A DNA stretch of 64,000 nucleotides from a virus. The notes beneath the pieces were generated by a model. It had not been told where the DNA came from, did not search any database, and was given only the letters and a program-made list of their open reading frames with translations. Within the stretch, counting starts at the first letter, position 1. Each line of letters opens with the position of its first letter. Made by a program: the position numbers and the translations under genes. Of the stretch, positions 1 to 64,000 are shown piece by piece. The DNA lies in the IMG/VR virus record IMGVR_UViG_3300044959_000237, positions 47,269 through 111,268 of that record; one strand, written 5' to 3'.

Positions 1-1409
1 TTTCGAACTTCTTCTTCGATACCGTTTTCATCATCTGAATTTGTGTTTTTTTCCATAATTGTATTATCTGTTTTTTCTGAATTTCGATTGTGTGTTTCTT
101 TCAAAACAAACTTTTTTATCAAGAGTGAATTTCTTTCTTCATGTTCTTCTTCATCATAGTCTGGAGAATCATCGATTCTCATACAAAGAGGATCATAATT
201 CATTACAATTTCTTTTCCTACACCAGAACTGCTACGAGTTTTGATGAACTTGATTTTGTATTTTTCGTCTTTGGTAAGTCTTTTGATGGTTATGACATTA
301 TCTGCTGTATTTATTTTACTGATACCACCGGCAATATGACTCATTTCATGTTCATCTGCATCTATGGCAGAACGATTCAACTGACTTGCAGTGACGCATA
401 AAATGTTTTTTTCTACAGCCAATCCTCTTACTTCTTCGGAAACAAATTTGTCTTTTATGAACAAATCGCTCGGATCGACTTTTTTGTTCGATGGATACAT
501 CAAATCCAGATAATCGACAATTATTGCATCAGGTAAATATCCACGTTGTATTTCATACTCTTTCAAATGAGACCTGAGATCATTTATGTTTGCTCCGGCT
601 GGCAGAACTTTTATATCCAAATTGCCAACGTTGGGATCTTTTTTCAGATGTTTCAGAAACATATCAACGGCTTCAGCATTTCGAAAGTTTTCTTTTGTAG
701 ATTTTTTCAAAATCATTGCATCGATTCTCGATGCAACCAACAGATCGGACAATTCCAATGTGTAATATACAACGTTCAGTCCTTTTGAAATTTTTTTGTT
801 TATTTTCGGTCCCAATATCCAATTTACTGCAATATTTTGTAAAAACAAACTTTTTCCTTCACCGGAATTGCCAGCAAATATTGTTATTTCGCCTCTGTTC
901 AAACCACCATAGAGAACTTTGTCTATTGTATTCCAACCCGTAGATATGGTGTTGTTGTTATTGAGTAATTTTTCGATTCTTTCTTTCGGGGATTCGAAAT
1001 AGTTCAAACCAATATCGAAATCGAATTTGACAGATAAAGCATCTTTGATACTTTGCTCGATACCCTCGAATATTCCTTTTTCTATTTTTTCCGAAGATTC
1101 CAGAATGGAATGCATCAAAGCTTTGGTTTTACAGAATTTTTCCAGTTCTTCGAGAAAATATTCTCTTTGTTTTACAATTTTTTCTTTTGATAAATCTACT
1201 TTTTCCAGATTTGAAAATTCGGAATAAAGCACTTCATCTGTTGGAAGTGAATTGTATTTCGAGGAAAAATCCATGATGAAACTGACAACGTTTTTGTATA
1301 TTCCATCGAAATACTTCGGTTTTACGATTTTCAGACACTTTATGAAAGAATCTTGGTCTTTCAACAGAAATTCTATCAATAATCTTTGTTTTTCTTTACT
1401 TGTTTCCAT
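1..1409 (-). CDS. 41: Replicative DNA helicase, T4 gp41 / DnaB family (3' end cut by window edge)
   Basis: Translation from the ATG at 1409 stays open to position 1 (about 469 codons), so the C-terminus is missing. The RecA-like core is clear: Walker A AGNSGEGKS near residue 167 and Walker B IIVDYLDLM, followed by a DnaB-type segment containing TASQLNR. After the core runs an acidic, Asp/Glu-rich tail. In the T4 family this hexameric helicase unwinds the lagging-strand template and works with the primase. The start overlaps the primase stop as TGATG, so the two are translationally coupled. The family assignment is firm; the exact end is unknown. Confidence 0.93.
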   Translation of the reverse strand, partial: METSKEKQRLLIEFLLKDQDSFIKCLKIVKPKYFDGIYKNVVSFIMDFSSKYNSLPTDEVLYSEFSNLEKVDLSKEKIVKQREYFLEELEKFCKTKALMHSILESSEKIEKGIFEGIEQSIKDALSVKFDFDIGLNYFESPKERIEKLLNNNNTISTGWNTIDKVLYGGLNRGEITIFAGNSGEGKSLFLQNIAVNWILGPKINKKISKGLNVVYYTLELSDLLVASRIDAMILKKSTKENFRNAEAVDMFLKHLKKDPNVGNLDIKVLPAGANINDLRSHLKEYEIQRGYLPDAIIVDYLDLMYPSNKKVDPSDLFIKDKFVSEEVRGLAVEKNILCVTASQLNRSAIDADEHEMSHIAGGISKINTADNVITIKRLTKDEKYKIKFIKTRSSSGVGKEIVMNYDPLCMRIDDSPDYDEEEHEERNSLLIKKFVLKETHNRNSEKTDNTIMEKNTNSDDENGIEEEVR

Positions 1410-2449
1410 CAATTTTCTCTCAATGAATTATAAATGATCTTGCTTTTTATGTAATTTTTACTTTTGTTTTCCAAGAGAGAATATATTGTATACAATTTTC
1501 CATATTTTTTTACGGCATCGGCACAATCCTTGATATCTGGTTCCCATATTGGATTATTATTGTAATGAATATAAGGAACAACACTTATCCACCAATTGTT
1601 TTCTTCTGCAACTTCGATAAAATTCGTAACAGTTTTCAATCTGTCAGGAACTACGATATATTCTTTGTCGAATTTTTTCAATAATTCGATTTGTTCTTTA
1701 TTTATCTTGCTTCCACAAACAGCTATGCCATTTACGGAAATTGCATCGAAAGGACCTTCGACAATAAAAACATATTCCTGATCGGAAAAAAGAATATCAT
1801 AATTGAAAAACAAGTTTTTTGGTCTTTTCATGAAATATTTCTGTTTTTTTGTCGAATCGATGTATCTTGCAGTAAAACCGACAATTTCTCCATTCTTGAA
1901 AAAGGGTAAAATCAAGGATCGAGTAAATTTCACATAAGGTGTCCAATAATATTCGTAAGAATTCAATAAATGTTCTCCTCTTTCAATCAGATATTTGCAC
2001 GTATCGATGAAATTTCTGTTTTCACAATTCAAATTCAACCATTTTTCAATGGTCTTGGATTCCTTTGGCAGTTCGAATTTCTCTTCTTTCAAAGTCAAGG
2101 AAAATTCAATTTTGGAATTATTTCTTGTTTCACTGTTATTTTCCGTAATCGAATATCTTAGTATTTCAAAGGATATTCTTTTGATATCATCGACATTCAA
2201 ACCTAATAATACGAGAAATTCTTCGTGTTTCGAATTGAGGGGCGAATAAGGTTTCCAATAGAATGTTATTTTACAACGAAAACAATGATATTTTATTTCT
2301 CCATTGTAATTTACGATGTAAGATGCACTTTTCTTTTTATCCGGTTTTGTTTCTCCTCGATAAACACAAAAAGGACAATTGATTCTTTTCCAATTGTCCG
2401 TGTACATCAAATTTGGTATGTTTTTCAACAGAACATCATGTAGTATCAT
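1409..2449 (-). CDS. 61: DNA primase, T4 gp61 / DnaG type
   Basis: This 346-residue protein has an N-terminal zinc-binding pair (CPFC near residue 25 and CFRC near residue 56) followed by a TOPRIM domain with VEGPFDA, the glutamate-containing motif of DnaG-type primases, and then VVPDR. The order zinc ribbon, RNA-polymerase domain, TOPRIM and the length fit T4 gp61. It would make RNA primers for lagging-strand synthesis in complex with the downstream helicase gene, with which it overlaps by one base. Confidence 0.9.
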   Translation of the reverse strand: MILHDVLLKNIPNLMYTDNWKRINCPFCVYRGETKPDKKKSASYIVNYNGEIKYHCFRCKITFYWKPYSPLNSKHEEFLVLLGLNVDDIKRISFEILRYSITENNSETRNNSKIEFSLTLKEEKFELPKESKTIEKWLNLNCENRNFIDTCKYLIERGEHLLNSYEYYWTPYVKFTRSLILPFFKNGEIVGFTARYIDSTKKQKYFMKRPKNLFFNYDILFSDQEYVFIVEGPFDAISVNGIAVCGSKINKEQIELLKKFDKEYIVVPDRLKTVTNFIEVAEENNWWISVVPYIHYNNNPIWEPDIKDCADAVKKYGKLYTIYSLLENKSKNYIKSKIIYNSLREN

Positions 2450-2638
2450 ATCATTTTCGAATTTTTGATTTTCGGAATGGAATGAAACAGGTCGAAGCAG
2501 AATTCTTTATCACAAAATCATTTTACTGTTTTTCGGAAAAAAATTCAAATATTATGAAATTTACGCATGATAGGTAAAAAAGTTGTCGAACAATCGAAAA
2601 TTGAAATTTTACAAGAAAAATTTTTTCGAACGAAAAAA

Positions 2639-3397
2639 TCAAACAACTATAATTTTCTTAATTTTACCGGAATTGTTCACGTCCGGTTTGAAAATCAAAC
2701 GGAACCAATTGAAATTTCCATAGAAATTGAAAGCATCGATTCCAGTGAAAGAGTTGTATATTTTCTCTGTATTTGTTCCTGATATCAAAAGTTCGTCCCA
2801 TAGAGACGGGACGTTCATGTTCGAAGGAACTTCGACCTCCAAAGTAGATTCTGCTTTGAAAATTCCACTGAAATTATCGAAATAAATTGCTACTGTTGTC
2901 AAATTTTTCGATGCGGATCTCTGAATGGTGCCTCTTATTGCTCCTGTAGTTAACCATGTTTCCGGAATATGGGAACTGTTCATTCTGGTAAACGGAGTCA
3001 ACTCGTCTATGACAATCGAATTTATCGGTTTCAAATCTATATTGTCATTGATTTGTAAATAACCCCATGAAATTCCGGAATAATCATTTGCCAATGGTAT
3101 CTCTTCGCCTGTAACATCATCGATCATTGTAACCGCATATTTCAAGGTAGAAGCATTGATATTGAACAAATCACGAGGATCGATTTTGAGTTTATATCTT
3201 CCTCTCGAAGAATCGACAACTTCAAGAGGTTTCGAAAACAGAAATTCTCCGGTTATCAGATCGAAAAATTTGGCTTCCAAAAATTTGTTCGTTTCAATTT
3301 TGACGGGTCTTCTGTCAATATCTTTTATACTGAATTCGATTATGTTATCATAACCTTTGTAAATTATGGTGTCAGAATCACCCCAATTGAAATTCAT
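2639..3397 (-). CDS. Unknown protein, beta-rich, possibly virion-associated
   Basis: The 252-residue protein starts at MNFNWGDSD, chosen because GGGAGAGA lies 5 bases upstream; a longer in-frame reading from 3466 lacks such a site. The sequence is rich in alternating hydrophobic and polar stretches typical of beta proteins, has no membrane segment or enzymatic motif, and ends in a basic KIKKIIVV tail. A late-type motif AATAAATA lies about 110 bases upstream, which would fit a structural role. No family is recognised; the virion idea is inference from composition and the promoter. Confidence 0.75.
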   Translation of the reverse strand: MNFNWGDSDTIIYKGYDNIIEFSIKDIDRRPVKIETNKFLEAKFFDLITGEFLFSKPLEVVDSSRGRYKLKIDPRDLFNINASTLKYAVTMIDDVTGEEIPLANDYSGISWGYLQINDNIDLKPINSIVIDELTPFTRMNSSHIPETWLTTGAIRGTIQRSASKNLTTVAIYFDNFSGIFKAESTLEVEVPSNMNVPSLWDELLISGTNTEKIYNSFTGIDAFNFYGNFNWFRLIFKPDVNNSGKIKKIIVV

Positions 3398-3483
3398 TTT
3401 ATCTCTCCCGATTTTTCCAAGAGTAAGCTTTATTATTTGTCTGTTTAAATATAGAAATTTTTTCATATTTTTTCAACTTTGTC

Positions 3484-3491
3484 ATTAAATA
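3484..3491 (+). promoter_or_regulatory. Candidate late promoter ATTAAATA(ATTG)
   Basis: One base off the window's recurrent (T/A)ATAAATA-ATTG motif. It lies about 60 bases before the plus-strand gene at 3549. Confidence 0.35.
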
Positions 3492-3509
3492 ATTGTAAAT
3501 AGTTTCAAG

Positions 3510-3517
3510 TATTTATT
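3510..3517 (-). promoter_or_regulatory. Candidate late promoter AATAAATA(C)
   Basis: Reads AATAAATAC on the minus strand, upstream of the gene starting at 3397. It faces and overlaps the leader of the plus-strand gene at 3549. Confidence 0.4.
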
Positions 3518-3548
3518 TCTGCCAATAAGGAAAAAGGGCCGGAATGCA

Positions 3549-3953
3549 ATGATCGAGGAGGAAAAATATAAAAAGTTCAGAGAAATTTTGTGTGAAGATG
3601 ATTATAATAAATTTTTGATGTTGAGAAAAAAATTTTCATATCTTTCGTTTTTGATCTACAATGATGATTTGTACTATGGTATTATTCAAAAATCCACAAA
3701 AGAGTTTTTGAGTATTTATCTGTACACAGAAATCAAAGATCATAAAGCAAGAATTTTATTCTTGAAAATAGGAGAGAATTGGTGGTGGGAAAGTAACAGA
3801 AAATTTCCCATAAATTTTTTTTACACAAAATGGGATCTACTTTTTCGAAAAACACTGAAAAATTTTTCATGGAATGGAATAGTTTGTTACGATGGACCTC
3901 TTTTCTACATCGAGCAAATCAAAACAAAATCCAAAATAATATCCTTGTATTAA
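3549..3953 (+). CDS. Hypothetical protein, 134 aa
   Basis: A plus-strand gene among minus-strand ones, with a late-type motif upstream. The protein is aromatic-rich (WWWESN near residue 79) and has no signal peptide or recognised motif. Its last codons overlap the stop of the convergent gene ending at 3950. The start has only a weak ribosome site (GGCCGG). I do not recognise the family; the long open frame and house-style codon use (TTC GAA, AAA) support it being real. Confidence 0.6.
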   Translation: MIEEEKYKKFREILCEDDYNKFLMLRKKFSYLSFLIYNDDLYYGIIQKSTKEFLSIYLYTEIKDHKARILFLKIGENWWWESNRKFPINFFYTKWDLLFRKTLKNFSWNGIVCYDGPLFYIEQIKTKSKIISLY

Positions 3954-4522
3954 TTTTTTTCTTTCAGTGAAAGAAGATTCATTTTAACGACAATCATCAA
4001 TGCATAGGCATATGCGTGACTTTTCTTGAAGAAATAAGCATTTTCATTTTTTGATTTTTTCCATACCTCTTTCATTGCCATGTCTTTTGGTTTTTTTCTG
4101 AGATAGCTTTTTCCGGGACGAATTATGGCCAAAAATGCTGCCAATTCGTGAATATTACCGACCTGAAATTTTTGAAGATCGTCATAATAATTGTGAATAT
4201 GTGGTAATTGTTGCACAATATCTTTTCTTTTCAAAAGATTCCAATCAGGAGTCATATTCAGCAAATAATCGAGTTCTTCTGGAGTTTCAATGTCAAAATA
4301 AGAATAATTGTTCAGAATATCTATTTTGTAAAAACCAAATTTTTCAGCTTTTTCATAGGAAATAGATGACAAATCTGTTTCTGGATCGACTGGAATATCT
4401 TGCAAATAAATTCCGGAAGGATGTTTCGATACATTGTTTTTCTTGATTACAGAAGCGTTTATGTAATTGTTCAATTTTTCGAGAAGATCGTTACGATCTT
4501 TGATATCGATATCGATATCCAT
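3950..4522 (-). CDS. Miniature DnaE-like (C-family polymerase-like) protein
   Basis: The 190-residue protein starts directly on MDIDIDIKDR, matching the PDIDIDF catalytic motif of bacterial replicative polymerase DnaE. It then shows in order KHPSGIYL (like the HAAGVV segment), YKIDIL (like the VKFDFLG strand bearing the third catalytic Asp), IRPGKSYL (like YRPGP) and FFKKSHAYAYALM (like GYGFNKSHAAAYALV). The three Asp positions (2, 4 and 68) are kept but separated by about 64 residues instead of about 150 in E. coli. There is no PHP, OB or tau-binding part. It starts two bases after the upstream stop. Whether it can polymerise is unknown; it may be a regulatory relic. Resemblance was judged by eye. 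Confidence 0.6.
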   Translation of the reverse strand: MDIDIDIKDRNDLLEKLNNYINASVIKKNNVSKHPSGIYLQDIPVDPETDLSSISYEKAEKFGFYKIDILNNYSYFDIETPEELDYLLNMTPDWNLLKRKDIVQQLPHIHNYYDDLQKFQVGNIHELAAFLAIIRPGKSYLRKKPKDMAMKEVWKKSKNENAYFFKKSHAYAYALMIVVKMNLLSLKEKN

Positions 4523-4523
4523 T

Positions 4524-4925
4524 TCAGTTATCCACAAAAGTACAATGTGATGAAATACTGCATGAAAAGTAGTTATCGTATTTGTTTATTACTACTGATA
4601 AAGGATGAATTCCTGTTGTCATTTCATAGGAGACCGCAAACAAGGCACAGAAAAATACAAAAGTTTTTGTAATTTCATTATCGAAATTCCGTCTTTTTTC
4701 ATTACTATCCAGTTGCATATACATGTTGGCGTAAGATACCACAAATTGCAAGATCTTTTTTGGATCTTTTTCATCGAAAACTCTTTTTTTGATTTCAGAA
4801 TCCATATGAGCAAATTTGTTTTTCATTTCTTCCATGAAATTCAAGATCGATTTTTTTTCTTCACTGTTCAAACTTATTACATATTCCGAATTACTATCGA
4901 GATCGTTGAGGTAATATGATATCAT
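4524..4925 (-). CDS. Hypothetical protein, 133 aa
   Basis: Preceded by a good ribosome site (GGGAG, 9 bases before ATG). The protein is helical and charged in its first half, with a more hydrophobic segment near residues 88-105 (FVFFCALFAVSY) that could be a buried helix or one membrane span. It is followed after two bases by the DnaE-like gene, so the pair is probably co-translated. No family is recognised. Confidence 0.7.
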   Translation of the reverse strand: MISYYLNDLDSNSEYVISLNSEEKKSILNFMEEMKNKFAHMDSEIKKRVFDEKDPKKILQFVVSYANMYMQLDSNEKRRNFDNEITKTFVFFCALFAVSYEMTTGIHPLSVVINKYDNYFSCSISSHCTFVDN

Positions 4926-4952
4926 TTTATTTTTTCTCCCTTTCGAAAGTTT

Positions 4953-5210
4953 TTATTGAATCCATTTTGTTTTCTCTTCCAAATTCTGAATTTTTCTCTG
5001 CATTTCTCTTTCCTTTCTTTTCATGACAAAAATTTCCGAATCCATTCTTTTTATTTTTCTATCTTGCATGTCCAAAATTCTTTTCATTTCATTCAATTGT
5101 TTTTTCAGATTTTCAATTTCATGATTGTCGTTTTTGACGAAATTATGTTTCTGTTTTTCTCTGTCTTTTATTTCTTGAATTTTCGTTTTATATTGATTTT
5201 TGTCACTCAT
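4953..5210 (-). CDS. Small coiled-coil protein, 85 aa
   Basis: Almost the whole protein is a charged heptad-like helix (ENLKKQLNEMKRILDMQ and onwards), predicting a coiled coil. AGGAG lies 6 bases before the ATG, inside the end of the upstream zinc-finger gene, whose stop it overlaps by 8 bases. It may be a partner or scaffold for a neighbour; no specific role can be read. Confidence 0.72.
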   Translation of the reverse strand: MSDKNQYKTKIQEIKDREKQKHNFVKNDNHEIENLKKQLNEMKRILDMQDRKIKRMDSEIFVMKRKEREMQRKIQNLEEKTKWIQ

Positions 5211-5985
5211 CGATTTCTCCTAAAAATTTCGAAACATGATCTTCGATGATTTTCTTGTTGAAATTGGCTTTCAATTTGATTTTCTCGAACATGAATTTTC
5301 CTATTTGTTTCTTGAACAAATTCAATGTTTCTTCATTTTGTTCCTGTAGAAACTTTTTTCCTTCCAACGTACCGAACATGACAACAGGACTGATTTTTTT
5401 GGATATTATATGTTGCAGTATTACATAATATGGAGAGTCGAAGTATATTTCGATAATATTTTTGTCAATTTTTCCTTTTTTGAAATTACTGGTTTTTTCG
5501 ACAAAGGTCTTGATGAATTTCAACGAATAATTCAACTCTTCTTCCAAATTGTTTTTATAATAATGAATTTTCATGAATTTTTCAATATTGTTTCTTTTTT
5601 TCCAAAAACGAAAATTGATCTTTTTATCGAGACAATAGATAACATATTTTTTCTTTACGTTTTTTATATTGTCATTTTCTGGTAAAATTTCATTCAACCA
5701 TTTGTTCAAATCTTCGAAAAAATGAAAGAGTTGACTTTTGGCATATTTGTCTATGGTGATTTTATTTTTTGTCAATTGATTTTTATATTCTTTTACCGTA
5801 ACGAACAAATCGTAACCTGTACCATTTTTTTCATTGTAATGTATATTTTCTATGACTTTTCTGACTTTGCATTTTTCATTGACATGATTTATCAATGATT
5901 TTTCGTAGAAGAATTCCTTTTTGCACATGAAACAAACAAATTTTTTTCTTTTTCGACTTTCGACCTGTTTCACATCTTTTTTCAT
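5203..5985 (-). CDS. Zinc-finger protein, 260 aa, unknown role
   Basis: Start chosen at MKKDVKQ because GGGAGG sits 5 bases upstream. Residues about 17-40 form a classic treble or C2H2-like finger: CFMC, a 12-residue spacer, then H-x4-C. The rest is lysine-rich and helical. The finger suggests DNA, RNA or protein binding. The same frame stays open without an ATG upstream as far as a TAA near 6118, so the N-terminus may once have been longer. Confidence 0.72.
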   Translation of the reverse strand: MKKDVKQVESRKRKKFVCFMCKKEFFYEKSLINHVNEKCKVRKVIENIHYNEKNGTGYDLFVTVKEYKNQLTKNKITIDKYAKSQLFHFFEDLNKWLNEILPENDNIKNVKKKYVIYCLDKKINFRFWKKRNNIEKFMKIHYYKNNLEEELNYSLKFIKTFVEKTSNFKKGKIDKNIIEIYFDSPYYVILQHIISKKISPVVMFGTLEGKKFLQEQNEETLNLFKKQIGKFMFEKIKLKANFNKKIIEDHVSKFLGEIDE

Positions 5986-6372
5986 GAATCCTCCCACAAG
6001 AAAATCTTCGATTTCAGTTACGGGAGAAATTGTAAACAGAAGCCGGTTGAATTTGGTCTCGTCGTCTTGTATATGCCAGAAATCTGCAATTGAATGTATA
6101 ACTTCTGTCCATTCGACAATTTATGGAGGCTGATTTTCTTTTTGAGAAAACCTGCCATATGACAGATTCTCCATTTCGAACGTTCGATTGAATTGCCTCT
6201 TTCGAAATTCAGATTCATCGTTTTTCCTTATGATTGGCTGACATCGTTATCGGGCCGCGTTGTTCGTTCACTCAAGTCTTTTCATTCTTTTCAGAATGCT
6301 TGAAATTTCTATTTGGCAAGATTGTACTTCTTGCAATCTCTCGATTTCTGGAGAAGGTAATTGGCTTCCGTA
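5986..6372. other. Gene-poor stretch with broken-looking reading frames
   Basis: On the minus strand two protein-like segments lack starts. One (WTEVIHSIADFWHIQDDE, about 40 codons) runs in frame into the zinc-finger gene after a TAA near 6118. Another (about 37 codons, YGSQLPSPEIERL...) continues in frame after the TGA of the gene ending at 6373 and stops near 6260. This looks like decayed or frame-shifted coding sequence rather than a clean spacer. Confidence 0.4.
6018..6218 (-). CDS. Doubtful small protein, 66 aa
   Basis: Open from an ATG with AGGA 8 bases upstream. The N-terminal half is basic (SKWRICHMAGFLKKK). The second half competes with a more protein-like alternative frame over the same bases, so this may be a gene broken by a frameshift near 6115. 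No function is suggested. Confidence 0.3.
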   Translation of the reverse strand: MNLNFERGNSIERSKWRICHMAGFLKKKISLHKLSNGQKLYIQLQISGIYKTTRPNSTGFCLQFLP

Positions 6373-7044
6373 TCAAGCATTTTCTTGTTCTATGTATTCT
6401 TCTATCATTTTTCTCAATTCTACGCTGTTTTTCAAAATTTTTTCAAGAATGCTTTTTTCTTCCTTTTTCAACTCTGGAAATTTGTTTTCAATGAAATAAT
6501 TTATTTTGTCTTCCTTGTTCATTTTTCTTTTTGTTTTTTTGGAGAAAATTGGCAAAAATTTTTCTTCTCCAGTCATATATTCATTGAATTTCAATGCTAT
6601 TGTATACGACACAATACAAAAAAGTTTGTACTGTATTTTTGGAAAATTCACCAGTGCCCAAAAATTTCTATTTACTATATCATTGACAACATACACATAA
6701 GCTGAAGTAACTTTTTCTATATTGTCAATCGTTGTGGGCCATTTACCTTTGCCATCACCTTTTTTTCTTCCTTGTTTTTTTGCTTCCTCGAAATTTATTG
6801 TTTCTTTGATACACGAGGAGATGTTTTTCAAAATCAAAAATGAATTTTTCTTCCAAAACTCAGCTAATTCCTGTTCTCCAATTTCTTTTTCCAGTTCTTC
6901 ATAAAAGTTCGTTTGAAAAAGTCGAATGTTTTCGAGAATATCATTGAACAATTTCCAATGATTTTTTTTCTCGTTCTTTGTATTTATTTCTGTATTTATT
7001 TCTTCTTCAGCAAATTCTTGCCAGTTTTCGAACAGTTGATTCAT
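6373..7044 (-). CDS. Hypothetical helical protein, 223 aa
   Basis: Start placed at MNQLFENW, with AAGGA 7 bases upstream; an earlier in-frame ATG has none. The N-terminus is very acidic and the middle holds a basic loop (KKQGRKKGDGKGKWP near residue 93) followed by a long helical domain. The composition suggests a soluble nucleic-acid- or protein-binding factor, but no family is recognised. The frame stays open past its stop for about 37 codons. Confidence 0.7.
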   Translation of the reverse strand: MNQLFENWQEFAEEEINTEINTKNEKKNHWKLFNDILENIRLFQTNFYEELEKEIGEQELAEFWKKNSFLILKNISSCIKETINFEEAKKQGRKKGDGKGKWPTTIDNIEKVTSAYVYVVNDIVNRNFWALVNFPKIQYKLFCIVSYTIALKFNEYMTGEEKFLPIFSKKTKRKMNKEDKINYFIENKFPELKKEEKSILEKILKNSVELRKMIEEYIEQENA

Positions 7045-7090
7045 GTTTTTTTCCTTTATCCACATTATAGAAAAAAATTTTTATCAATCA

Positions 7091-7098
7091 AATAAATA
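7091..7098 (+). promoter_or_regulatory. Late promoter motif AATAAATA
   Basis: AATAAATAAATAT lies about 45 bases before the plus-strand gene at 7139. Confidence 0.5.
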
Positions 7099-7138
7099 AA
7101 TATGAATGGTAATTCAACAATCAAAGGGAATTCAAATA

Positions 7139-7486
7139 ATGGGAAGACCACTGAATAAAAGATTTTTTGGAAATCCTACGACAAAACCTGGTTTGCAAAT
7201 AAAAGTATCTGCAGATTTGGGATCAGGAAAAGTTCCCGCTTGGATCGTAGAACAGGTCGGAACGAGACAATTTATTGTCACTGATGGCACCACGACAACA
7301 AGATGTTTTCTTGTTCAAAACGTTACTCAGCCCGGCGAAGCCGTGGTAAGAGTATATTTGAGTGGTGGTGTTGTGGAAACTGCAAGAACGATACAGGCAC
7401 GTAGAGTCAAAACTTTCGAAGGTTCCGATGTGGTTTGGTCGTTCGATCCTCCTGCCAACGATAAAGCTCAAATACTCGGAGCCTGA
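7139..7486 (+). CDS. Small virion-type protein (MGRPLNKRFFG family), 115 aa
   Basis: Start at MGRPLNKRFFGNP, with AAGGGA about 9 bases upstream. The sequence is Gly/Thr/Val-rich and beta-like, without charged helices. It resembles a small protein carried by many marine T4-like phages that begins with the same MGRPLNKR phrase and is usually listed as a virion structural protein; this is from memory. It stands alone on the plus strand behind a late-type promoter, which fits a structural product. Confidence 0.7.
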   Translation: MGRPLNKRFFGNPTTKPGLQIKVSADLGSGKVPAWIVEQVGTRQFIVTDGTTTTRCFLVQNVTQPGEAVVRVYLSGGVVETARTIQARRVKTFEGSDVVWSFDPPANDKAQILGA

Positions 7487-7497
7487 AATATCATTTT

Positions 7498-8016
7498 TCA
7501 TAACAAATTGCTTACACATATTTCTACATTCGTTTTATTCTGTTCTGTTGATACTATTATACATTCCGGATTATCCTCTTTCGAAAGAGGATATATCAGG
7601 TAATGATTGTTTTTTACTTTTGGATTGAGCCATTCTATGTTTGGATATATATTGGATACTCTCAAGGAATGCCATTTTGGAATATAGCTGGTTATTGGAT
7701 TTATTGAAATACAGGTATGATCACTTGACATGAGATCTTGTATACTTATAAATTCCAAATTTTCGTAATGAATCTTGTCACCGCACAAAATATGCCAACT
7801 TATTGGTAGTTTGATCACATATTTTTCTTTTATTATTAATTCGGCAAGAGTGGTTGTTTTTTTCTCTATGAATTTCAATGGAAAACATTTGAAATCGACA
7901 TTTTCTTCTTCAAAATCGAGAACAAAAAACATCAATTTTTGATTCGGATCGAAATTGTACAAAAATGTCAAATCCGATAAATTTATGGATTTATTGTATT
8001 CGTTCAATATGAACAT
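7498..8016 (-). CDS. Hypothetical protein, 172 aa
   Basis: Lies directly downstream of the uvsW gene with a 12-base gap, so the two are probably co-transcribed. The sequence looks globular (IPKWHSLRVSNIYPNIEWLNP near residue 110) with no membrane, signal or catalytic motif. It may be a helicase accessory factor from position alone; no homologue is recognised. Confidence 0.68.
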   Translation of the reverse strand: MFILNEYNKSINLSDLTFLYNFDPNQKLMFFVLDFEEENVDFKCFPLKFIEKKTTTLAELIIKEKYVIKLPISWHILCGDKIHYENLEFISIQDLMSSDHTCISINPITSYIPKWHSLRVSNIYPNIEWLNPKVKNNHYLIYPLSKEDNPECIIVSTEQNKTNVEICVSNLL

Positions 8017-8027
8017 TTTTATTACTC

Positions 8028-9548
8028 CTATATTTTATTGTATGTAAAAGGATAATTTGCTTTTTTGTAAATTGCTTTTCTCATCGAGACATGTCTTTTG
8101 CTTCTTTTGGTAGAACCACAAATATCATATATTATGACATGATTTTTTTCCTGTGTTTTTCTCAAACCTCTTCCTATGCTCTGTAATACTCTTATTATGC
8201 TTTTTCCTGCTTCGATCAGAACAATATTGTATATTTTTGGAATATTGATTCCTACCGATGCAACTCCATAAGTTGCAATCAGTACAACATTGTCTTTTTC
8301 TTTTATCATGTTGAATTTTTCAATTTTTTCTTTCATTTTTACCGAACCTGTAACAACATGGCTGTTTTTTGTCATTTCGCCAAGTTTTCTTGCTGTTTTT
8401 ACAAAATCGACCAAAACCAGAGTATTACCATCATTCGATATTTCATTTATCAGATTCGAAATAATTTCAAGTCTTCTCGAATCGTTCAAAAGATAATTCT
8501 TTTCTTCCTGATAAGTTTCGAAATTTTTCTTGTCATCGGATATTTCTATAATGTGAACATCACAACTACTCAGAATACCTTTGTTTTGCAAATCATTTGC
8601 GGACATGAAATTTATCGGAGGACCGATCAACGATTTTATTGCATAGAAAAGATAATTTTCTTCTGGAAGTGTAGCGGTGAGTCCCCAACGAATTGGAACA
8701 TTTTTGTACATGTTTCCCAATATTTTTTTGAGAGAAGGTGCTTTTGCAATGTGACATTCGTCAACTATCACTGCAACCATGTTCTTTGTAATTTTTTCAT
8801 ATATATCTTCTTCTTCTTTTTTACTTTTTCGAATTTTTTCAAGTGATTGCCATGTTGCTATTATATGTTTGTTTTCAGTATCCTTTTGATCACCGAAAAA
8901 TACACCAACATCCAGACCAATATTTTTGTAATCTTCGTAAGTTTGTTTGACCAAGGTTTTGCTCGGAACTATCGTGATCGTTCTTCCTTCTTTTTCTACT
9001 ATTTTTGCCAAAACTGCAGTAATGATGGTTTTGCCTGCTCCGGTAGCTACTTCCTGAACAGCGTGTCTTCTTTGCAAGAAATAGTTTACAACTTCGACTT
9101 GGTAATCTCTCAAGATAATATCTTTTCCTGCCAAATGATGTGTTTCTGGCCATTTTATATTCTGATTTTTCAAATAATTTTCATCTATCGCATCGAAAGT
9201 ATAAATTTGTTTGTTTTGTCTTCTGTCTTCTTTTTGTATTTTGTATTTGAATTCATCCAGAACTTCCAGTATTTCTTTCAACAAATGAAAATAACTTTTT
9301 CCGTTCAAATCGAAGTAGGAAATTTTTCCGTTCCATCGTCCTATTTTATAGGAAGGAAGATATTTTGCAGAAGGATCATAGAAACTCATTTTTTTGTTCA
9401 GACTCGAAAGAATATGGGTCTCGACGTTTTCAAGTTTTATGTTGACTTCATCGAGTATTATCAATTTGCAAATCTTTTCATCTTTTCTAAGTTTTCTGAT
9501 ATCCGGTTTGTTTTTTGTTTCGACTTTTTTCATATTGAATTTTTCCAT
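8028..9548 (-). CDS. uvsW: UvsW-like SF2 recombination helicase
   Basis: The 506-residue protein has all SF2 helicase motifs in order: the Q-like region ILRDYQ, motif I ATGAGKT, motif Ia IVPSKTL, motif II DECH, motif III GLTATL, motif V VASVGIN and motif VI QSIGRGLRK. About 150 residues before the core match the substrate-binding N-domain of T4 UvsW. T4 UvsW unwinds R-loops and branched DNA and switches replication from origin- to recombination-dependent. Its neighbours (UvsY-like, UvsX, gp32) support the call. Confidence 0.93.
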   Translation of the reverse strand: MEKFNMKKVETKNKPDIRKLRKDEKICKLIILDEVNIKLENVETHILSSLNKKMSFYDPSAKYLPSYKIGRWNGKISYFDLNGKSYFHLLKEILEVLDEFKYKIQKEDRRQNKQIYTFDAIDENYLKNQNIKWPETHHLAGKDIILRDYQVEVVNYFLQRRHAVQEVATGAGKTIITAVLAKIVEKEGRTITIVPSKTLVKQTYEDYKNIGLDVGVFFGDQKDTENKHIIATWQSLEKIRKSKKEEEDIYEKITKNMVAVIVDECHIAKAPSLKKILGNMYKNVPIRWGLTATLPEENYLFYAIKSLIGPPINFMSANDLQNKGILSSCDVHIIEISDDKKNFETYQEEKNYLLNDSRRLEIISNLINEISNDGNTLVLVDFVKTARKLGEMTKNSHVVTGSVKMKEKIEKFNMIKEKDNVVLIATYGVASVGINIPKIYNIVLIEAGKSIIRVLQSIGRGLRKTQEKNHVIIYDICGSTKRSKRHVSMRKAIYKKANYPFTYNKI

Positions 9549-9563
9549 TTCACATTTTTTCGA

Positions 9564-10889
9564 TCAAGATCGAGCCGATCGATTTACGATAATTCCATTG
9601 AATTCCAATATATTTTCTGCCAAATCATCATATAAATTACAATTTTCTTTTTCAACATGCAATTTATCTACAAAATAGATGAATTTGTAAAATGGAAGAT
9701 AACTGTAATTTCTTTTTTTCATATTGAAATTCACGATATATTTTATGATACCATCGAAATCGAGATTGTTATCATTATCGAAAACAAAAGAATTGTATTT
9801 ACAAGGAAACAATTTGTCATAAATGCTATATTGATGAGTTATGAAAGATAGCAAAATGTTGCTTCTGTCTTTATTGATGAAATCTTCGAAATTGTAATCC
9901 TGAAGACGATGCATCAAATTTACCAGATTGAAAACCGAATCATTGGAATAAAAAGAAGGATAATATAGATCGTAATTCAAATTTGTAAAATTTTTACTTT
10001 TTTCAATAGAAATTTCTTTGTCTATGAAATAAAGAACCTGTTTTATGATTTTTCTCAAATCGAGAAAGTCGATATTCATGTCGTATTCATTTTCGAAAAA
10101 AAGTCGGTTTTTACTTTCACAAACAAAATCGAAAGCATGTTTGTGAAAACATCTTCCCCGAATAAATTTTATTTTCATATTGTTCACTATCGAATATAGA
10201 AACAAGGACAAAAGATAATTGAAAAAATCGAATCCAACAGAAACAATTCTACCGTCGTGTATCTCCATGAAAGTCAGTAATTTTGATACACTTTCGTCAA
10301 TTTTTTCCAATTTGAAAAATTTTTCGTATTTTTTAAAAACAAAATTTCTGTAATTGATGAATTTTTCCTTGTGTTTTTCTTTTTTCAGAATATTGTTGAT
10401 ATATTCTATGTAAACATCGTTTTTTTCATTGAAACAGATTGTAAAATCGTGATTGTCGTATTCATTTATTTTGTTGCTTTCGTACAGTTGAATATTATTG
10501 AAAAAATATTTCAACTGAAAAATATTTGTATGTATTCTGATTATATTGTTTTTTCTGTCGTAATCAACCATGAATTCTTCGTTTCTGTATTTTCGATCCA
10601 AGAAGTCGATCAATTCGTTTTTGTTCTCGAAATCATTTTTAAGCAAAAATTTTCTGATATATGAATAATTTTCATTACATATTTTCACACACAATATCTT
10701 GTCGTCATGACTTTTGTATCCCATGTTTACAAATTTGAGATTATAAGGAGTCAAAAATTTCATATATTTGAAACTTTTTACAATATTCGAATCTTTTTTC
10801 TTCAATTCCAAGAAAAGATATCCGTTTTTGTAATCGATAAAATCTATAATGGATTCTTCTTCATGATTTGATTTACGAATGAACTCCAT
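9564..10889 (-). CDS. Hypothetical protein, 441 aa
   Basis: GGAAG lies 7 bases before the ATG. The protein is rich in Asn, Lys, Phe and Tyr, with no membrane span, signal peptide or recognisable catalytic motif. Alternating hydrophobic residues suggest a folded alpha/beta protein. It sits between uvsW and the uvsY-like gene, where T4 carries small unknown genes, but its size is unusual there. No function is assigned. Confidence 0.75.
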   Translation of the reverse strand: MEFIRKSNHEEESIIDFIDYKNGYLFLELKKKDSNIVKSFKYMKFLTPYNLKFVNMGYKSHDDKILCVKICNENYSYIRKFLLKNDFENKNELIDFLDRKYRNEEFMVDYDRKNNIIRIHTNIFQLKYFFNNIQLYESNKINEYDNHDFTICFNEKNDVYIEYINNILKKEKHKEKFINYRNFVFKKYEKFFKLEKIDESVSKLLTFMEIHDGRIVSVGFDFFNYLLSLFLYSIVNNMKIKFIRGRCFHKHAFDFVCESKNRLFFENEYDMNIDFLDLRKIIKQVLYFIDKEISIEKSKNFTNLNYDLYYPSFYSNDSVFNLVNLMHRLQDYNFEDFINKDRSNILLSFITHQYSIYDKLFPCKYNSFVFDNDNNLDFDGIIKYIVNFNMKKRNYSYLPFYKFIYFVDKLHVEKENCNLYDDLAENILEFNGIIVNRSARS

Positions 10890-10946
10890 GAATTTTCTTC
10901 CACGGAAGTTTCGGAACTTTCAGGAAATATTGTAACAAGAAATCCG

Positions 10947-11405
10947 TCAAATGTCAAAGTTCATGCTTTTGAGTTTTACCAGATTTGTTATTTGATAGGC
11001 TTTTATGTCCAAAGCTTTGATTATTGCCGTATATCTTCCTTTTATATAATTGAACGTGTTGAGTAAATCATAAAGAGCCAAAACATCATCTTCACCTTCT
11101 GCATATTTTTCTGCTTCTCTTATTGTCAAACTTCTATTGTAATTTTCCAGATAATATTTGAGTTTTTCTGTTTTCAGTTTGTTGAGTCTTCTTTCTATGA
11201 ATTCTACAATAGAACATATATCCTGAAGTTGTGAAAATCTATACTCGATGGAACCGGGAAGTTCTATGGCATTTTTTTCGAGACTGTTTGTTATCTTTAC
11301 ATCTTTTTTGGCTTTCTCGATTTCTTCTTCGTAGAATTCCAGAGCTTTCGCCAATATGTCGAAGTCCAATTCACTTTTTTCTATTAATTTTTTGAAAAAG
11401 AACAT
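10947..11405 (-). CDS. uvsY: UvsY-like recombination mediator (tentative)
   Basis: The 152-residue all-helical protein has a pattern reminiscent of T4-superfamily UvsY: a mid segment (LPGSIEYRFSQLQDI), a helix with KYYLENY, an acidic turn (EGEDDV) and a C-terminal helix that precedes ALDIKAYQI and LVKLKSM. UvsY loads UvsX recombinase onto gp32-coated single-stranded DNA. Position between uvsW and uvsX matches T4 gene content, and GGGAG stands 8 bases before the ATG. Sequence similarity is weak by eye, so position carries much of the call. Confidence 0.5.
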   Translation of the reverse strand: MFFFKKLIEKSELDFDILAKALEFYEEEIEKAKKDVKITNSLEKNAIELPGSIEYRFSQLQDICSIVEFIERRLNKLKTEKLKYYLENYNRSLTIREAEKYAEGEDDVLALYDLLNTFNYIKGRYTAIIKALDIKAYQITNLVKLKSMNFDI

Positions 11406-11477
11406 TCGAAATTACTCCCTTGAAATATCACAAGAAAAACTGACAATTCGAAATCATGAACAATCATCGAATCGATC

Positions 11478-11507
11478 CAAGAGAGGAAAAAAATTTTTCC
11501 TCTCTTG
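11478..11507. terminator. Strong inverted repeat between the uvsX and uvsY-like transcription units
   Basis: CAAGAGAGGAAAAA and its complement pair with a tiny centre, giving a 14-bp stem whose inner part is A/T. A T-rich stretch follows on the plus strand only, so it could be a terminator, an mRNA-stability hairpin or both. It lies in a 240-base gap. Confidence 0.45.
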
Positions 11508-11648
11508 AATTTTTATCATGATTTTTTCATTTTGAAAAGTATGAATTCATTTTTTTTCGTAATAAATCATATTGTGCACGAAATTGCAAATTTATTTGTA
11601 AATCTGTAAAAGCATTATTGAAATTTTACAAATCTTTTCAAATTTTTT

Positions 11649-11885
11649 TCATTCTTCCGAAAACTTTTCATCGAAAATCGAATCTTCTTCCGGAAATATG
11701 TTTTCAACAGCCAAATTCATATGTTTATCAATTCCGAACAATGATTCTTTGGTCAGATGATCCAGAAGATTGTGATCGAAAAAAGTTTTCAACATCAAAT
11801 AACAAACTTCCGTTCTTTGTTTCGATGGTATCAAATCCTTGAAATTGTTCCATAGATCTTCAAGAAATTCCGGAGTTATTTCCAT
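11649..11885 (-). CDS. Small conserved-looking protein downstream of uvsX, 78 aa
   Basis: Start at MEITPEF, with GGAG 8 bases upstream; the longer reading to 11921 overlaps uvsX. The body (DLIPSKQRTEVCYLMLKTFFD) looks like a compact helical protein with an acidic tail (PEEDSIFDEKF). It is about 45 bases after uvsX and probably co-transcribed with it. I recall similar short helical genes next to uvsX in marine T4-like phages but cannot name the function. Confidence 0.68.
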   Translation of the reverse strand: MEITPEFLEDLWNNFKDLIPSKQRTEVCYLMLKTFFDHNLLDHLTKESLFGIDKHMNLAVENIFPEEDSIFDEKFSEE

Positions 11886-11931
11886 TATTTTATTTCTCCT
11901 TTCGAAGCTTTCGAATATCAATTTTATATAT

Positions 11932-12969
11932 TCATTTTGAAAATTTTTCTCGAATTATAAGATCGATAATTCCATTTTCGTTCCTGTTGTATTCTTTTTC
12001 GTAATACTTGTGTTCATTTCCTTGCAAATCGACGTACAGGTATTTGTTTCCATTTTTCGTTACAATATTTTCTTTCAACAGAATGTCGAAAAATCCGGAA
12101 TATGGATCCATTCCGGTATTGAAGGGAATTTTGATTTCAACTTCTCTGAAAGGTTTGGTAAATCTTGTTTTCATGACTTTACATTTTGTTCTTACACCAA
12201 ATACTTCGGATGTTTTATTACCGTCTTCGTCTTCTTTCAGCTTCCATTTTTTCATTGCCACCACAATAGAAGAAGCATAAATGAATCCCTGTCCGCCAGA
12301 TATTTTATCTTCTGGATCGAAAATATCCTGCGAAGCATAAGTATGATTTGTTGCCACGAGACCTATATCGAGATTACCAAATTTATTCACACAATTTCTT
12401 ACCAAAGAAGTCAAAGCTTTAGCTTTTCTTCCCATATCACCTTTCATGTCTCCTTTTTCGAATTGCTCCACCTCCGATTTTGTAAGTAACATTCCGAGAG
12501 AATCGATGACAAACAGAAGCTTTGGTTTTTGTTCTTCACTCTTGTCATGATATTTTTCAGTGTAATCATGAACGATTCCATATATTATTTTCGATACATC
12601 ATCGACAAGAGAAACATTTACCTTGAACAGTTTGGATTCATCGACAGATACACCCAATTTGATCAACCATTTTTCATCCAAAGCATTTTCCGAATCCAGA
12701 ATGATGCAGAAAGCTCCCTGTTTTTGTGCTTCTCTTACAATATTTCCTGCTGCGATGTAACTTTTTCCAGACCCGCTTTCACCAGCAAAGACCACTACTT
12801 TGCCCAAAGGAACTCCTTTCATTGGATCTCCGGAAATTATGTAATTCAATGCATAATTGCCAGTGCTTATCCAATGTTTCGGATCATTGAAACCCAAAGA
12901 TGCAGATTCTGTTTTGTTTATTATCTTTTCTATTTTCGACAAATCGAAAGGCATATTTGTTGGCGACAT
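11932..12969 (-). CDS. uvsX: UvsX, RecA-like recombinase
   Basis: The 345-residue protein starts at MSPTNMPF, with GGGAG 7 bases upstream (an earlier in-frame ATG would reach into the terminator hairpin). It has Walker A GESGSGKS near residue 60 and Walker B LLFVIDSLGML, then the L1/L2 region with SGGQGF. It forms filaments on single-stranded DNA and catalyses strand exchange that primes T4-style replication. It is separated from gene 32 by a terminator-like hairpin, so it can be expressed at a different level. Confidence 0.93.
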   Translation of the reverse strand: MSPTNMPFDLSKIEKIINKTESASLGFNDPKHWISTGNYALNYIISGDPMKGVPLGKVVVFAGESGSGKSYIAAGNIVREAQKQGAFCIILDSENALDEKWLIKLGVSVDESKLFKVNVSLVDDVSKIIYGIVHDYTEKYHDKSEEQKPKLLFVIDSLGMLLTKSEVEQFEKGDMKGDMGRKAKALTSLVRNCVNKFGNLDIGLVATNHTYASQDIFDPEDKISGGQGFIYASSIVVAMKKWKLKEDEDGNKTSEVFGVRTKCKVMKTRFTKPFREVEIKIPFNTGMDPYSGFFDILLKENIVTKNGNKYLYVDLQGNEHKYYEKEYNRNENGIIDLIIREKFSK

Positions 12970-13019
12970 TTCGGTCTCCCTTTTCTGCTGATTGAAAAAC
13001 ATGGGAAAAACATGGAAAA

Positions 13020-13049
13020 GGTTGCACTGCAATCAATTGCAGTGCAACC
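13020..13049 (-). terminator. Rho-independent terminator or attenuator between gene 32 and uvsX
   Basis: GGTTGCACTGCAAT and ATTGCAGTGCAACC form a perfect 14-bp stem with a 2-base centre. Read on the minus strand it comes just after the gene 32 stop and is followed by TTTTCC and more T. It lies 50 bases before the uvsX start. Confidence 0.75.
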
Positions 13050-13054
13050 GAGTT

Positions 13055-14122
13055 TCACTGAGAGTTGATTCTTTTCTTCAATCTTGCCAAGATATCATCG
13101 GGATTTGTTTTTGTTTTGTTTTCCGAGACCACAATCTTTCTGGATGAATTTTTGTTTTCCAAAAGTTTTTCTTCAATATCATCCTCGAATTCATCGATGT
13201 CGTCGACATCGACAAAACCTGTTTCAGTCAATTCATCATTGTTTTCTTCTTCTGCAAATTTTTCTTTTTCAATTTTCTTCTGATCGGTTTTCACAGAAGT
13301 CTCGTTCTTGGCCTTTATGATTGGAATGCTATCAGTTTCATCGTCCTGCTTTCTTTTCTGCTTCAACCATCTTCCCCATTTTTGAATATCGAACAGCTCA
13401 CCATTGACACTGGCAACGAACATTTCGTAAATTTCTTTCAAATCATCAGAATCCGGTTTTGCTGGAATGAAATCTGACAAATTGAACAATCCATAGGTTT
13501 CGATGGCTTCGAGTTCTTCTTCACTCAGGTTGCGAGATTTGATCGACCAAGTACTTGTAGAATAATCGGCATACTTGCCACCTTTCTTTGTTTTTGTAAT
13601 ACGAAAATCTCTACCGTCCTTGTAATCTACTGGTATGATTTCCATTTCAGGATTCATCAAACTTGATTTTATGATGTTGAAAAGACTTGTATTCAATACA
13701 AATCTTCTGATCGGATTTTTTGGTGGATTATCTTCTTTGAATGGTGAGGAAACAACAAAACCCTGAAAAATATAAGATTTCTTTTTCCAGTATTTTTTAG
13801 CTGATTCTTCCAACTCCGGGTCCTTGAACCAGGTTCTGACTTCTTTCAATATCGGACATGGAAGACCATACATTTCCACACAAGGAACCCTGACTGTCAA
13901 CGGAGTGTTTTCATTATCTGTCGATCCGGAAAAATACAGATTTATCGTAAGTTTTTCAACCCAGAAAAATGGATTCGATTCATTGCCATCTGGAAGAAAT
14001 CTTACTATTGCGGTTTTATCATCAGGAATGTTCCAAAACTGATAAATGGCATTGTCAGCAAAATTGTTCTTTTTTTCATCATCTTTTGCAAGTTTACGAC
14101 GTATTTCTTCTAATGAAAGCAT
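13055..14122 (-). CDS. 32: Single-stranded DNA-binding protein, T4 gp32 type
   Basis: The 355-residue protein has a basic N-terminal arm (LEEIRRKLAKDDEKK), the OB-fold core with the segment VRVPCVEMYGLPCPI corresponding to the gp32 zinc region, and a long acidic C-terminal tail (DVDDIDEFEDDIEEK) typical of gp32, which recruits replication partners. Only two of the usual zinc cysteines are evident, so metal binding may differ. AAAGGAG lies 7 bases before the ATG, and the leader is about 200 bases long with possible folding. Confidence 0.9.
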   Translation of the reverse strand: MLSLEEIRRKLAKDDEKKNNFADNAIYQFWNIPDDKTAIVRFLPDGNESNPFFWVEKLTINLYFSGSTDNENTPLTVRVPCVEMYGLPCPILKEVRTWFKDPELEESAKKYWKKKSYIFQGFVVSSPFKEDNPPKNPIRRFVLNTSLFNIIKSSLMNPEMEIIPVDYKDGRDFRITKTKKGGKYADYSTSTWSIKSRNLSEEELEAIETYGLFNLSDFIPAKPDSDDLKEIYEMFVASVNGELFDIQKWGRWLKQKRKQDDETDSIPIIKAKNETSVKTDQKKIEKEKFAEEENNDELTETGFVDVDDIDEFEDDIEEKLLENKNSSRKIVVSENKTKTNPDDILARLKKRINSQ

Positions 14123-14353
14123 TTTTTTCTCCTTTCTTCAGCCTTGTTGAGTTTCATGTTAGCCAGCATGAGTTGTAATTCAACCTGCGTAACTAACAAA
14201 AGAATTATATGTTTCACTTGTTCTGAATTCAATATAAAAGTCGAACGAAAAAAAATTTTTCGTGAAACTTTTCAATTTGTTCGAAAAACAAAGCAAAATT
14301 CTTCCAAGTTTTCTAAAATGAATTTTCGAAAAAAAAAACTTGCAAGATACATT

Positions 14354-15214
14354 TCAGAACAACCATTTTTTCAATTTGTTTTTTATTTCCACTTTTTCTG
14401 TTCTGGATAATTTGTCACTGTTTTCTATTTCTCGAAGAACAAAAGATTTGTTTTGTACATATTTGAATATCATATCGAGAACATCATGTGTCAAATCCAC
14501 TGAATTCAATATATAATTTTCCCATGCTTCTATCGTCATGGGAACATATGGTCTTACAAGTTCGAGAATTGAATTTGCCAAAACTCTTATTTCGAACTGA
14601 GCATGTTCATCGATTCTCAATGAAAGAAATTTCAAAAGATTGTTCAAATCGATTTTCCAATACATTTCTGTGTAATTGGACACTGGTAGAACAATTCTCG
14701 ACAATTCTCTTGCCAAATCTTCTTCCAACAGATTTCGATAAATCTCGTATGCCTTGTCGTTGAAATCTTTTATTGTATTTCGAATTCTTTTTGCCGTATT
14801 TTCGTCGAAATTTTCGCTTCTTCCCTGTTTGTTGTTTTTCGACTGTTTTCCCAAACAGGTCATGTCCGGAACATAAAATTCGTCTGTCATTACAGAATAT
14901 CGACCAGAATATTCATTGACGTTTGCAGTTCTGTGTCTTATCAATTGACGAGCCACAAAAATTGGTATTTTCAGATGAAATTTGAATTCTACCATTTCAA
15001 AAGGAGAAGTATGTCTGTTTCTCAACAAATATCTTATCAATGCTCTATCTTCGGATACTTTTCTGGTACCTTTGCCATATGATACTCTTGCTGCTTCTAC
15101 AATAGCTCGATCACCATCACCATCCGAAGGCATTCTGTCGACAAGACCAACAAATCCATGGTCGAGAATTCTTATATACGAAGAATTGTTTTCTACATCT
15201 TTTGCATTTGTCAT
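14354..15214 (-). CDS. thyX: Flavin-dependent thymidylate synthase ThyX
   Basis: The 286-residue protein contains the ThyX signature RHRTANVNEYSGRYS near residue 97, the FAD/dUMP site, and ISLRID-type C-terminal helices. It makes dTMP from dUMP with a methylene-folate and reduced flavin, feeding DNA synthesis. AAGGA lies 7 bases before ATG. ThyX is a frequent replacement for T4-type Td in phages of bacteria lacking ThyA. It is expressed ahead of gene 32 with a 230-base gap. Confidence 0.93.
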   Translation of the reverse strand: MTNAKDVENNSSYIRILDHGFVGLVDRMPSDGDGDRAIVEAARVSYGKGTRKVSEDRALIRYLLRNRHTSPFEMVEFKFHLKIPIFVARQLIRHRTANVNEYSGRYSVMTDEFYVPDMTCLGKQSKNNKQGRSENFDENTAKRIRNTIKDFNDKAYEIYRNLLEEDLARELSRIVLPVSNYTEMYWKIDLNNLLKFLSLRIDEHAQFEIRVLANSILELVRPYVPMTIEAWENYILNSVDLTHDVLDMIFKYVQNKSFVLREIENSDKLSRTEKVEIKNKLKKWLF

Positions 15215-15283
15215 GGAAATTCCTTCTGATTAATTTTCACACAAAAATAATAATGACAAAGAAAGTTTATTTCAATATGAATT

Positions 15284-15541
15284 TCAATGTTGAAAATTTT
15301 GAATGCCGAGAATTTTTTTCAAATATTGTTTTGCAAAATCTTTTCCTTTTATTCTTTCGATAAGTTGCCAACCTTTGTTGAAGGTTATCAATTTGTCATA
15401 AATGCAATTCAAATCACCATCACATTTCAAATAATAAGATTGTATTTCATTTTTGTTTGGAACTGTTTTCAGCAGAATGTAAATTGCATCCATATCTTCA
15501 TCATAATTCAAGGTTTGATCGAACAATTCGTATAATTTCAT
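15284..15541 (-). CDS. Small hypothetical protein, 85 aa
   Basis: Start at the ATG of MKLYELF with AGGA 8 bases before it; a GTG two codons earlier is too near the site. The protein is amphipathic, with YLKCDGDLNCIYDKL and a basic C-terminus. It begins right at the stop of the large upstream gene, suggesting translational coupling. No family is recognised. Confidence 0.65.
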   Translation of the reverse strand: MKLYELFDQTLNYDEDMDAIYILLKTVPNKNEIQSYYLKCDGDLNCIYDKLITFNKGWQLIERIKGKDFAKQYLKKILGIQNFQH

Positions 15542-15543
15542 TT

Positions 15544-17721
15544 TCACAATCCTATTGCTTTTCTCAAAAAGTTCGAAAAATCGACTTCTTTCCTGTCAAG
15601 AGCAACATCATATATGAGTTCGAGTGCCTTTCTGTTTTGTTCATTCGATGGAAAACCGTTCATCAATTCCAGACATTGTTCTGCAATATAAATTCCATAA
15701 CGATTTTTCACTTCGGAAATAATATCTATCGGATTGTCGATTGTTCCTTCGAAAGTCAAATTTCCAGCATAATTGTATTCATTGTTTCGATCCACGGCAT
15801 TTATGTAATCTTCCAATTCGTTTGCCATATCTTTATAACCATACATGTTTGCAAAATTTGCAATCATTTTGAGACTTTTGATATCACATGTACTGAGAGG
15901 ATTGTTTGCAAACAATCTTTCTGCTTGTGATGCTACAGCTGCTCCCTTGTTGAATTCGAGTTGTGTCAGAAATTGTTTTTGTTCCAGAACATTCTTTGGA
16001 TAATTTTTCAATGTTACGAACTTGATAGGATCCATTTTGAGATCATCGACATATTCATCACGACTATTGGAAGAAGAACAAAAATCGCAATTGCATTTAC
16101 AAGAAGGATCATTGGGACATTTACATCCACAAGAACACTCTTTCAACAAGTTTCTGTTGTTTTTTATCAGGTTCTTCATGATAGAAGAACAGATCATATT
16201 CGCTGTTTCTTTTCTTATATCATTTTTTATGACATTCATCAATCTCAATATCTGTTTTTCACTCAAGAAAGAAGTAATTCTTCCGAGTCGCAAGGGATTG
16301 TTTTTCTCTCTTATCATTTCTGTAACAATTTGAGAGAAAAATTCTCTGTCTCCCCTGAGAATTTCTTCTGAAAGTCTTTTTTCGGCAGGAATCGATTTCA
16401 GTGGACCTACGACTTTTTCCGAAACGTAAATATGAAAAGGATAATCGATGACAAACGTAAGATATTCATGTTTCATTACAGGCAAATCACCGATTTCCTT
16501 GGGAGGAAATCCTATTTTTTCCAATATTTTTCTTGCTTCGTCTCGCAAATAATTTTTCAGAACCATGTCGTCTTTTATTTTGTCATAATGAAAATTCATG
16601 AAATGTAACTGTCCGCCAACAAATTTCTTGGAATTTTTTTCTTCTTCCGTCATTTCTTTTACAACAACATCGTATTTTTTTCCACCAACTTCGACATGAT
16701 ATTCTTCTGTCTTGGAATTTACGTCGTTTCTTACATCTGCAGAATCCTCGATTATTTTATCTATGCTGAAATTTTCCAGCCATTTTTTATATTCATTGAG
16801 CAAATCGTTTGCATTTCTTTCAGGAAACTTGATACCAATCATATTCGCTACTGATTGAACAAGTTTTTCCAGATTTGAAAGATATTTTTCATCCAAATCC
16901 GTTTTTCTTCCGCCGGACAGAGCTTCGTAGTAATCCGATAATCTCGAAGCCATATTTGCAACAATTATATCGTTCATGTTCGTCAAAGCCTCGGCAACTG
17001 TAGAATAGAAAAGAGCTTTTTGAGAATGAGGATTTTCACTGTATGGTACTGGAATTTTTCTTCCGGAAATCGATTTGTTCAGAATTCTTCTTGCCTGAAC
17101 AAGATATTCTACGGGTTTTGCATCTTCTTTTCTTTCTGGATATCCACCTGAAGCCAAATCGAGAAGTCGAAGTATTTTTGCCAATTTTCTTTCCGAATCA
17201 GAATAATTTTCCAGATCGAATTTCATGTCATCTTTTTCCGAAACAACATCTACTATCAATTTCTTTCCGTTCTTCGATTGAAAAGCATTGTTCATTCTTC
17301 TCAATACTTCGATAAGTTTATCTATTGTCGTCAATTGAAGAATTTTGTACAAATATTTTGCCAACAATTTTTTTTCTTTTTCGTATTTTTCTTTCTGTAT
17401 AAGAAAATCTTCTCTCATTTCTTTTAACTTCCTTTCTTTTTTCCATAATACTTTTATGTTGTAATTGTAATTGAACGACAATATGAGATTTTTCGTTATT
17501 TTCAACCATTTCAGAAATCTGGAATCGATTTTCGGTACATATATATTGAATTTCAAATTGATTTCATCGAAAGAGACAATCCAATTATTTGGCATTATCA
17601 ACAGTCTTCTTATTTTTTCGAGTTCTTTTGTTTCATCTCCTTTGATATCGAAAAGCTTGACTGCGCCGAAAGCTTCCGAATATTTTATCAATTCATTGAA
17701 TATTTTTTCATAAGCTTTCAT
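15544..17721 (-). CDS. Large unknown protein with a cysteine-rich knot, 725 aa
   Basis: A long helical protein with a lysine/glutamate-rich region at residues 90-125, a globular middle containing IPVPYSENPHSQKAL, and a dense cysteine cluster at about residues 529-552 (CxCxCxC, then CxCxCxxC) that looks like a metal-binding or disulfide knot. The helical tail follows. A similar knot occurs in the terminase-linked protein at 43937. AAGG stands 9 bases before the ATG and a late-type promoter lies about 20 bases upstream, so it may be a virion or ejected protein. Function unknown. Confidence 0.8.
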   Translation of the reverse strand: MKAYEKIFNELIKYSEAFGAVKLFDIKGDETKELEKIRRLLIMPNNWIVSFDEINLKFNIYVPKIDSRFLKWLKITKNLILSFNYNYNIKVLWKKERKLKEMREDFLIQKEKYEKEKKLLAKYLYKILQLTTIDKLIEVLRRMNNAFQSKNGKKLIVDVVSEKDDMKFDLENYSDSERKLAKILRLLDLASGGYPERKEDAKPVEYLVQARRILNKSISGRKIPVPYSENPHSQKALFYSTVAEALTNMNDIIVANMASRLSDYYEALSGGRKTDLDEKYLSNLEKLVQSVANMIGIKFPERNANDLLNEYKKWLENFSIDKIIEDSADVRNDVNSKTEEYHVEVGGKKYDVVVKEMTEEEKNSKKFVGGQLHFMNFHYDKIKDDMVLKNYLRDEARKILEKIGFPPKEIGDLPVMKHEYLTFVIDYPFHIYVSEKVVGPLKSIPAEKRLSEEILRGDREFFSQIVTEMIREKNNPLRLGRITSFLSEKQILRLMNVIKNDIRKETANMICSSIMKNLIKNNRNLLKECSCGCKCPNDPSCKCNCDFCSSSNSRDEYVDDLKMDPIKFVTLKNYPKNVLEQKQFLTQLEFNKGAAVASQAERLFANNPLSTCDIKSLKMIANFANMYGYKDMANELEDYINAVDRNNEYNYAGNLTFEGTIDNPIDIISEVKNRYGIYIAEQCLELMNGFPSNEQNRKALELIYDVALDRKEVDFSNFLRKAIGL

Positions 17722-17741
17722 GACAAAAAACCTTTTTCTTT

Positions 17742-17750
17742 CTATTTATT
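17742..17750 (-). promoter_or_regulatory. Late promoter motif AATAAATAG
   Basis: About 21 bases upstream of the 725-residue protein gene. It pairs divergently with the motif at 17760. Confidence 0.6.
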
Positions 17751-17759
17751 ATTCAAACC

Positions 17760-17767
17760 AATAAATA
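17760..17767 (+). promoter_or_regulatory. Late promoter motif AATAAATA
   Basis: About 24 bases upstream of the plus-strand gene at 17791 and only 10 bases from the opposite promoter. Confidence 0.55.
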
Positions 17768-17790
17768 TTTCAAACAAGATCGACAAAACG

Positions 17791-18912
17791 ATGAACAACG
17801 AAGAAAATTTCGAAATTGATTGCAACAGAAAAATAAATTCGAAACTTTTGAAACGTTTGAGAAAATATACCAAAGAAAATGTTTTCGAATTGATGAAAAA
17901 GATGAAAACTACCAATCTTGCACAAATTATTTATCATGCAAAAAATCAGGACATGGAAAGAAAAAAGTTCGGATTCTGTCAGGCAGAAGGATGTAACAAC
18001 AAAACGGTTTTTCTTTCTTTGAAAAAAGGATACAGAAAATATTGCAGTCGCGAATGTTTTTTCAAACAACCTCGAAAAATATCGGAAAGAGCAAAGAAAA
18101 GAATGTTGGCGAGAAAAAAACGCAGAGAATATATGAGAGAATATTTCAGAAAAAGAACTTTCAAAAGATATGGTCTCGAATATTTGCCTGAAAATAAAAA
18201 GATTCTCAAGAAAAAAATAATAGAATACAAAGAAAAAAGAAGAAAAGAAGAAATGTTGAAAAAATATGGTGTTCTTTATCCATATCAAATCGAAGAAGTT
18301 TTCAAAAAAGCAGATGAAAAGAGAAAAAGAACATTGAGAATGAAATATGGATATAGTTATACTTTTTCAGTTCCCAGTATAAAAGAAAAAGCAAAAAAGA
18401 CATTTCAAAGAAAATACGGTGCTCCAAATTTTCTGGCATCGGAAAAGAACAAAAAACGTCTCGAAAAATTGAAAAAACAAAATAAAGAAAAAAACAACAA
18501 GATACAAAACAGCAAAGCGGCAAATGACAAAAATACGACAAATGTCGAAAATGTGAACAAAAACAAAAAAATGAAAACAAGTTTCGAAACAATGATAAAG
18601 AGAAAAAAACTTCCACCTCTTATCGAAAAACATATTTTCAACAATGAATGGACAAAATATCTGGTAGACAAGGAATCCAACGTAAAAAGAACCCGACCTT
18701 CAGTGGCTTCGAAATTACAAGATAAAGAATATGTGGATTACTTGATATATCAGGAACTTCTGACACCGGAGGAAATGTGTGAAAAACTTGGAATTGACAA
18801 GATATATTTGAGAAGATGTCTGAAAATGCACGGTTATTCTTTGAAAAAGATAAAATTCATAGTACAGAAAGAAAAAGAAAAATTGGAAGATGAATTTTCG
18901 ACTCAGATTTGA
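17791..18912 (+). CDS. Homing-endonuclease-like DNA-binding protein (no nuclease domain seen)
   Basis: The 373-residue, very basic protein has a zinc ribbon near residues 63-92 (CQAEGCNNK, then KYCSRECF), then repeats built on KYG: RYGLEYLP, KYGVLYPYQIEEVFKKA, MKYGYSYTFSVPSIKEKAKKT and RKYGAPNFL. Such repeats are typical of NUMOD-like DNA-binding regions of phage homing endonucleases. The C-terminus has a helix-turn-helix (LTPEEMCEKLGIDKIYLRR). No GIY-YIG, HNH or EDxHD motif is visible. It may be a homing-type regulator or a nuclease of unknown class. It stands alone on the plus strand. Confidence 0.65.
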   Translation: MNNEENFEIDCNRKINSKLLKRLRKYTKENVFELMKKMKTTNLAQIIYHAKNQDMERKKFGFCQAEGCNNKTVFLSLKKGYRKYCSRECFFKQPRKISERAKKRMLARKKRREYMREYFRKRTFKRYGLEYLPENKKILKKKIIEYKEKRRKEEMLKKYGVLYPYQIEEVFKKADEKRKRTLRMKYGYSYTFSVPSIKEKAKKTFQRKYGAPNFLASEKNKKRLEKLKKQNKEKNNKIQNSKAANDKNTTNVENVNKNKKMKTSFETMIKRKKLPPLIEKHIFNNEWTKYLVDKESNVKRTRPSVASKLQDKEYVDYLIYQELLTPEEMCEKLGIDKIYLRRCLKMHGYSLKKIKFIVQKEKEKLEDEFSTQI

Positions 18913-18969
18913 AAATGAAAAATTCTACAAGTACATTCTATGACAAAATTGACATACAATTCGAATTGT

Positions 18970-19359
18970 TTACAATCTTTTGATTCTGTAAGCATTCTTG
19001 AAATTTTCCATGTTTTGCACATTCAGATGAACAAAATACTGATCGACAAGAAAAACAAAATATTTTTTTGGATAGACATTTCTCAAATGTGACAAGTTTG
19101 TCACTACTATATGATAAGGTTCCTTGATCAAGCTTATCCAAAAAGGAGATTTGTCGGACCAATAATATGGAAGTCCTCTTTCTTCCCGTGTAACTGTTAC
19201 ACGGGGACTGAAAGATTGTCTTTTTACTATGTGAGTCATTTCCAAAATGTAAACATCATTCATTTCCAAAAGAAATGAATGTGTTTCATTGGCTTCCAAT
19301 ATTATGTCTCCTTCCAAAAGTTGAGAAAAATATCTTCTTGGTTGTTCAATTGTAGACAT
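18970..19359 (-). CDS. Hypothetical protein, 129 aa
   Basis: The beta-rich sequence (EGDIILEANETHSFLLEM) has no signal peptide. Residues about 51-58 are encoded by a perfect 9-bp inverted repeat (CCCGTGTAA and TTACACGGG, 19185-19205), a notable in-gene hairpin that could slow translation. It is followed by the plus-strand homing-like gene in a convergent arrangement with no clear terminator. No function is suggested. Confidence 0.6.
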   Translation of the reverse strand: MSTIEQPRRYFSQLLEGDIILEANETHSFLLEMNDVYILEMTHIVKRQSFSPRVTVTREERGLPYYWSDKSPFWISLIKEPYHIVVTNLSHLRNVYPKKYFVFLVDQYFVHLNVQNMENFKNAYRIKRL

Positions 19360-19378
19360 TTTTGTTCGACAAGATCAA

Positions 19379-19642
19379 TCAAAACAGAAGAAACAACACG
19401 AAAATCAGAAAAATCAAGTTTTCGAAGAAAAACAAATGTCCAGCATAGTATGGACATGCTCTGCAAAATTCCACAAAAAGATTTACAAAAGCATGAAGAA
19501 AAAGAATATCATTCCACCCTTTTCTCATTTTACCTTGATCTGTTTTGCTATAAGGATTGTCTGAAAAAGGATGAGTAATACTATACCAGATTCTCTGAAA
19601 ATGAACGTTCATATTTTTCAGACATTCGATTTTATCTGCCAT
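19379..19642 (-). CDS. Small protein with C-terminal membrane segment, 87 aa
   Basis: AAGGAG lies 7 bases before ATG, a strong site. The last 17 residues (FFFENLIFLIFVLFLLF) form an obvious membrane span without a following positive tail, preceded by CRACPYYAG. It could anchor a tail-anchored inner-membrane protein; a holin is possible but only one span is seen. It is 19 bases downstream of the amidoligase gene. Confidence 0.68.
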   Translation of the reverse strand: MADKIECLKNMNVHFQRIWYSITHPFSDNPYSKTDQGKMRKGWNDILFLHAFVNLFVEFCRACPYYAGHLFFFENLIFLIFVLFLLF

Positions 19643-19660
19643 TTCGAATCTCCTTCGATT

Positions 19661-21946
19661 TTATTGATTTTTTGAAATTTCTTCATATACCTTTTTGATA
19701 TCGAGCTTGTACAATTTCAATGCATTTTTTACGACCATGAGCAATTTCAGAGCAAATTTCTTGTCTTTTTTCATTTCTTTGTACAATACGAAAAATCTTT
19801 CAATTTCACTTCTGGAAAGTTTGTCGCCAAAAATTTCTTCTTTTATTTTTTCGTCCAAATCTTCAATTACAATATGATAATTTTCAGTCATTTTTTTTAT
19901 CAAAACACGAGCAAATTCTTTTTCATCATTGGCTTTGATCAAATTTTCCTTGAAAGAGAACATTGTCATGAATATGAATTTCTTGATTTCATTCTGATGT
20001 TTTTCGAATTTTTTGGAAATTTTTCTTATGAAATTCAATATTTCATCCGCTTTCTTGTTAATCAAATCATAATCTGCTATTCTTGTACTGAATTCTCGCT
20101 TTACTGATTTTTCGGTTTCAATTCTTTTCACAACTGCTTTGACCATTTTTTTGATGGCTTCGTCGAATTTTGTATATTCTTTTATCGACGACTCCCATAC
20201 AAGAAATGAAAATTTCAATATATTTCTTATTATTTCTTCTTCTTTTTCCTCGTATTTTCTTCCTCCAAGAACTCGAAATTCTGCATAATTTTCGTTCTTT
20301 TTGACTCTTATGATTTTGTATTTTTCATCCCAGAAATCTTTCATTCGATCTTTGACATTATTCGAAAAATTCTCCCGATCTGTCAGAAATTTTTTCAAGA
20401 AAGAGTAAATTTCCTTACCCAATTCATTCAAATTTTGAGTTTTGTAATAATTCTTCATTTCAAATGACAAAAATTTCATGAATTGTGGTTCCAATTCTTT
20501 GGTGAAAAAGATTCTTTGATCTTTTTCGTCGAAAATATCCAGAAGATAATCCAATGTTCCAAGAGTAAAAAGATAATTCGCATTCAAGCTTTTGAAATAT
20601 GGCGAGGATGGATCTACAGATATGTTGACATGCAAGCCCGAAGTAGAAGTTGTTTCAAAATCGATTGACATATCATTTATGGAAATATTACCCTTCCTTA
20701 TTGTTTCCAACACTTTTTTCAGAACTTCAACTGCTTGTGAAAAAGGTAAAGGCGGAGTTATAAGTTCAAGAGGCAGAGGAAATTTTTCTCTGTGAAATTC
20801 ATATTCCAATAATTCCAGATTTTCGTTATTATCAGTATCCAATACCGACGCATCATATTTGATTTGCAGATTGTCGACTTTTGTCGAATTAGTGAAGTAT
20901 TTCAAAATATCTTTGGAAACACCTTGTGAAGAATTATTTGCATAATTTCGTTCATACACGAATATCATTTGTTCCAACATGGAATTTTCGTCGAATGTAT
21001 ATTCTTCGAATTGGGAAAAACCTTCATGATCATTGTCTTCATCATATTCTTCTTCATTGTTTCCATCGTAATTTTTCTGGTTTCCTTCATTATCCTGTTT
21101 GTATTTCCAAGGAAAAGATTCTATCATTTCTTCTTTCGACAATATTTTTTCCATTGGAACAATTGCCAGAAATTCAAATTCGAAACCAATCATAATCGAA
21201 TTCAAATCCATATTTCGAATATCTTTTTTCTGAATATCGATTCTTTCATTCAAATCAATTCTATGATCGATGTTTTCCAAAGAAAGTTGTCTGCTTATTC
21301 TTTTATTCAGAAGATCGATCAATTTTTCCATGATTCCTGTATTTCTGAGTAATTTGAATATGATATTTTCGGAAGAAAATTCGCCTCCTTTTTCAAGTCC
21401 GCTTTTTCTGAATTTTCTTATTTTTTCCAACACTTTCTTTATAAATCTGTAATCTTCGTTTTGTTCGACTACCCGGTTTATCAAAAACAATATCTTTTGA
21501 AATTTTTTTCGAATTTCATCGACATTTATGTTTGGTTTTATATTTTTTGGTTCGATTATCCATTTGTTTTTCAATACCGAAAAAACACCAGAAGAAAAAT
21601 GAGATTCGTCCATCAATTGAAAATATACTTCTACTTCCAGTCCTTTGATTTTTATATCGTAGAGATTGTTCAATATTTTCTTTTCACAAGCCAGATATTT
21701 TTTATATAAATTTTTATTGTTTTCATCGATATTCAAAATAATATGCAAATCGATATCACTGTAATCAGTGTAATTGAAATTTGCATTACTACCCGTAATG
21801 ACAATATCTTTGACGTATTTTCTTGGTATTTCAGCTGATTTTATAAAAAAATCGGCAATTTTCAGAAGAGATTTCCTGATTTTCGGCTTCAATTCAAAAT
21901 CATTCCAAAGAACGGGATTCAATTTTTTGTGATATTCTATTTTCAT
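19661..21946 (-). CDS. Nucleotidyltransferase-amidoligase fusion protein, 761 aa
   Basis: Residues about 45-75 carry a minimal nucleotidyltransferase motif (GSNANFNY, then SDIDLHIIL), with a third acidic position possibly in VEVYFQL. Residues from about 255 carry IGFEFEF and later TSGLHVNISV, the paired glutamate and histidine motifs of the putative amidoligase superfamily (PF12224), which couples an amine to a carboxylate via ATP. An acidic linker (residues about 285-315) separates them. A helical C-domain follows. The downstream gene is a paralogue of the second half. AAGG lies 9 bases before ATG. Substrates are unknown; the fusion is unusual. Confidence 0.75.
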   Translation of the reverse strand: MKIEYHKKLNPVLWNDFELKPKIRKSLLKIADFFIKSAEIPRKYVKDIVITGSNANFNYTDYSDIDLHIILNIDENNKNLYKKYLACEKKILNNLYDIKIKGLEVEVYFQLMDESHFSSGVFSVLKNKWIIEPKNIKPNINVDEIRKKFQKILFLINRVVEQNEDYRFIKKVLEKIRKFRKSGLEKGGEFSSENIIFKLLRNTGIMEKLIDLLNKRISRQLSLENIDHRIDLNERIDIQKKDIRNMDLNSIMIGFEFEFLAIVPMEKILSKEEMIESFPWKYKQDNEGNQKNYDGNNEEEYDEDNDHEGFSQFEEYTFDENSMLEQMIFVYERNYANNSSQGVSKDILKYFTNSTKVDNLQIKYDASVLDTDNNENLELLEYEFHREKFPLPLELITPPLPFSQAVEVLKKVLETIRKGNISINDMSIDFETTSTSGLHVNISVDPSSPYFKSLNANYLFTLGTLDYLLDIFDEKDQRIFFTKELEPQFMKFLSFEMKNYYKTQNLNELGKEIYSFLKKFLTDRENFSNNVKDRMKDFWDEKYKIIRVKKNENYAEFRVLGGRKYEEKEEEIIRNILKFSFLVWESSIKEYTKFDEAIKKMVKAVVKRIETEKSVKREFSTRIADYDLINKKADEILNFIRKISKKFEKHQNEIKKFIFMTMFSFKENLIKANDEKEFARVLIKKMTENYHIVIEDLDEKIKEEIFGDKLSRSEIERFFVLYKEMKKDKKFALKLLMVVKNALKLYKLDIKKVYEEISKNQ
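20183..20436 (-). repeat. 254-bp block identical to 22541-22794 (copy A)
   Basis: Lies inside the fusion gene and is base-for-base the same as copy B on my comparison, while flanking sequence has diverged clearly. It encodes the region ending in FLVWESSI. A recent gene conversion or recombination explains it. Confidence 0.9.
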
Positions 21947-21972
21947 TGTGAAAAACCTTCGATTTTTTATTT

Positions 21973-21981
21973 CTATTTATT
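21973..21981 (-). promoter_or_regulatory. Late promoter motif AATAAATAG
   Basis: About 27 bases upstream of the nucleotidyltransferase-amidoligase gene. Confidence 0.55.
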
Positions 21982-22009
21982 TTCCGGTGACAATTTTCAT
22001 AATATGATG

Positions 22010-23410
22010 TTATGAAAATTGAAAGTGTTTCGAAACTTCTTCGTATATTTTCCTGATATCGAGATTGTACAAATTCAATGCATTTCTTGCAATCAAAAAC
22101 ATTTTCAGAGCAAATTTTCTGTCTTTTTTCATTTCATTGTACAAATTGATGAAATTTCCAATTTTGTTTTTAGGTTGATCAATACCAAAAATTTCTTTTC
22201 TTATTTTTTCGTTCAATTCTTTCAATGAAATGATAAACGGACTGGTTATTTCTTTGATCAAAGAAGAGACAAATTGACTTTCATTTTTACTTTTGATCAA
22301 ATTGTGTTTGAATACAAACATTACCATGAATATGAATTGTTCGATTTCATTTCGATTTTTTTCGAATTTTCTGGAAATGTTATCGATAAAATTCAAAATT
22401 TCATTTGCTTTTTTATTGATTGATTCGTCTTCCAAGATTTCCAAATTCAACTTCTGTTTTTCTACTTTATCGACTTCAATGTATTTTGTAATTTCTTTCA
22501 TCATTTTTCTGATGATATCGTCCATTTTTGTATATCTGTCTATCGACGACTCCCATACAAGAAATGAAAATTTCAATATATTTCTTATTATTTCTTCTTC
22601 TTTTTCCTCGTATTTTCTTCCTCCAAGAACTCGAAATTCTGCATAATTTTCGTTCTTTTTGACTCTTATGATTTTGTATTTTTCATCCCAGAAATCTTTC
22701 ATTCGATCTTTGACATTATTCGAAAAATTCTCCCGATCTGTCAGAAATTTTTTCAAGAAAGAGTAAATTTCCTTACCCAATTCATTCAAATTTTCGTTTT
22801 TGTAATAATCTTTTATTTCAGAGGCCAAAAACTTCATGAACTCGGGGTTCAATTCCTTCGTGAAAATTCTTCTTCGATTTTCTTCGTCGAAAATATCCAG
22901 AAGATAATCCAATGTTCCAAGAGTAAAAAGATAATTTGCATTCAAGCTTTTGAAATATGATGAGGATGAATCTACCGATATGTTGATATGCAAGCCCGAA
23001 GTAGGAGTTGTTTCCAAATTGATTGACATGTCATCTGTTGTAATGCTACCTTTTCTTATTGTTTCCAACACTTTTTTCATAACTTCAATGGCTTGTGAAA
23101 AAGGCAAAGGCGAAGTTACAAGTTCCAATGGAAGAAGAATTTGTTTATCATCGATTTTTTGTTCCGATAGACCTATATATTCGAGAATATCAGAAGTGAT
23201 ACTCAGAACTGATTGATCGAATTTGAGTTCAATATGTTCAACTTTTGTCAAATTAATCAAATACTTCAAAATTGTCTTTATTGCTTTTGATTTGGTTGAT
23301 ATTTTTTCTTTCATTACAACAGTTGCCAAAAATTCGAATTCGAAACCAATTGAAACTGAATTAAAATTCATATTTCGAATATCTTTTTTTCCGAATATCG
23401 ATTCTTTCAT
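22010..23410 (-). CDS. Second amidoligase copy, lacking the nucleotidyltransferase domain, 466 aa
   Basis: Paralogue of the C-terminal two-thirds of the preceding gene: IGFEFEF, TSGLHINISV and the helical C-domain. It starts at a point matching the linker of copy A. Upstream, residues like LNERIDI continue in another frame, and an A7 run replaces A6 in copy A, so the N-terminal part looks frame-shifted away. The ATG has no ribosome site. It may be expressed by slippage on the A7 run from the 29-codon ORF region or may be decaying. The 254-bp block shared with copy A shows sequence exchange. Confidence 0.7.
   Translation of the reverse strand: MKESIFGKKDIRNMNFNSVSIGFEFEFLATVVMKEKISTKSKAIKTILKYLINLTKVEHIELKFDQSVLSITSDILEYIGLSEQKIDDKQILLPLELVTSPLPFSQAIEVMKKVLETIRKGSITTDDMSINLETTPTSGLHINISVDSSSSYFKSLNANYLFTLGTLDYLLDIFDEENRRRIFTKELNPEFMKFLASEIKDYYKNENLNELGKEIYSFLKKFLTDRENFSNNVKDRMKDFWDEKYKIIRVKKNENYAEFRVLGGRKYEEKEEEIIRNILKFSFLVWESSIDRYTKMDDIIRKMMKEITKYIEVDKVEKQKLNLEILEDESINKKANEILNFIDNISRKFEKNRNEIEQFIFMVMFVFKHNLIKSKNESQFVSSLIKEITSPFIISLKELNEKIRKEIFGIDQPKNKIGNFINLYNEMKKDRKFALKMFLIARNALNLYNLDIRKIYEEVSKHFQFS
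22541..22794 (-). repeat. 254-bp block identical to 20183-20436 (copy B)
   Basis: Partner of the block in the fusion gene; distance between copies is 2,358 bp. Direct orientation makes it a site for homologous deletion between the paralogues. Confidence 0.9.
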
Positions 23411-23431
23411 TCAAAAAATCGAATGATTTTT

Positions 23432-23521
23432 TCAATTGCAATGATTTTTTTCGGTTTTTGTTTTCGATTCAGAATCAGAAAAAACGGAACTCGATTCTTC
23501 ATTGTATTGTAATTTTCCCAT
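23432..23521 (-). CDS. Tiny ORF upstream of the second amidoligase, 29 aa
   Basis: AAAAGGA lies 9 bases before ATG and a late-type promoter just upstream. It reads MGKLQYNEESSSVFSDSE and ends in TGA, in the same frame as the amidoligase start (23410) but separated by stops. It is probably the remnant leader of a once longer gene. Confidence 0.4.
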   Translation of the reverse strand: MGKLQYNEESSSVFSDSESKTKTEKNHCN

Positions 23522-23543
23522 GAAATGAAATCCTTTTACTTTT

Positions 23544-23551
23544 TATTTATT
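23544..23551 (-). promoter_or_regulatory. Late promoter motif AATAAATA
   Basis: Reads CAATAAATAAA on the minus strand, 23 bases before the 29-codon ORF and 134 bases before the amidoligase copy. Confidence 0.5.
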
Positions 23552-23614
23552 GACAGTAAATTTCATATTCGTTTGCAAATTTGCAAAAATATGACAAGTC
23601 GAAAAAAAAAGAAT

Positions 23615-24439
23615 TCAAGATTTCGGTATCGTAATGTATTTTACACCATTCATGGCAACTCGATTTTTGCCGGAAATTTTCGTAATAATCAAATTATCAT
23701 CCAGAAATGGCTCTAAACAAACAAAAATTATGAATTCTTCGGTGAATCTCAAAAGTTCGTAATTCAATAGTGGTAAATCGTTGATCAACGATGTTGGTGT
23801 TTCGTTGTTTCTACACCATCTTGGATGAGTTACTTTGAATTTTTCATTCTTTTCTTCTATGAAAGGTTGAAAAATTTTCAGAATTCCACTTTTTCCATTA
23901 GGATGTTCGGAAGCATTTCTTCTCATTATTATTTCTGAAAATGTATCTTCATGTTTTTGTATCAAATCATAACGAAAATCACTTTTACCAAATTTTTTGT
24001 ACATCCATTTTCTTATTGGAGATATACCATCTTTTGCTTTGGAAAAAGCACTTCCATCAGTAAAATTTTCATTCCAGACAGAATTGAAACAATACAATAA
24101 AAGATCACGTAAAATATTTTTGAAAGTATACAAATAAAGATTGACATCTTTACGAAGACCCAGAATGCTGGGAAAATAATTGCTCTTGTTGTTCATCCAG
24201 ATATTCAGGGAAGAAAAATATTCATCATTGATTTTTTCTTGTATATCCCAGAGAACTTCGAAATTCATCAATCCTTCGAGAAAACAGAAAGTCAGAATAC
24301 TGTTCTTGCTTTCCTTGTCGATTTTGTTGCAATTATTCAGAATGTTCAAATTCTGAACGGCAATTCTCGAAAATACAGGATGATTGACAGTCAATTTTGT
24401 GTATTTTTGATCAAGATTGATTGTTTCGAACAAATTCAT
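23615..24439 (-). CDS. HEPN-motif protein, candidate ribonuclease, 274 aa
   Basis: The all-helical protein contains RRNASEHP near residues 173-180, fitting the R-[N]-x3-H (Rx4-6H) active-site motif of HEPN ribonucleases. A second helical region lies before it (ILRDLLLYCFNSVW). It overlaps the start of the TilS-like gene by 29 bases, so the two are in one transcript. Many HEPN proteins cut tRNA anticodon loops, and TilS modifies a tRNA anticodon, which makes the pairing suggestive. The assignment rests on one motif. Confidence 0.55.
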   Translation of the reverse strand: MNLFETINLDQKYTKLTVNHPVFSRIAVQNLNILNNCNKIDKESKNSILTFCFLEGLMNFEVLWDIQEKINDEYFSSLNIWMNNKSNYFPSILGLRKDVNLYLYTFKNILRDLLLYCFNSVWNENFTDGSAFSKAKDGISPIRKWMYKKFGKSDFRYDLIQKHEDTFSEIIMRRNASEHPNGKSGILKIFQPFIEEKNEKFKVTHPRWCRNNETPTSLINDLPLLNYELLRFTEEFIIFVCLEPFLDDNLIITKISGKNRVAMNGVKYITIPKS

Positions 24440-25319
24440 CGAAACTGAACTTTCCTCTTCTATTGTAAATTCTGTCGATAAAAATCATATCTTTTTTCGC
24501 GATTCTGTAATTTCTTTTTTTACACAGAAAAACAACCATGTTTTTGAATCGAATCGAACTGATACCATTGTCAATCAATTCTTTTGTTTCGATAATATTG
24601 TCTTCTTTGAAATATTTAATCAAATCCTCCTTTGCAAGTTCTTCGGCCAGCTCATTGAGTTCATCGATACTTTTCAAAGCATGAACAATTTTCTTGTTGA
24701 AACAAGGAAATCTGGTGTTTGCCTTTTTGATGAAAAATCTGAACCAATTTCTATCATATTTTTCAATGTCGTAATTGCTCGGATCTTCAATATAAGACAA
24801 ATTGTTTTCCTTACAATAGGAAAGAATCTGTTCTTTCGTTGCTTTCAGAACAGGATGATAAATTTCGAGAATTTTTCCATTATCGGTTTCGATCACACTT
24901 TTGTTTTTGATTTTGTAATTTTCTGGTTTTCTGGATCTCAACAAAGAAATGAAAAAGTTCTCTACATTGTCATTCATATGATGAGCAAGAACAATATGAT
25001 CGGAAATCGATGCAAAAAAGTTCATTCGAAATTTTCTTGCCTCGAATTCCAAATTTTTGGAAATTTTTCTGTCAATTCGACATGAAATGAAATTCACTTG
25101 AAAAGATTCCGCATATTTTTTACAAATTTGTTCCCATTCATTGGATCGGGAATTGATTCCATGATTTACATGAACTGCAACCAAATTATTCAAATGAAGT
25201 TTGAATTTCATGAAATGAAGCAGACAGACACTATCGCTTCCTCCAGAAAAACCAACATGAATTTTTTCTTTCTTTTTCAATTCTCTCAAAACTTCGGTGT
25301 CGAACAATTTCCTACGCAT
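24411..25319 (-). CDS. tilS: TilS-like tRNA(Ile)-lysidine synthetase
   Basis: The 302-residue protein has the PP-loop SGGSDSVCLLH at residues 25-35, then HVNHG, AHHMNDNVENFF and DPSNYDIEKYDRNWFR, all standard for TilS. TilS ligates lysine to C34 of tRNA-Ile2 so that it reads AUA. The C-terminal domain of the longer E. coli enzyme is absent. The start codon sits in the 3' arm of a perfect hairpin while the ribosome site GGGAGAAGGA is in the loop. Rare in phages; no phage tRNA-Ile is present in the window. Confidence 0.88.
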   Translation of the reverse strand: MRRKLFDTEVLRELKKKEKIHVGFSGGSDSVCLLHFMKFKLHLNNLVAVHVNHGINSRSNEWEQICKKYAESFQVNFISCRIDRKISKNLEFEARKFRMNFFASISDHIVLAHHMNDNVENFFISLLRSRKPENYKIKNKSVIETDNGKILEIYHPVLKATKEQILSYCKENNLSYIEDPSNYDIEKYDRNWFRFFIKKANTRFPCFNKKIVHALKSIDELNELAEELAKEDLIKYFKEDNIIETKELIDNGISSIRFKNMVVFLCKKRNYRIAKKDMIFIDRIYNRRGKFSFDEFVRNNQS

Positions 25320-25358
25320 ACTATCTATCCTTCTCCCGGAAAAAGATAGTATGCGTAG
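25312..25358 (-). promoter_or_regulatory. Start-codon hairpin of the tilS-like gene
   Basis: In the mRNA, CTACGCATACTATCT and AGATAGTATGCGTAG pair perfectly over 15 bp around a 17-base loop. The loop carries GGGAGAAGGA (ribosome site) and the second arm carries the ATG (25319-25317). The structure should block initiation unless melted or bound by a protein. Directly read from sequence. Confidence 0.85.
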
Positions 25359-25412
25359 TATGAAAATTTGTCAAGCGTTGTCACAATGTTTTTCTACTTT
25401 TCGAATTTTTTT

Positions 25413-26279
25413 TCAGATTCGAAGATTTATTGGCATTCGAAAATTCACTTCTTCGCTGTTTTTTCCTTCTTTTTCGAACCATTCGTTCGCTATTTCGACA
25501 AATTTGTTCAGGCACAAACAATCCCACAAATATGGATATTGTTCCCTGTTTCTGTATTTTTCATCGATCATGGAAAATATAGGTCCAAGTCCCAAAGTAT
25601 AATGATATGCAATTGGATGTATTCTGTTTTCATCATGTTCGTCGACAACTACCGGAGCATTTGTTTCCTTGTGATATCGAACCAGATCATCGTAATCATA
25701 ACCATTTTCCTTGTCCAACCAATTGAATGTAAGTGGCAATTCACCAATTTCACTATCATCCAACCACGAAAATCGATGGAACCACGCTCCATTTCTATCA
25801 GGATTGTTCATGGTTGTCGGATTCAAGATTCTCAAAGATGGATGAGAATTGTTGTAAAGTATGCACGAAGACCAGTTTTTTCTGGGATAGATATGTTGTT
25901 TCTGACCATCCATTTTCATTTCCAATGGTCGGGGTGTATAATCATGTTTGCAGACCATGACTGCTTTTGTCGAATCGGCATAATCCATGATTTTGGTTAC
26001 ATCATCCATGAAAAGAAAATCGCAATCTACAAAAAGAGACCATCCTTCGTAATTCGACAAATAAGGAACCCAAAATCTGGTAAAAGTGAATTCGGTAGAA
26101 CCCTGAGTATCTATCGGTCTTCGATAAATTCCCAATTCTCGCATTTCCTTTTGTTTCAACGGATAAACTTCGACGTTGTCGAATTTGTTTTTTCTCAAAA
26201 TGGAATATTTTGCTACTTCATAAGCTAAAGATTCTCTTCGATCATACCCTATGTATACTGTGAGTTTTTTGTTTTTCAT
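25413..26279 (-). CDS. Glycosyltransferase (GT-A fold, DxD type)
   Basis: Start at MKNKKLTVYIGYD, with AAGGAG 6 bases upstream. The 288-residue protein has IGYDRRES at its N-terminus, a donor-binding FVDCDFLF (the DxD metal motif) near residue 88, and conserved-looking His/Trp clusters (AYHYTLGLGP near residue 239). Such enzymes use a nucleotide sugar to glycosylate DNA, proteins or lipopolysaccharide. Related proteins occur in marine T4-like phages. The target is unknown. Confidence 0.8.
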   Translation of the reverse strand: MKNKKLTVYIGYDRRESLAYEVAKYSILRKNKFDNVEVYPLKQKEMRELGIYRRPIDTQGSTEFTFTRFWVPYLSNYEGWSLFVDCDFLFMDDVTKIMDYADSTKAVMVCKHDYTPRPLEMKMDGQKQHIYPRKNWSSCILYNNSHPSLRILNPTTMNNPDRNGAWFHRFSWLDDSEIGELPLTFNWLDKENGYDYDDLVRYHKETNAPVVVDEHDENRIHPIAYHYTLGLGPIFSMIDEKYRNREQYPYLWDCLCLNKFVEIANEWFEKEGKNSEEVNFRMPINLRI

Positions 26280-26341
26280 TTTTTTCTCCTTTGTAAACAC
26301 TTTGTAAACACTTCGCATTTTAAATTCTGTTTTTCTTTTTA

Positions 26342-27058
26342 TCAAGAAAATTTGAATGGATTACTCAAAAATATTTTATCGTTCATGGAATATTTTATCG
26401 AACAGTGAATATGTCCGTTTATGAATTTTCTGGCAGAGGAATATTTCAAAATATGCGAATTGTCACTTGTTGAAAAAGCATTTTGTGGATTGTTGAAATC
26501 GATAATTTTCAAATAAGGTTCTTTTATCAAGGGAAAATGTGTAGCTACAACATGACACTCTTCATTTACAATTTTTTCTATGCACTTTTCATGATAATTT
26601 TTCATCCATGAAGGTGTAATCAATTTTCCATTATCATAAACTCTCTTGAATTCTCTTCTTGTTTTCTTCAAATAATCGAAATTGGTGAATTTTGTTGCTG
26701 TCCAGTTCAGAAAAGCAATTGAACCGTAAATTTTACAATTTTTGATTTTTACAATTTCATTTTCCAAAAAAAGAACTTTGTCGTTGAATTCTTTTTCGAG
26801 AGTTTTTGTCAAAATATTGAAATCCTTGTTCAATATATCATGATTTCCCAAAATGAATATGACTTGTCTTTTTGCAATTTTTTTTATCGTATCGAAAAAG
26901 TTCATCAAATCGTCCGTTGTTCCGACAAAATAATCTCCACAAAATATCGTGATATCGGCATCTTTCAGAAGAATTTCTTTCAAGATTTCTTTGAACAACA
27001 AAATTTCTCTTTTTGTCGATTTATCGAGATGAATATCACTTATGAATCTTATTATCAT
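26342..27058 (-). CDS. Calcineurin-like metallophosphoesterase
   Basis: The 238-residue protein shows all family blocks: SDIHLD at residue 7, GDYF near 41, GNHD near 71, THFP near 174 and GHIH near 215, which coordinate a two-metal centre. Family members hydrolyse phosphomonoesters, phosphodiesters or nucleotides. The distance to the giant nucleotidyltransferase gene is about 98 bases, and the two are co-oriented, suggesting joint RNA-end or nucleotide processing. Confidence 0.85.
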   Translation of the reverse strand: MIIRFISDIHLDKSTKREILLFKEILKEILLKDADITIFCGDYFVGTTDDLMNFFDTIKKIAKRQVIFILGNHDILNKDFNILTKTLEKEFNDKVLFLENEIVKIKNCKIYGSIAFLNWTATKFTNFDYLKKTRREFKRVYDNGKLITPSWMKNYHEKCIEKIVNEECHVVATHFPLIKEPYLKIIDFNNPQNAFSTSDNSHILKYSSARKFINGHIHCSIKYSMNDKIFLSNPFKFS

Positions 27059-27156
27059 GATATTTTACCATCGGAAAAATTCGAAAAAAAGAATCGACAT
27101 TCTTTTTCGAAAGATTGTCGTAAAAATCGAATTGCATGTTTTTCTTCACTTTTTCT

Positions 27157-29775
27157 TCACGAGATATTCGACAAAATTTTCGAATCGTTGTTCTTTCTGT
27201 ATTTAGCTTGTAATTTCGAAGAATTTTGTAAATGTGTGCGTATTATTTCATAAATATGAAATCTTTTATCGAAAATTCCAATATTGTAGATTTGATGTTT
27301 CGGGTTGTCATGTCTCAACAAGACATTGATAGTATCGTAAATTTTTATCGTCGATGGCAAAAATTCCATTAAAATTTCATCGATTTCCTTTTTTATTTCT
27401 TCAGTAATTCGATTGTACGACAATTTACTTTCTTTCAAAAATTTTTTGTAAAAATTATCATTGATTTTGCATATTTCGAAAGTGTAACCTCTATTGTAGA
27501 AAATGGAAGGAAACAATGTTGTTGTTACAATATTGAAAAGCTTGTAATATGGTACATCGATATAAGAATTCAATGCATACAGAACTGTCAGTGTTTTTTC
27601 CAGACACAATCTGAAATTTTCGGTTTTGTAAGGAACATGTTTTCCGTTCAAAATAGAATAAAGCAATTCATTTTCCAATAAAATCAAAAGACAGAGAACA
27701 TCCAGGGGAAAAGAAAATATTGTGTTCACACAAAACAGTTTCCCTTCGATTTCTATAATTTTACTGTAAAAAAGTTTTTCTTCGTTCAAATCGAAAAAAC
27801 ATGAAATATCGTCGATTTTTTTCTTGTAATTTTTGTATTTCTCATATAGTTTCCAATGTTTTTTCAAAATTTCATTTTTATCGAAATTGAATTCTCTCGA
27901 CAATAAAGATACAATCGTAACGGAATCATGAAATTTGAAAAATGAATAACGTTCTTTATCGAAATTTTTCACGATGATTTTTTCCAATCCATTTTTCTCT
28001 AAATCATCTTTTACAAAACTTTCATTTTTATCGAGAAAATATTTTTGAATCGATTTTCTGTATTTTTCCATCTTTTCTTTCAAGTTTGCATCGATATCGA
28101 TTTTTGTTTTTGAAACAAAAGATATCAAATTGTGAAAACTTTCTTCTACCTTTTTTTTCAATTCTTCGAATTTTTCATTGGTTTTCGAAAAATTACAAAA
28201 ATTTTCATCATGAAAAATTTCGTTCATATAGAGTTTTTTATTTGTCAGATTTTTCAAAAATTCATTTCTTCCTATTTTATCCAATCCGTATAAACCATCG
28301 TTTACAAAATTGAAACGAAAGACATGACTCGTTCTTCTCATTGTGGAAATGAAAATTGTATGAATATCTTCGTACTTGGAAAAATTCAGATTGTTGCTCG
28401 TATCGATGCTGTAACCATCGTATGCAAATTTGATAAATCTTGTAATTTTATTGAAATCTTCGGGAACATCACTTGTTTTGATTCTTTCCAGAAACTCTTT
28501 TTCCTCTTCCGTAACATTTTCGAAAATTCCGGTATTTTTTACAATTTTCAAACGATTGCTTTCTTCACAATTTTTGTGAAGAAAAAAAACATCGAAATCA
28601 TATCCTATTTTGGATATATCGTCTGAAAATTTTTCCATTGTCAAACAATTGTATATTCGATTGTCGATTTCGAAAGATGGAAAATAAATGTCTTTACTGA
28701 TCGAACAGGCATTTTTGTCGTAAATATCCGAAATAAAGCAGCTTTCCAACAACTTCAGAATTACGAAATCCAATAACAAGATCACATTGATGGATTTGAT
28801 ATTTCTGTCATTGAAATTGAACTTGAACGAAAACAAACTCGAATGATAGTTGTAATTTTCTTTGTAAATATCGAAAGGAAGATCGTCGATTTTTTCCAAC
28901 AAAGAATACAAAACAAGAAGTTTTTTTATTCTATCTTCTTCATATCTGTTTTTTGTATTGATATTATTGATTTTTTCGATAATTTTTTGCAATTTTTCAT
29001 TGTCGACCATGGCAGATTCGAGATCGAAGTTTCTGAAAATATTGAACAAATAATTCATTTTTCTGATGAATTTTTCTTTTTCCTCTTTTTTTCCTTTTTC
29101 TTTTTTCTCTTCGAAATCCGGTTTGTCGATTGTTTTTTCGCTTTTCGACGAAATTGAAATTTCACTGTAACTTATCTTTTCTTCAAGAAGTTTATTGTAA
29201 TTTTCAATGAATTTTTCGGTCAAGGAACAACTGTTCTCGTTTTCTTCAATTTTCTTTGCAATTTTTTTCAATGAATTTATTACGAAAAATTCGAAAGGCA
29301 ACGTCATCTCGACAATATAAGCATCATCGATAAGGTCGAAAGTTTCGATGATTTCGAAAATTTCGACCAAATTGATGTTTTCATTTGTGTTATTTTCAAT
29401 GAAATATTCTTTCAAAATTTTATTTGTTTCCTTGTAACAATGAATTGTCTTCGACAATCTTTTTTTCATGTAATCCATGAATTTTTTGTTTCTGTCGCTC
29501 GCAAACAGCAAAAAAATCAAAAAATCGAAAAAGTTCATTTCGAGATTGTTGTAAACGAGATTTTCGACATTGAAAAATATATCTACATCAGTAGTATCGA
29601 GAAAATCACAATTCAAAATATTTCTCAAAAATCCTCCGGCTAATAATGAATTTTTTTTCAATTCGAAAACATCGATGACAGTTTTGATATTTTTCAGATC
29701 TTCAATATAACTTTTTTCGATATGATATTTTTTCAAAAAATCTTCTTTGGTCAAAACCTCGTATTTTCGAAACAT
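27157..29775 (-). CDS. Giant protein with N-terminal nucleotidyltransferase-like motif, 872 aa
   Basis: Residues about 45-70 read LLAGGFLRNILN...TTDVDIFF, the GG-x-x-R and D-x-D signature of polymerase-beta-type nucleotidyltransferases, including CCA-adding and poly(A) enzymes. The remaining 800 residues are largely helical with a lysine/glutamate-rich stretch near residues 210-240, and no second known domain. GAGGA lies 9 bases before the ATG. The size is far above a CCA-adding enzyme, so it is probably a distinct family. Substrate unknown. Confidence 0.7.
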   Translation of the reverse strand: MFRKYEVLTKEDFLKKYHIEKSYIEDLKNIKTVIDVFELKKNSLLAGGFLRNILNCDFLDTTDVDIFFNVENLVYNNLEMNFFDFLIFLLFASDRNKKFMDYMKKRLSKTIHCYKETNKILKEYFIENNTNENINLVEIFEIIETFDLIDDAYIVEMTLPFEFFVINSLKKIAKKIEENENSCSLTEKFIENYNKLLEEKISYSEISISSKSEKTIDKPDFEEKKEKGKKEEKEKFIRKMNYLFNIFRNFDLESAMVDNEKLQKIIEKINNINTKNRYEEDRIKKLLVLYSLLEKIDDLPFDIYKENYNYHSSLFSFKFNFNDRNIKSINVILLLDFVILKLLESCFISDIYDKNACSISKDIYFPSFEIDNRIYNCLTMEKFSDDISKIGYDFDVFFLHKNCEESNRLKIVKNTGIFENVTEEEKEFLERIKTSDVPEDFNKITRFIKFAYDGYSIDTSNNLNFSKYEDIHTIFISTMRRTSHVFRFNFVNDGLYGLDKIGRNEFLKNLTNKKLYMNEIFHDENFCNFSKTNEKFEELKKKVEESFHNLISFVSKTKIDIDANLKEKMEKYRKSIQKYFLDKNESFVKDDLEKNGLEKIIVKNFDKERYSFFKFHDSVTIVSLLSREFNFDKNEILKKHWKLYEKYKNYKKKIDDISCFFDLNEEKLFYSKIIEIEGKLFCVNTIFSFPLDVLCLLILLENELLYSILNGKHVPYKTENFRLCLEKTLTVLYALNSYIDVPYYKLFNIVTTTLFPSIFYNRGYTFEICKINDNFYKKFLKESKLSYNRITEEIKKEIDEILMEFLPSTIKIYDTINVLLRHDNPKHQIYNIGIFDKRFHIYEIIRTHLQNSSKLQAKYRKNNDSKILSNIS

Positions 29776-29808
29776 AATTTCAATTCCTCGAACGTTCCTG
29801 TTTTTTCG

Positions 29809-29816
29809 GATAAATA
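29809..29816 (+). promoter_or_regulatory. Late promoter motif GATAAATA(ATA)
   Basis: About 36 bases before the plus-strand gene at 29852 and just inside the leader of the 872-residue gene on the opposite strand. Confidence 0.5.
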
Positions 29817-29851
29817 ATAACGCAACAAGAGAGGAAGTTCAATACAAAAAA

Positions 29852-30667
29852 ATGGAAATACACCTGAGCGATTTGAAAAATTTCCACGAAGTAAAAAAAT
29901 TCGATGCTTGTATTGTAAAAAGTTTGGGTATTGGAAAATTCTTCTTCTATGATTTGAAAAATCCGTCATTCTATCATGAAATAACTTCGAACGAAAAATC
30001 TTTGGAAAGTGAAAACAATCTGATTCCGGTAAATGTTCAGAATCCTGATTCTCCGGTTTATTTTTTCTTCATGAAAAGAAATGAAAATTTCACTTATGGA
30101 TATTACGAGGGAAATGAACACTCCCAGAACATAATTCACAATCTTGGAAAAGATCCTTCTTTTATCATGATAAAACCTGTAACATACAGAAGTGATGTTA
30201 TTACATGGTTCAATGGATTATGGTACGACAATTATATGATTTTGAATGGTTTCGATACCATGAGACAATCGAATTCCATATGGAGAGAAAGTTTTCCAAA
30301 CAAAATTTCTTTTCTTATTGGAAGAAACGATCTTGTGAACAAAAATAATGAAAAATATTTGTATCTTGTATTTGCCGATGGAAAACATTTTTCTTGCAAA
30401 AAATATGTCGGTAATGGCAAAAACACGATTTTGGAGAAGGAGAACTGGAAACTTGCATTGATTCGCAATATTTCTTCTGTTGCAAACTGGATATTGATAG
30501 TCAATGATGACAATCGAAACAATCTTTTTCGTTTCAATTTACCAAATCCATACAGTGGAATAAAAAATTCCACATTTGAAAAAAGCCGGGATACATTGAT
30601 AATAAAAAGTGACGCTCATTCTCTCAACAAAGAAAATCATCAATATTATTGCTTCATGTTTTCGTAA
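29852..30667 (+). CDS. Tail-fibre or appendage-like protein (DUF7483-like repeats), 271 aa
   Basis: Start at MEIHLSDL downstream of a late-type motif; the frame is open further upstream. Two beta-rich units are seen: YGYYEGNEHSQNIIHNLGKDP then FIMIKP, and later KKYVGNGKNTILEKENWKL. These match the pattern of phage appendage domains in which a Y-x-GNG strand precedes HNLG-x-x-P-x-x-I-I-x-K. It is probably a virion surface protein. It is the lone plus-strand gene between two very large minus-strand genes, possibly an insertion. Confidence 0.6.
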   Translation: MEIHLSDLKNFHEVKKFDACIVKSLGIGKFFFYDLKNPSFYHEITSNEKSLESENNLIPVNVQNPDSPVYFFFMKRNENFTYGYYEGNEHSQNIIHNLGKDPSFIMIKPVTYRSDVITWFNGLWYDNYMILNGFDTMRQSNSIWRESFPNKISFLIGRNDLVNKNNEKYLYLVFADGKHFSCKKYVGNGKNTILEKENWKLALIRNISSVANWILIVNDDNRNNLFRFNLPNPYSGIKNSTFEKSRDTLIIKSDAHSLNKENHQYYCFMFS

Positions 30668-30682
30668 AATCAACTTGGATAT

Positions 30683-33600
30683 CTATGCAAACAATTCAGG
30701 AAAATAATTTTCGATGTTTTTCTGTCTGACAATTCCATAACCCCTTACTTTCTCGATTCTGTCCATGTCTTTGTTCAACTCTTCCAAATTCAACTTTCCT
30801 ATCAGATTCTTGTCCAAAATATCAAGAGCATAATTTCGATATCTTTTATCGAGATCGTGTGTCGAATCCATGAATTCTGCAATTCCTGTCATGAAGTCGA
30901 AACCGGAAATCATTTTGAACAAAGGATAAACTATCAGTCCATTGATGAATGTCTTGAGTTCCTTTTTTCTGTTCCAAGGAAGCATTATGCCTATTTTCAC
31001 ATTCGAAAGCACTCGAATTTTGTCCATCAGATTCATGTTTTTCTCGAAAAGTGTGTTTTCTATGTAATTTATCCACAATTTGGATACTTCTTTCTCGTTC
31101 TTGACATAGAGAAGATCGAAATAAGACTTCAAAATTCTTCTTTTTATTTTATTTTCATGATTTTCATTTTCGAATTTCATTTTTTCGAGTATATTGTAAA
31201 TTTCCTGCAATTTTTTTCTTTCTTTCGAATTCAATTTATCGATGTAAAGCTCGTAAAGATCTGAAATGGTCATTTCTTTTTCTTCGAAATCGAATGAATT
31301 TTTTCTCAAAAATTTGCCAAGTTTCAGTATTTCGATGTTTTTTTCAGCTTCGTTTCGGGAAAAATTGACTTTTATGCTTTTTATTACACTTTCCTCACTG
31401 AGAGGAAGATCTTCCAATGAAGAACCAAGCAACAGAATGTTCAAAAAAGATTTTATTTCGTATTTTTTGGCAAATTTCATGAAATCGAAAGAAAATCCAT
31501 TTTTCTTTCGTTTTATGTACTGTCTCATTTCATCGATCATCTGTTCGACATTTTTTCCATGAACAATTTCTGGCATATTGTAGTAACCAAGATTTACCAC
31601 AAATTTCTTTATGTCATTTTCGAAAAATTTACCATAAGAACAGTAAAGATCACATCCAATGACAAGATCGTAAACCGAATCGGAAACACAGGAATTTGTT
31701 TCTTTGTTGAAAATCGAGATTCTGCCGGTAACTTCTCCGAATCTTTGTGCCAACCCGGTTTGATCCATGGCTTTCACTTTGAATCCATCGAAAACGGCTG
31801 CATCACAGATGATTTTCGTCAGAGTACTGATACCAGTTCCGCCAATACCAACTGTCAATATGTCGAAAGGTTTATCGATGTCATTTTTGTTTTTGATTGA
31901 CAAATTATCTTCAATTTTTGGAAGCTCGATTCGTGATTTTCGATTGTTGTTTTCAATTATGGCAAAACTCGGGCAATGTCCTTCCAGACAACTGGTGTCC
32001 AAGTTACAGGAACTTTCATCGATTTTTCTTTTATTTCCAAAAGGAGTATTTTCGACTTCTATGGCCAGACAATTGGATTTTCTGGAACAATCACCACAAG
32101 CATCACATATTTCGGAATTTATCATCACGGAAAAGTTTTCTTTTTTCAAAAGACCTCTTTTTTGTTTTCTTCTTTTTTCCGTAGCACACATCTGATCATA
32201 TATTATTACCGAAACACCATCGATTTCTTTGGCTTTTTTCATTGCTTCATTCATTTTTTCCTTTGGAAGAATTTCAACTTCCGACGGAAAATTTGCCCAA
32301 TTGTTTTCTCGAAAATAGTGACTTACCAAATATATTTTTTCGACTTTTTCTGCCAGAAGCTGTTTTGTCAAATTCAACAAAGACAATTCACCATCCAATG
32401 GTTGTCCTCCCGTCATTGCAACGGCTTGATTGTACAATATTTTGTAAGTGATTTTTGTTCTGGCTGCTACGGCGGCTCTTATGGCAAGTATTCCGCTATG
32501 AAAATAGGTACCATCTCCCAAATTTACAAAAATATGATCTCTTTTTGAAAATTTGGACGCAGATATCCAATTTACTCCTTCTGCTCCCATCGGACATACG
32601 GTTATTGTCGGCCTGTCCGGCATGAAATTGGCAAGATAATGACAACCTATTCCCAAAACAGCCATATCACCATTCAAAAGTTTTGTTCCGGTATTATGAG
32701 GACAACCGCCACAATAATAAGGGGTTCTTTTGATCTGTTTCGAAATTTCCGATATTTGTTCGACATTTTCGATAATGTTCGAATTTTTTTCGAATGATGA
32801 ATCTCTCAGATATTTTTTTATATCTCTGGTTTTCATATCCATCAAGGGAGAAACCAGATTCTTTCCGAAAATTCGAATTCTGATGAAATTTTCATTCAGA
32901 AATTTGTGTAAAAACAGCTCGAAAACTCCGCTTTTTTCTTCCAAAATCAATATTTCTTCTTTGTTTTTCAGAAATTCTTCCAATTTTTTCTTTTCCAACG
33001 GCCAAATACAACCAATTTTCAGCAGATCGAAATTCATTTTACTCGAATCGTAATTGTAAATTTTCATCAAATTGTGAAAAACTTTTCCTACGACAATAAC
33101 TCCTTTTCTGTTGTTTTCATTTTTTATTATTGTGTTTATTTCATTGCATTCCAAATATTTTTGCATTGCATGAATTTTCTGCTCGTGAATTCTTTTTTCT
33201 TGCTCCGGACCACTGTCTGGCCAACGTATCGAAACATCGAAGATTTCTCTTGGAACAAAGGGACGAAAAGATTTCAATTTTTCGAAATTTACCGTTTCAT
33301 AAGCATCTGCCAGATCACTCACGATTTTCAATGCGATCCAAGATCCTGAATAACGACTCAATTCGACTGCGTGAATTAGAAATTCTGATATTTCCTCTAC
33401 ACATGAAGGTGCCAGAACAGGAACATACCAAGATACCAGCGTCAAAGTAGTTTCATGTGGCATTGTACTGCTTTTACAATTATGATCGTCACCACATAAA
33501 AGAACAACACCACCTTTAGGTGAACTTCCGGCAAAATTGAAATGATGAATATGATCGCCGGATCTGTCGACACCCGGACCTTTTCCATACCATATTCCTA

Positions 33601-33910
33601 CAACTCCATCAGCATATTCTTCTTTTGCAGGACCGAACAATTTGTAATTTTGTGTGCCGGCGATTACGGCGCAAGCCAGTTCTTCATTCAATCCGGCATG
33701 AAAATATATCTTGTTTTCATTGAGAATTTTTTCTTTGAATTTTATTTCCTTGTCAAGTGAACTCAAAGGACTGCCTCGATATCCACAAAACAATGTGGCG
33801 GTTTTGTAATTTTTCTCTTCATCCAATTTTCTTTGTAACAAAGAACCGAGTATGATCGATTGCAGTCCTGTCAAATTTTTTTCTTTATCATCGAACCAAA
33901 AAAAATTCAT
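30683..33910 (-). CDS. Fused indolepyruvate:ferredoxin oxidoreductase family enzyme, 1,075 aa
   Basis: Start at MNFFWFDDK, with AAGGAAA upstream. Landmarks in order: GYRGSPLSSLD and GIWYGKGPGVDRSGD (alpha N-domain), YCGGCPHNTG, GIGCHYLANFMPDRP, MGAEGVNWI, GDGTYFHSGILAIRAAVA (TPP-binding), AMTGGQPLDG, MCATEKRRKQKRG, a cysteine set (CDACGDC, SNCLAIEV, SCLEGHCPSF) and GIGGTGISTLTKI with TGLAQRFGEVTGRI (gamma domain). This is the long fused type that oxidatively decarboxylates arylpyruvates or 2-oxoacids. No frameshift or lost motif is seen, so it looks functional. Highly unusual in a phage. Confidence 0.88.
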   Translation of the reverse strand: MNFFWFDDKEKNLTGLQSIILGSLLQRKLDEEKNYKTATLFCGYRGSPLSSLDKEIKFKEKILNENKIYFHAGLNEELACAVIAGTQNYKLFGPAKEEYADGVVGIWYGKGPGVDRSGDHIHHFNFAGSSPKGGVVLLCGDDHNCKSSTMPHETTLTLVSWYVPVLAPSCVEEISEFLIHAVELSRYSGSWIALKIVSDLADAYETVNFEKLKSFRPFVPREIFDVSIRWPDSGPEQEKRIHEQKIHAMQKYLECNEINTIIKNENNRKGVIVVGKVFHNLMKIYNYDSSKMNFDLLKIGCIWPLEKKKLEEFLKNKEEILILEEKSGVFELFLHKFLNENFIRIRIFGKNLVSPLMDMKTRDIKKYLRDSSFEKNSNIIENVEQISEISKQIKRTPYYCGGCPHNTGTKLLNGDMAVLGIGCHYLANFMPDRPTITVCPMGAEGVNWISASKFSKRDHIFVNLGDGTYFHSGILAIRAAVAARTKITYKILYNQAVAMTGGQPLDGELSLLNLTKQLLAEKVEKIYLVSHYFRENNWANFPSEVEILPKEKMNEAMKKAKEIDGVSVIIYDQMCATEKRRKQKRGLLKKENFSVMINSEICDACGDCSRKSNCLAIEVENTPFGNKRKIDESSCNLDTSCLEGHCPSFAIIENNNRKSRIELPKIEDNLSIKNKNDIDKPFDILTVGIGGTGISTLTKIICDAAVFDGFKVKAMDQTGLAQRFGEVTGRISIFNKETNSCVSDSVYDLVIGCDLYCSYGKFFENDIKKFVVNLGYYNMPEIVHGKNVEQMIDEMRQYIKRKKNGFSFDFMKFAKKYEIKSFLNILLLGSSLEDLPLSEESVIKSIKVNFSRNEAEKNIEILKLGKFLRKNSFDFEEKEMTISDLYELYIDKLNSKERKKLQEIYNILEKMKFENENHENKIKRRILKSYFDLLYVKNEKEVSKLWINYIENTLFEKNMNLMDKIRVLSNVKIGIMLPWNRKKELKTFINGLIVYPLFKMISGFDFMTGIAEFMDSTHDLDKRYRNYALDILDKNLIGKLNLEELNKDMDRIEKVRGYGIVRQKNIENYFPELFA

Positions 33911-33938
33911 CGTCGAGTTTCCTTGCTTTATTGAAAAC

Positions 33939-34697
33939 TCAAGATTTTTTCGCTGGTAATATGAAACTCCAATTCGTGGTTTCACTCTCGTGATATATTT
34001 CCATTGCACCGATTTGTACGATCTTGATAATTACTTTTTTATTCTTGTTTTTGTTTCCTGAAAAACAAAGTTTCATCGTGCTCAAAAATTCTACCAAAGG
34101 CCAGTACAACGGTTCATCGAACTCTACATTTACGGTAGCAAAAGAATATTCGACACCATGCAAAAGATTGGTGTTTTTTCCTCCTATGGAAAAAATCAAA
34201 TCATTTTCTTTCGTAAATGCAGAAAATCTTTTTTCGACAGAAGGAAAAATTGCTGCAAAACTCGAAAAATCATCGAATTTGTTTTCATCGACTTCGAGAA
34301 TTATATCCCAATTCGGTTCTTTGAATTTCGGTTGATTTGTTATTATATCAGGATGCATGAAACGATATACTGCATTGACTTTTCCATTTTCCGAATGAAA
34401 ATGCAATTCCGTAGGAATTTTATTTTTCTTGCCTTTTTCGTTTTCACTGATCAATTCGATTTCCGTGTTCAGAAAAACAGGGTGTCTTATCAGACCTTTC
34501 AACAAATTCAGATTTTTCAATCCAATTGCCGAAGAAAATTCCGGTATCGATTCTTTCGATTTTGCTTTGAGTACTATGGTTCTCGTATCGTTCATACATT
34601 CGATTTTGATGCCATTCTCTTCTGGAGTCAAAAGAACTTCGTCGGTTACGGGACTTACATAAGTAACAATATCTTCTAGAAATTTTCTTAATTGCAT
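33939..34697 (-). CDS. 45: Sliding-clamp-like protein, T4 gp45 type
   Basis: The 252-residue protein lies directly downstream of the polymerase genes. Two similar beta-rich halves are apparent (ECMNDTRTIVLKAK and later FSIGGKNTNLLHG), with a C-terminal TTNWSFILPAKKS. Length and repeated topology fit the T4 trimeric clamp, which tethers gp43 to DNA and activates late transcription at TATAAATA promoters. GGGAG stands 6 bases before the second of two adjacent ATGs, which is used here. Sequence identity to T4 is low; position is the main support. Confidence 0.62.
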   Translation of the reverse strand: MQLRKFLEDIVTYVSPVTDEVLLTPEENGIKIECMNDTRTIVLKAKSKESIPEFSSAIGLKNLNLLKGLIRHPVFLNTEIELISENEKGKKNKIPTELHFHSENGKVNAVYRFMHPDIITNQPKFKEPNWDIILEVDENKFDDFSSFAAIFPSVEKRFSAFTKENDLIFSIGGKNTNLLHGVEYSFATVNVEFDEPLYWPLVEFLSTMKLCFSGNKNKNKKVIIKIVQIGAMEIYHESETTNWSFILPAKKS

Positions 34698-34761
34698 CAT
34701 GATCTCCCTTGTTCTTCTAAATCGATTTCATATTCTATTTTCATATGGAAAAAAAATCAAA

Positions 34762-36576
34762 TTAAAATTCGAACAATTCCGACAATTCCGTATTGTCCAA
34801 TATCGGATCGATGTTCCAATCTTCCAGAGCAGAGAAAAGATTTTTCAGCTTTTTGTTTACAATCGTGTTTTCCATTTCATCGGTATCCACTTGAAAATTT
34901 TTCAACCATTCCGGTAAATGTTCGATATCGAATGGCAAAGCCAGACTTTTGATGTCATGAACATTCTTTTTAAGAAAGAAAACCAGCACTTTTGCTCCAT
35001 CGACAATCTGTGAGGAAACATAGTCCCTGTAATATTTTTTCATTTCGTTCCAATTTATGGATGCCATGACATGTCCCGGTATTCTCGGTGATTTCAATTG
35101 ATCTATGTATTTTTTCAATTTGATTTTTTCTTTTTTGTCAATTGTGTTTTTCAGAAGTTTTTCATATTCGTGGATCACTTTTTCATCTTTGGATTCTTCG
35201 TACAGTTTCGTGTAAAATTCGAGTTTGTTGACTTTTTTTGGATATCCTTTCTGCCAATCCGGCATTTTTCTGAAATCTTTTTTGAATTTTTTGATTTTCG
35301 AAAAAATATGATTCTTGTCTTTATTGGACAAAATATCATAGAGAAGTTCTTCCAGAAACTTTTGTACAAAAATTGGTGTATCGGAACGTTTCAGTTCCAA
35401 ACCCATGGCCTTGATTTCACCCAATTTACCATTTTTGTCCAATCTTTTTCCTTCTTTGTCGAAACATAACAGGGCATATCTCTTTTTTGTAATAAAATAA
35501 CCTTTGGATGCCACAATTTCTCTTGCTGCCCTTATGTTTGCAAATTCTTCCCTGACATTGAACTCGTTTTTCATGAATTCGTTGAAAGATTCGTTTACAA
35601 GTTGAGCAACTTCATCGTAAAGTTTTATCGAATTTTCTTTGGTCCATTCGATATCCGAAAATTCTTTCAAATGATAAGCACTGAAATAAGAAGAATTGTG
35701 AACCAGAATTCTGTTTGCAAAAAACCACGGCATCTTTTTACTGATACCAATATCGTACACATGATTGTATTCTTTTCCCAACATTACAACACTTTCGAGA
35801 TACGTTTCCTGAATATCACCGGAATAATCTACTATCAAAATGGGTTTTTCTGACATTTTTTTGAATTTTTTTTCGTCGAGAAGAATTTTCGGACTGAATT
35901 TAATCAGTCTGTTGTTTTTTTTATTCCAATATAAAAGACTGTGATCTTCCGTAACTTTTACGGTATTTCCGCTGAGTAATTTTATTTGATAGATTTCCTT
36001 GTCTACATAATGTCGATATATATAATCGAATCCTGTTTCTGTCATGAAACAATTCTTTTTATCGAAACTGGCTACTTTCAGAAAATCGGAGCAGGCATAT
36101 TCCTTGTTTTTCGAAAAATATTTTTTCTCACAAAGATCGAAAAGATCTTTTATATCTATTTCACCGACATTGGTTATGATTTTGGTATCTTCCGTAACAC
36201 TGTCCGTATCTCCATACAATATTGCTTTTCCTTCGTGATCGTACTCTCCGGTCAGAATTTCGTTTATTTTTGCATTCATGTGTTTGGTAATACATCTTCC
36301 GGTCATTGTCACACTTTGTCCGATTCTGTTATCGGCAAATTTCATATGTTGATTCAACAATGATCCATAAACGGAATTGAGTAGAATTTTCGTAGCATAT
36401 TGACGAAAATCGAAGTTTTCTGCCAGAATTCTGGTTTGATTTCTGTTTTTGCTCAAAAGTTTGCCATCTTTTATTTCAAGATTGTACTTTTTCATGATTT
36501 CGCTCAGTTTTTTCAAATCTTTTTCTTTTATGATTTCTTCGATATTCAATATATCTTCGTAACTTTCGAGATTCAT
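34762..36576 (-). CDS. 43: DNA polymerase family B, C-terminal half, with mini-intein (gp43B)
   Basis: Starts at MNLESYED by ATGA overlap with the upstream half. It carries motif B (KILLNSVYGSLLNQ near residue 63) and motif C YGDTD/S near residue 121, the latter interrupted by a 169-residue intein (residues 126-294). After the intein follow KKRYALL (motif with KKRY) and a thumb domain. Splicing would restore YGDTDSSYFS, essential for activity. The mature C-half is about 435 residues. It must pair with the upstream half carrying the exonuclease and motif A. Confidence 0.9.
   Translation of the reverse strand: MNLESYEDILNIEEIIKEKDLKKLSEIMKKYNLEIKDGKLLSKNRNQTRILAENFDFRQYATKILLNSVYGSLLNQHMKFADNRIGQSVTMTGRCITKHMNAKINEILTGEYDHEGKAILYGDTDSVTEDTKIITNVGEIDIKDLFDLCEKKYFSKNKEYACSDFLKVASFDKKNCFMTETGFDYIYRHYVDKEIYQIKLLSGNTVKVTEDHSLLYWNKKNNRLIKFSPKILLDEKKFKKMSEKPILIVDYSGDIQETYLESVVMLGKEYNHVYDIGISKKMPWFFANRILVHNSSYFSAYHLKEFSDIEWTKENSIKLYDEVAQLVNESFNEFMKNEFNVREEFANIRAAREIVASKGYFITKKRYALLCFDKEGKRLDKNGKLGEIKAMGLELKRSDTPIFVQKFLEELLYDILSNKDKNHIFSKIKKFKKDFRKMPDWQKGYPKKVNKLEFYTKLYEESKDEKVIHEYEKLLKNTIDKKEKIKLKKYIDQLKSPRIPGHVMASINWNEMKKYYRDYVSSQIVDGAKVLVFFLKKNVHDIKSLALPFDIEHLPEWLKNFQVDTDEMENTIVNKKLKNLFSALEDWNIDPILDNTELSELFEF
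35695..36201 (-). other. Mini-intein in polymerase motif C
   Basis: 169 residues. Block A SVTEDTKII begins with Ser1, block B is GNTVKVTEDHSLL with the T-x-x-H motif, block F is NHVYDIGIS and block G is FFANRILVHN, followed by Ser+1. No homing endonuclease domain fits in this length. The insertion point YGDTD/S equals the pol-c-like site used by archaeal and algal-virus polymerase inteins. The Ser1 nucleophile and the HN penultimate pair imply standard splicing. Confidence 0.92.
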
Positions 36577-38294
36577 TGTTTCATCTTCTCCAAAATTTCT
36601 TCCGGTAACTCGAAACCGTCTTCGGACAGTTTGAAAAATATTTTTGCCAATCTCTGTAACTTTTTTCGATTTGTGAACCATTCTTCGAGAAGTATCGGAA
36701 CAAGTCCTTTTTTATCCATGATGAATATGGTTCCATTTGCACTCAAACTCAGATCTTTTCCACCAAAGATCATTTCGTATATTTCTTTTGCTTTCAATTC
36801 GTAAATTTCTTTTGTATCGTTCATTTCAAGTTGCAGAATATCATCTGTCTGTAACATGATCATGTTATATTCCAGTATTCCGAACAGATCGTGCATTGCT
36901 TCCGATGCGGTTTTGCATCCTTCTTTTATTTTGTTGAGAATGAAATTATTTGTATATGTAGGCAAAACCTGAGCAAATATCTTTTCCGGACTCATATTCA
37001 AGCTTCTGATGATCGAAGGATAAAGAGAGTTTATATCCACGCTTCCGACAAAATCATGCAGACCTTTTTTCGGATATATGACAAAAGCGCCGGCAACACT
37101 TTCATCTTTATCTTCGTTTTCACTTTCATTTTCGTCTTCGTTTTCTTCACTATCATTCGAAACAATTCGATTTGTAAAATTGACTTTTTCCCAATGATGA
37201 ATGAAATCTTTGTCCGGACATACCATTTTCAAATCGTGAGATTTTAACGTCAAAGCTTGTTCGATCAAAGAGATGCTGCCAAGAGTAGTGGGAAGTGTCA
37301 CACAGTTGAGATGAGAAACGATGTTACTCAATTCGAGATATTTTTTCTTCTGATCTATTTTGTAAAGAATCATGACGTCCTGTTTGGAATATTCGATGAA
37401 TTTTCTGAAATCGTTCCTGTACAAATCATCCAATGTTCCTTTGTATGCTACCTTCTTTTCACCAATTTCCTTTTCTCCTATGAAATCCAGTTTGTAACTT
37501 GGAACTTCTGACAATGAATGTTTCATGTACAATTCGAGATAATCCATATGATGTCTTCCAGACAACTCATAGGTAAGAAAATCTTTGTTGAATTGTGTAA
37601 ATATTCTTCTTTTCGGAGGAGGAAAATTTTCCAGACAAAGTCTTTTTATTTCATTTTCTCCTAATATTATTTTCGTTCTCTCCACAATATAAGGAATATC
37701 GTATTTTTTCGAATTCCAACCGGTCAAAACATCAACATCTTGTATATATTTCAAAAATTCGTCGAGTAAGTTTTCTTCATTGTCGAATATGAAAACATCT
37801 TCCAATCCTTCAAGTTCCTTTTCTGCCTGTTTCCTGTTCATTGTTTTTGGATACAAAGTAAATGTCATATTATGTTTTTCATATGTTGTATATATTGAAA
37901 TTGTACATATTCGGTTCGTAGGTTTTTCCGGAACGGCAAAACCTCCATTTTCCAAATCGAATTCGACTTCGATATCGAAAAATCCTATATTCAATTCAGG
38001 AAGCTCGGAATTTCTGTAATATTTCTCCAAAATTTTGTTTTCAATTGAAATATCACTTTCAAATGTTCGTATTCCATTCTGTCTTGTTTTTTTCAATTCG
38101 AAATAGAACTTTTTGAGATCCTTGAACTCCTTTTTTTTGGCTTTTGTTCCAAAAAGAGTATTGTACATTCCATTGTCGTCTTCATAGTAGAATTCCAAAA
38201 CAGGATCGTATGTTTTTACAATTCGTTTTCTGTTTTTTCTTTCAGAAACGAAAACCTTGTTTTTTTCTTTGTCATAATGAACATCTACATACAT
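36573..38294 (-). CDS. 43: DNA polymerase family B, N-terminal half (gp43A)
   Basis: The 573-residue protein contains the 3'-5' exonuclease motifs FFDIEVEF near residue 104, GWNSKKYDIPY near 197 and YSKQDVMILYK near 308, and the palm motif A DINSLYPSIIRSL near 421. It stops before motif B, so the split falls in the fingers region, as in split gp43 genes of some Aeromonas T4-like phages. Its last codons overlap the C-half start as ATGA, giving coupled, near-equal synthesis. An acidic insert (EENEDENESENEDKDE near residue 390) is unusual. The ribosome site is weak. Confidence 0.92.
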   Translation of the reverse strand: MYVDVHYDKEKNKVFVSERKNRKRIVKTYDPVLEFYYEDDNGMYNTLFGTKAKKKEFKDLKKFYFELKKTRQNGIRTFESDISIENKILEKYYRNSELPELNIGFFDIEVEFDLENGGFAVPEKPTNRICTISIYTTYEKHNMTFTLYPKTMNRKQAEKELEGLEDVFIFDNEENLLDEFLKYIQDVDVLTGWNSKKYDIPYIVERTKIILGENEIKRLCLENFPPPKRRIFTQFNKDFLTYELSGRHHMDYLELYMKHSLSEVPSYKLDFIGEKEIGEKKVAYKGTLDDLYRNDFRKFIEYSKQDVMILYKIDQKKKYLELSNIVSHLNCVTLPTTLGSISLIEQALTLKSHDLKMVCPDKDFIHHWEKVNFTNRIVSNDSEENEDENESENEDKDESVAGAFVIYPKKGLHDFVGSVDINSLYPSIIRSLNMSPEKIFAQVLPTYTNNFILNKIKEGCKTASEAMHDLFGILEYNMIMLQTDDILQLEMNDTKEIYELKAKEIYEMIFGGKDLSLSANGTIFIMDKKGLVPILLEEWFTNRKKLQRLAKIFFKLSEDGFELPEEILEKMKQ

Positions 38295-38384
38295 GATTTT
38301 TTACCGATATTTCTTTAAACCGAGAATCGATTTTTTCTACTTGTGTATTATATTTTTCACAAAACGGAAAATCAATAAAGGAAC

Positions 38385-38415
38385 AATTGAACTTCATTGA
38401 AATTGAAGTTCAATT
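38385..38415 (-). terminator. 12-bp hairpin between the SpoVR and polymerase genes
   Basis: AATTGAACTTCA and TGAAGTTCAATT pair around TTGAAAT. On the minus strand it lies between the SpoVR stop and the polymerase start and is followed by a weak T tract. It may terminate SpoVR mRNA or regulate the polymerase leader, which T4 controls by gp43 binding to a leader hairpin. Confidence 0.5.
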
Positions 38416-38492
38416 TTCGAAATTTTTCGAAAATTTTTTCGAAAATTCAATAATTGAAAAATTGATTTTTTTTTTTGAAAATCTTGAAATTT

Positions 38493-39998
38493 CTAGGAAA
38501 TTTTCTTTCTTTTTTTCACAACATCGTTTTCATCTACGAAAATTATTTCGATAGGAAATCCCCACAAATCTTTCAAATTGGATAATGCCATGTAACTTTC
38601 TTTGCTCAAATCCATATTATTGTACATATTGTATTGTAAGGTCATCACTCTGTCACCGACCAATTTGATATTTTTTACGAAAATATCGGGAAAAAACATG
38701 ATTGGTGAATAATTGTTTGCAAGAGTTTTTCTTATTTCTCTGTAACCTCTTTCATTGTGTATTTTTTCCACCAGATAACTGTTTTTGGAAGAATCATCAT
38801 GTATTTTTATCAATTTGTTGTCCCGAATGAACTTTGGTGTCAGAAACTGTTGAATAAAGCTATCATCGCGATAATTTTTTACTGTATTCAAAATGACATC
38901 TTTCCAATTTTTTCCAGTCAGATAAGGAAAATACTCCGAATCTTCTTCTGTAGGATTTTCACAAATTCTTTTTATTTCCATGAACATATGAAAACCAAGA
39001 TAGTAAGGATTGAAATTTGGATTCAAAACACCGAGATCTGGTTGATTTACAACCGCTGTATGCAAATCTATGAATTCCAACATCGAACCATCTGTAATGA
39101 GACCTTTTTCCCATAAACGATACATTATGTAATAATGAACGAAACAAGCGAAACCTTCATTCATTACTTTGGTAAGTATTTGAGGATAGAAATATTCTGC
39201 AATTTTTCTTACAATTCTTACAATTTCTTTCTGCCAATCTTTCAGAACAAGACTGTTTTTCTCTATAACATAAAGAATATTTTCTTCATCCAAATGTTTT
39301 GTAAACTTTTCTTCCAAATTTTCATTTTTGTTTTTTTCTTTTTCCTTTTTTATCATCCAATCGGTGGTTTTTTCCATGAAATGATCATAGTTTTCTTCCA
39401 AAAGTTTTATTTTTTGTTGTAAAATATAATGTTCTTTCTGAACATTTGTTTTTTTCTTTTTTATTTTGTTGATTCCCATGAACATGAGAGAATGGCATTT
39501 GTCCAACAATTCTTCTACTTCATCACCATATTTTTCTTCACACTTTCTAATGTAATCTTTTGCAAAAGTCAAATATTGCAAAATGAAATCCGCATGAGTC
39601 TGTTCTCTGAACAAATAATTGTTCTTGAAAAAATGATTGTGACCAAAAGCAGCATGAGCAATTACCAATAGTTGTGTCGTGGCGGTGTTGTTTTCCATCA
39701 GATAATTTATACAAGGATTGGAATTTATTACCATTTCGTATGCCAACGGCATACCTTTTCTGAATTCTTTCTGATGTACAAGAAACTTTTTACCAAATGA
39801 CCAGTGATTGTAAAATATTGGCATTCCATTGCTTGCATAAGCATCCAGCATTTGTTCACTGGTAACAATTTCTATTACGTTCGGATATGTATCCAGATTC
39901 AACTCTTCTTTAGCTATTTCTTCACATAGCTCCAATGATTTTTCTATAAACTCGAAATTCCACTCCGAACCGGTATAAAATGGTTTGTTTTTCGACAT
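38493..39998 (-). CDS. SpoVR/YcgB family protein
   Basis: The 501-residue protein has the family opening (W-x-FE...IEKSLELCEEIAKEE), MLDAYASNGMPIFYNHWSFGK, the long conserved IAHAAFGHNHFFKNN and a domain with NEGFACFVHYYIM. Length equals the bacterial family (about 500). SpoVR affects spore cortex in Bacillus and is linked to stress-sensing PrkA/YeaH systems in other bacteria, but the biochemical role is unknown. AAGGT lies 5 bases before ATG and a late-type promoter about 25 bases upstream. A surprising gene for a phage. Confidence 0.9.
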   Translation of the reverse strand: MSKNKPFYTGSEWNFEFIEKSLELCEEIAKEELNLDTYPNVIEIVTSEQMLDAYASNGMPIFYNHWSFGKKFLVHQKEFRKGMPLAYEMVINSNPCINYLMENNTATTQLLVIAHAAFGHNHFFKNNYLFREQTHADFILQYLTFAKDYIRKCEEKYGDEVEELLDKCHSLMFMGINKIKKKKTNVQKEHYILQQKIKLLEENYDHFMEKTTDWMIKKEKEKNKNENLEEKFTKHLDEENILYVIEKNSLVLKDWQKEIVRIVRKIAEYFYPQILTKVMNEGFACFVHYYIMYRLWEKGLITDGSMLEFIDLHTAVVNQPDLGVLNPNFNPYYLGFHMFMEIKRICENPTEEDSEYFPYLTGKNWKDVILNTVKNYRDDSFIQQFLTPKFIRDNKLIKIHDDSSKNSYLVEKIHNERGYREIRKTLANNYSPIMFFPDIFVKNIKLVGDRVMTLQYNMYNNMDLSKESYMALSNLKDLWGFPIEIIFVDENDVVKKRKKIS

Positions 39999-40022
39999 TT
40001 TACCTTACTTTTGCACATGAAA

Positions 40023-40030
40023 TATTTATC
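40023..40030 (-). promoter_or_regulatory. Late promoter motif GATAAATA
   Basis: 25 bases before the SpoVR start; divergent with the lysozyme promoter 8 bases away. Confidence 0.6.
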
Positions 40031-40037
40031 TATCTCA

Positions 40038-40045
40038 TATAAATA
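40038..40045 (+). promoter_or_regulatory. Late promoter TATAAATA(ATTG)
   Basis: Perfect T4 late core, 34 bases before the lysozyme ATG. Confidence 0.8.
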
Positions 40046-40078
40046 ATTGTAGATAATTTTCAATGAAAGGTCAAAAAA

Positions 40079-40516
40079 ATGAAAACAAGTAAAAAAGGAT
40101 TGGAACTCATCGCCGAATTCGAAGGATTTTCACCGACAATTTACAAGGATGTTGCAGGATATCCCACAATAGGTTTCGGTCATTTGTTGAAAGAAAACGA
40201 AGAAAAATTGTTTCAAAACGGAATTACAAAAGAACAGGCATATGAACTTTTAGCCAAAGATGTAAAAGAAGCAGAAAATGCAATAATCAAATATGTTCGT
40301 GTTCCTCTTACACAAAATCAATTCGATGCTCTTGTCTCGTTTGTTTACAATGTCGGCAGTGGAAACTTTCAGAAAAGTACTTTATTGAAAGAATTGAATG
40401 CAAAAAATTATGCAAAAGCAGCAGACGAATTTCTCAAATGGACAAAAGCAGGTGGAAAAGAATATAAGGGGTTGGTAAGAAGAAGACAGAAAGAAAGAGA
40501 ACTTTTTTTGTCGTGA
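40079..40516 (+). CDS. Endolysin, GH24 lysozyme
   Basis: The 145-residue protein has the GH24 active site E-x8-D-x5-T: ELIAEFEGF (Glu), IYKDVAGYPTIGFGH (Asp, Thr), then VPLTQNQFDALVSFVYNVG and the C-terminal GLVRRRQKERELF. It cleaves the peptidoglycan glycan chain during lysis. No signal peptide or membrane arrest is present, so release would need a holin. AAAGG precedes the start. It stands alone on the plus strand with its own late promoter, a common lysis arrangement. Confidence 0.92.
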   Translation: MKTSKKGLELIAEFEGFSPTIYKDVAGYPTIGFGHLLKENEEKLFQNGITKEQAYELLAKDVKEAENAIIKYVRVPLTQNQFDALVSFVYNVGSGNFQKSTLLKELNAKNYAKAADEFLKWTKAGGKEYKGLVRRRQKERELFLS

Positions 40517-40522
40517 TTGTTT

Positions 40523-40867
40523 TTACTTTCTGAATACAATTTGATATTCGACACCATCGACAGTAAAGTTGTACAGCTGTCCATCAGCAGATAGAGTATT
40601 TTCCAAAATTGGATTCCCTGGTGCAAAAACCAATGCAGTTGTCGGTGTTGTAATCAAATTGACCGGGAAAGTACTTCCTTGAATCAAAAAGTTTGCACTT
40701 GCAACTTCCATTATGACTTTATTGACAACATCTGAACTTACAATAGTATACGTAGTTTCACTTGTAACGAATATTTCTACATATGGAGCGTTATTGTACA
40801 ACCAAGATCCTCTTGAAGGAAAAATTTCCAAACTTGAAAATTTTTTGAAATGACCTTTCAATATCAT
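40523..40867 (-). CDS. Small beta-rich protein, 114 aa, possibly virion-associated
   Basis: The Thr/Ser/Val-rich sequence (VEIFVTSETTYTIVSSDVVNK) is typical of small phage structural proteins. GGGAG lies 10 bases before ATG and a perfect late motif TATAAATA about 45 bases upstream. It converges with the lysozyme gene, 6 bases apart. No homologue recognised. Confidence 0.65.
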   Translation of the reverse strand: MILKGHFKKFSSLEIFPSRGSWLYNNAPYVEIFVTSETTYTIVSSDVVNKVIMEVASANFLIQGSTFPVNLITTPTTALVFAPGNPILENTLSADGQLYNFTVDGVEYQIVFRK

Positions 40868-40910
40868 GATTGTTATTCTCCCTGTTCTTTATATTTTAAT
40901 TGATCATTTT

Positions 40911-40918
40911 TATTTATA
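40911..40918 (-). promoter_or_regulatory. Late promoter TATAAATA
   Basis: Perfect core, 44 bases before the gene starting at 40867. Confidence 0.75.
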
Positions 40919-41089
40919 TTCAATTAAAATAAAAAAATTCTCTAACAAGATTGAAATCTTCTATTATCACAAAAAAAATATTCTATTGGAACACGAAGCA
41001 AAGTTGAAATTTGTGAACTTTTCAATAGAAATATACAAATATTTATGTATTTTTGCATATCATTTGTCGAAATACCATGACTTGTTTCG

Positions 41090-41461
41090 TCATGTTTTTC
41101 CTCTTTTCAGAATACTCAATTTCATTTCCAGTTTTTTACAATGTTTTTCCAAAGTTTTTTCAATATGTCGTAATCCGTCGAGAGGATTACATTTACCACA
41201 TGTGTATATGTCGATTGCCATGAAATTGTGTTCTGGCCAAGTATGTATCGAAATGTGACTTTCAGCCAAACCCACTATACATGTATAACCATTGTTTTCG
41301 AAACAGTGATCGTTCACAAACAAAACAGTTGCCTCCATTTTCTTCGCAGCATCGACAAGCAAATTTCTGATATATGAAAAATCATTGAAAATATTTTCAC
41401 TGATTTCATGCATCCATATATCAGAAATTACATGAGTTCCGTAATCAATGACTCGATTCAT
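41090..41461 (-). CDS. speD: S-adenosylmethionine decarboxylase (SpeD, bacterial class 1B)
   Basis: The 123-residue protein contains GLAESHISIHTWPEHNF, where the ES bond is cleaved to form the pyruvoyl cofactor, then IDIYTCGKCNP, with the catalytic Cys. Length fits the short proenzyme form. It makes decarboxylated AdoMet for spermidine synthesis. It is common in marine T4-like phages, where it may supply polyamines for DNA packing. GAGGGT lies 7 bases before ATG. Confidence 0.94.
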   Translation of the reverse strand: MNRVIDYGTHVISDIWMHEISENIFNDFSYIRNLLVDAAKKMEATVLFVNDHCFENNGYTCIVGLAESHISIHTWPEHNFMAIDIYTCGKCNPLDGLRHIEKTLEKHCKKLEMKLSILKRGKT

Positions 41462-41486
41462 TCTTTTTTACCCTCGATTTCTCTTC

Positions 41487-41840
41487 TTATTTGACATTCT
41501 TTACAACACTATATATGTATTTTTTCCAGACTTGATATATGTTCTTGACCTCGATTTTCTCTTCCATGACAAATTTGCTTTCATTTTCATCGAGTATTTT
41601 GATGTAGAAATTTTTGTGCCATGGAAATTTTCTGTTGAATTCAACTATGTCTTCCAAGATCAATTTTTTGTTATTGATTGTCATTTCGATTATGGCATGA
41701 CATTCCGTTCCGAGATCATGACCATTGCAAAGAAGCTCGATACTTTTTATACAATACAGTTCTTTTACATTGATTTTGAAATGTTTTACAATCGAGTCGA
41801 AAATATCGAAAATAGACTTTTTCGTTATCTGATATTTCAT
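41487..41840 (-). CDS. Hypothetical protein, 117 aa
   Basis: Co-directional with speD, 26 bases apart. It contains IKSIELLCNGHDLGTECHAIIEMTINNKKLILEDIVEFNRKF-type beta/alpha sequence in short pieces, no known motif. An upstream GGAA lies 6 bases before ATG. No function is suggested; it could be a second early function of the same operon. Confidence 0.65.
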   Translation of the reverse strand: MKYQITKKSIFDIFDSIVKHFKINVKELYCIKSIELLCNGHDLGTECHAIIEMTINNKKLILEDIVEFNRKFPWHKNFYIKILDENESKFVMEEKIEVKNIYQVWKKYIYSVVKNVK

Positions 41841-41973
41841 GTTTTTCCGTTCCGAAATTTTTCTGGAAAATTATACGAGTTCGAAATCGTTTGTCAACGG
41901 AAAAAAAAACATTGACAAATTCGATGCGAAAGCTTACAAATGAAAATAACAGGAGTAACTTGAAAGTAAAATC

Positions 41974-42264
41974 ATGCCACTTGTTCGAGACTATTCGAAA
42001 TTTGAAAAAAATCTGATCGAAGCCAGAAATATCATCGTTGAACAACAGAATCTTATTGTGAAAATTTACAACAGCAAAAAAGAAAAACGTGGCATTTTGA
42101 AAAAGTTCGACAATCTCAACAGAAAAATCGAAGAACTCAGAAAAATTTACAATGAAATAATCATTTTCATCAAAACCAAGAAAAGTGAAGATCTGATTGA
42201 AAACAAACTCGAAGAATTCAACAGAATTCGTGAGCAGATCGAGTTCGACATTCTCACTCTTTGA
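41974..42264 (+). CDS. Small coiled-coil protein, 96 aa
   Basis: A plus-strand gene convergent with the terminase gene. The protein is almost wholly helical, with ENKLEEFNRIREQIEFDIL heptads, and lacks a clear ribosome site (AGGAG is 19 bases before ATG). It could be a head or scaffold-related factor or a regulator; nothing more can be read. Confidence 0.55.
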   Translation: MPLVRDYSKFEKNLIEARNIIVEQQNLIVKIYNSKKEKRGILKKFDNLNRKIEELRKIYNEIIIFIKTKKSEDLIENKLEEFNRIREQIEFDILTL

Positions 42265-42287
42265 ATATAAAATCGAAAAAAAAACAA

Positions 42288-43856
42288 TCAAAGAACTATT
42301 ACAGGCATTGGTTCTTTCGAATTTTCTTTTTCGAGATCATCGAAATCTTCTTCGCGGCCTTTTAAATTTTTCTCCGGACCATAATATCTTCCAATGATCA
42401 TGTAAAGACGAATCACTACCAAAATTGCAGAAACAAGATCATCTTCACAACCTCTTTTTGCAGAAAAATTGCTACCGGTTCTCACGTAATTTTTCAATTC
42501 TGAAATCAGAAGTCTGCTATTCAAACTTATTTCATTTGTTTCGACAAGTCTCTTGAATCTCGCACAGGCTGCCATTTTATTTTTTGTTGTTGTGATAAGT
42601 CCTTTTCTTCTTTTTCTTTTTATCTGTCCCGGTACTTTGGGTTCATTTATCAATATTCCATCGATTTTTTCTTCGCCAATCTCCTTCAAAAGAGAAACTA
42701 TGGCTTCACCGATACCATTGTTTTCGAAACTCCAATATATTTCGTTGTTCTTGAGCTGTTTCAGACAACTACAAATGTATTTTATTACCGATAACTGATT
42801 TTTTACATCCGATTTGTTGTCAGACCATTCGGCAATCTGACACATATCATCCAAACGAAATACCTGAATTGCCGAATGATCTCCTCCAGTACCCGTTGCC
42901 GGATCCAGACCTATCAGATAAACACTCGAAGGAGACAAAGGTTCGTACCATCTCAGTTTTCCGTTCATTTCCGTTCTGATTGGATTTTTTCCTTTCAGAT
43001 TGTACAAAACAATCTGATCGATCAAGGTTTCGTCACTTTGAATGAACGAACAATTACATTCTCTTTCGAAGATTTCTCTTCCGAGAATCGATATCTGATC
43101 GGCAGCCCATTTTTCGTCTCTTTCCGGATGTGCATTCCATTTGAATGTTATGGCCTTGTATCCGTTTTCTCCAATTCCTCCCGGTCTTTCCATACCATTT
43201 TCGTCACATGTTTTCGTAGCAGCAAAATATATTTTTGCAAACAAATCTTCATCGGAATTTGGCGTACTTGTTATTATACACTGTCCACCCGTGGACAATG
43301 TTGGTTGAACAGCACTCCAGAATTCTTCTGCTATTTTTGGTGGTACGAATGCGAACTCGTCCAGATACAACAAACTCAAACTCAAACCTCTGGCTGCATT
43401 TGGACTCGTAGCTCTACTCAGAATTCTGCTGCCATTGTCGAATTCGATCGAACCTTTGTTGTATGTTATAACTCCCGGTTTGATCCACTCGGGCAATTCT
43501 TCATACGCGTATCTTACTCTGTGCATGATTTCAAGAGCCTGTCTTTCGAGTTGTGCAAGTATGAGTATTGTTTGATTGTCCTGAAATATGGATTTCCATA
43601 AAATATAACATGCTGCACAAGTGGTTTTTCCCATTTGTCTTGCTGTCAATGCAATGACATTTTTGTAATCGTGAAATGTTTTTATGATTTCTTTTTGAAA
43701 ATCGTAGGGACGAAATTTGTCAGCACCACGAAATGTCTGTATGGTAAAGAAATTTTCGGCAAAATAAAGGGGATCTTTTATACATAACGAAAGATGTTTT
43801 ATTTTTTCCTTGTCGAAAGCCGATTTTTGTCCAGCTTTCTTTAACAGTGATTCCAT
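42288..43856 (-). CDS. 17: Large terminase subunit, T4 gp17 type
   Basis: The 522-residue protein has an ATPase domain with Walker A ARQMGKTT near residue 70, Walker B SLLYLDEF near 157 and the coupling ITSTP near 192, then a RNase-H-like nuclease with GLDPATGTGGDHSAI near 310 and late acidic residues (CEDDL near 473). It pumps DNA into the prohead and makes the packaging cut. It lies downstream of the gp16-like small subunit and two unknown genes, as in T4-type packaging operons. Confidence 0.95.
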   Translation of the reverse strand: MESLLKKAGQKSAFDKEKIKHLSLCIKDPLYFAENFFTIQTFRGADKFRPYDFQKEIIKTFHDYKNVIALTARQMGKTTCAACYILWKSIFQDNQTILILAQLERQALEIMHRVRYAYEELPEWIKPGVITYNKGSIEFDNGSRILSRATSPNAARGLSLSLLYLDEFAFVPPKIAEEFWSAVQPTLSTGGQCIITSTPNSDEDLFAKIYFAATKTCDENGMERPGGIGENGYKAITFKWNAHPERDEKWAADQISILGREIFERECNCSFIQSDETLIDQIVLYNLKGKNPIRTEMNGKLRWYEPLSPSSVYLIGLDPATGTGGDHSAIQVFRLDDMCQIAEWSDNKSDVKNQLSVIKYICSCLKQLKNNEIYWSFENNGIGEAIVSLLKEIGEEKIDGILINEPKVPGQIKRKRRKGLITTTKNKMAACARFKRLVETNEISLNSRLLISELKNYVRTGSNFSAKRGCEDDLVSAILVVIRLYMIIGRYYGPEKNLKGREEDFDDLEKENSKEPMPVIVL

Positions 43857-43880
43857 TTTTTTCGAATCAGTTTGTTTTTT

Positions 43881-43888
43881 TATTTACA
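43881..43888 (-). promoter_or_regulatory. Late promoter-like motif TGTAAATA
   Basis: About 25 bases before the terminase start, one base from the core motif. Confidence 0.4.
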
Positions 43889-43936
43889 TATTTCAAAGTT
43901 GAAAAAAATTTTCTTCGATTCAATTGCAGATTTTTT

Positions 43937-44842
43937 TCATTCCTGATTGTTTTCTTTGTATTCTTTTTTCAGATATTCGTAATATCGAGAAAGAAGTTTT
44001 CCTTCGAGACTTCCTTTTTCCAACGGATTGTCTGCAGACCAAGCTTTTGTATATCTGTTTTCGAGATCATCTTCGTAACGACGATTTATGTCACCAATAT
44101 AATGATATTCTCTTGGTTCATCTCTACAGCAATCATAATCTACACATTCATTCAGTTCCATCAAATCCATGACTTCTTTTTCTGCTTCTGGACGTGAAAA
44201 TCCCAAACTTACAAGTTCTGTGACAAAATCGTCTATCAGAGTTGGCCATTGTTCGTTTGGCACAGATGCCAAAATATTACTTTTTTCAATTTTCCATTTT
44301 CTAAGATCTATATTTTCCGGTTCATAATCGTATGGAGTGTCTGGAAATTCGAGTTTTTTGTCGAATTTTTTCGAAGCATTTTTCACATTTGCAACACAAT
44401 TGCAGGAACTTTCATCGCATGAACAATCGCCATTACATGAACAATTTTCGCCACATGAACATTTCTTCGATTCTTCTTCATCGCTCGGTGGTTTCAAAAT
44501 TCCCGACAAAATCAAAATTTCCCTGATTTCATCTATGTCCTTTTCATCTTTTACATTGGCAGCATGTATACTCAGAATTTCTTCCTTGTGAACGTTGATG
44601 TTATTCGATCTGTTTTCATCATTGGAAATCAAAGCCTTTACTTCCAGATGAACTTTTTCTTCACCAGAAGACTGGGAATCGGAAACAACGCCGGCCAATT
44701 TCAACAAACGATTCAATTCTTCTTCATTTTCTGTTTCATAATCACAAGTAAAACTTGGTTCTTCGCTATTTGTGTCATATCTGCTGACTTTCATTGTATA
44801 CTTTTTGTAGAAATTCTTGAAAGAATTGTTATTTTCTTCCAT
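43937..44842 (-). CDS. Unknown packaging-operon protein with cysteine knot, 301 aa
   Basis: Start at MEENNNSF with GGAG 9 bases upstream, inside the preceding gene's end. The acidic N-half contains repeated LLKLAGVV and LILSGILKPP-type motifs. At residues about 126-151 there is a dense CxC..CxC..CxC cysteine cluster. Its C-half is acidic-helical with CVDYDCCRDEPREY. The cluster resembles that of the 725-residue protein near 16 kb. It may bind metal or be oxidised in the virion. It is encoded just before terminase. Confidence 0.75.
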   Translation of the reverse strand: MEENNNSFKNFYKKYTMKVSRYDTNSEEPSFTCDYETENEEELNRLLKLAGVVSDSQSSGEEKVHLEVKALISNDENRSNNINVHKEEILSIHAANVKDEKDIDEIREILILSGILKPPSDEEESKKCSCGENCSCNGDCSCDESSCNCVANVKNASKKFDKKLEFPDTPYDYEPENIDLRKWKIEKSNILASVPNEQWPTLIDDFVTELVSLGFSRPEAEKEVMDLMELNECVDYDCCRDEPREYHYIGDINRRYEDDLENRYTKAWSADNPLEKGSLEGKLLSRYYEYLKKEYKENNQE

Positions 44843-45710
44843 TATCTTCAGCTCCATCGTTTTCATTCGAATTTTTGATTGTTCTCAAACTTTTTGGCAT
44901 GGAAACAAATTCTATTTTCTTTCCTTCGATACCTCTGTAGGGTTTACTTATTACCTTGTTGTTGTAGAACGTACCGTATTTCAGTTGCATTTCATCGGCA
45001 ACCGTTTTGACTCTTGTCAATTCTTCATCATCTTCTTTTACAGAATTTACAGGATATACTTTGGGAGAATCCTTGATATGATAATTGAAATCATTTTCTC
45101 CATATTTTGGTTCCGGTTTTCTATCCCATAACCAACCGAACAATGCCCGATTCGATTCATCTTTGTAAACTCTGTTCGGTCTTTTGTTTTCCATGGTCGA
45201 AAGAAACTTTTTGAAAGCTTCGTTGTATCTTTGCCCGGCAATGGTATCTCCGGGTATTACCGTTTCGTTTTCCATATAATGTGAATCTGTCGAAAGTCTC
45301 GAAGCTTTTTCCAACCCTTCTTCTCTGGCTTTCTGTTCCATGTCGATAATGGTGGAAACATACTCGTTGGTCTGTTCACGAGGATCGAACATGGTTATGA
45401 CTACAAGATTTTCATCGGGAATTTTGAGAACAATACGAAGTTCTTCAGATAAAATATAACTTGAAACCGGTATTGTAAGAAGTGCATCTATATACCAGAT
45501 TTCCGATCCTTCGATATGACCAAAATGAAGTGGATTTTTCTGAAAAATGGTCTTTTTGACCTCCGACATTTCGATCATGCGATATTTGTACAAATGAGAC
45601 TGTATCAATTGATACATTGTTTCGGTAATAGGAATACAAGTTTTTATTCTTACCGGATAAACATATTTACTCATACATTCGTATAGTACTTTTTTGAAAC
45701 TCATTTTCAT
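44829..45710 (-). CDS. Conserved-looking packaging-operon protein, 293 aa
   Basis: Globular alpha/beta protein (YPVRIKTCIPITETMYQLIQ, then IWYIDALLTIPVSSYILSE). No motif of known function. It sits between the gp16-like and cysteine-knot genes, overlapping the latter by 14 bases; likely a head, neck or motor accessory. Two in-frame ATGs lie close together (45710 and 45704), with GGGA before both. Confidence 0.75.
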   Translation of the reverse strand: MKMSFKKVLYECMSKYVYPVRIKTCIPITETMYQLIQSHLYKYRMIEMSEVKKTIFQKNPLHFGHIEGSEIWYIDALLTIPVSSYILSEELRIVLKIPDENLVVITMFDPREQTNEYVSTIIDMEQKAREEGLEKASRLSTDSHYMENETVIPGDTIAGQRYNEAFKKFLSTMENKRPNRVYKDESNRALFGWLWDRKPEPKYGENDFNYHIKDSPKVYPVNSVKEDDEELTRVKTVADEMQLKYGTFYNNKVISKPYRGIEGKKIEFVSMPKSLRTIKNSNENDGAEDNGRK

Positions 45711-45730
45711 TTTCCCAAATCATTCCATTA

Positions 45731-45738
45731 TATTTATT
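45731..45738 (-). promoter_or_regulatory. Late promoter motif AATAAATA(T)
   Basis: Overlaps the stop codon of the gp16-like gene and lies about 21 bases before the gene at 45710. Confidence 0.5.
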
Positions 45739-46273
45739 CTTTTGCTTCTTCTTCGTTGTTTTTTGTTTTCATGGTATCATTTTCTCGATGATTTTCCTGA
45801 TGATTTTCATTGTTTTCCAATTCCATGAGCAATTTCAGAATTTTGTTTCTGTCTTCTACGAAAACATTCGAATTTTCTTCATTTTCCAACAATCCACCTC
45901 GAAGTTCATACAATCTTATTTTTCTTTCTTCGAGTAACAATCTTTTTTTCGAAATTTTCAATCTTTCGAGTTCCAAAAGTTTGTTTATTTTGTTGTTTTC
46001 CGAATTCATGGCTATACTCAATGCATCTATGGCTGGTTTCAAATATTGTTCGGCAACTTTCGGTTCCGCTTCCATTCCGGCTTCCAGAAGTTTCTCGTAT
46101 GCATCCAAAGCTTTTTCTTTTATCATGTCAATTTCTGACAAAAAAATTTCATCTTTTGAAAACACTACAGAATTTTTGTCGAAATAGTCCGAATTCGATT
46201 CGGTTTCGTCGTTTTTTTCTTCTTCATCGCAAATATCGAAAAGTTCTTCCAGTTTCTTGTTTATGTTACTCAT
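45734..46273 (-). CDS. 16: Small terminase subunit, T4 gp16-like (tentative)
   Basis: The 179-residue acidic protein has a central helical block (EKALDAYEKLLEAGMEAEPK through NKINKLLELERLK) of the shape of T4 gp16 coiled-coil region, flanked by acidic disordered ends (ENNENHQENHRE). The gp16 ring recognises DNA and stimulates gp17. It overlaps the gp4-like gene as ATGA and stands three genes upstream of gp17. Similarity is by pattern and position only. Confidence 0.6.
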   Translation of the reverse strand: MSNINKKLEELFDICDEEEKNDETESNSDYFDKNSVVFSKDEIFLSEIDMIKEKALDAYEKLLEAGMEAEPKVAEQYLKPAIDALSIAMNSENNKINKLLELERLKISKKRLLLEERKIRLYELRGGLLENEENSNVFVEDRNKILKLLMELENNENHQENHRENDTMKTKNNEEEAKE

Positions 46274-46731
46274 TTTCTTCTCTTTCTGTTTTTTGGATTG
46301 TAGAATAATTCTTCTTCTGTCAGAACACGAAAATTCATTCCTCTTTTTTTACAGAAAATCTGAGCATTTTTCCATTTTTCTGCGTTTATATACAATGCTA
46401 TTTGATCTTTTTTGCTTCTGGCTTCTGATAACAAAGTTTCACTTTTGGGTTTTATTTCTATAATTTCAGCCTTGATTTTTCCTTTCCTGTCTATATATTT
46501 CACGAAAAAATCAGGAACATAATTTTTGATTTTTCCATCTATCGGACTTTTGTACGGTATGATAATGGATTCACTCGACCAATTTATGATGGAGGGTGAG
46601 TTATCCAGAAATTTCATGAATTCCCTTTCCCAACTGCTACGATATATTATGGGATATTTTCCAATGTATTTTTTGGTATTTCTTGGAATGAACTGACCTT
46701 GTATGTATTTGCCATTCGAACGAATATTCAT
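46270..46731 (-). CDS. 4: Head completion nuclease-like protein, T4 gp4 type
   Basis: The 153-residue protein reads YIQGQFIPRNTKKYIGKYP, RSSWEREFMKFLDNSP, SESIIIPYKSPIDGK, YVPDFFVKY and EIIEIKPKSET, a clear match in order to T4 gp4 (which has the same PD...EIK pattern of a PD-(D/E)xK fold). In T4, gp4 completes packaged heads. It is coupled to the gp16-like gene downstream and lies 14 bases after the tube-initiator gene. Confidence 0.88.
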   Translation of the reverse strand: MNIRSNGKYIQGQFIPRNTKKYIGKYPIIYRSSWEREFMKFLDNSPSIINWSSESIIIPYKSPIDGKIKNYVPDFFVKYIDRKGKIKAEIIEIKPKSETLLSEARSKKDQIALYINAEKWKNAQIFCKKRGMNFRVLTEEELFYNPKNRKRRK

Positions 46732-46744
46732 TTTTCTTTTCTGC

Positions 46745-47905
46745 TCAGTAAAGTATCAGTTTCTTTCTGAGAATATCGGAAGAAAAATCGCTTTCTTTCT
46801 TTTTTCCCACGCTTGCTGTTCTGCTTTCGAGAATTCGATTGAAATTTTCAATATCACTACTATTTATGGATACATTGCCGAAATTTACGTTCTTCTTTTC
46901 CGATCCGCTGAAAAATTCATATTCATTTTTACCAAAAGGATTGAATGAAGATGTTCTGGAAGGTTTTTCCAATATTGGAGCTTTTGTTATTGGTTTCGAA
47001 GAATTTACGAATACATTCTTTCTTCCTTGCAATCCGCTTTTCATGAAAGCATCTCTGTTGTCTTTGAACAGAGTTTCCAAATTCGATGTATTCGAAAAAC
47101 TTTCGACTTCCAGAAATTCTCCAATATCCTTACGTCTGCCTGTCTGTTCGAGAATTTCTTCGGTAATTTCCTGATTTACGGCTTCCCAAACCACGCCTTC
47201 GTAAGAAAAAGTCAAGGTTATATATTGTGGCGAGCCCATATCCCGATAACTGTTCGTATCATATGAAAAAGATGTTATTTTCGGATGTATCAACGAGTAT
47301 TTGTTGAATTTCTTATGATTGAATTCGTAAACTTCCAATTTTTCGAAAAAATAATTCGATGAAAAGGAAAAAACATTATCGGTAGCTATTTCCATAGATG
47401 GTGGATTGAAACCGAAATCTTTGTCTTTACTTGCAGGAATATATTCTGCCGTGGTAACGTCGTAATTCCAGCTTTGAAGACTGGCATGACCGTCGCCATA
47501 GTAATATTGAAAATAATCGTGAAACATCGAAAAAACTTTCTGATCCACAGTATCGAACAAAGTGACGGTTACAGGACTGTAATCGACTCGACTTTGAACA
47601 ATTCTTTTTTTGTTGTATTGATTCAATGTAGAAGTATTGAAATTGAGTGAAGGTCTTGTTATACTTTCCACAAGAAGACTTATGCCATCTTGCCAATTGG
47701 AGTAATTTTTGTTGAAAGTCAGATCGTTTCTTACAAAATTTACCCAGAAAAGAAATCGATATCTTGGTACTCGATTGAGTTTGGTATTGAATAAACTGAA
47801 TACCTTTGGAGCAATTTTGTTCGATTTCGTGTACAGATTCGGTTCAGGAGAAGTTTTTCCTACGGCAAAATTTATGTTTTTTTCCTGTTCTTTCGATGTT
47901 GGCAT
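46745..47905 (-). CDS. Baseplate tail-tube initiator-like protein, T4 gp48/gp54 type
   Basis: Start at MPTSKEQE with GGAAG 6 bases upstream. The 386-residue protein has the tube-like segment VPRYRFLFWVNFVRND, SLLVESITRPSLNFNTSTL and YSPVTVTLFDTVDQKVF, followed by SPQYITLTFSYEGVVWE, all in the pattern of gp19/gp54-type tube domains. These proteins cap the baseplate and nucleate tube growth. The C-terminal 120 residues are low-complexity Ser/Asn/Lys-rich. Whether it equals gp48 or gp54 is unclear. Confidence 0.7.
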   Translation of the reverse strand: MPTSKEQEKNINFAVGKTSPEPNLYTKSNKIAPKVFSLFNTKLNRVPRYRFLFWVNFVRNDLTFNKNYSNWQDGISLLVESITRPSLNFNTSTLNQYNKKRIVQSRVDYSPVTVTLFDTVDQKVFSMFHDYFQYYYGDGHASLQSWNYDVTTAEYIPASKDKDFGFNPPSMEIATDNVFSFSSNYFFEKLEVYEFNHKKFNKYSLIHPKITSFSYDTNSYRDMGSPQYITLTFSYEGVVWEAVNQEITEEILEQTGRRKDIGEFLEVESFSNTSNLETLFKDNRDAFMKSGLQGRKNVFVNSSKPITKAPILEKPSRTSSFNPFGKNEYEFFSGSEKKNVNFGNVSINSSDIENFNRILESRTASVGKKKESDFSSDILRKKLILY

Positions 47906-47918
47906 TTTTTCTTCCAAA

Positions 47919-47926
47919 AATAAATA
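47919..47926 (+). promoter_or_regulatory. Late promoter motif AATAAATA(ATTG)
   Basis: Upstream of the Dps-like gene at 47967; lies between the opposite promoter at 47944 and that promoter's own gene. Confidence 0.6.
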
Positions 47927-47943
47927 ATTGAAAATTTCACAAT

Positions 47944-47951
47944 TATTTATA
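47944..47951 (-). promoter_or_regulatory. Late promoter TATAAATA(ATTG)
   Basis: Perfect core 40 bases before the tube-initiator gene. It fires across the plus-strand promoter at 47919, so the first 20-odd bases of both transcripts are complementary. Confidence 0.75.
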
Positions 47952-47966
47952 CAAGGAGAAATTCGT

Positions 47967-48449
47967 ATGGAAAATACCAGAAAATTGGTCAATTCATTAC
48001 ATCTGTTGATAGCTACGGAAATGGAAATAGTATTCTGTACTCAAATTGCTCACTGGAACGTAAATGGAACGGAATTTTACAGTCTTCATAAAATGCTCGG
48101 CGATCAATACGAAGAATTTTTCGAAGAAATCGACAAAATTGCAGAAATAATAAGAACATTGAATTATGAAGTATCGAAACAGAAGATATTGAAATGTAAG
48201 ATCATGCATCATGAAAAAATGAAAAAAATGTTCCACAATTGGAATGAAAGTCGTGAAACAAATGAAAACAGAGAAATGTTGAAAAATCTCGTCGAATGTC
48301 ACAAATGTGCATTGGATTGCATAAATTATTCATTGATGCTTTGTAATTTCGACAGTTCGAATTTCGAAAGTGAAAAGAATTATCTTGGTGAACTTCAGGG
48401 AAGACACAAAAAAGCGATATGGTTTTTGAAATCTTCATTGACTTCGTAA
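47967..48449 (+). CDS. Dps-like ferritin (DNA-protection protein), 160 aa
   Basis: Start at MENTRKLV with AAGGAG 8 bases upstream. The 160-residue helical protein carries AHWNVNGTEFYSLHKML then EEFFEEIDKIAE, matching the ferroxidase-centre His, His, Asp and Glu of Dps (AHWN, LHE, D-x3-E). Dps dodecamers oxidise Fe(II) with H2O2 and may coat DNA. The long C-terminus is less conserved. A Dps homologue in a phage could protect DNA or bind iron in the infected cell. It has its own late promoter. Confidence 0.85.
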   Translation: MENTRKLVNSLHLLIATEMEIVFCTQIAHWNVNGTEFYSLHKMLGDQYEEFFEEIDKIAEIIRTLNYEVSKQKILKCKIMHHEKMKKMFHNWNESRETNENREMLKNLVECHKCALDCINYSLMLCNFDSSNFESEKNYLGELQGRHKKAIWFLKSSLTS

Positions 48450-48561
48450 AAAAATCGAATATCATGAATTGTGCAATTCGATTCGATCGATTTTCGACGA
48501 ATTCGGTCGTTCGACATGAGCGGTTGTAAAAAATCGAAAAAATTCGATATGGAGATGAATT

Positions 48562-49446
48562 ATGAAAGAAATCGAGTGCAACTCTTCGAAATTTTTCGAA
48601 TTCTGGTTCGAAAATATTCTGAAAAATTCCAATCTGTCATCGAGTGAATACTCGAATTCGATTCGAAAAAATTTCGAAGAAAACAACTCGAAACGCATGA
48701 TCTTTCTAATGGAAAATTTTTCGGAAATTCTGTTTCTGCTTTCGAAAAAGCACAATTTCGACAATTATCTGATTCATTTGAAAAAAGACGAATGCAGAAC
48801 ATTGGATACGAATCTCTATTTGCGAAATATCGAAAATACGATAATTGTGAACAACAACAAAAACTGTAAAGATTTTTCGTTTTTCATCAATTCGACGAAC
48901 AATTTCGAGTATGTTTTTTCGAATCTCGAATTTCATTTTTTTGTATTTGCAGATCTTTTCCATGTAATGAAAAGGAACAATTTTTCTTTCGAGAAAAAAG
49001 AAATCGATATCGAAGAGTACTTGAAAGAAAATTTTCGAATTTCAATGGTCGATTTCTCTTCGACGAAATCGTTTTCCAATCTGCAATGGCCGAAAGAAAT
49101 CTTCGAAAAAAGAATTCTGAATTTTTTCGAAGAATTGAATTTTTCGAATTCCACGAAAAAACATTTTCTTTATTATATCAATTATTACAATCAAAGTTAT
49201 TCTCCCTACATTCCGAACAGAAAGAAACAGAATGATATTATTTTGAAAATGTTGAAAAATTCCGATTCCAGAACTCATGTGAGAATTGTGAATTATTTCC
49301 ACAATGATTTCGATGCTCGAATTTTCGACTTCGAAGAATCGAATAAAATACTGAACATTTCATCGGTACCAGAGTATGATTTCGTATTTCTTTCTTTCGT
49401 ATATTCTCTGCAAAATTTTTTTCGAAAATTGAATTTCGACTATTGA
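48562..49446 (+). CDS. Hypothetical protein, 294 aa
   Basis: GGAGATGAATT precedes the ATG, a strong site. The sequence is Phe/Asn-rich and helical (RNIENTIIVNNNKNCKDF, LNFSNSTKKHFLYYINYYN), with no signal or membrane span. It follows the Dps-like gene after about 110 bases. Codon use is dominated by TTC, GAA and TCG. No family recognised. Confidence 0.7.
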   Translation: MKEIECNSSKFFEFWFENILKNSNLSSSEYSNSIRKNFEENNSKRMIFLMENFSEILFLLSKKHNFDNYLIHLKKDECRTLDTNLYLRNIENTIIVNNNKNCKDFSFFINSTNNFEYVFSNLEFHFFVFADLFHVMKRNNFSFEKKEIDIEEYLKENFRISMVDFSSTKSFSNLQWPKEIFEKRILNFFEELNFSNSTKKHFLYYINYYNQSYSPYIPNRKKQNDIILKMLKNSDSRTHVRIVNYFHNDFDARIFDFEESNKILNISSVPEYDFVFLSFVYSLQNFFRKLNFDY

Positions 49447-49504
49447 CTTGTTCGAAACAATGAATATCATACCTTGTACAGAAAAAAAACGGAGAGAAAA
49501 GAGT

Positions 49505-49858
49505 ATGTATTCGGGTATCTGGATTACCAATATTCACAAAAAAGAGTTTGAAAAAGATGAACAGAAATTTGCATGGTATTTCGATATACTGAGAAAAACT
49601 CTGATCGGTCCTCCTCGTTCGACAAGAAATTTTTCGTCAGAAGAACTTACTGAAAAAGGTTACGTAGGTCTTTATTCTACGGAAAAACTTTCTTTGAAAG
49701 AATTCGAATTGCTTGGTGGAAATCTTTCTCTTGGTTCGATCAAAAAGAAAAAAGTCAAAAAATTGATCACAATGGAAGAATTCGATGATGAGGAAGATTT
49801 CTTTGTCAATGAATTCAAGAATGATCCGAATATTCTGGAATTGGATGAAGATTCGTAA
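49505..49858 (+). CDS. Hypothetical protein, 117 aa
   Basis: Start at MYSGIWITN with GGAGA 9 bases upstream. It has an N-terminal globular region, a basic KKKKVKK cluster and a very acidic C-terminus (EEFDDEEDFFVNEF). It follows the 294-residue gene by 58 bases in the same direction. Possible RNA-polymerase-binding or regulatory role only from its charge pattern; not recognised. Confidence 0.65.
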   Translation: MYSGIWITNIHKKEFEKDEQKFAWYFDILRKTLIGPPRSTRNFSSEELTEKGYVGLYSTEKLSLKEFELLGGNLSLGSIKKKKVKKLITMEEFDDEEDFFVNEFKNDPNILELDEDS

Positions 49859-49873
49859 AAAGAAGAATTTTTC

Positions 49874-50104
49874 ATGAACGAATTCGAAAAATTCGAAAGA
49901 TCTTCAAAAAACAGAAAAAACAGAAAAAACAGAAAATACAGAAAATACAGAAAATACAGAAAATACAGAAAATTTTCTAAAAAAAATGAAAAATCCGAAA
50001 ATTTGGAGAAAATTCTTCGAACTTTTCGAAGTTATTTTTATGTTTATCAATTTCTTGTGAAATATTTTTTCAGTTCGAAAAACAAAATCGATATCAAAAT
50101 CTGA
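49874..50104 (+). CDS. Basic RKY-repeat protein, 76 aa
   Basis: Residues about 12-34 are repeats of RKN and then RKY, from a 9-nt tandem repeat, making a strongly positive, aromatic segment likely to bind nucleic acid. A hydrophobic C-terminal stretch (YFYVYQFLVKYFF) follows. It lacks a strong ribosome site; it could also be non-coding repeat sequence. Confidence 0.4.
   Translation: MNEFEKFERSSKNRKNRKNRKYRKYRKYRKYRKFSKKNEKSENLEKILRTFRSYFYVYQFLVKYFFSSKNKIDIKI
49909..49973 (+). repeat. 9-nt tandem repeat (ACAGAAAAT and ACAGAAAAA)
   Basis: About seven units in a row. The unit keeps the reading frame, so the number of RKN/RKY copies can change by slippage without breaking the ORF. Confidence 0.85.
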
Positions 50105-50175
50105 TATTTTTCAAATCGACAGAAAATTTGGAATATTTCGAAATATCGATTGTTTTCATGTTTTTTTTTCAAGTT

Positions 50176-50730
50176 TCAACGTTTTTTCATTTTTTTCATT
50201 TTTTTCATTCTGGAAATTTCGAGAGCAATTCTGTTCAGGAGTTTCTGTGCCCTGTGTGTTCCCTTCTTGAAATCTTCGAATTCCGAGCGAATTTTTCTCG
50301 ACCGATTCAGAATTTTCTGTGAAACCATTCCGCTTTTTTCGATGAAATTCAAAACATTTTCAAGATAATTCGAAATATCTTCCAGATCGAATTCATTCAG
50401 ATCTTTCTCTGGTTTCAGAAGTTTGTCGAAAAGTCTGCGATCGAAATATTCGTAAATTTTTTCTACATAAGAATCATAATAAGAGCTTTTATAGCCTTCC
50501 TGTTCGAATCTTTCTTCTGCCTGTTTTTCGATATTCTCTACGAAAGCGGGAAACAAATCCTCGACAATTTTCGACGCGAACAAAATATCGTGAAAATTTG
50601 CAACATCCGCTATGGTTTTTCCATTTTTGTCTTTGATATAGAGAAATTCTTCCAGATACAAAGCTCTTTCGTACAATTTATCCAGATTTTCCGATATTCG
50701 ATGCAGAAGCTTCAGATTCATTTCCGTCAT
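50176..50730 (-). CDS. Hypothetical helical protein, 184 aa
   Basis: AAAGGA stands about 9 bases before ATG, under a perfect late motif. Helical throughout (LDKLYERALYLEEFLYIKDK, NYLENVLNFIEKSG), ending in a methionine-lysine-rich tail (MKKMKKMKKR). The opening and acidic patches suggest a structural or chaperone-like protein. It converges with the RKY-repeat gene. No family recognised. Confidence 0.72.
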   Translation of the reverse strand: MTEMNLKLLHRISENLDKLYERALYLEEFLYIKDKNGKTIADVANFHDILFASKIVEDLFPAFVENIEKQAEERFEQEGYKSSYYDSYVEKIYEYFDRRLFDKLLKPEKDLNEFDLEDISNYLENVLNFIEKSGMVSQKILNRSRKIRSEFEDFKKGTHRAQKLLNRIALEISRMKKMKKMKKR

Positions 50731-50758
50731 TTCTTTTTTTCCTTTTTTTTCTTTTATT

Positions 50759-50766
50759 TATTTATA
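50759..50766 (-). promoter_or_regulatory. Late promoter TATAAATA
   Basis: Perfect core within TATAAATAAATA, about 29 bases before the gene at 50730. Confidence 0.75.
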
Positions 50767-51073
50767 TGCAAGTTGAATTTTTACTTTTTGCAAGAGTTGC
50801 AAATCGTCTGCAACTTTGATTGCAGACTTCGATTGTTTTCGAAACCGGATGTCGGGCTTTTTAGACAATTGTTTTTGTTTCATCTGTTTTGTAATTCGGG
50901 TGTCTCGCACACGGTATCTTTTGTCAGATGCATGTTTCGACTTCTGTCTGGAACTGCAACTTCTGTCGGTCTGAAAGCAACAACTTTTGTCTGTCGAAAC
51001 TCGAATCACAAGTTACACGATAACGAGATTCGATTCATCGATGCATGATGTATGTGAAATTTTCTTTTCGCAA
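50767..51073. other. Non-coding spacer with short degenerate repeats
   Basis: Contains several copies of GCAACTT, CTTCTGTC and TTGCA words (for example GCAACTTCTGTC and GCAACTTTTGTC within about 25 bases, and AGTTGCAAATC with GTCTGCAACTT earlier). No ORF with a ribosome site is convincing. It may be a small RNA or a decayed gene. Slightly richer in GC than the neighbours. Confidence 0.45.
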
Positions 51074-51352
51074 CTAAAGTTGCAGATTTTCCCGTGTGAA
51101 TACGATGAAAAAAATTTCTCCGTTTCCATAAATGATATCATTGTACTTCTGAATGCTTTCCATGAATTCTTCCAGTCGATTTTCGATCAACCACAGAATT
51201 ATGCAGCTTTTGTATTTCGAATAGACAATTGTCAGATTTTCGTTTTCGAGATCTGTTATGAAAAGATCCATGTATTTTCCGATATCGTCATTGTAGTAGA
51301 CGTTTTTTATCAAAATGTTTTTCTGTAAGTCGTATGACCAATTCACGATCAT
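51074..51352 (-). CDS. Hypothetical protein, 92 aa
   Basis: Start taken at MIVNWSYD, whose ATG overlaps the upstream stop (ATGA); MDGTRM five codons earlier is an alternative. The protein has a YDLQKNILIKNVYYNDD beta segment and a hydrophobic YKSCIILWLIENRL helix. Coupled to the upstream 134-residue gene. No function suggested. Confidence 0.6.
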   Translation of the reverse strand: MIVNWSYDLQKNILIKNVYYNDDIGKYMDLFITDLENENLTIVYSKYKSCIILWLIENRLEEFMESIQKYNDIIYGNGEIFFIVFTRENLQL

Positions 51353-51753
51353 TCGAGTTCCATCCATTGTTTCGTGAGAGAAATCATAACTCTGTTTTTC
51401 AGAAAACTCAACAGATTTTTGACATTGTTCTCGAAATATGCAAGATACAGGGTACATTGAATTGTTTTTTTCATTTTTCGAATCTCGACATAATGAAAAT
51501 TCAGAATGCAATACAGATCGTAATTTTTGACATGAATGATTTCACAGAAGTTTTTTTCATTTTTGTCGACATGATTGACCAAATGACTGTTTCTGTTTTC
51601 AACTTTCGAATACAGAACTTCACAATCGAAAATCGATTTGATTTTTTCGAATTTCTTTTTGCCGTTTCGGCAATGAGCTTTCAATATTCGAAATTCTCTG
51701 TTCAAACCGACATGTTGCCGAAATATGTTCAGAATTTCGTCATCTTTTGCCAT
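51349..51753 (-). CDS. Hypothetical protein, 134 aa
   Basis: Start at MAKDDEILNIFRQH. The body is mixed alpha/beta with basic patches (HCRNGKKKFEKIKS) and no recognised motif. It lies about 50 bases after the kinase-like gene and is coupled to the following 92-residue gene, so the three may act together. The ribosome site is weak (GAGAAG). Confidence 0.62.
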   Translation of the reverse strand: MAKDDEILNIFRQHVGLNREFRILKAHCRNGKKKFEKIKSIFDCEVLYSKVENRNSHLVNHVDKNEKNFCEIIHVKNYDLYCILNFHYVEIRKMKKTIQCTLYLAYFENNVKNLLSFLKNRVMISLTKQWMELE

Positions 51754-51805
51754 AGAAATCTTCTCGAATTTTTTTTCCGATTTCACTGAATTTTTCTTTT
51801 CGAAA

Positions 51806-52456
51806 TCAATTCATGCCCCATACGACTTTCAGATATTCTTCGGAAATGATTGGATCGACTATGACAATTTTTTCGTTTCTGTCCTGCATGAAGTTTTTCG
51901 TATGAAAATCGATTCTTATTTTTTCCAAATCGAAATTCATCAACCAGTTCGACAGATAATCGATCATGCTTTCACTGTCGAAAACTTCGGCAAATTTGTT
52001 TCTGTATTTTTTCGAAAGATTGATCAATGCAACATGTGCTGCTTTCATCGATGCAGCTTTTATGTTTTTGAAATGATTTTCGAAATAACTTTTGTTCGAA
52101 GGGTCGTAAAGCACACGATTTCTTTCTTCGAAAAAATCTCTTATGAAATTTTTCACCACTTTCTGATTTTCTTTCGAAAGAGGTTCGAGTTTCTCGACTT
52201 TGAGCACATCCACGTTTTCGAATCTTTTCAGGGAAGGTATGTAAATATCGAAACTTTTCACAAATTTTGCCAAACCTGTTCCAATCAACCATTCCGATTT
52301 GTATTTGTCCACAGTTACCATGATTACGAAATTTCTGTCTTTGTCGAATACGATCGAGGTGACTCCTCTTCCGAGAAGACGAAGTTTTTCTTTCACATCC
52401 TCGGGAATCATGCTCAAATGCAGTATTTTTCTCAATTCGAGCAATCTTCTTTTCAT
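51806..52456 (-). CDS. Protein-kinase-like fold protein, 216 aa
   Basis: Residues 27-37 resemble a nucleotide-binding loop (LLGRGVTSIVF) and the C-terminal part reads IRIDFHTKNFM then KIVIVDPII, a D-x-H-x3-N and a DFG-like D, as in small kinases and aminoglycoside phosphotransferases. The usual beta-3 lysine is not evident, so it could be inactive. It has a perfect late motif upstream and would be expressed in the late phase. Target unknown. Confidence 0.6.
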   Translation of the reverse strand: MKRRLLELRKILHLSMIPEDVKEKLRLLGRGVTSIVFDKDRNFVIMVTVDKYKSEWLIGTGLAKFVKSFDIYIPSLKRFENVDVLKVEKLEPLSKENQKVVKNFIRDFFEERNRVLYDPSNKSYFENHFKNIKAASMKAAHVALINLSKKYRNKFAEVFDSESMIDYLSNWLMNFDLEKIRIDFHTKNFMQDRNEKIVIVDPIISEEYLKVVWGMN

Positions 52457-52492
52457 GATTTTCTTTCTTCGAAAACATACGAAATTTTCAAT

Positions 52493-52500
52493 TATTTATA
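52493..52500 (-). promoter_or_regulatory. Late promoter TATAAATA(ATTG)
   Basis: Perfect core with the ATTG extension, 37 bases before the kinase-like gene. Confidence 0.75.
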
Positions 52501-52575
52501 ATAATTGTTGAAAAGAAATCCGATTGCGATTACAATACGAAAGTATCGAAAAAAATTCCGAAATTGCGAGAGCAA

Positions 52576-53091
52576 ATGCGATTTTCATTTCATGAAAAAA
52601 TTTTTTCGGCATTCGAATCGATTTCGAATTTTTCGAAGAAAAAAACAATCGGCAGAAAGAAAAAATTTCTTGTTTTTCTGAAAGACGAAATTCGTGAAAT
52701 TCGAATATACGATTCCGAAATTTCGATACTGAAAAAATTCGACAGAAACTTCTTCTTCTCACTTTCGAAATTCGAAAGATACATCAACATATTGATTCGT
52801 AATCTGACAGAAAAAATGCACGATTCGAAAATTCGAAGAATGATGAACATGAAAGAAGGAAAAAATTTTTTCGAAATCGTCGAAAAAAGAAATCGTCGAA
52901 ATTATTTTCTCAGATTCGAACTGGAGAATTCGAAGAAAAACGATTCGGAACATTTCTTTTCGATTCGAAAAATCATTGTGAAAACAAACAACAAAACAGC
53001 AATTCTGAGAAAGAATTCTTCCCGCTTTTTCGTTTTGGAACACGTGAATTCGAATATGAGAAAATCATTTTTCTTCAGAAGAAAAAAGTGA
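52576..53091 (+). CDS. Basic hypothetical protein, 171 aa
   Basis: Reading from MRFSFHEKIF. Very basic and Phe/Arg-rich (KKKTIGRKKKFLVF, NKTAILRKNSSRFFVLEH), without signal peptide. The ribosome site is weak. A long minus-strand frame overlaps its end, but codon use favours the plus frame. Function unknown; RNA- or DNA-binding is plausible from its charge alone. Confidence 0.45.
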   Translation: MRFSFHEKIFSAFESISNFSKKKTIGRKKKFLVFLKDEIREIRIYDSEISILKKFDRNFFFSLSKFERYINILIRNLTEKMHDSKIRRMMNMKEGKNFFEIVEKRNRRNYFLRFELENSKKNDSEHFFSIRKIIVKTNNKTAILRKNSSRFFVLEHVNSNMRKSFFFRRKK

Positions 53092-53489
53092 AAAATTCGT
53101 TGTGAATTTTCGGAAACATATTCGACGATTCGTCGAAAGAAAAAAATGTCGAACTTGTCGGCATTGCAACTTCCCGAAACGAATCGAACAGGAAAAATTG
53201 TTCGAAATTCATGACAGATGTTTTCGACAGCATGAATTCGACAAATCTGTTTCTGTCGAAGAATTCGAATTTTTTTTTTCGTCGAGTTCGGACGAAATCT
53301 TCTTCCACACATGATCGAACCTGCATGAAAGCTCCGGCATACTTCGATACATGAAAAAAAAAACATTTTGAAAATTCGAAAAAACATCGATATGATTTCA
53401 TCGTGAAAAACACGAATGTCGTCGTGAATTTCGGTCATGTCGGAATTTTGCTTCGTTTTCGAAATTCGTGATTCACGAATTTCGAAATA
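53092..53489. other. Gene-poor spacer before tRNA-Ala
   Basis: The best plus frame (53102-53314, 70 codons) contains KCRTCRHCNF and HDRCFRQH, a possible metal-binding set, but has no ribosome site. Nothing else is convincing. The rest is A/T-rich with many TTCGAA words. Confidence 0.4.
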
Positions 53490-53497
53490 CATAAATA
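53490..53497 (+). promoter_or_regulatory. Late promoter-like motif CATAAATA
   Basis: About 10 bases before tRNA-Ala, so it could drive the tRNA and the gene behind it. Confidence 0.45.
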
Positions 53498-53507
53498 TTT
53501 TCTGATC

Positions 53508-53582
53508 GGGGGCGTAGTGCTAACGGGAACACGTCGGTTTTGCAAGCCGAAATTGAGGGTTCGATTCCCTCCGCCTCCACCA
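53508..53582 (+). tRNA. tRNA-Ala (TGC)
   Basis: The 7-bp acceptor GGGGGCG/CGCCTCC has a G3:U70 wobble, the alanine identity element. The anticodon loop TTTGCAA gives TGC, the T arm is GAGGG-TTCGATT-CCCTC, and CCA is encoded. D stem has one mismatch (C13-A22). Confidence 0.9.
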
Positions 53583-53611
53583 GACATTCTGCAATGAAGG
53601 AAAAAATTTTC

Positions 53612-54244
53612 ATGTTGATGCACGAACTTTTCGAGGAAAGAGCGTCACAAACGGTGGAAATATTGAATTCCTTTTCGAAATTCGATAAAATCTGCATACA
53701 TTTTTCGAATATCGAAAAAATTGGAATTTATCCGAAAGCGAAATGGAACACTCCTCTCGGAATATGTACTTATCCACTGAAGGAAACGTGGAAAGAATAT
53801 CGTGGAAAAATTTCGAATTATCCTTTTGCCTCGGAACGAAAATACATCATGGTGGTGAAATATGCTCCGAATGCGAAGATATTGAACATGAATGAAATTT
53901 CGGAAAAGAACATGTACGATCTCGTAAAATTCGTATCCGATCACAATTTTCTGGAACAGAAAGAGATCATTCATGCAAGAAGAGAGGCATCGATGTCGAT
54001 TCCGGCTTACGAATATTGGAACATAACCCGAAATGTCGCACAGAAGCTTTCAGGAGAAAAAGGTGGAATTCGCATGGCAACGGCATGGAATTCCTTTCTT
54101 CGAAAAAAGCTGGGAGTGAATATCGTGGAAGATCGAAAGGGATATGGAATCATTTACAAATACGAACCGTTTCAGGTTCTCTTTCTGTCGATTTCGTCAC
54201 TGATTCATGTCAAAACCCTGATCAATCCGTTTGCCAGAAAATAG
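53612..54244 (+). CDS. Unknown phage protein, 210 aa
   Basis: Follows tRNA-Ala. Start at MLMHELFEE because AAGGA lies 10 bases before it; an ATG six codons earlier is an alternative. It contains IGIYPKAKWNTPLGICTYPLK, then YIMVVKYAPNAKIL and ASMSIPAYEYWNIT. I recall similar phrases in other phage proteins, some near ADP-ribosyltransferase-like domains, but cannot assign a function. It converges with the KpsF-like gene. Confidence 0.6.
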   Translation: MLMHELFEERASQTVEILNSFSKFDKICIHFSNIEKIGIYPKAKWNTPLGICTYPLKETWKEYRGKISNYPFASERKYIMVVKYAPNAKILNMNEISEKNMYDLVKFVSDHNFLEQKEIIHARREASMSIPAYEYWNITRNVAQKLSGEKGGIRMATAWNSFLRKKLGVNIVEDRKGYGIIYKYEPFQVLFLSISSLIHVKTLINPFARK

Positions 54245-54277
54245 AAAATTCGAATTTTCGAAAAAACGGTTTCGAAC

Positions 54278-55300
54278 TCAGATTTCCAGTCCGATTTCGA
54301 CCAGTTTCGAGATGTGCAGAACTCCCTTGAGTATTTTTCTGTTGTCGACAATTTCGATGACCGGTGCAACATTGTATCTTTTTCTTGTCATGATTCTCAG
54401 AACATCGGATGCGAAACTGTCCGGATTCACGAAAAAGAACTCCGTATTCATGATATCTTGCACTTTTTTTCGATTTATGTCGACATTTTCCAGACTCAGA
54501 ACTCTTCTCAGATCGAAATCCGTGACAATTCCCTGAACGACAGGATTTTCTTCTTTCGAATTTTTCACGACGACACACAGATTCTGTCTCAACGTCGTCA
54601 TTCGTAGAATCACGTTTTTGAGATTTTCGTCCGGATTCACACAAGCCGTGGAGGAAAGAGAAGTCATGATTTCGGAAACACGTACGAGTTGAATTCCCAG
54701 TTTTCCGCCCGGATGAAAATTTCTGAACGATTCCCTGTCGAAACCGATCATTCTGCTCGCGGTCACCGATATCGCGTCACCCAACAGCAGGCACAGAAGA
54801 GTACTTGTCGTGGGCGATACGTTCATATGACAGAATTCCGAATTCATCTGCAGAGGAATCACGACATCACTGTGCAATGCCAGAAAACTTTTCGAATTCG
54901 AAGTCATGGAAATCATCGGAATTCGATTTTTTCTGCAATAGAGAACCAGATCCTGCAATTCTTTCGATTCGCCGCTTTTGCTCAGAATCACGAGCATCGA
55001 TTTCGACGTGATTCTTCCGAGATCACCATGACTTGCTTCCGAAGGATGCAGATAGAAAGAAGGAAATCCCAGACTTGCCAATGTCGCCGAAAGTTTCTGT
55101 GCAATGTAACCACTTTTTCCGATTCCGGAAAATATTACATATCCGCCGGAATTTCTACATTCGATCATATGTCGTATCGTCGAATGCAACCATTCCAGAT
55201 TTCGATTTTCGAAAAATTCTTTCAGGGAAGCAATCGAATTTTTTGCTTCGTCGATGCAGGAAAGAAAAATTTTTTCGATTTCGTCGAAATTTTCGTTCAT
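54278..55300 (-). CDS. kpsF: Arabinose-5-phosphate isomerase, KpsF/GutQ family
   Basis: Start at MNENFDEIEK with GAGGAA 6 bases upstream. The 340-residue protein has a SIS domain with IFSGIGKSGYIAQKL, ATLASLGFPSFYLHPSEASHG, ILSKSGESKEL and HPGGKLG, followed by two CBS domains (SEIMTSLSS and VQDIMNTEFF). It converts ribulose-5-P to arabinose-5-P, the Kdo precursor for LPS. In a phage it could alter host LPS. Length and motifs match the bacterial enzyme; it also sits among tRNAs. Confidence 0.93.
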   Translation of the reverse strand: MNENFDEIEKIFLSCIDEAKNSIASLKEFFENRNLEWLHSTIRHMIECRNSGGYVIFSGIGKSGYIAQKLSATLASLGFPSFYLHPSEASHGDLGRITSKSMLVILSKSGESKELQDLVLYCRKNRIPMISMTSNSKSFLALHSDVVIPLQMNSEFCHMNVSPTTSTLLCLLLGDAISVTASRMIGFDRESFRNFHPGGKLGIQLVRVSEIMTSLSSTACVNPDENLKNVILRMTTLRQNLCVVVKNSKEENPVVQGIVTDFDLRRVLSLENVDINRKKVQDIMNTEFFFVNPDSFASDVLRIMTRKRYNVAPVIEIVDNRKILKGVLHISKLVEIGLEI

Positions 55301-55326
55301 TTTTTTCCTCGAAAAAAAAATTCCAT

Positions 55327-55400
55327 TGGAGCGGGTGATGGGAATCGAACCCACATCTTCAGCTTGGAAGGCTGACATTCTACCTTTGAACTACACCCGC
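55327..55400 (-). tRNA. tRNA-Gly (TCC)
   Basis: Acceptor GCGGGTG/CACCCGC, anticodon loop CTTCCAA gives TCC, T arm GTGGG-TTCGATT-CCCAT, encoded CCA. Fits a cloverleaf. Confidence 0.93.
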
Positions 55401-55481
55401 ATATCTTTCACGAATATATATTCATTTCTTTCGTCTTTTTTTCTTTTTTTCTTTTTTCTTTTTTTCTTTTTTTTTCGACTC

Positions 55482-55573
55482 TGGCGGAGGGAGTGGGATT
55501 CGAACCCACGAGAAGGTCGTTTCCTTCCAACGGTTTTCAAGACCGCCGCCTTCAACCACTCGGCCATCCCTCC
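55482..55573 (-). tRNA. tRNA-Ser (TGA)
   Basis: Class II tRNA with a long variable arm, acceptor GGAGGGA/TCCCTCC, anticodon loop CTTGAAA gives TGA, discriminator G and encoded CCA. Confidence 0.93.
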
Positions 55574-55596
55574 AGAAACTTCATTTTTTTCGACTC

Positions 55597-55691
55597 TGGC
55601 GGAGGGAGTGGGATTCGAACCCACGAGGAAGTCTTTCGAACTTCCCAACGGTTTAGCAAACCGTCGCCTTCAGCCACTCGGCCATCCCTCC
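55597..55691 (-). tRNA. tRNA-Ser (GCT)
   Basis: Acceptor identical to the neighbouring tRNA-Ser, anticodon loop TTGCTAA gives GCT, long variable arm with GGGAAGTTCGAAAGACTTCC, G discriminator and CCA. The pair probably arose by duplication. Confidence 0.93.
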
Positions 55692-55772
55692 GTCTTCTGC
55701 AGAATTCTTGCATTTTTTTCTTTTTTCGTCAAGTTTTTTTTTCGAAAAAAAAATTCTTTTTTTCGAATTTTC

Positions 55773-56132
55773 TCAATCTTCGTGAAACAGCATGTTCGCT
55801 GGCGGTATCGACAGATTTTTTCCTTCCATGACAACACACCATGTTTCCGGAGTCGCGAGAATGACGACATAATTTTTTCTGAGTTTCTGAACAAAGAAAA
55901 TCATTTCCACACCCGGAACGATATCTCCGGAACGGTTCACGAAGGATCCCTGAAGAAGAGGCTCGTAACCGGTGATCAACAGAACTTTCTTCGCGGTATT
56001 CTTCTCGATGCAGACGATATTTTCTTTTGTTTCGAATTTCGTCGAATCTTCGGCTCGAATTTCCGGAATCTGCGTCATCGTGAAAAGAAACAGGCTCGAA
56101 ACTGCAAGAAAACGAGTCATGTACTTTTTCAT
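55773..56132 (-). CDS. Small secreted protein with signal peptide, 119 aa
   Basis: GGAGAAG lies 5 bases before ATG. Residues 1-28 form a Sec signal (KK start, FLAVSSLFLFTMTQIP core, EIRA cleavage). The mature part is about 91 residues with two cysteines (VCIEKN and WCVVMEG) that could form one disulfide, and a beta-rich body (MIFFVQKLRKNYVVILATPE). Periplasmic location in the infected cell is likely; function unknown. It lies between tRNA-Ser and tRNA-Thr. Confidence 0.7.
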   Translation of the reverse strand: MKKYMTRFLAVSSLFLFTMTQIPEIRAEDSTKFETKENIVCIEKNTAKKVLLITGYEPLLQGSFVNRSGDIVPGVEMIFFVQKLRKNYVVILATPETWCVVMEGKNLSIPPANMLFHED

Positions 56133-56208
56133 TTTCTTCTCCTCTGTTCGGGAACGAATTTCGATTCGTTCTTCTTTTTTCATTTCAGCACGAAAGAGAA
56201 AAAAAGTC

Positions 56209-56216
56209 AATAAATA
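56209..56216 (+). promoter_or_regulatory. Late promoter motif AATAAATA
   Basis: About 66 bases before tRNA-Thr. Confidence 0.45.
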
Positions 56217-56281
56217 AAAAAAATTTGACAGAATTTTCTCTTTCGGTTATTTTTTCTTTCGAAAAAGAAAATTCGAAAAAA

Positions 56282-56358
56282 GCCGTCATAGCTCAATTCG
56301 GCAGAGCATCCGCCTTGTAAGCGGGAGGTTGGGGGTTCGAGTCCCTCTGACGGCACCA
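56282..56358 (+). tRNA. tRNA-Thr (TGT)
   Basis: Acceptor GCCGTCA/TGACGGC, anticodon loop CTTGTAA gives TGT, T arm TGGGGG-TTCGAGT-CCCTCT type, encoded CCA. Cloverleaf is good. Confidence 0.93.
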
Positions 56359-56388
56359 TGTGAATTTCTTCTTCGAATTTCTTCTTCG

Positions 56389-56697
56389 TCATTCCGAAAG
56401 TTTTTTCGCTTTCAGAATTCTTTCTCTCAGCGAATCGAGATTCGCAATCTGTATTCTTGTTTTCTCGACATTCTTTTCGAGATTTTCACGCATATCCGAG
56501 AGAAAGATGTAGAGAAGATCGAGAATGTTACCGAAAATTTTTTCGCGATTCGAATTTTCTTTCGAAATTTCGTTCGAAAAATTTTTTTCTTTCGAAAGAA
56601 ATTGCTCGTAGTATTTCGAAAGTTCCGAATCTTCCGGAATTCCGTAGTAGTCGAGAAAATAGGACAGAAGAACTTCCGGATCGATTTTTTCGTTCAT
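56389..56697 (-). CDS. Helical hypothetical protein, 102 aa
   Basis: The start overlaps the upstream gene stop as ATGA. Wholly helical with a coiled-coil-like C-terminus (NVEKTRIQIANLDSLRERIL). It ends just after tRNA-Thr on the other strand. Likely a partner of the preceding 154-residue protein; no family recognised. Confidence 0.68.
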   Translation of the reverse strand: MNEKIDPEVLLSYFLDYYGIPEDSELSKYYEQFLSKEKNFSNEISKENSNREKIFGNILDLLYIFLSDMRENLEKNVEKTRIQIANLDSLRERILKAKKLSE

Positions 56698-57158
56698 TTT
56701 CCGTTTTCTTTCTTTTCGAGATTTCGAAGAAGCTCCAGAACCTTTTTCGATTTTCTTCCTCTTCGAATCGGCAGACCCGTTTTCGCATCGATTTTCACTT
56801 CTTTCATTTCTCCATTTTCGTCGACTTCCAGACTTCTGGCAATTCGACTCAGTTCCATGTCGTCGATTCGAACGATTTTTTCACACGGAACACGAAAGAT
56901 TCTTTCTCCGACCGAATATCGATTTCGATTCACGACTCTTGCAAAAAGATTCGGCAATGTACCGATATCGACTTTCTCGACAATCATGTCGTAGAAATTT
57001 TCCCCGATTCGAATCTTTATCAGACTGTTTCTTTTCAGTATTTCCTTTTTTACCAGAAGAGCGAAAAAATTTTCCGTAGGATGAAATTTTCTGAAAATTT
57101 CCTTTCTTTTCGAAGAAACATTTATTCGGGTCGCACGATTCTTTTTCGTATTCTTCAT
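56694..57158 (-). CDS. Basic hypothetical protein, 154 aa
   Basis: AGGAG lies about 10 bases before ATG. Has a very basic N-terminus (KKNRATRINVSSKRKE), a beta-rich core (LIKIRIGENFYDMIVEKVD) and GLPIRRGRKSKKV near the C-terminus. The charge suggests DNA- or RNA-binding. Coupled by ATGA to the following helical gene. Not recognised. Confidence 0.68.
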   Translation of the reverse strand: MKNTKKNRATRINVSSKRKEIFRKFHPTENFFALLVKKEILKRNSLIKIRIGENFYDMIVEKVDIGTLPNLFARVVNRNRYSVGERIFRVPCEKIVRIDDMELSRIARSLEVDENGEMKEVKIDAKTGLPIRRGRKSKKVLELLRNLEKKENGK

Positions 57159-57321
57159 TTTTTCTCTTCTCCTTTTCTTTCTTACCGACTTCTTCTTTTG
57201 TACGAAATTTTTTCGAGAATTGCAAGCAGATTGTTTTTTCGTCGTGTCGAAAAAAAAAAAATTTCTTTTTCCGGACGAAGAGAAATTTGGAAATTTTTCC
57301 CGATTCGGAAAAAAACTTCTT
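57159..57321. other. Spacer before the unknown 154-residue gene
   Basis: No clear gene or hairpin; A/T-rich with TTCGAAAAA words. A plus-strand frame crosses it but continues antisense into the tail gene and is judged a shadow. Confidence 0.5.
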
Positions 57322-57579
57322 TCATGGAAATTCGAAGAAAACGACTTTTTCCGAATTCGTCGAAGAAGCCGGATACTCGTATGTTTCCGGCATCGAATTC
57401 ATTTTTTTTTTTCCGAAAGTTCTTTCTTTCGAACTTCTTTCATCGTATTCGAAAAATTCTTTTCTGTCGATTTCTTTTTTTCGAAAATCGAATTCTGCTT
57501 TTCGGAAATTCGCTGTTTTTTCGACCTGTTCCTGCAGAATTCCATACAGAATTTTTTTTTTCGCCACCACTTTCGCCAT
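57322..57579 (-). CDS. Small charged protein, 85 aa (doubtful)
   Basis: Reads MAKVVAKKKILYGILQEQVEKT, with a coiled-coil-like charged middle (DFRKKEIDRKEFFEYDERS) and an acidic end. It begins 52 bases after the tail protein stop. No ribosome site is visible, and a second frame overlaps. Kept because the amino-acid pattern looks natural. Confidence 0.4.
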   Translation of the reverse strand: MAKVVAKKKILYGILQEQVEKTANFRKAEFDFRKKEIDRKEFFEYDERSSKERTFGKKKMNSMPETYEYPASSTNSEKVVFFEFP

Positions 57580-57630
57580 CGGCCGAACAACCGGACAATT
57601 CGGGACATATTCATACCGATTTCATCATAT

Positions 57631-58719
57631 TCAGATTCCAGTCACGAGAAATACACCTGTCGATTTTTTGATTATGAAATAAAATCGGTTCGCATTCGAA
57701 TTGACGACATTTCCCGGTATCAGTGTGACTCCGGTACCTGCCTGTATGTTTCCATTGTTCTGTTCGAAATAGATACCGACCGAATCGCCAATCGCAAATC
57801 CCGAATCGATAATTCGAAATGTAATTCCGTCTTCGGCAATCAGGGTTCGATTGTTGTATGCACCGGATACGCCGATGATTCCGGGAGAAGTTGCCGTATT
57901 GAATATCGAAGCACCGAAATTCAGTTTCGACGGTTTCGCACTTGCAAGAATTTCGTTTCCGTTGGAATATATTTCGATATTTGCACTTTCTTTCAATGTC
58001 TTCGAAGAAATTTCATTGCTGCTGACACTCGCAACAAGTGCTTCACCCGTACCGAGAGAACTGACCCGTACCTCTTTCGAATGAATTGTAATTTCATTGG
58101 CAGTAATTGTCAGGGTTATGTTGTTTCCGGCTTTCAGAGTTCTTGCCGTAAGCTCGTCGTGAAAAGAATTCGTGCTCGTAACCGTTTTCAGAATTGCATG
58201 ACCTGTACCAAGTGAACTGACTGTAAGATTTTTCGCATTGATGACCAGTTGTCCGGAATTGTCGGTGAAATATATGTTGTTTCCGGATTGAATCTTGAGA
58301 AAACTCATCTCGTCTGCACTGAGTTCCGATACAATTGGTATACCGGTAGCAGGATTCGAACTTACAGTCAGTAATCGGTTCGGTGTAAAAACAGACCACG
58401 AATTGAATGCAGTTTTGATATATTCCTTGTTGTTCACAATCGAATATACGATATATCCGATTGGTACATTTATGAATTCCCATGAACCATTCGACCACAA
58501 TGCAAGTTTTCCTTCCTGTCCGGACCATATGCCTGTCGCCGGTGACGTGACAACATAAACCGATCCTTCGGTCGGACCGGAAGGAACCGTATTTCTCAAT
58601 TCCTGAACAACATGCTGAACAACCGATTCGAGAATACGCATGTTGCGATTTATCGTAAGTTCTTTCGATGCCTGATTCGGTACCAGATCCCGAAGTCCCA
58701 GAATTGGTGTTTTCGTCAT
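57631..58719 (-). CDS. Tail-associated protein with N-terminal DUF2793-like domain, 362 aa
   Basis: Residues 1-90 (MTKTPILGLRDLVPNQASKE, EGSVYVVTSPATGIWSGQ, GKLALWSNGSWEF) match the pattern of DUF2793 proteins of alphaproteobacterial phages and gene-transfer-agent tail clusters. The rest is made of repeated beta units around VSSLGTG (residues about 165 and 220), typical of fibre stalks. It starts by ATGA overlap with the 505-residue gene. Probably a tail fibre or receptor-binding component. The repeats allow copy-number change. Confidence 0.78.
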   Translation of the reverse strand: MTKTPILGLRDLVPNQASKELTINRNMRILESVVQHVVQELRNTVPSGPTEGSVYVVTSPATGIWSGQEGKLALWSNGSWEFINVPIGYIVYSIVNNKEYIKTAFNSWSVFTPNRLLTVSSNPATGIPIVSELSADEMSFLKIQSGNNIYFTDNSGQLVINAKNLTVSSLGTGHAILKTVTSTNSFHDELTARTLKAGNNITLTITANEITIHSKEVRVSSLGTGEALVASVSSNEISSKTLKESANIEIYSNGNEILASAKPSKLNFGASIFNTATSPGIIGVSGAYNNRTLIAEDGITFRIIDSGFAIGDSVGIYFEQNNGNIQAGTGVTLIPGNVVNSNANRFYFIIKKSTGVFLVTGI

Positions 58720-60233
58720 GAAATATTTTCCCTGGCTACGATTCTCGTTGTGACAGGAGAAGTTGTTTCTCTTGCAATTTCGATTTTCAGTGGCGGTCGT
58801 AACAGCTCGACAGTATTTATCAATGATATTTGCAGGTCGTCTACGAGAAAATCTTCGAATGCGAATGAATTTCCGGTATTTTTTCCGCTTATCGAAATCA
58901 TCAACGAAGAGTCTCCGCTCGTGTTTCTTGGTCCAAATCTGGCACTCAGTTGATGAATGACAAATTCGGAATCATTCGATGCATTCAAAATCACACTGTT
59001 TCCGGCATCGGTCCGATATACCACTCCATTTCGAATCCATTTGCCTTTCAGTGTAATTTTTGCAGAACCGCCCCGAACATCACCATTCCTGTAACCGACA
59101 TGTATTTTCACGATGTAACAATCATCCGGTTTGCCATTCTGGGCAGATATGAAAGTACGAAGTGAAAAAACATTCGAATGTACCAATCTGATGTGAAGAA
59201 ATCTGGATCCTTCGATTACAGGACAATTCGGAAAATCATCATAGGAAAATACCGAATAATGAACACCATAGAGATTGTCATGATACCAATATGCCAAACC
59301 GGATTCGAAACCCGAATTCGGATGATGAACGACAGAGCCGATCTGATTCAAAGAGTCCGAAGAAACAACAATGGAAGTTCGGGTTGTCGTAAAATCTTTC
59401 ACGATTCTGTCATCTTTGTCGTAAAGTACCACCCTGTACAATTCGATGTTGTCATCGGGAGGAATGTCGGAATAATTCGTCCATTCCGAATAACAACGAT
59501 TTTTTCTTTTCCATGTCACCGACAAAGAACTCGAATCGATATGATTTACGGAAATATCTTCCACTTTTGGAGGCACGAGAGGAAAAAATCTCGAATTCAG
59601 GTTGCCAGATGTGGAAACATTCGAATCGAATGGAGTGAAAATACAGGAAGTCACTCCTTCCCGACTCAGATGAATTCTGTTCATGTCACTCTGAATGTCA
59701 TTGATGTAATATGCTTCGCACGACAATTCCATTACCGGAGCCGAGTTCGAAAGATATTCGACAATATCGTATGAATTGTTCGAAAACAGAAGAAGATTTC
59801 GAAAAACGACTTTTTTACTCGTAATCGCAGATGCATGTTCGTACAGATGAAAACCGTAACCTTTCGTCGAATTTCCCGTCATGAGAAACGGTCCGATATT
59901 CGTGACACGAAAATCCAGTTCTCCCGGATTTTTCGCTATCGAAGGAACAACTTCTTCATCACCGAATTCCACTTCGATTTTTCCTCTGGTGACAAGATTC
60001 GGATTGATATTCGAAGGTATTCCCGACAGTTTTACAACCCGACCTTTGACAAGAAATCTGTCGATATCGTGTTTCACGGAATCGATTACAAGAGTTGCAT
60101 TGTTATTGATACCCGATCTTCCTTCTCTTGTCGTGAATACACGAATGTATCTTGCATATTTTACGGAATTCGAACTTTCGAAATCATCGAAACATGGACC
60201 ATCGACAAAGCGAAGTTCGAGATTCGACGACAT
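58716..60233 (-). CDS. Tail or adhesin protein with Fn3-like and jelly-roll-like regions, 505 aa
   Basis: The N-half is beta-rich with NNNATLVIDSVKHD and RGKIEVEFGDEEVV. Near residue 225 PPKVEDISVNHIDSSSLSVTW is a good fibronectin-III-type start. The C-half (GLAYWYHDNLYGVHYSVF, then FLHIRLVHSNVF) resembles carbohydrate-binding jelly rolls. It is coupled to the DUF2793-like gene, forming one adhesin unit. No signal peptide, as expected for a virion protein. Confidence 0.72.
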   Translation of the reverse strand: MSSNLELRFVDGPCFDDFESSNSVKYARYIRVFTTREGRSGINNNATLVIDSVKHDIDRFLVKGRVVKLSGIPSNINPNLVTRGKIEVEFGDEEVVPSIAKNPGELDFRVTNIGPFLMTGNSTKGYGFHLYEHASAITSKKVVFRNLLLFSNNSYDIVEYLSNSAPVMELSCEAYYINDIQSDMNRIHLSREGVTSCIFTPFDSNVSTSGNLNSRFFPLVPPKVEDISVNHIDSSSLSVTWKRKNRCYSEWTNYSDIPPDDNIELYRVVLYDKDDRIVKDFTTTRTSIVVSSDSLNQIGSVVHHPNSGFESGLAYWYHDNLYGVHYSVFSYDDFPNCPVIEGSRFLHIRLVHSNVFSLRTFISAQNGKPDDCYIVKIHVGYRNGDVRGGSAKITLKGKWIRNGVVYRTDAGNSVILNASNDSEFVIHQLSARFGPRNTSGDSSLMISISGKNTGNSFAFEDFLVDDLQISLINTVELLRPPLKIEIARETTSPVTTRIVARENIS

Positions 60234-60238
60234 TTTCT

Positions 60239-60499
60239 TCAGAACCTCCAGCCATCGACCGAATCTTCATCATCATTCGAATTGCCAGATGCGAATTCCG
60301 AACCTGCCCGTATCGTCGATGAATTCGGGAATCGTGATTTCCAATGTGATTTTCGACGAATTTCGGTATTTTTCACTTCGGAAATTTTCGAAATCTTCCG
60401 AAGAACGATTTTCTTTCCTGTTGCAGGCAACAGAATACAGGCCGAATTCTTCTTCGATGTTTCCGAATGTTTTTCACGCGGTGTTTCGAAAAGAATCAT
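60239..60499 (-). CDS. Small basic protein upstream of the adhesin gene, 86 aa
   Basis: Start at MILFETPREKH because GAGGAAG stands 8 bases before, and its ATG overlaps the TGA of the 45-codon ORF upstream (TGATG). The protein is basic and Ser-rich, ending NSNDDEDSVDGWRF, 5 bases from the adhesin ATG. A chaperone or capping role for the adhesin is possible from position only. Confidence 0.55.
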   Translation of the reverse strand: MILFETPREKHSETSKKNSACILLPATGKKIVLRKISKISEVKNTEIRRKSHWKSRFPNSSTIRAGSEFASGNSNDDEDSVDGWRF

Positions 60500-60636
60500 C
60501 ACGGCTTCTTCCTCTTTCGATTTCGTTTCTTCTGCAAATTTTTTCGACTCGCGAAATTTTCGTTTTTCGTGATGCATTTCATTCTGCAATCGGGAAATTC
60601 TGCATTTTTTCGAACGAACATTTTTTTTTTCGCCAT
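60499..60636 (-). CDS. Short basic ORF, 45 aa
   Basis: MAKKKMFVRKNAEFPDCRMK and a strongly basic tail (KKRNRKRKKP). Overlaps the next gene as TGATG. A late-type motif lies just before the ATG, leaving a leader of only about 6-7 bases. Too short for firm calling. Confidence 0.4.
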   Translation of the reverse strand: MAKKKMFVRKNAEFPDCRMKCITKNENFASRKNLQKKRNRKRKKP

Positions 60637-60648
60637 TTTTTTCGATAT

Positions 60649-60657
60649 GTATTTATT
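60649..60657 (-). promoter_or_regulatory. Late promoter motif AATAAATAC
   Basis: Just upstream of the small basic genes and the adhesin pair; its TAA also serves as stop of an upstream frame. Confidence 0.5.
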
Positions 60658-60877
60658 CGTGTACAACAGGCATGAACTTCGTTTTCGACATTTCGATATT
60701 CGTGACAGTCTGTCTTCCCGAAAGAAATGGTTTCACGATCGAACTTTTTTCGTAATTCGAAATTTTTTTGCCCGAGTTCGTGTTCGATCGTGTGCGGCGA
60801 CGATCTTCACGTTCGTTCCGGACGGAACAGGCGTCGAAGTCGAAAAAAAAACATGAAAAAGTTCGTTCGATGATCAA
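60653..60877 (-). CDS. Doubtful small ORF, 74 aa
   Basis: The C-half (VKPFLSGRQTVTNIEMSKTK) looks protein-like, and the stop falls inside the promoter motif at 60649, as with the gp16-like gene. The start has no ribosome site. May be real or a relic. Confidence 0.3.
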   Translation of the reverse strand: MIIERTFSCFFFDFDACSVRNEREDRRRTRSNTNSGKKISNYEKSSIVKPFLSGRQTVTNIEMSKTKFMPVVHE

Positions 60878-61189
60878 TTCGTATCATGATTTCCCGATGT
60901 TTTCCGAATTTTCGGAATTTGTCGGAAGTGTTCGTCATATTGTACAAAATTACATTCGACAATGTCGAAATCGATTTTCCGTGAATTTCTGCAATTTTCG
61001 CAGTTCCCGAATCGGGCAATGTTGTTTTCTTCGTGCTTCTTCTGGCAAGTTCGAAGTTTCTTTTTCCCGAATTCGAAATCATCGAAGAAAAGAATTTTCA
61101 AGCTGCAATTCGTGTCTGTCTTTTCGAAAAAATTTTTTTTCTATGTTTTTTTTTTTCGTGTTTCTTCGAGCAGAACATTCGTGACTGTC
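60878..61189. other. Spacer before the repeat array
   Basis: No convincing gene on either strand; several short overlapping frames only. TTCGAA and AAAATTTTT words dominate. It separates the adhesin cluster from the palindromic repeat array. Confidence 0.5.
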
Positions 61190-64000
61190 CGGAAAAAAAT
61201 GTTCCGGAACAGATTCGAAAAAAAAGTGCCCGGAACATATCGGGAAAAATGTTCCGGAACATATCAGGAAAAATATTCCGGAAAATATCGGGTAGAATGC
61301 TCTGTTCCGGAATATGTTCGAAAAAAAAAATGCCCGGAAAATACCGAATAAAATGTTCCACAACAGGTTCGAAAAAATGCTCGGAACATATCGGGAAAAA
61401 TATTCCGGGACATATCGGGTAGAATGTTCCGAAAAATATCGGGTAGAAAATAGAATGTTCTGTTTCGGAACAAATTCGAAAAAAAGTGTTCGGAACATAT
61501 CGGGTAGAATGTTCCGAAACATATCAGGGAAAATATTCCGGAATATATCGGGTAGAATGTTACGGAACATATCGGGGAAAATGTTCCGGAACATGTTAGA
61601 AAAAAAATGCCCGGAAAATATCGGATAAAATTTTTCGGAAAATACCGAATAGAATGTTCCGGAACATGTTCGAAAAAAGTGTTCGGAACATATCGGGGAA
61701 AATGTTCCGGAACATATCAGGGAAAATATTTCAGAATGTTCCGGAACATATCGGGTAGAGTGTTCCGGGACATATCGAAAAAAATGTTCCGGAACATATC
61801 GGGTAGAATGTTCTGTTTCGGAACATGTTCGAAAAAAAAATGCTTGAAACATATCGGGAAAAATTTTCCGGAAAATATCAGGGAAAATATTCCAGAATGT
61901 TCCGGAAAATATCAGGGAAAATATTCAGGAATATATCAGGGAAAATATTTCAAAATGTTCCGGAACATATCAGGGAAAATATTCAGGAATATATCGGGTA
62001 GAATGTTCCGAAACATATCAGGGAAAATATTCAGGAATATATCGGGTAGAATGTTCCGGAACATATCGGGTAGAATGTTCCGAAACATATCAGGGAAAAT
62101 ATTCAGGAATATATCAGGGAAAATATTCAGGAATATATCGGGTAGAAAATAGAATGTTCTGTTTCGGAACAAATTCGAAAAAAAATGTTCGGAACATATC
62201 GAAAAAAAAATGTTCCGGAAAATATCGGGTAGAATGTTACGGAAAATATCGGATAAAATTTTTCGGAATATATCAGGGAAAATGTTCCGGAACATGTTCG
62301 AAAAAAATGCCCGGAAAATATCGGATAAAATATTTCGGAATATATCGGGTAGAATGTTCCGGAGCATATCGGATAAAATATTTCGGAATATATCGGGTAG
62401 AATGTTCCGGAGCATATCGGATAAAATTTTCCGGAAAATATCGGAAAAAATGTTCCAGAATGTTCCGGAAAATATCAGGGAAAATATTCCGGAAAATATC
62501 AGGGAAAATATTCAGGAACATATCGGAAAAAAAAAATGTTTCGGAAAATATCGGGTAGAATGTTACGGAAAATATCGAATGAAATATTCTGGAATTTTTC
62601 GGAACATATCAGATGAAATGTTTCGGAAAATATCGAGTAGAATGCTCTGTTCCGGAGCATGTTAGAAAAAAATGCCCGGAAAATATCAGGGAAAATTTTC
62701 CGGAACATATCGGGTAGAATGTTCCGGAACATATCAGGTAAAATATTCCGGAACATATCGGGTAGAATGTTCCGGAAAATATCAGGGAAAATATTTCGGA
62801 ACATGTTCGAAAAAAATGCCCGGAAAATATCGGATAAAATTTTTCGGAATATATCGGGTAGAATGTTCCGGAAAATATCGGATAAAATTTTTCGGAAAAT
62901 ACCGAATAGAATGTTCCGGAGCATATCGGGGAAAATGTTCCGGAACAGGTTCGAAAAAAGTGTTCGGAACATATCGGGTAGAATGTTCCGGAACATATCA
63001 ATTAGGGAAAATATTCCGGAATATATCGGGTAGAATGTTCCGGAACATATCGGATAAAATTTTTCGGAATATATCAGGGAAAATGTTCCGGAACATGTTC
63101 GAAAAAAGTGTTCGGAACATATCGGGGAAAATGTTCCGGAACATATCGGGTAGAATGTTCCGGAAAATATCGGATAAAATTTTTCGGAAAATACCGAATA
63201 GAATGTTCCGGAAAATATCAGGGAAAATATTCCGGAACATATCAGGGAAAATATTTCAGAATGTTCCGGAACATATCGGGTAGAAAATAGAATGTTCTGT
63301 TTCGGAACAAATTCGAAAAAAAAAAATGCCCGGAAAATATCGGATAAAATTTTTCGGAAAATACCGAATAAAATGTTCCGAAACAAATTCGAAAAAAGTG
63401 CTCGGAACATATCGGGTAGAATGTTCTGGAACATATCAGGTAAAATATTCCGGAACATATCAGGTAAAATATTCCGGAACATATCGGGTAGAATGTTCCG
63501 AAACATATCAGGGAAAATATTCAGGAATATATCGGGTAGAATGTTCCGGAACATATCGGAAAAAAAATGTTCCAGAATGTTCCGGAACATATCGGGTAGA
63601 ATGTTCCGAAACATATCAGGGAAAATATTCAGGAATATATCGGGTAGAATGTTCCGGAACATATCGGAAAAAAAATGTTCCAGAATGTTCCGGGACATAT
63701 CGGGTAGAATGTTCCGGAACATATCAGGTAAAATATTCCGGAACATATCGGGTAGAATGTTCCGGAACATATCAGGTAAAATATTCCGGAACATATCGGG
63801 GAAAATGTTCCGGAACATATCAGGGAAAATATTTCAGAATGTTCCGGAACATATCGGGGAAAATGTTCCGGAACATATCAGGGAAAATATTTCAGAATGT
63901 TCCGGAACATATCGGGTAGAATGTTCCGAAACATATCAGGGAAAATATTCAGGAATATATCGGGTAGAATGTTCCGGAACATATCGGAAAAAAAATGTTC
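61190..64000. repeat. Long array of imperfect 24-nt palindromic repeats, open at the window end
   Basis: The dominant unit is ATGTTCCGGAACAT followed by ATCGGGTAGA or ATCAGGGAAA; variants start ATATTCCGGAATAT or end GTTCGAAAAAAATG. The 14-bp core is a perfect dyad. Because 24 is a multiple of 3 and the core reads the same on both strands, long frames are open in both directions (for example MFRNISGR on plus and MFRNILPD on minus). Units differ by point changes, occasional 9-nt insertions and frame changes. The array continues past 64000. No tRNA, CRISPR spacer or conventional gene is seen within. Confidence 0.95.

Follow-up and report, generated by a model that had tools for sequence, protein, structure and literature searches.

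The locus described here raises the question of whether a kilobase-scale array of short palindromes at the end of a phage contig has been selected as a repeated binding site or has grown by runaway expansion of a short unit. The window, by which we mean the whole stretch of 64,000 nucleotides that was analysed, corresponds to positions 47,269–111,268 of a 111,268-bp record. The array starts at about 61,190 and extends to 64,000 of the window (no strand assigned), and its right end is the last base of both the window and the record. Because the contig stops inside the array, its length of at least 2.8 kb is a lower limit.

The array and its genomic setting

The initial annotation described about one hundred related 24-nt units arranged in tandem over at least 2.8 kb, and this array as such is real. 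TRF reports periods of 24 and 48 bp, the 48-bp period extending over 61,195–63,993, autocorrelation peaks at 24, 48, 72, and 96, and wrap-around alignment cuts the array into 118 units (partial units counted) with the consensus ATGTTCCGGAACATATCGGGTAGA. When the 14-mer is matched with up to one mismatch, there are 53 matches in the array, as compared with 0 expected or found in shuffles. No second copy of the array and no shared 20-mer was found elsewhere on the contig. Directly to the left, the stretch at 61,120–61,189 (no strand assigned) aligns locally to the reverse complement of the array with a score of 43, where the maximum in 60 shuffles was 39; this weakly similar stretch may consist of decayed units and is probably the decayed edge of the array.

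Judged by its sequence, the contig represents part of the genome of a jumbo myovirus related to T4. The large terminase (42,288–43,856, minus strand) puts it among the Phosso/PA5oct/Munch/Atu_ph07 jumbo myoviruses, with 47.5% identity to the terminase of Sinorhizobium phage Phosso and about 43–45% to those of PA5oct, Munch, XaC1, and Atu_ph07. The contig encodes RecA-like, UvsW-like, and DnaB-like proteins along with a split family B DNA polymerase, which extends over two overlapping ORFs, one of them with a weak intein-splicing match (34,762–38,291, minus strand). It also carries PrkA, DUF444, and SpoVR, the bacterial yeaG-yeaH-ycgB stress set, here in a phage (L010:12502–15818, plus strand, and window 38,493–39,995, minus strand), with the third member of the set lying far from the first two. 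Pyruvate:ferredoxin oxidoreductase and TPP-enzyme domains occur together in a 1,107-aa protein encoded at 30,683–34,006 (minus strand), and a KdsD-like arabinose-5-phosphate isomerase lies among tRNA genes at 54,278–55,375 (minus strand).

The array stands 5′ of two minus-strand tail-like genes (57,631–60,233), past a stretch without a recognised gene. The first of these encodes a 362-aa tail-fibre-like protein with DUF2793 (57,631–58,719, minus strand), and the second, which is the solid gene nearest the array, encodes a 505-aa protein with a weak tail-protein match (58,716–60,233, minus strand). A 116-aa ORF of no family (60,239–60,589, minus strand) lies between this tail gene and the array. 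Over 53–64 kb, Rfam found tRNAs only. In record 95–108 kb (window ~47.7–61 kb), the frequency of TTCGAA is about two- to fourfold that in most of the contig, and G+C is up from about 0.32 to about 0.42. A terminase relative, L013, matches at 94% over 7.8 kb and ends before the array. At L013:1–334 (window about 49,875), it diverges from the window into a stretch that, as read from its translation, is a candidate IS200/IS605-type transposase, and in the window a 9-bp repeat, AAAATACAG, present 7.6 times, follows the divergence point.

Mosaic structure and nested duplications

The 68 indel-free units comprise 40 distinct sequences, in which recurring dyad and spacer variants appear in mosaic order; they use 13 spacer types, the most frequent of them 27 times. 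Exact duplications of 50–114 bp are found at spacings of 48, 58, 108, 320, and 1,418–2,161 bp. The youngest visible tandem duplication is that of a 108-bp block (63,472–63,693, plus strand; 114 bp exact), an exact copy of which, 101–108 bp long, recurs at 63,893–64,000. A 58-bp tandem duplication, made up of a 24-bp and a 34-bp unit, lies at 63,784–63,916 (plus strand; 75 bp exact). The region at 61,600–63,319 (plus strand) has many 50–79-bp exact matches to segments ~1.4–2.2 kb rightward, and these are the trace of a kilobase-scale segmental duplication. From the left edge to the right end of the array, the identity of units to the consensus goes from 0.72 to 0.82 and the share of recurring 24-mers from 24% to 92%.

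Variable sites are strongly linked between position 18 and position 3 of the following unit (z 16), and linkage is about zero between positions 12 and 18, which is the pattern expected of shuffled copies. Since linkage is lost between positions 12 and 18, exchange between copies seems to have taken place, its junctions falling within or close to the conserved ATATC. This would put the exchange junction near ATATC and not at the dyad.

One short unit follows itself head to tail over kilobases, with nested and higher-order duplications and a mosaic of variants, as in satellite DNA. The anatomy, in which mosaic variants and nested exact duplications lie between a left edge that has decayed and a right end of greater uniformity, matches that of satellites growing by unequal exchange. 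We consider it probable, at roughly 0.6, that this is a mostly neutral satellite array that arose from slippage and unequal recombination. A founder 24-bp unit would have multiplied as replication slipped and copies recombined unequally, new unit variants would have come from point mutation and truncation, and these variants would have been shuffled into higher-order blocks of 48, 58, and 108 bp and ~1.5 kb. The driving process would be T4-type recombination-dependent replication, which is to be expected because the phage encodes RecA-like and UvsW-like proteins. The array would be close to neutral, and the palindrome would be an incidental property of the founder unit that might help hairpin-driven slippage but that is not clearly maintained itself.

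Some observations count against a neutral satellite. The variation among units is concentrated at third bases, as described below, and neutral drift does not predict this. Dyad pairs are in slight excess when all units are counted (536 vs 517 in shuffles), a count that is inflated by duplicated units. Given the compactness of phage genomes, one would not expect them to carry kilobases of idle DNA. The satellite reading is also weakened in that the relatives compared are distant, with terminase identities below 50%. If the array is mostly neutral, satellite DNA can evidently build up in a phage driven by recombination, and the array offers a small system in which to watch turnover.

Related arrays in other genomes

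To find related arrays, we ran exact, spaced, and degenerate patterns against IMG/VR and GTDB and BLASTN against phages and plasmids. No array match was found by pattern or BLASTN in the genomes of IMG/VR, INPHARED, PLSDB, and GTDB, from which records very near the window's own were possibly left out. The sole match to the spaced TTCCGGAA pattern, L014, is an in-frame collagen-like tail-fibre repeat on an unrelated contig, which shares TTCCGGAA by chance. With TRF, neither the complete Phosso and Atu_ph07 genomes nor the stretches analysed of PA5oct, Munch, and XaC1 yielded a comparable array. The largest tandem repeats in these related jumbo genomes have units of 285, 189, and 84 bp in 2–4 copies, and their many-copy repeats look like proline- or glycine-rich coding repeats. 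The initial annotation had named lack of array conservation in related genomes as something that would refute its reading; the array is indeed absent from the related genomes compared, but these relatives are distant. The neighbouring tail proteins led to no relatives, and no close relative covering the array locus was found, so that for turnover the comparison consists of absence from distant relatives and of L013, which ends before the locus. A keyword search of two jumbo-phage reviews brought up no passage on tandem, satellite, centromere, or palindromic arrays.

The dyad and protein binding

It had been proposed from the sequence that each unit carries a perfect dyad, and this is wrong. 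There are 25 exact copies of ATGTTCCGGAACAT and 29 perfect 14-bp palindromes in total, and the 14-bp dyad is perfect in only 28 of the 89 ungapped units, although about 86% of dyad pairs are kept. The two central base pairs, 6/9 and 7/8, are broken in 29 and 14 of these 89 units, and a compensating change opposite them was never found there. Among the 31 distinct 14-mers, dyad pairing amounts to 170 as compared with 166 in shuffles (P 0.13). Covariation is seen at pair 3/12 only (P 0.007, distinct units), with a linkage z of 4.8–6.6 that is far under the z of 16 for neighbouring non-dyad sites. The dyad was also said to be mostly kept while bases vary between units, but it is not significantly less diverse than the spacer (mean pairwise diversity 0.159 vs 0.224, permutation P 0.23). 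A dyad that is more conserved than its spacer and that carries compensatory changes, as expected under selection, is therefore not what these units contain. The spacing is kept in the sense that 59 of the 91 core-to-core steps are 24 bp, but about a third deviate, with steps of 28, 29, 34, 36, 48–52, 72, or 98 bp, and the positions of the site centres follow no helical periodicity (resultant 0.04 at 10.5 bp). From these comparisons, we conclude that preservation of the palindrome by selection is not clearly supported.

A protein-binding array, that is, an iteron-type origin, a centromere-like partition site, a packaging site, or a regulator-titrating decoy, in which a dimeric protein would occupy the dyads of many neighbouring units, is an unlikely reading of these data. 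The founder motif is symmetric, the 53 sites with at most one mismatch and the proportion of dyad pairs kept are in keeping with binding, and some dyads have A-tracts beside them, an arrangement that loosely recalls the semi-palindromic iterons of RepA_N type in the phage satellite PLE (PMC7145576). However, a selected binding site fails its tests because the dyad breaks are uncompensated, the extra dyad conservation is not significant, the spacing is variable and unphased to the helix, and distant relatives have no counterpart. The copy number of ~118 is also far in excess of that of the iteron and parS arrays known to us, and no Pfam partition or initiator match was found among the proteins scanned of this fragment contig. 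Between the two possibilities of the initial annotation, binding-site selection and runaway expansion, it is the latter that the anatomy fits.

A further suggestion, which we regard as quite doubtful, is that the array could be a centromere- or origin-like element of a jumbo phage, in which more than 100 degenerate dyads would be bound cooperatively by a phage protein for segregating, replicating, or packaging the genome, with the decay of single sites tolerated through copy number. If it is protein-bound, the array would count as a partition or origin element of an unusual kind. The array is unusual for a phage, but a conserved dyad as the ground for interest does not hold. RNA folding z scores of −12 and −14 in the array and an excess of terminator-like sites (19 vs 5.0 expected) were both discounted, since mutual pairing of tandem palindromes is built into such a sequence.

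Coding potential of the units

Variation among the units is concentrated at every third base, where diversity is 0.35 as compared with 0.08 and 0.13 at the other two (P 0.0036), and third codon positions fall on variable bases in both the plus frame MFRNISGR and the minus frame MFRNILPD. This three-base periodicity is the main observation left unexplained. It hints that the array might be a decayed or unusual coding repeat, in which an octapeptide would have been encoded on the minus strand (MFRNILPD) or the plus strand (MFRNISGR) and the frame would since have been lost. The units obey the pattern ATN TTY MGR AAN ATA TCR GGN ARA, synonymous changes are in excess in the minus frame (26 of 56 vs 29% expected; P 0.005 without correction for the six frames), and the neighbouring tail genes are coded on the minus strand too. 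On the minus strand, the longest open stretch reaches 444 codons, more than when the order of units is shuffled (P 0.002–0.03), but the longest array ORF, which was not called as a gene (62,499–63,818, minus strand; 439 aa with MFRNILPD/YPICSGTF repeats), changes register inside itself. Moreover, 19 of the 91 core-to-core steps are not multiples of three, so the frame is broken. The two strands had been described as open in the repeat frame, and five of the six frames are in fact stop-free in the consensus unit, but none is open through the whole array, which has 14–21 stops in every minus frame and 9–29 in every plus frame. No homologue of the array ORF turned up in IMG/VR, phages gave nothing beyond weak matches of repeat type and low identity, and array ORFs have no credible Pfam domain, the Pfam matches being weak or compositional. 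Tape-measure matches of the array ORF at ~25% identity were judged to be low-complexity similarity. We treat the present array as non-coding and hold a coding origin to be improbable.

An assembly artefact, with units in the wrong order or number or with the array misjoined to the phage contig, is very improbable. In its favour, this is an uncultivated-virus contig that ends within the array, the right end of the array is highly repetitive, and the array was found on no second contig. Against it, no exact repeat is longer than 114 bp, so that the order can be settled by reads or k-mers exceeding this length; divergence is greater at the left edge, which seems to grade into the flank; and the adjoining genes are phage tail genes.

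Comparison with known systems

The array resembles a CRISPR array in its regularly spaced palindromic repeats, but its spacers are shared variants and not unique ones (13 types in 68 indel-free units), and no cas gene was seen among the proteins scanned. It resembles the partition sites parS, parC, and tubC in having repeated short sites, but has far more copies, which are degenerate, and no ParB/ParR/TubR-type protein gave a Pfam match among the proteins scanned of the partial contig. Iteron origins, including those of RepA_N type (PLE, PMC7145576), share tandem semi-palindromic units, some beside A-tracts, whereas the array has ~118 units with variable spacing and a dyad that is not clearly maintained. 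Instead of a few near-identical, helix-phased direct repeats, there are the 40 distinct sequences among 68 indel-free units and no 10.5-bp phasing, and no Rep-family initiator gave a Pfam match among the proteins scanned of the partial contig. The coding repeats of phage tail fibres (L014, and collagen-like ones in Phosso and Atu_ph07) are like the array in their 24-bp or multiple-of-three period and tail-gene neighbourhood, but they keep frame and the array does not.

In eukaryotic chromosomes, satellite arrays of kilobase size that have higher-order structure are a textbook feature. Eukaryotic satellite and minisatellite DNA of the alpha-satellite type is like the array in its short monomer, mosaic variants, nested duplications, and more diverged edge, and the array differs from it in lying in a phage and in being of kilobase scale over its visible part.
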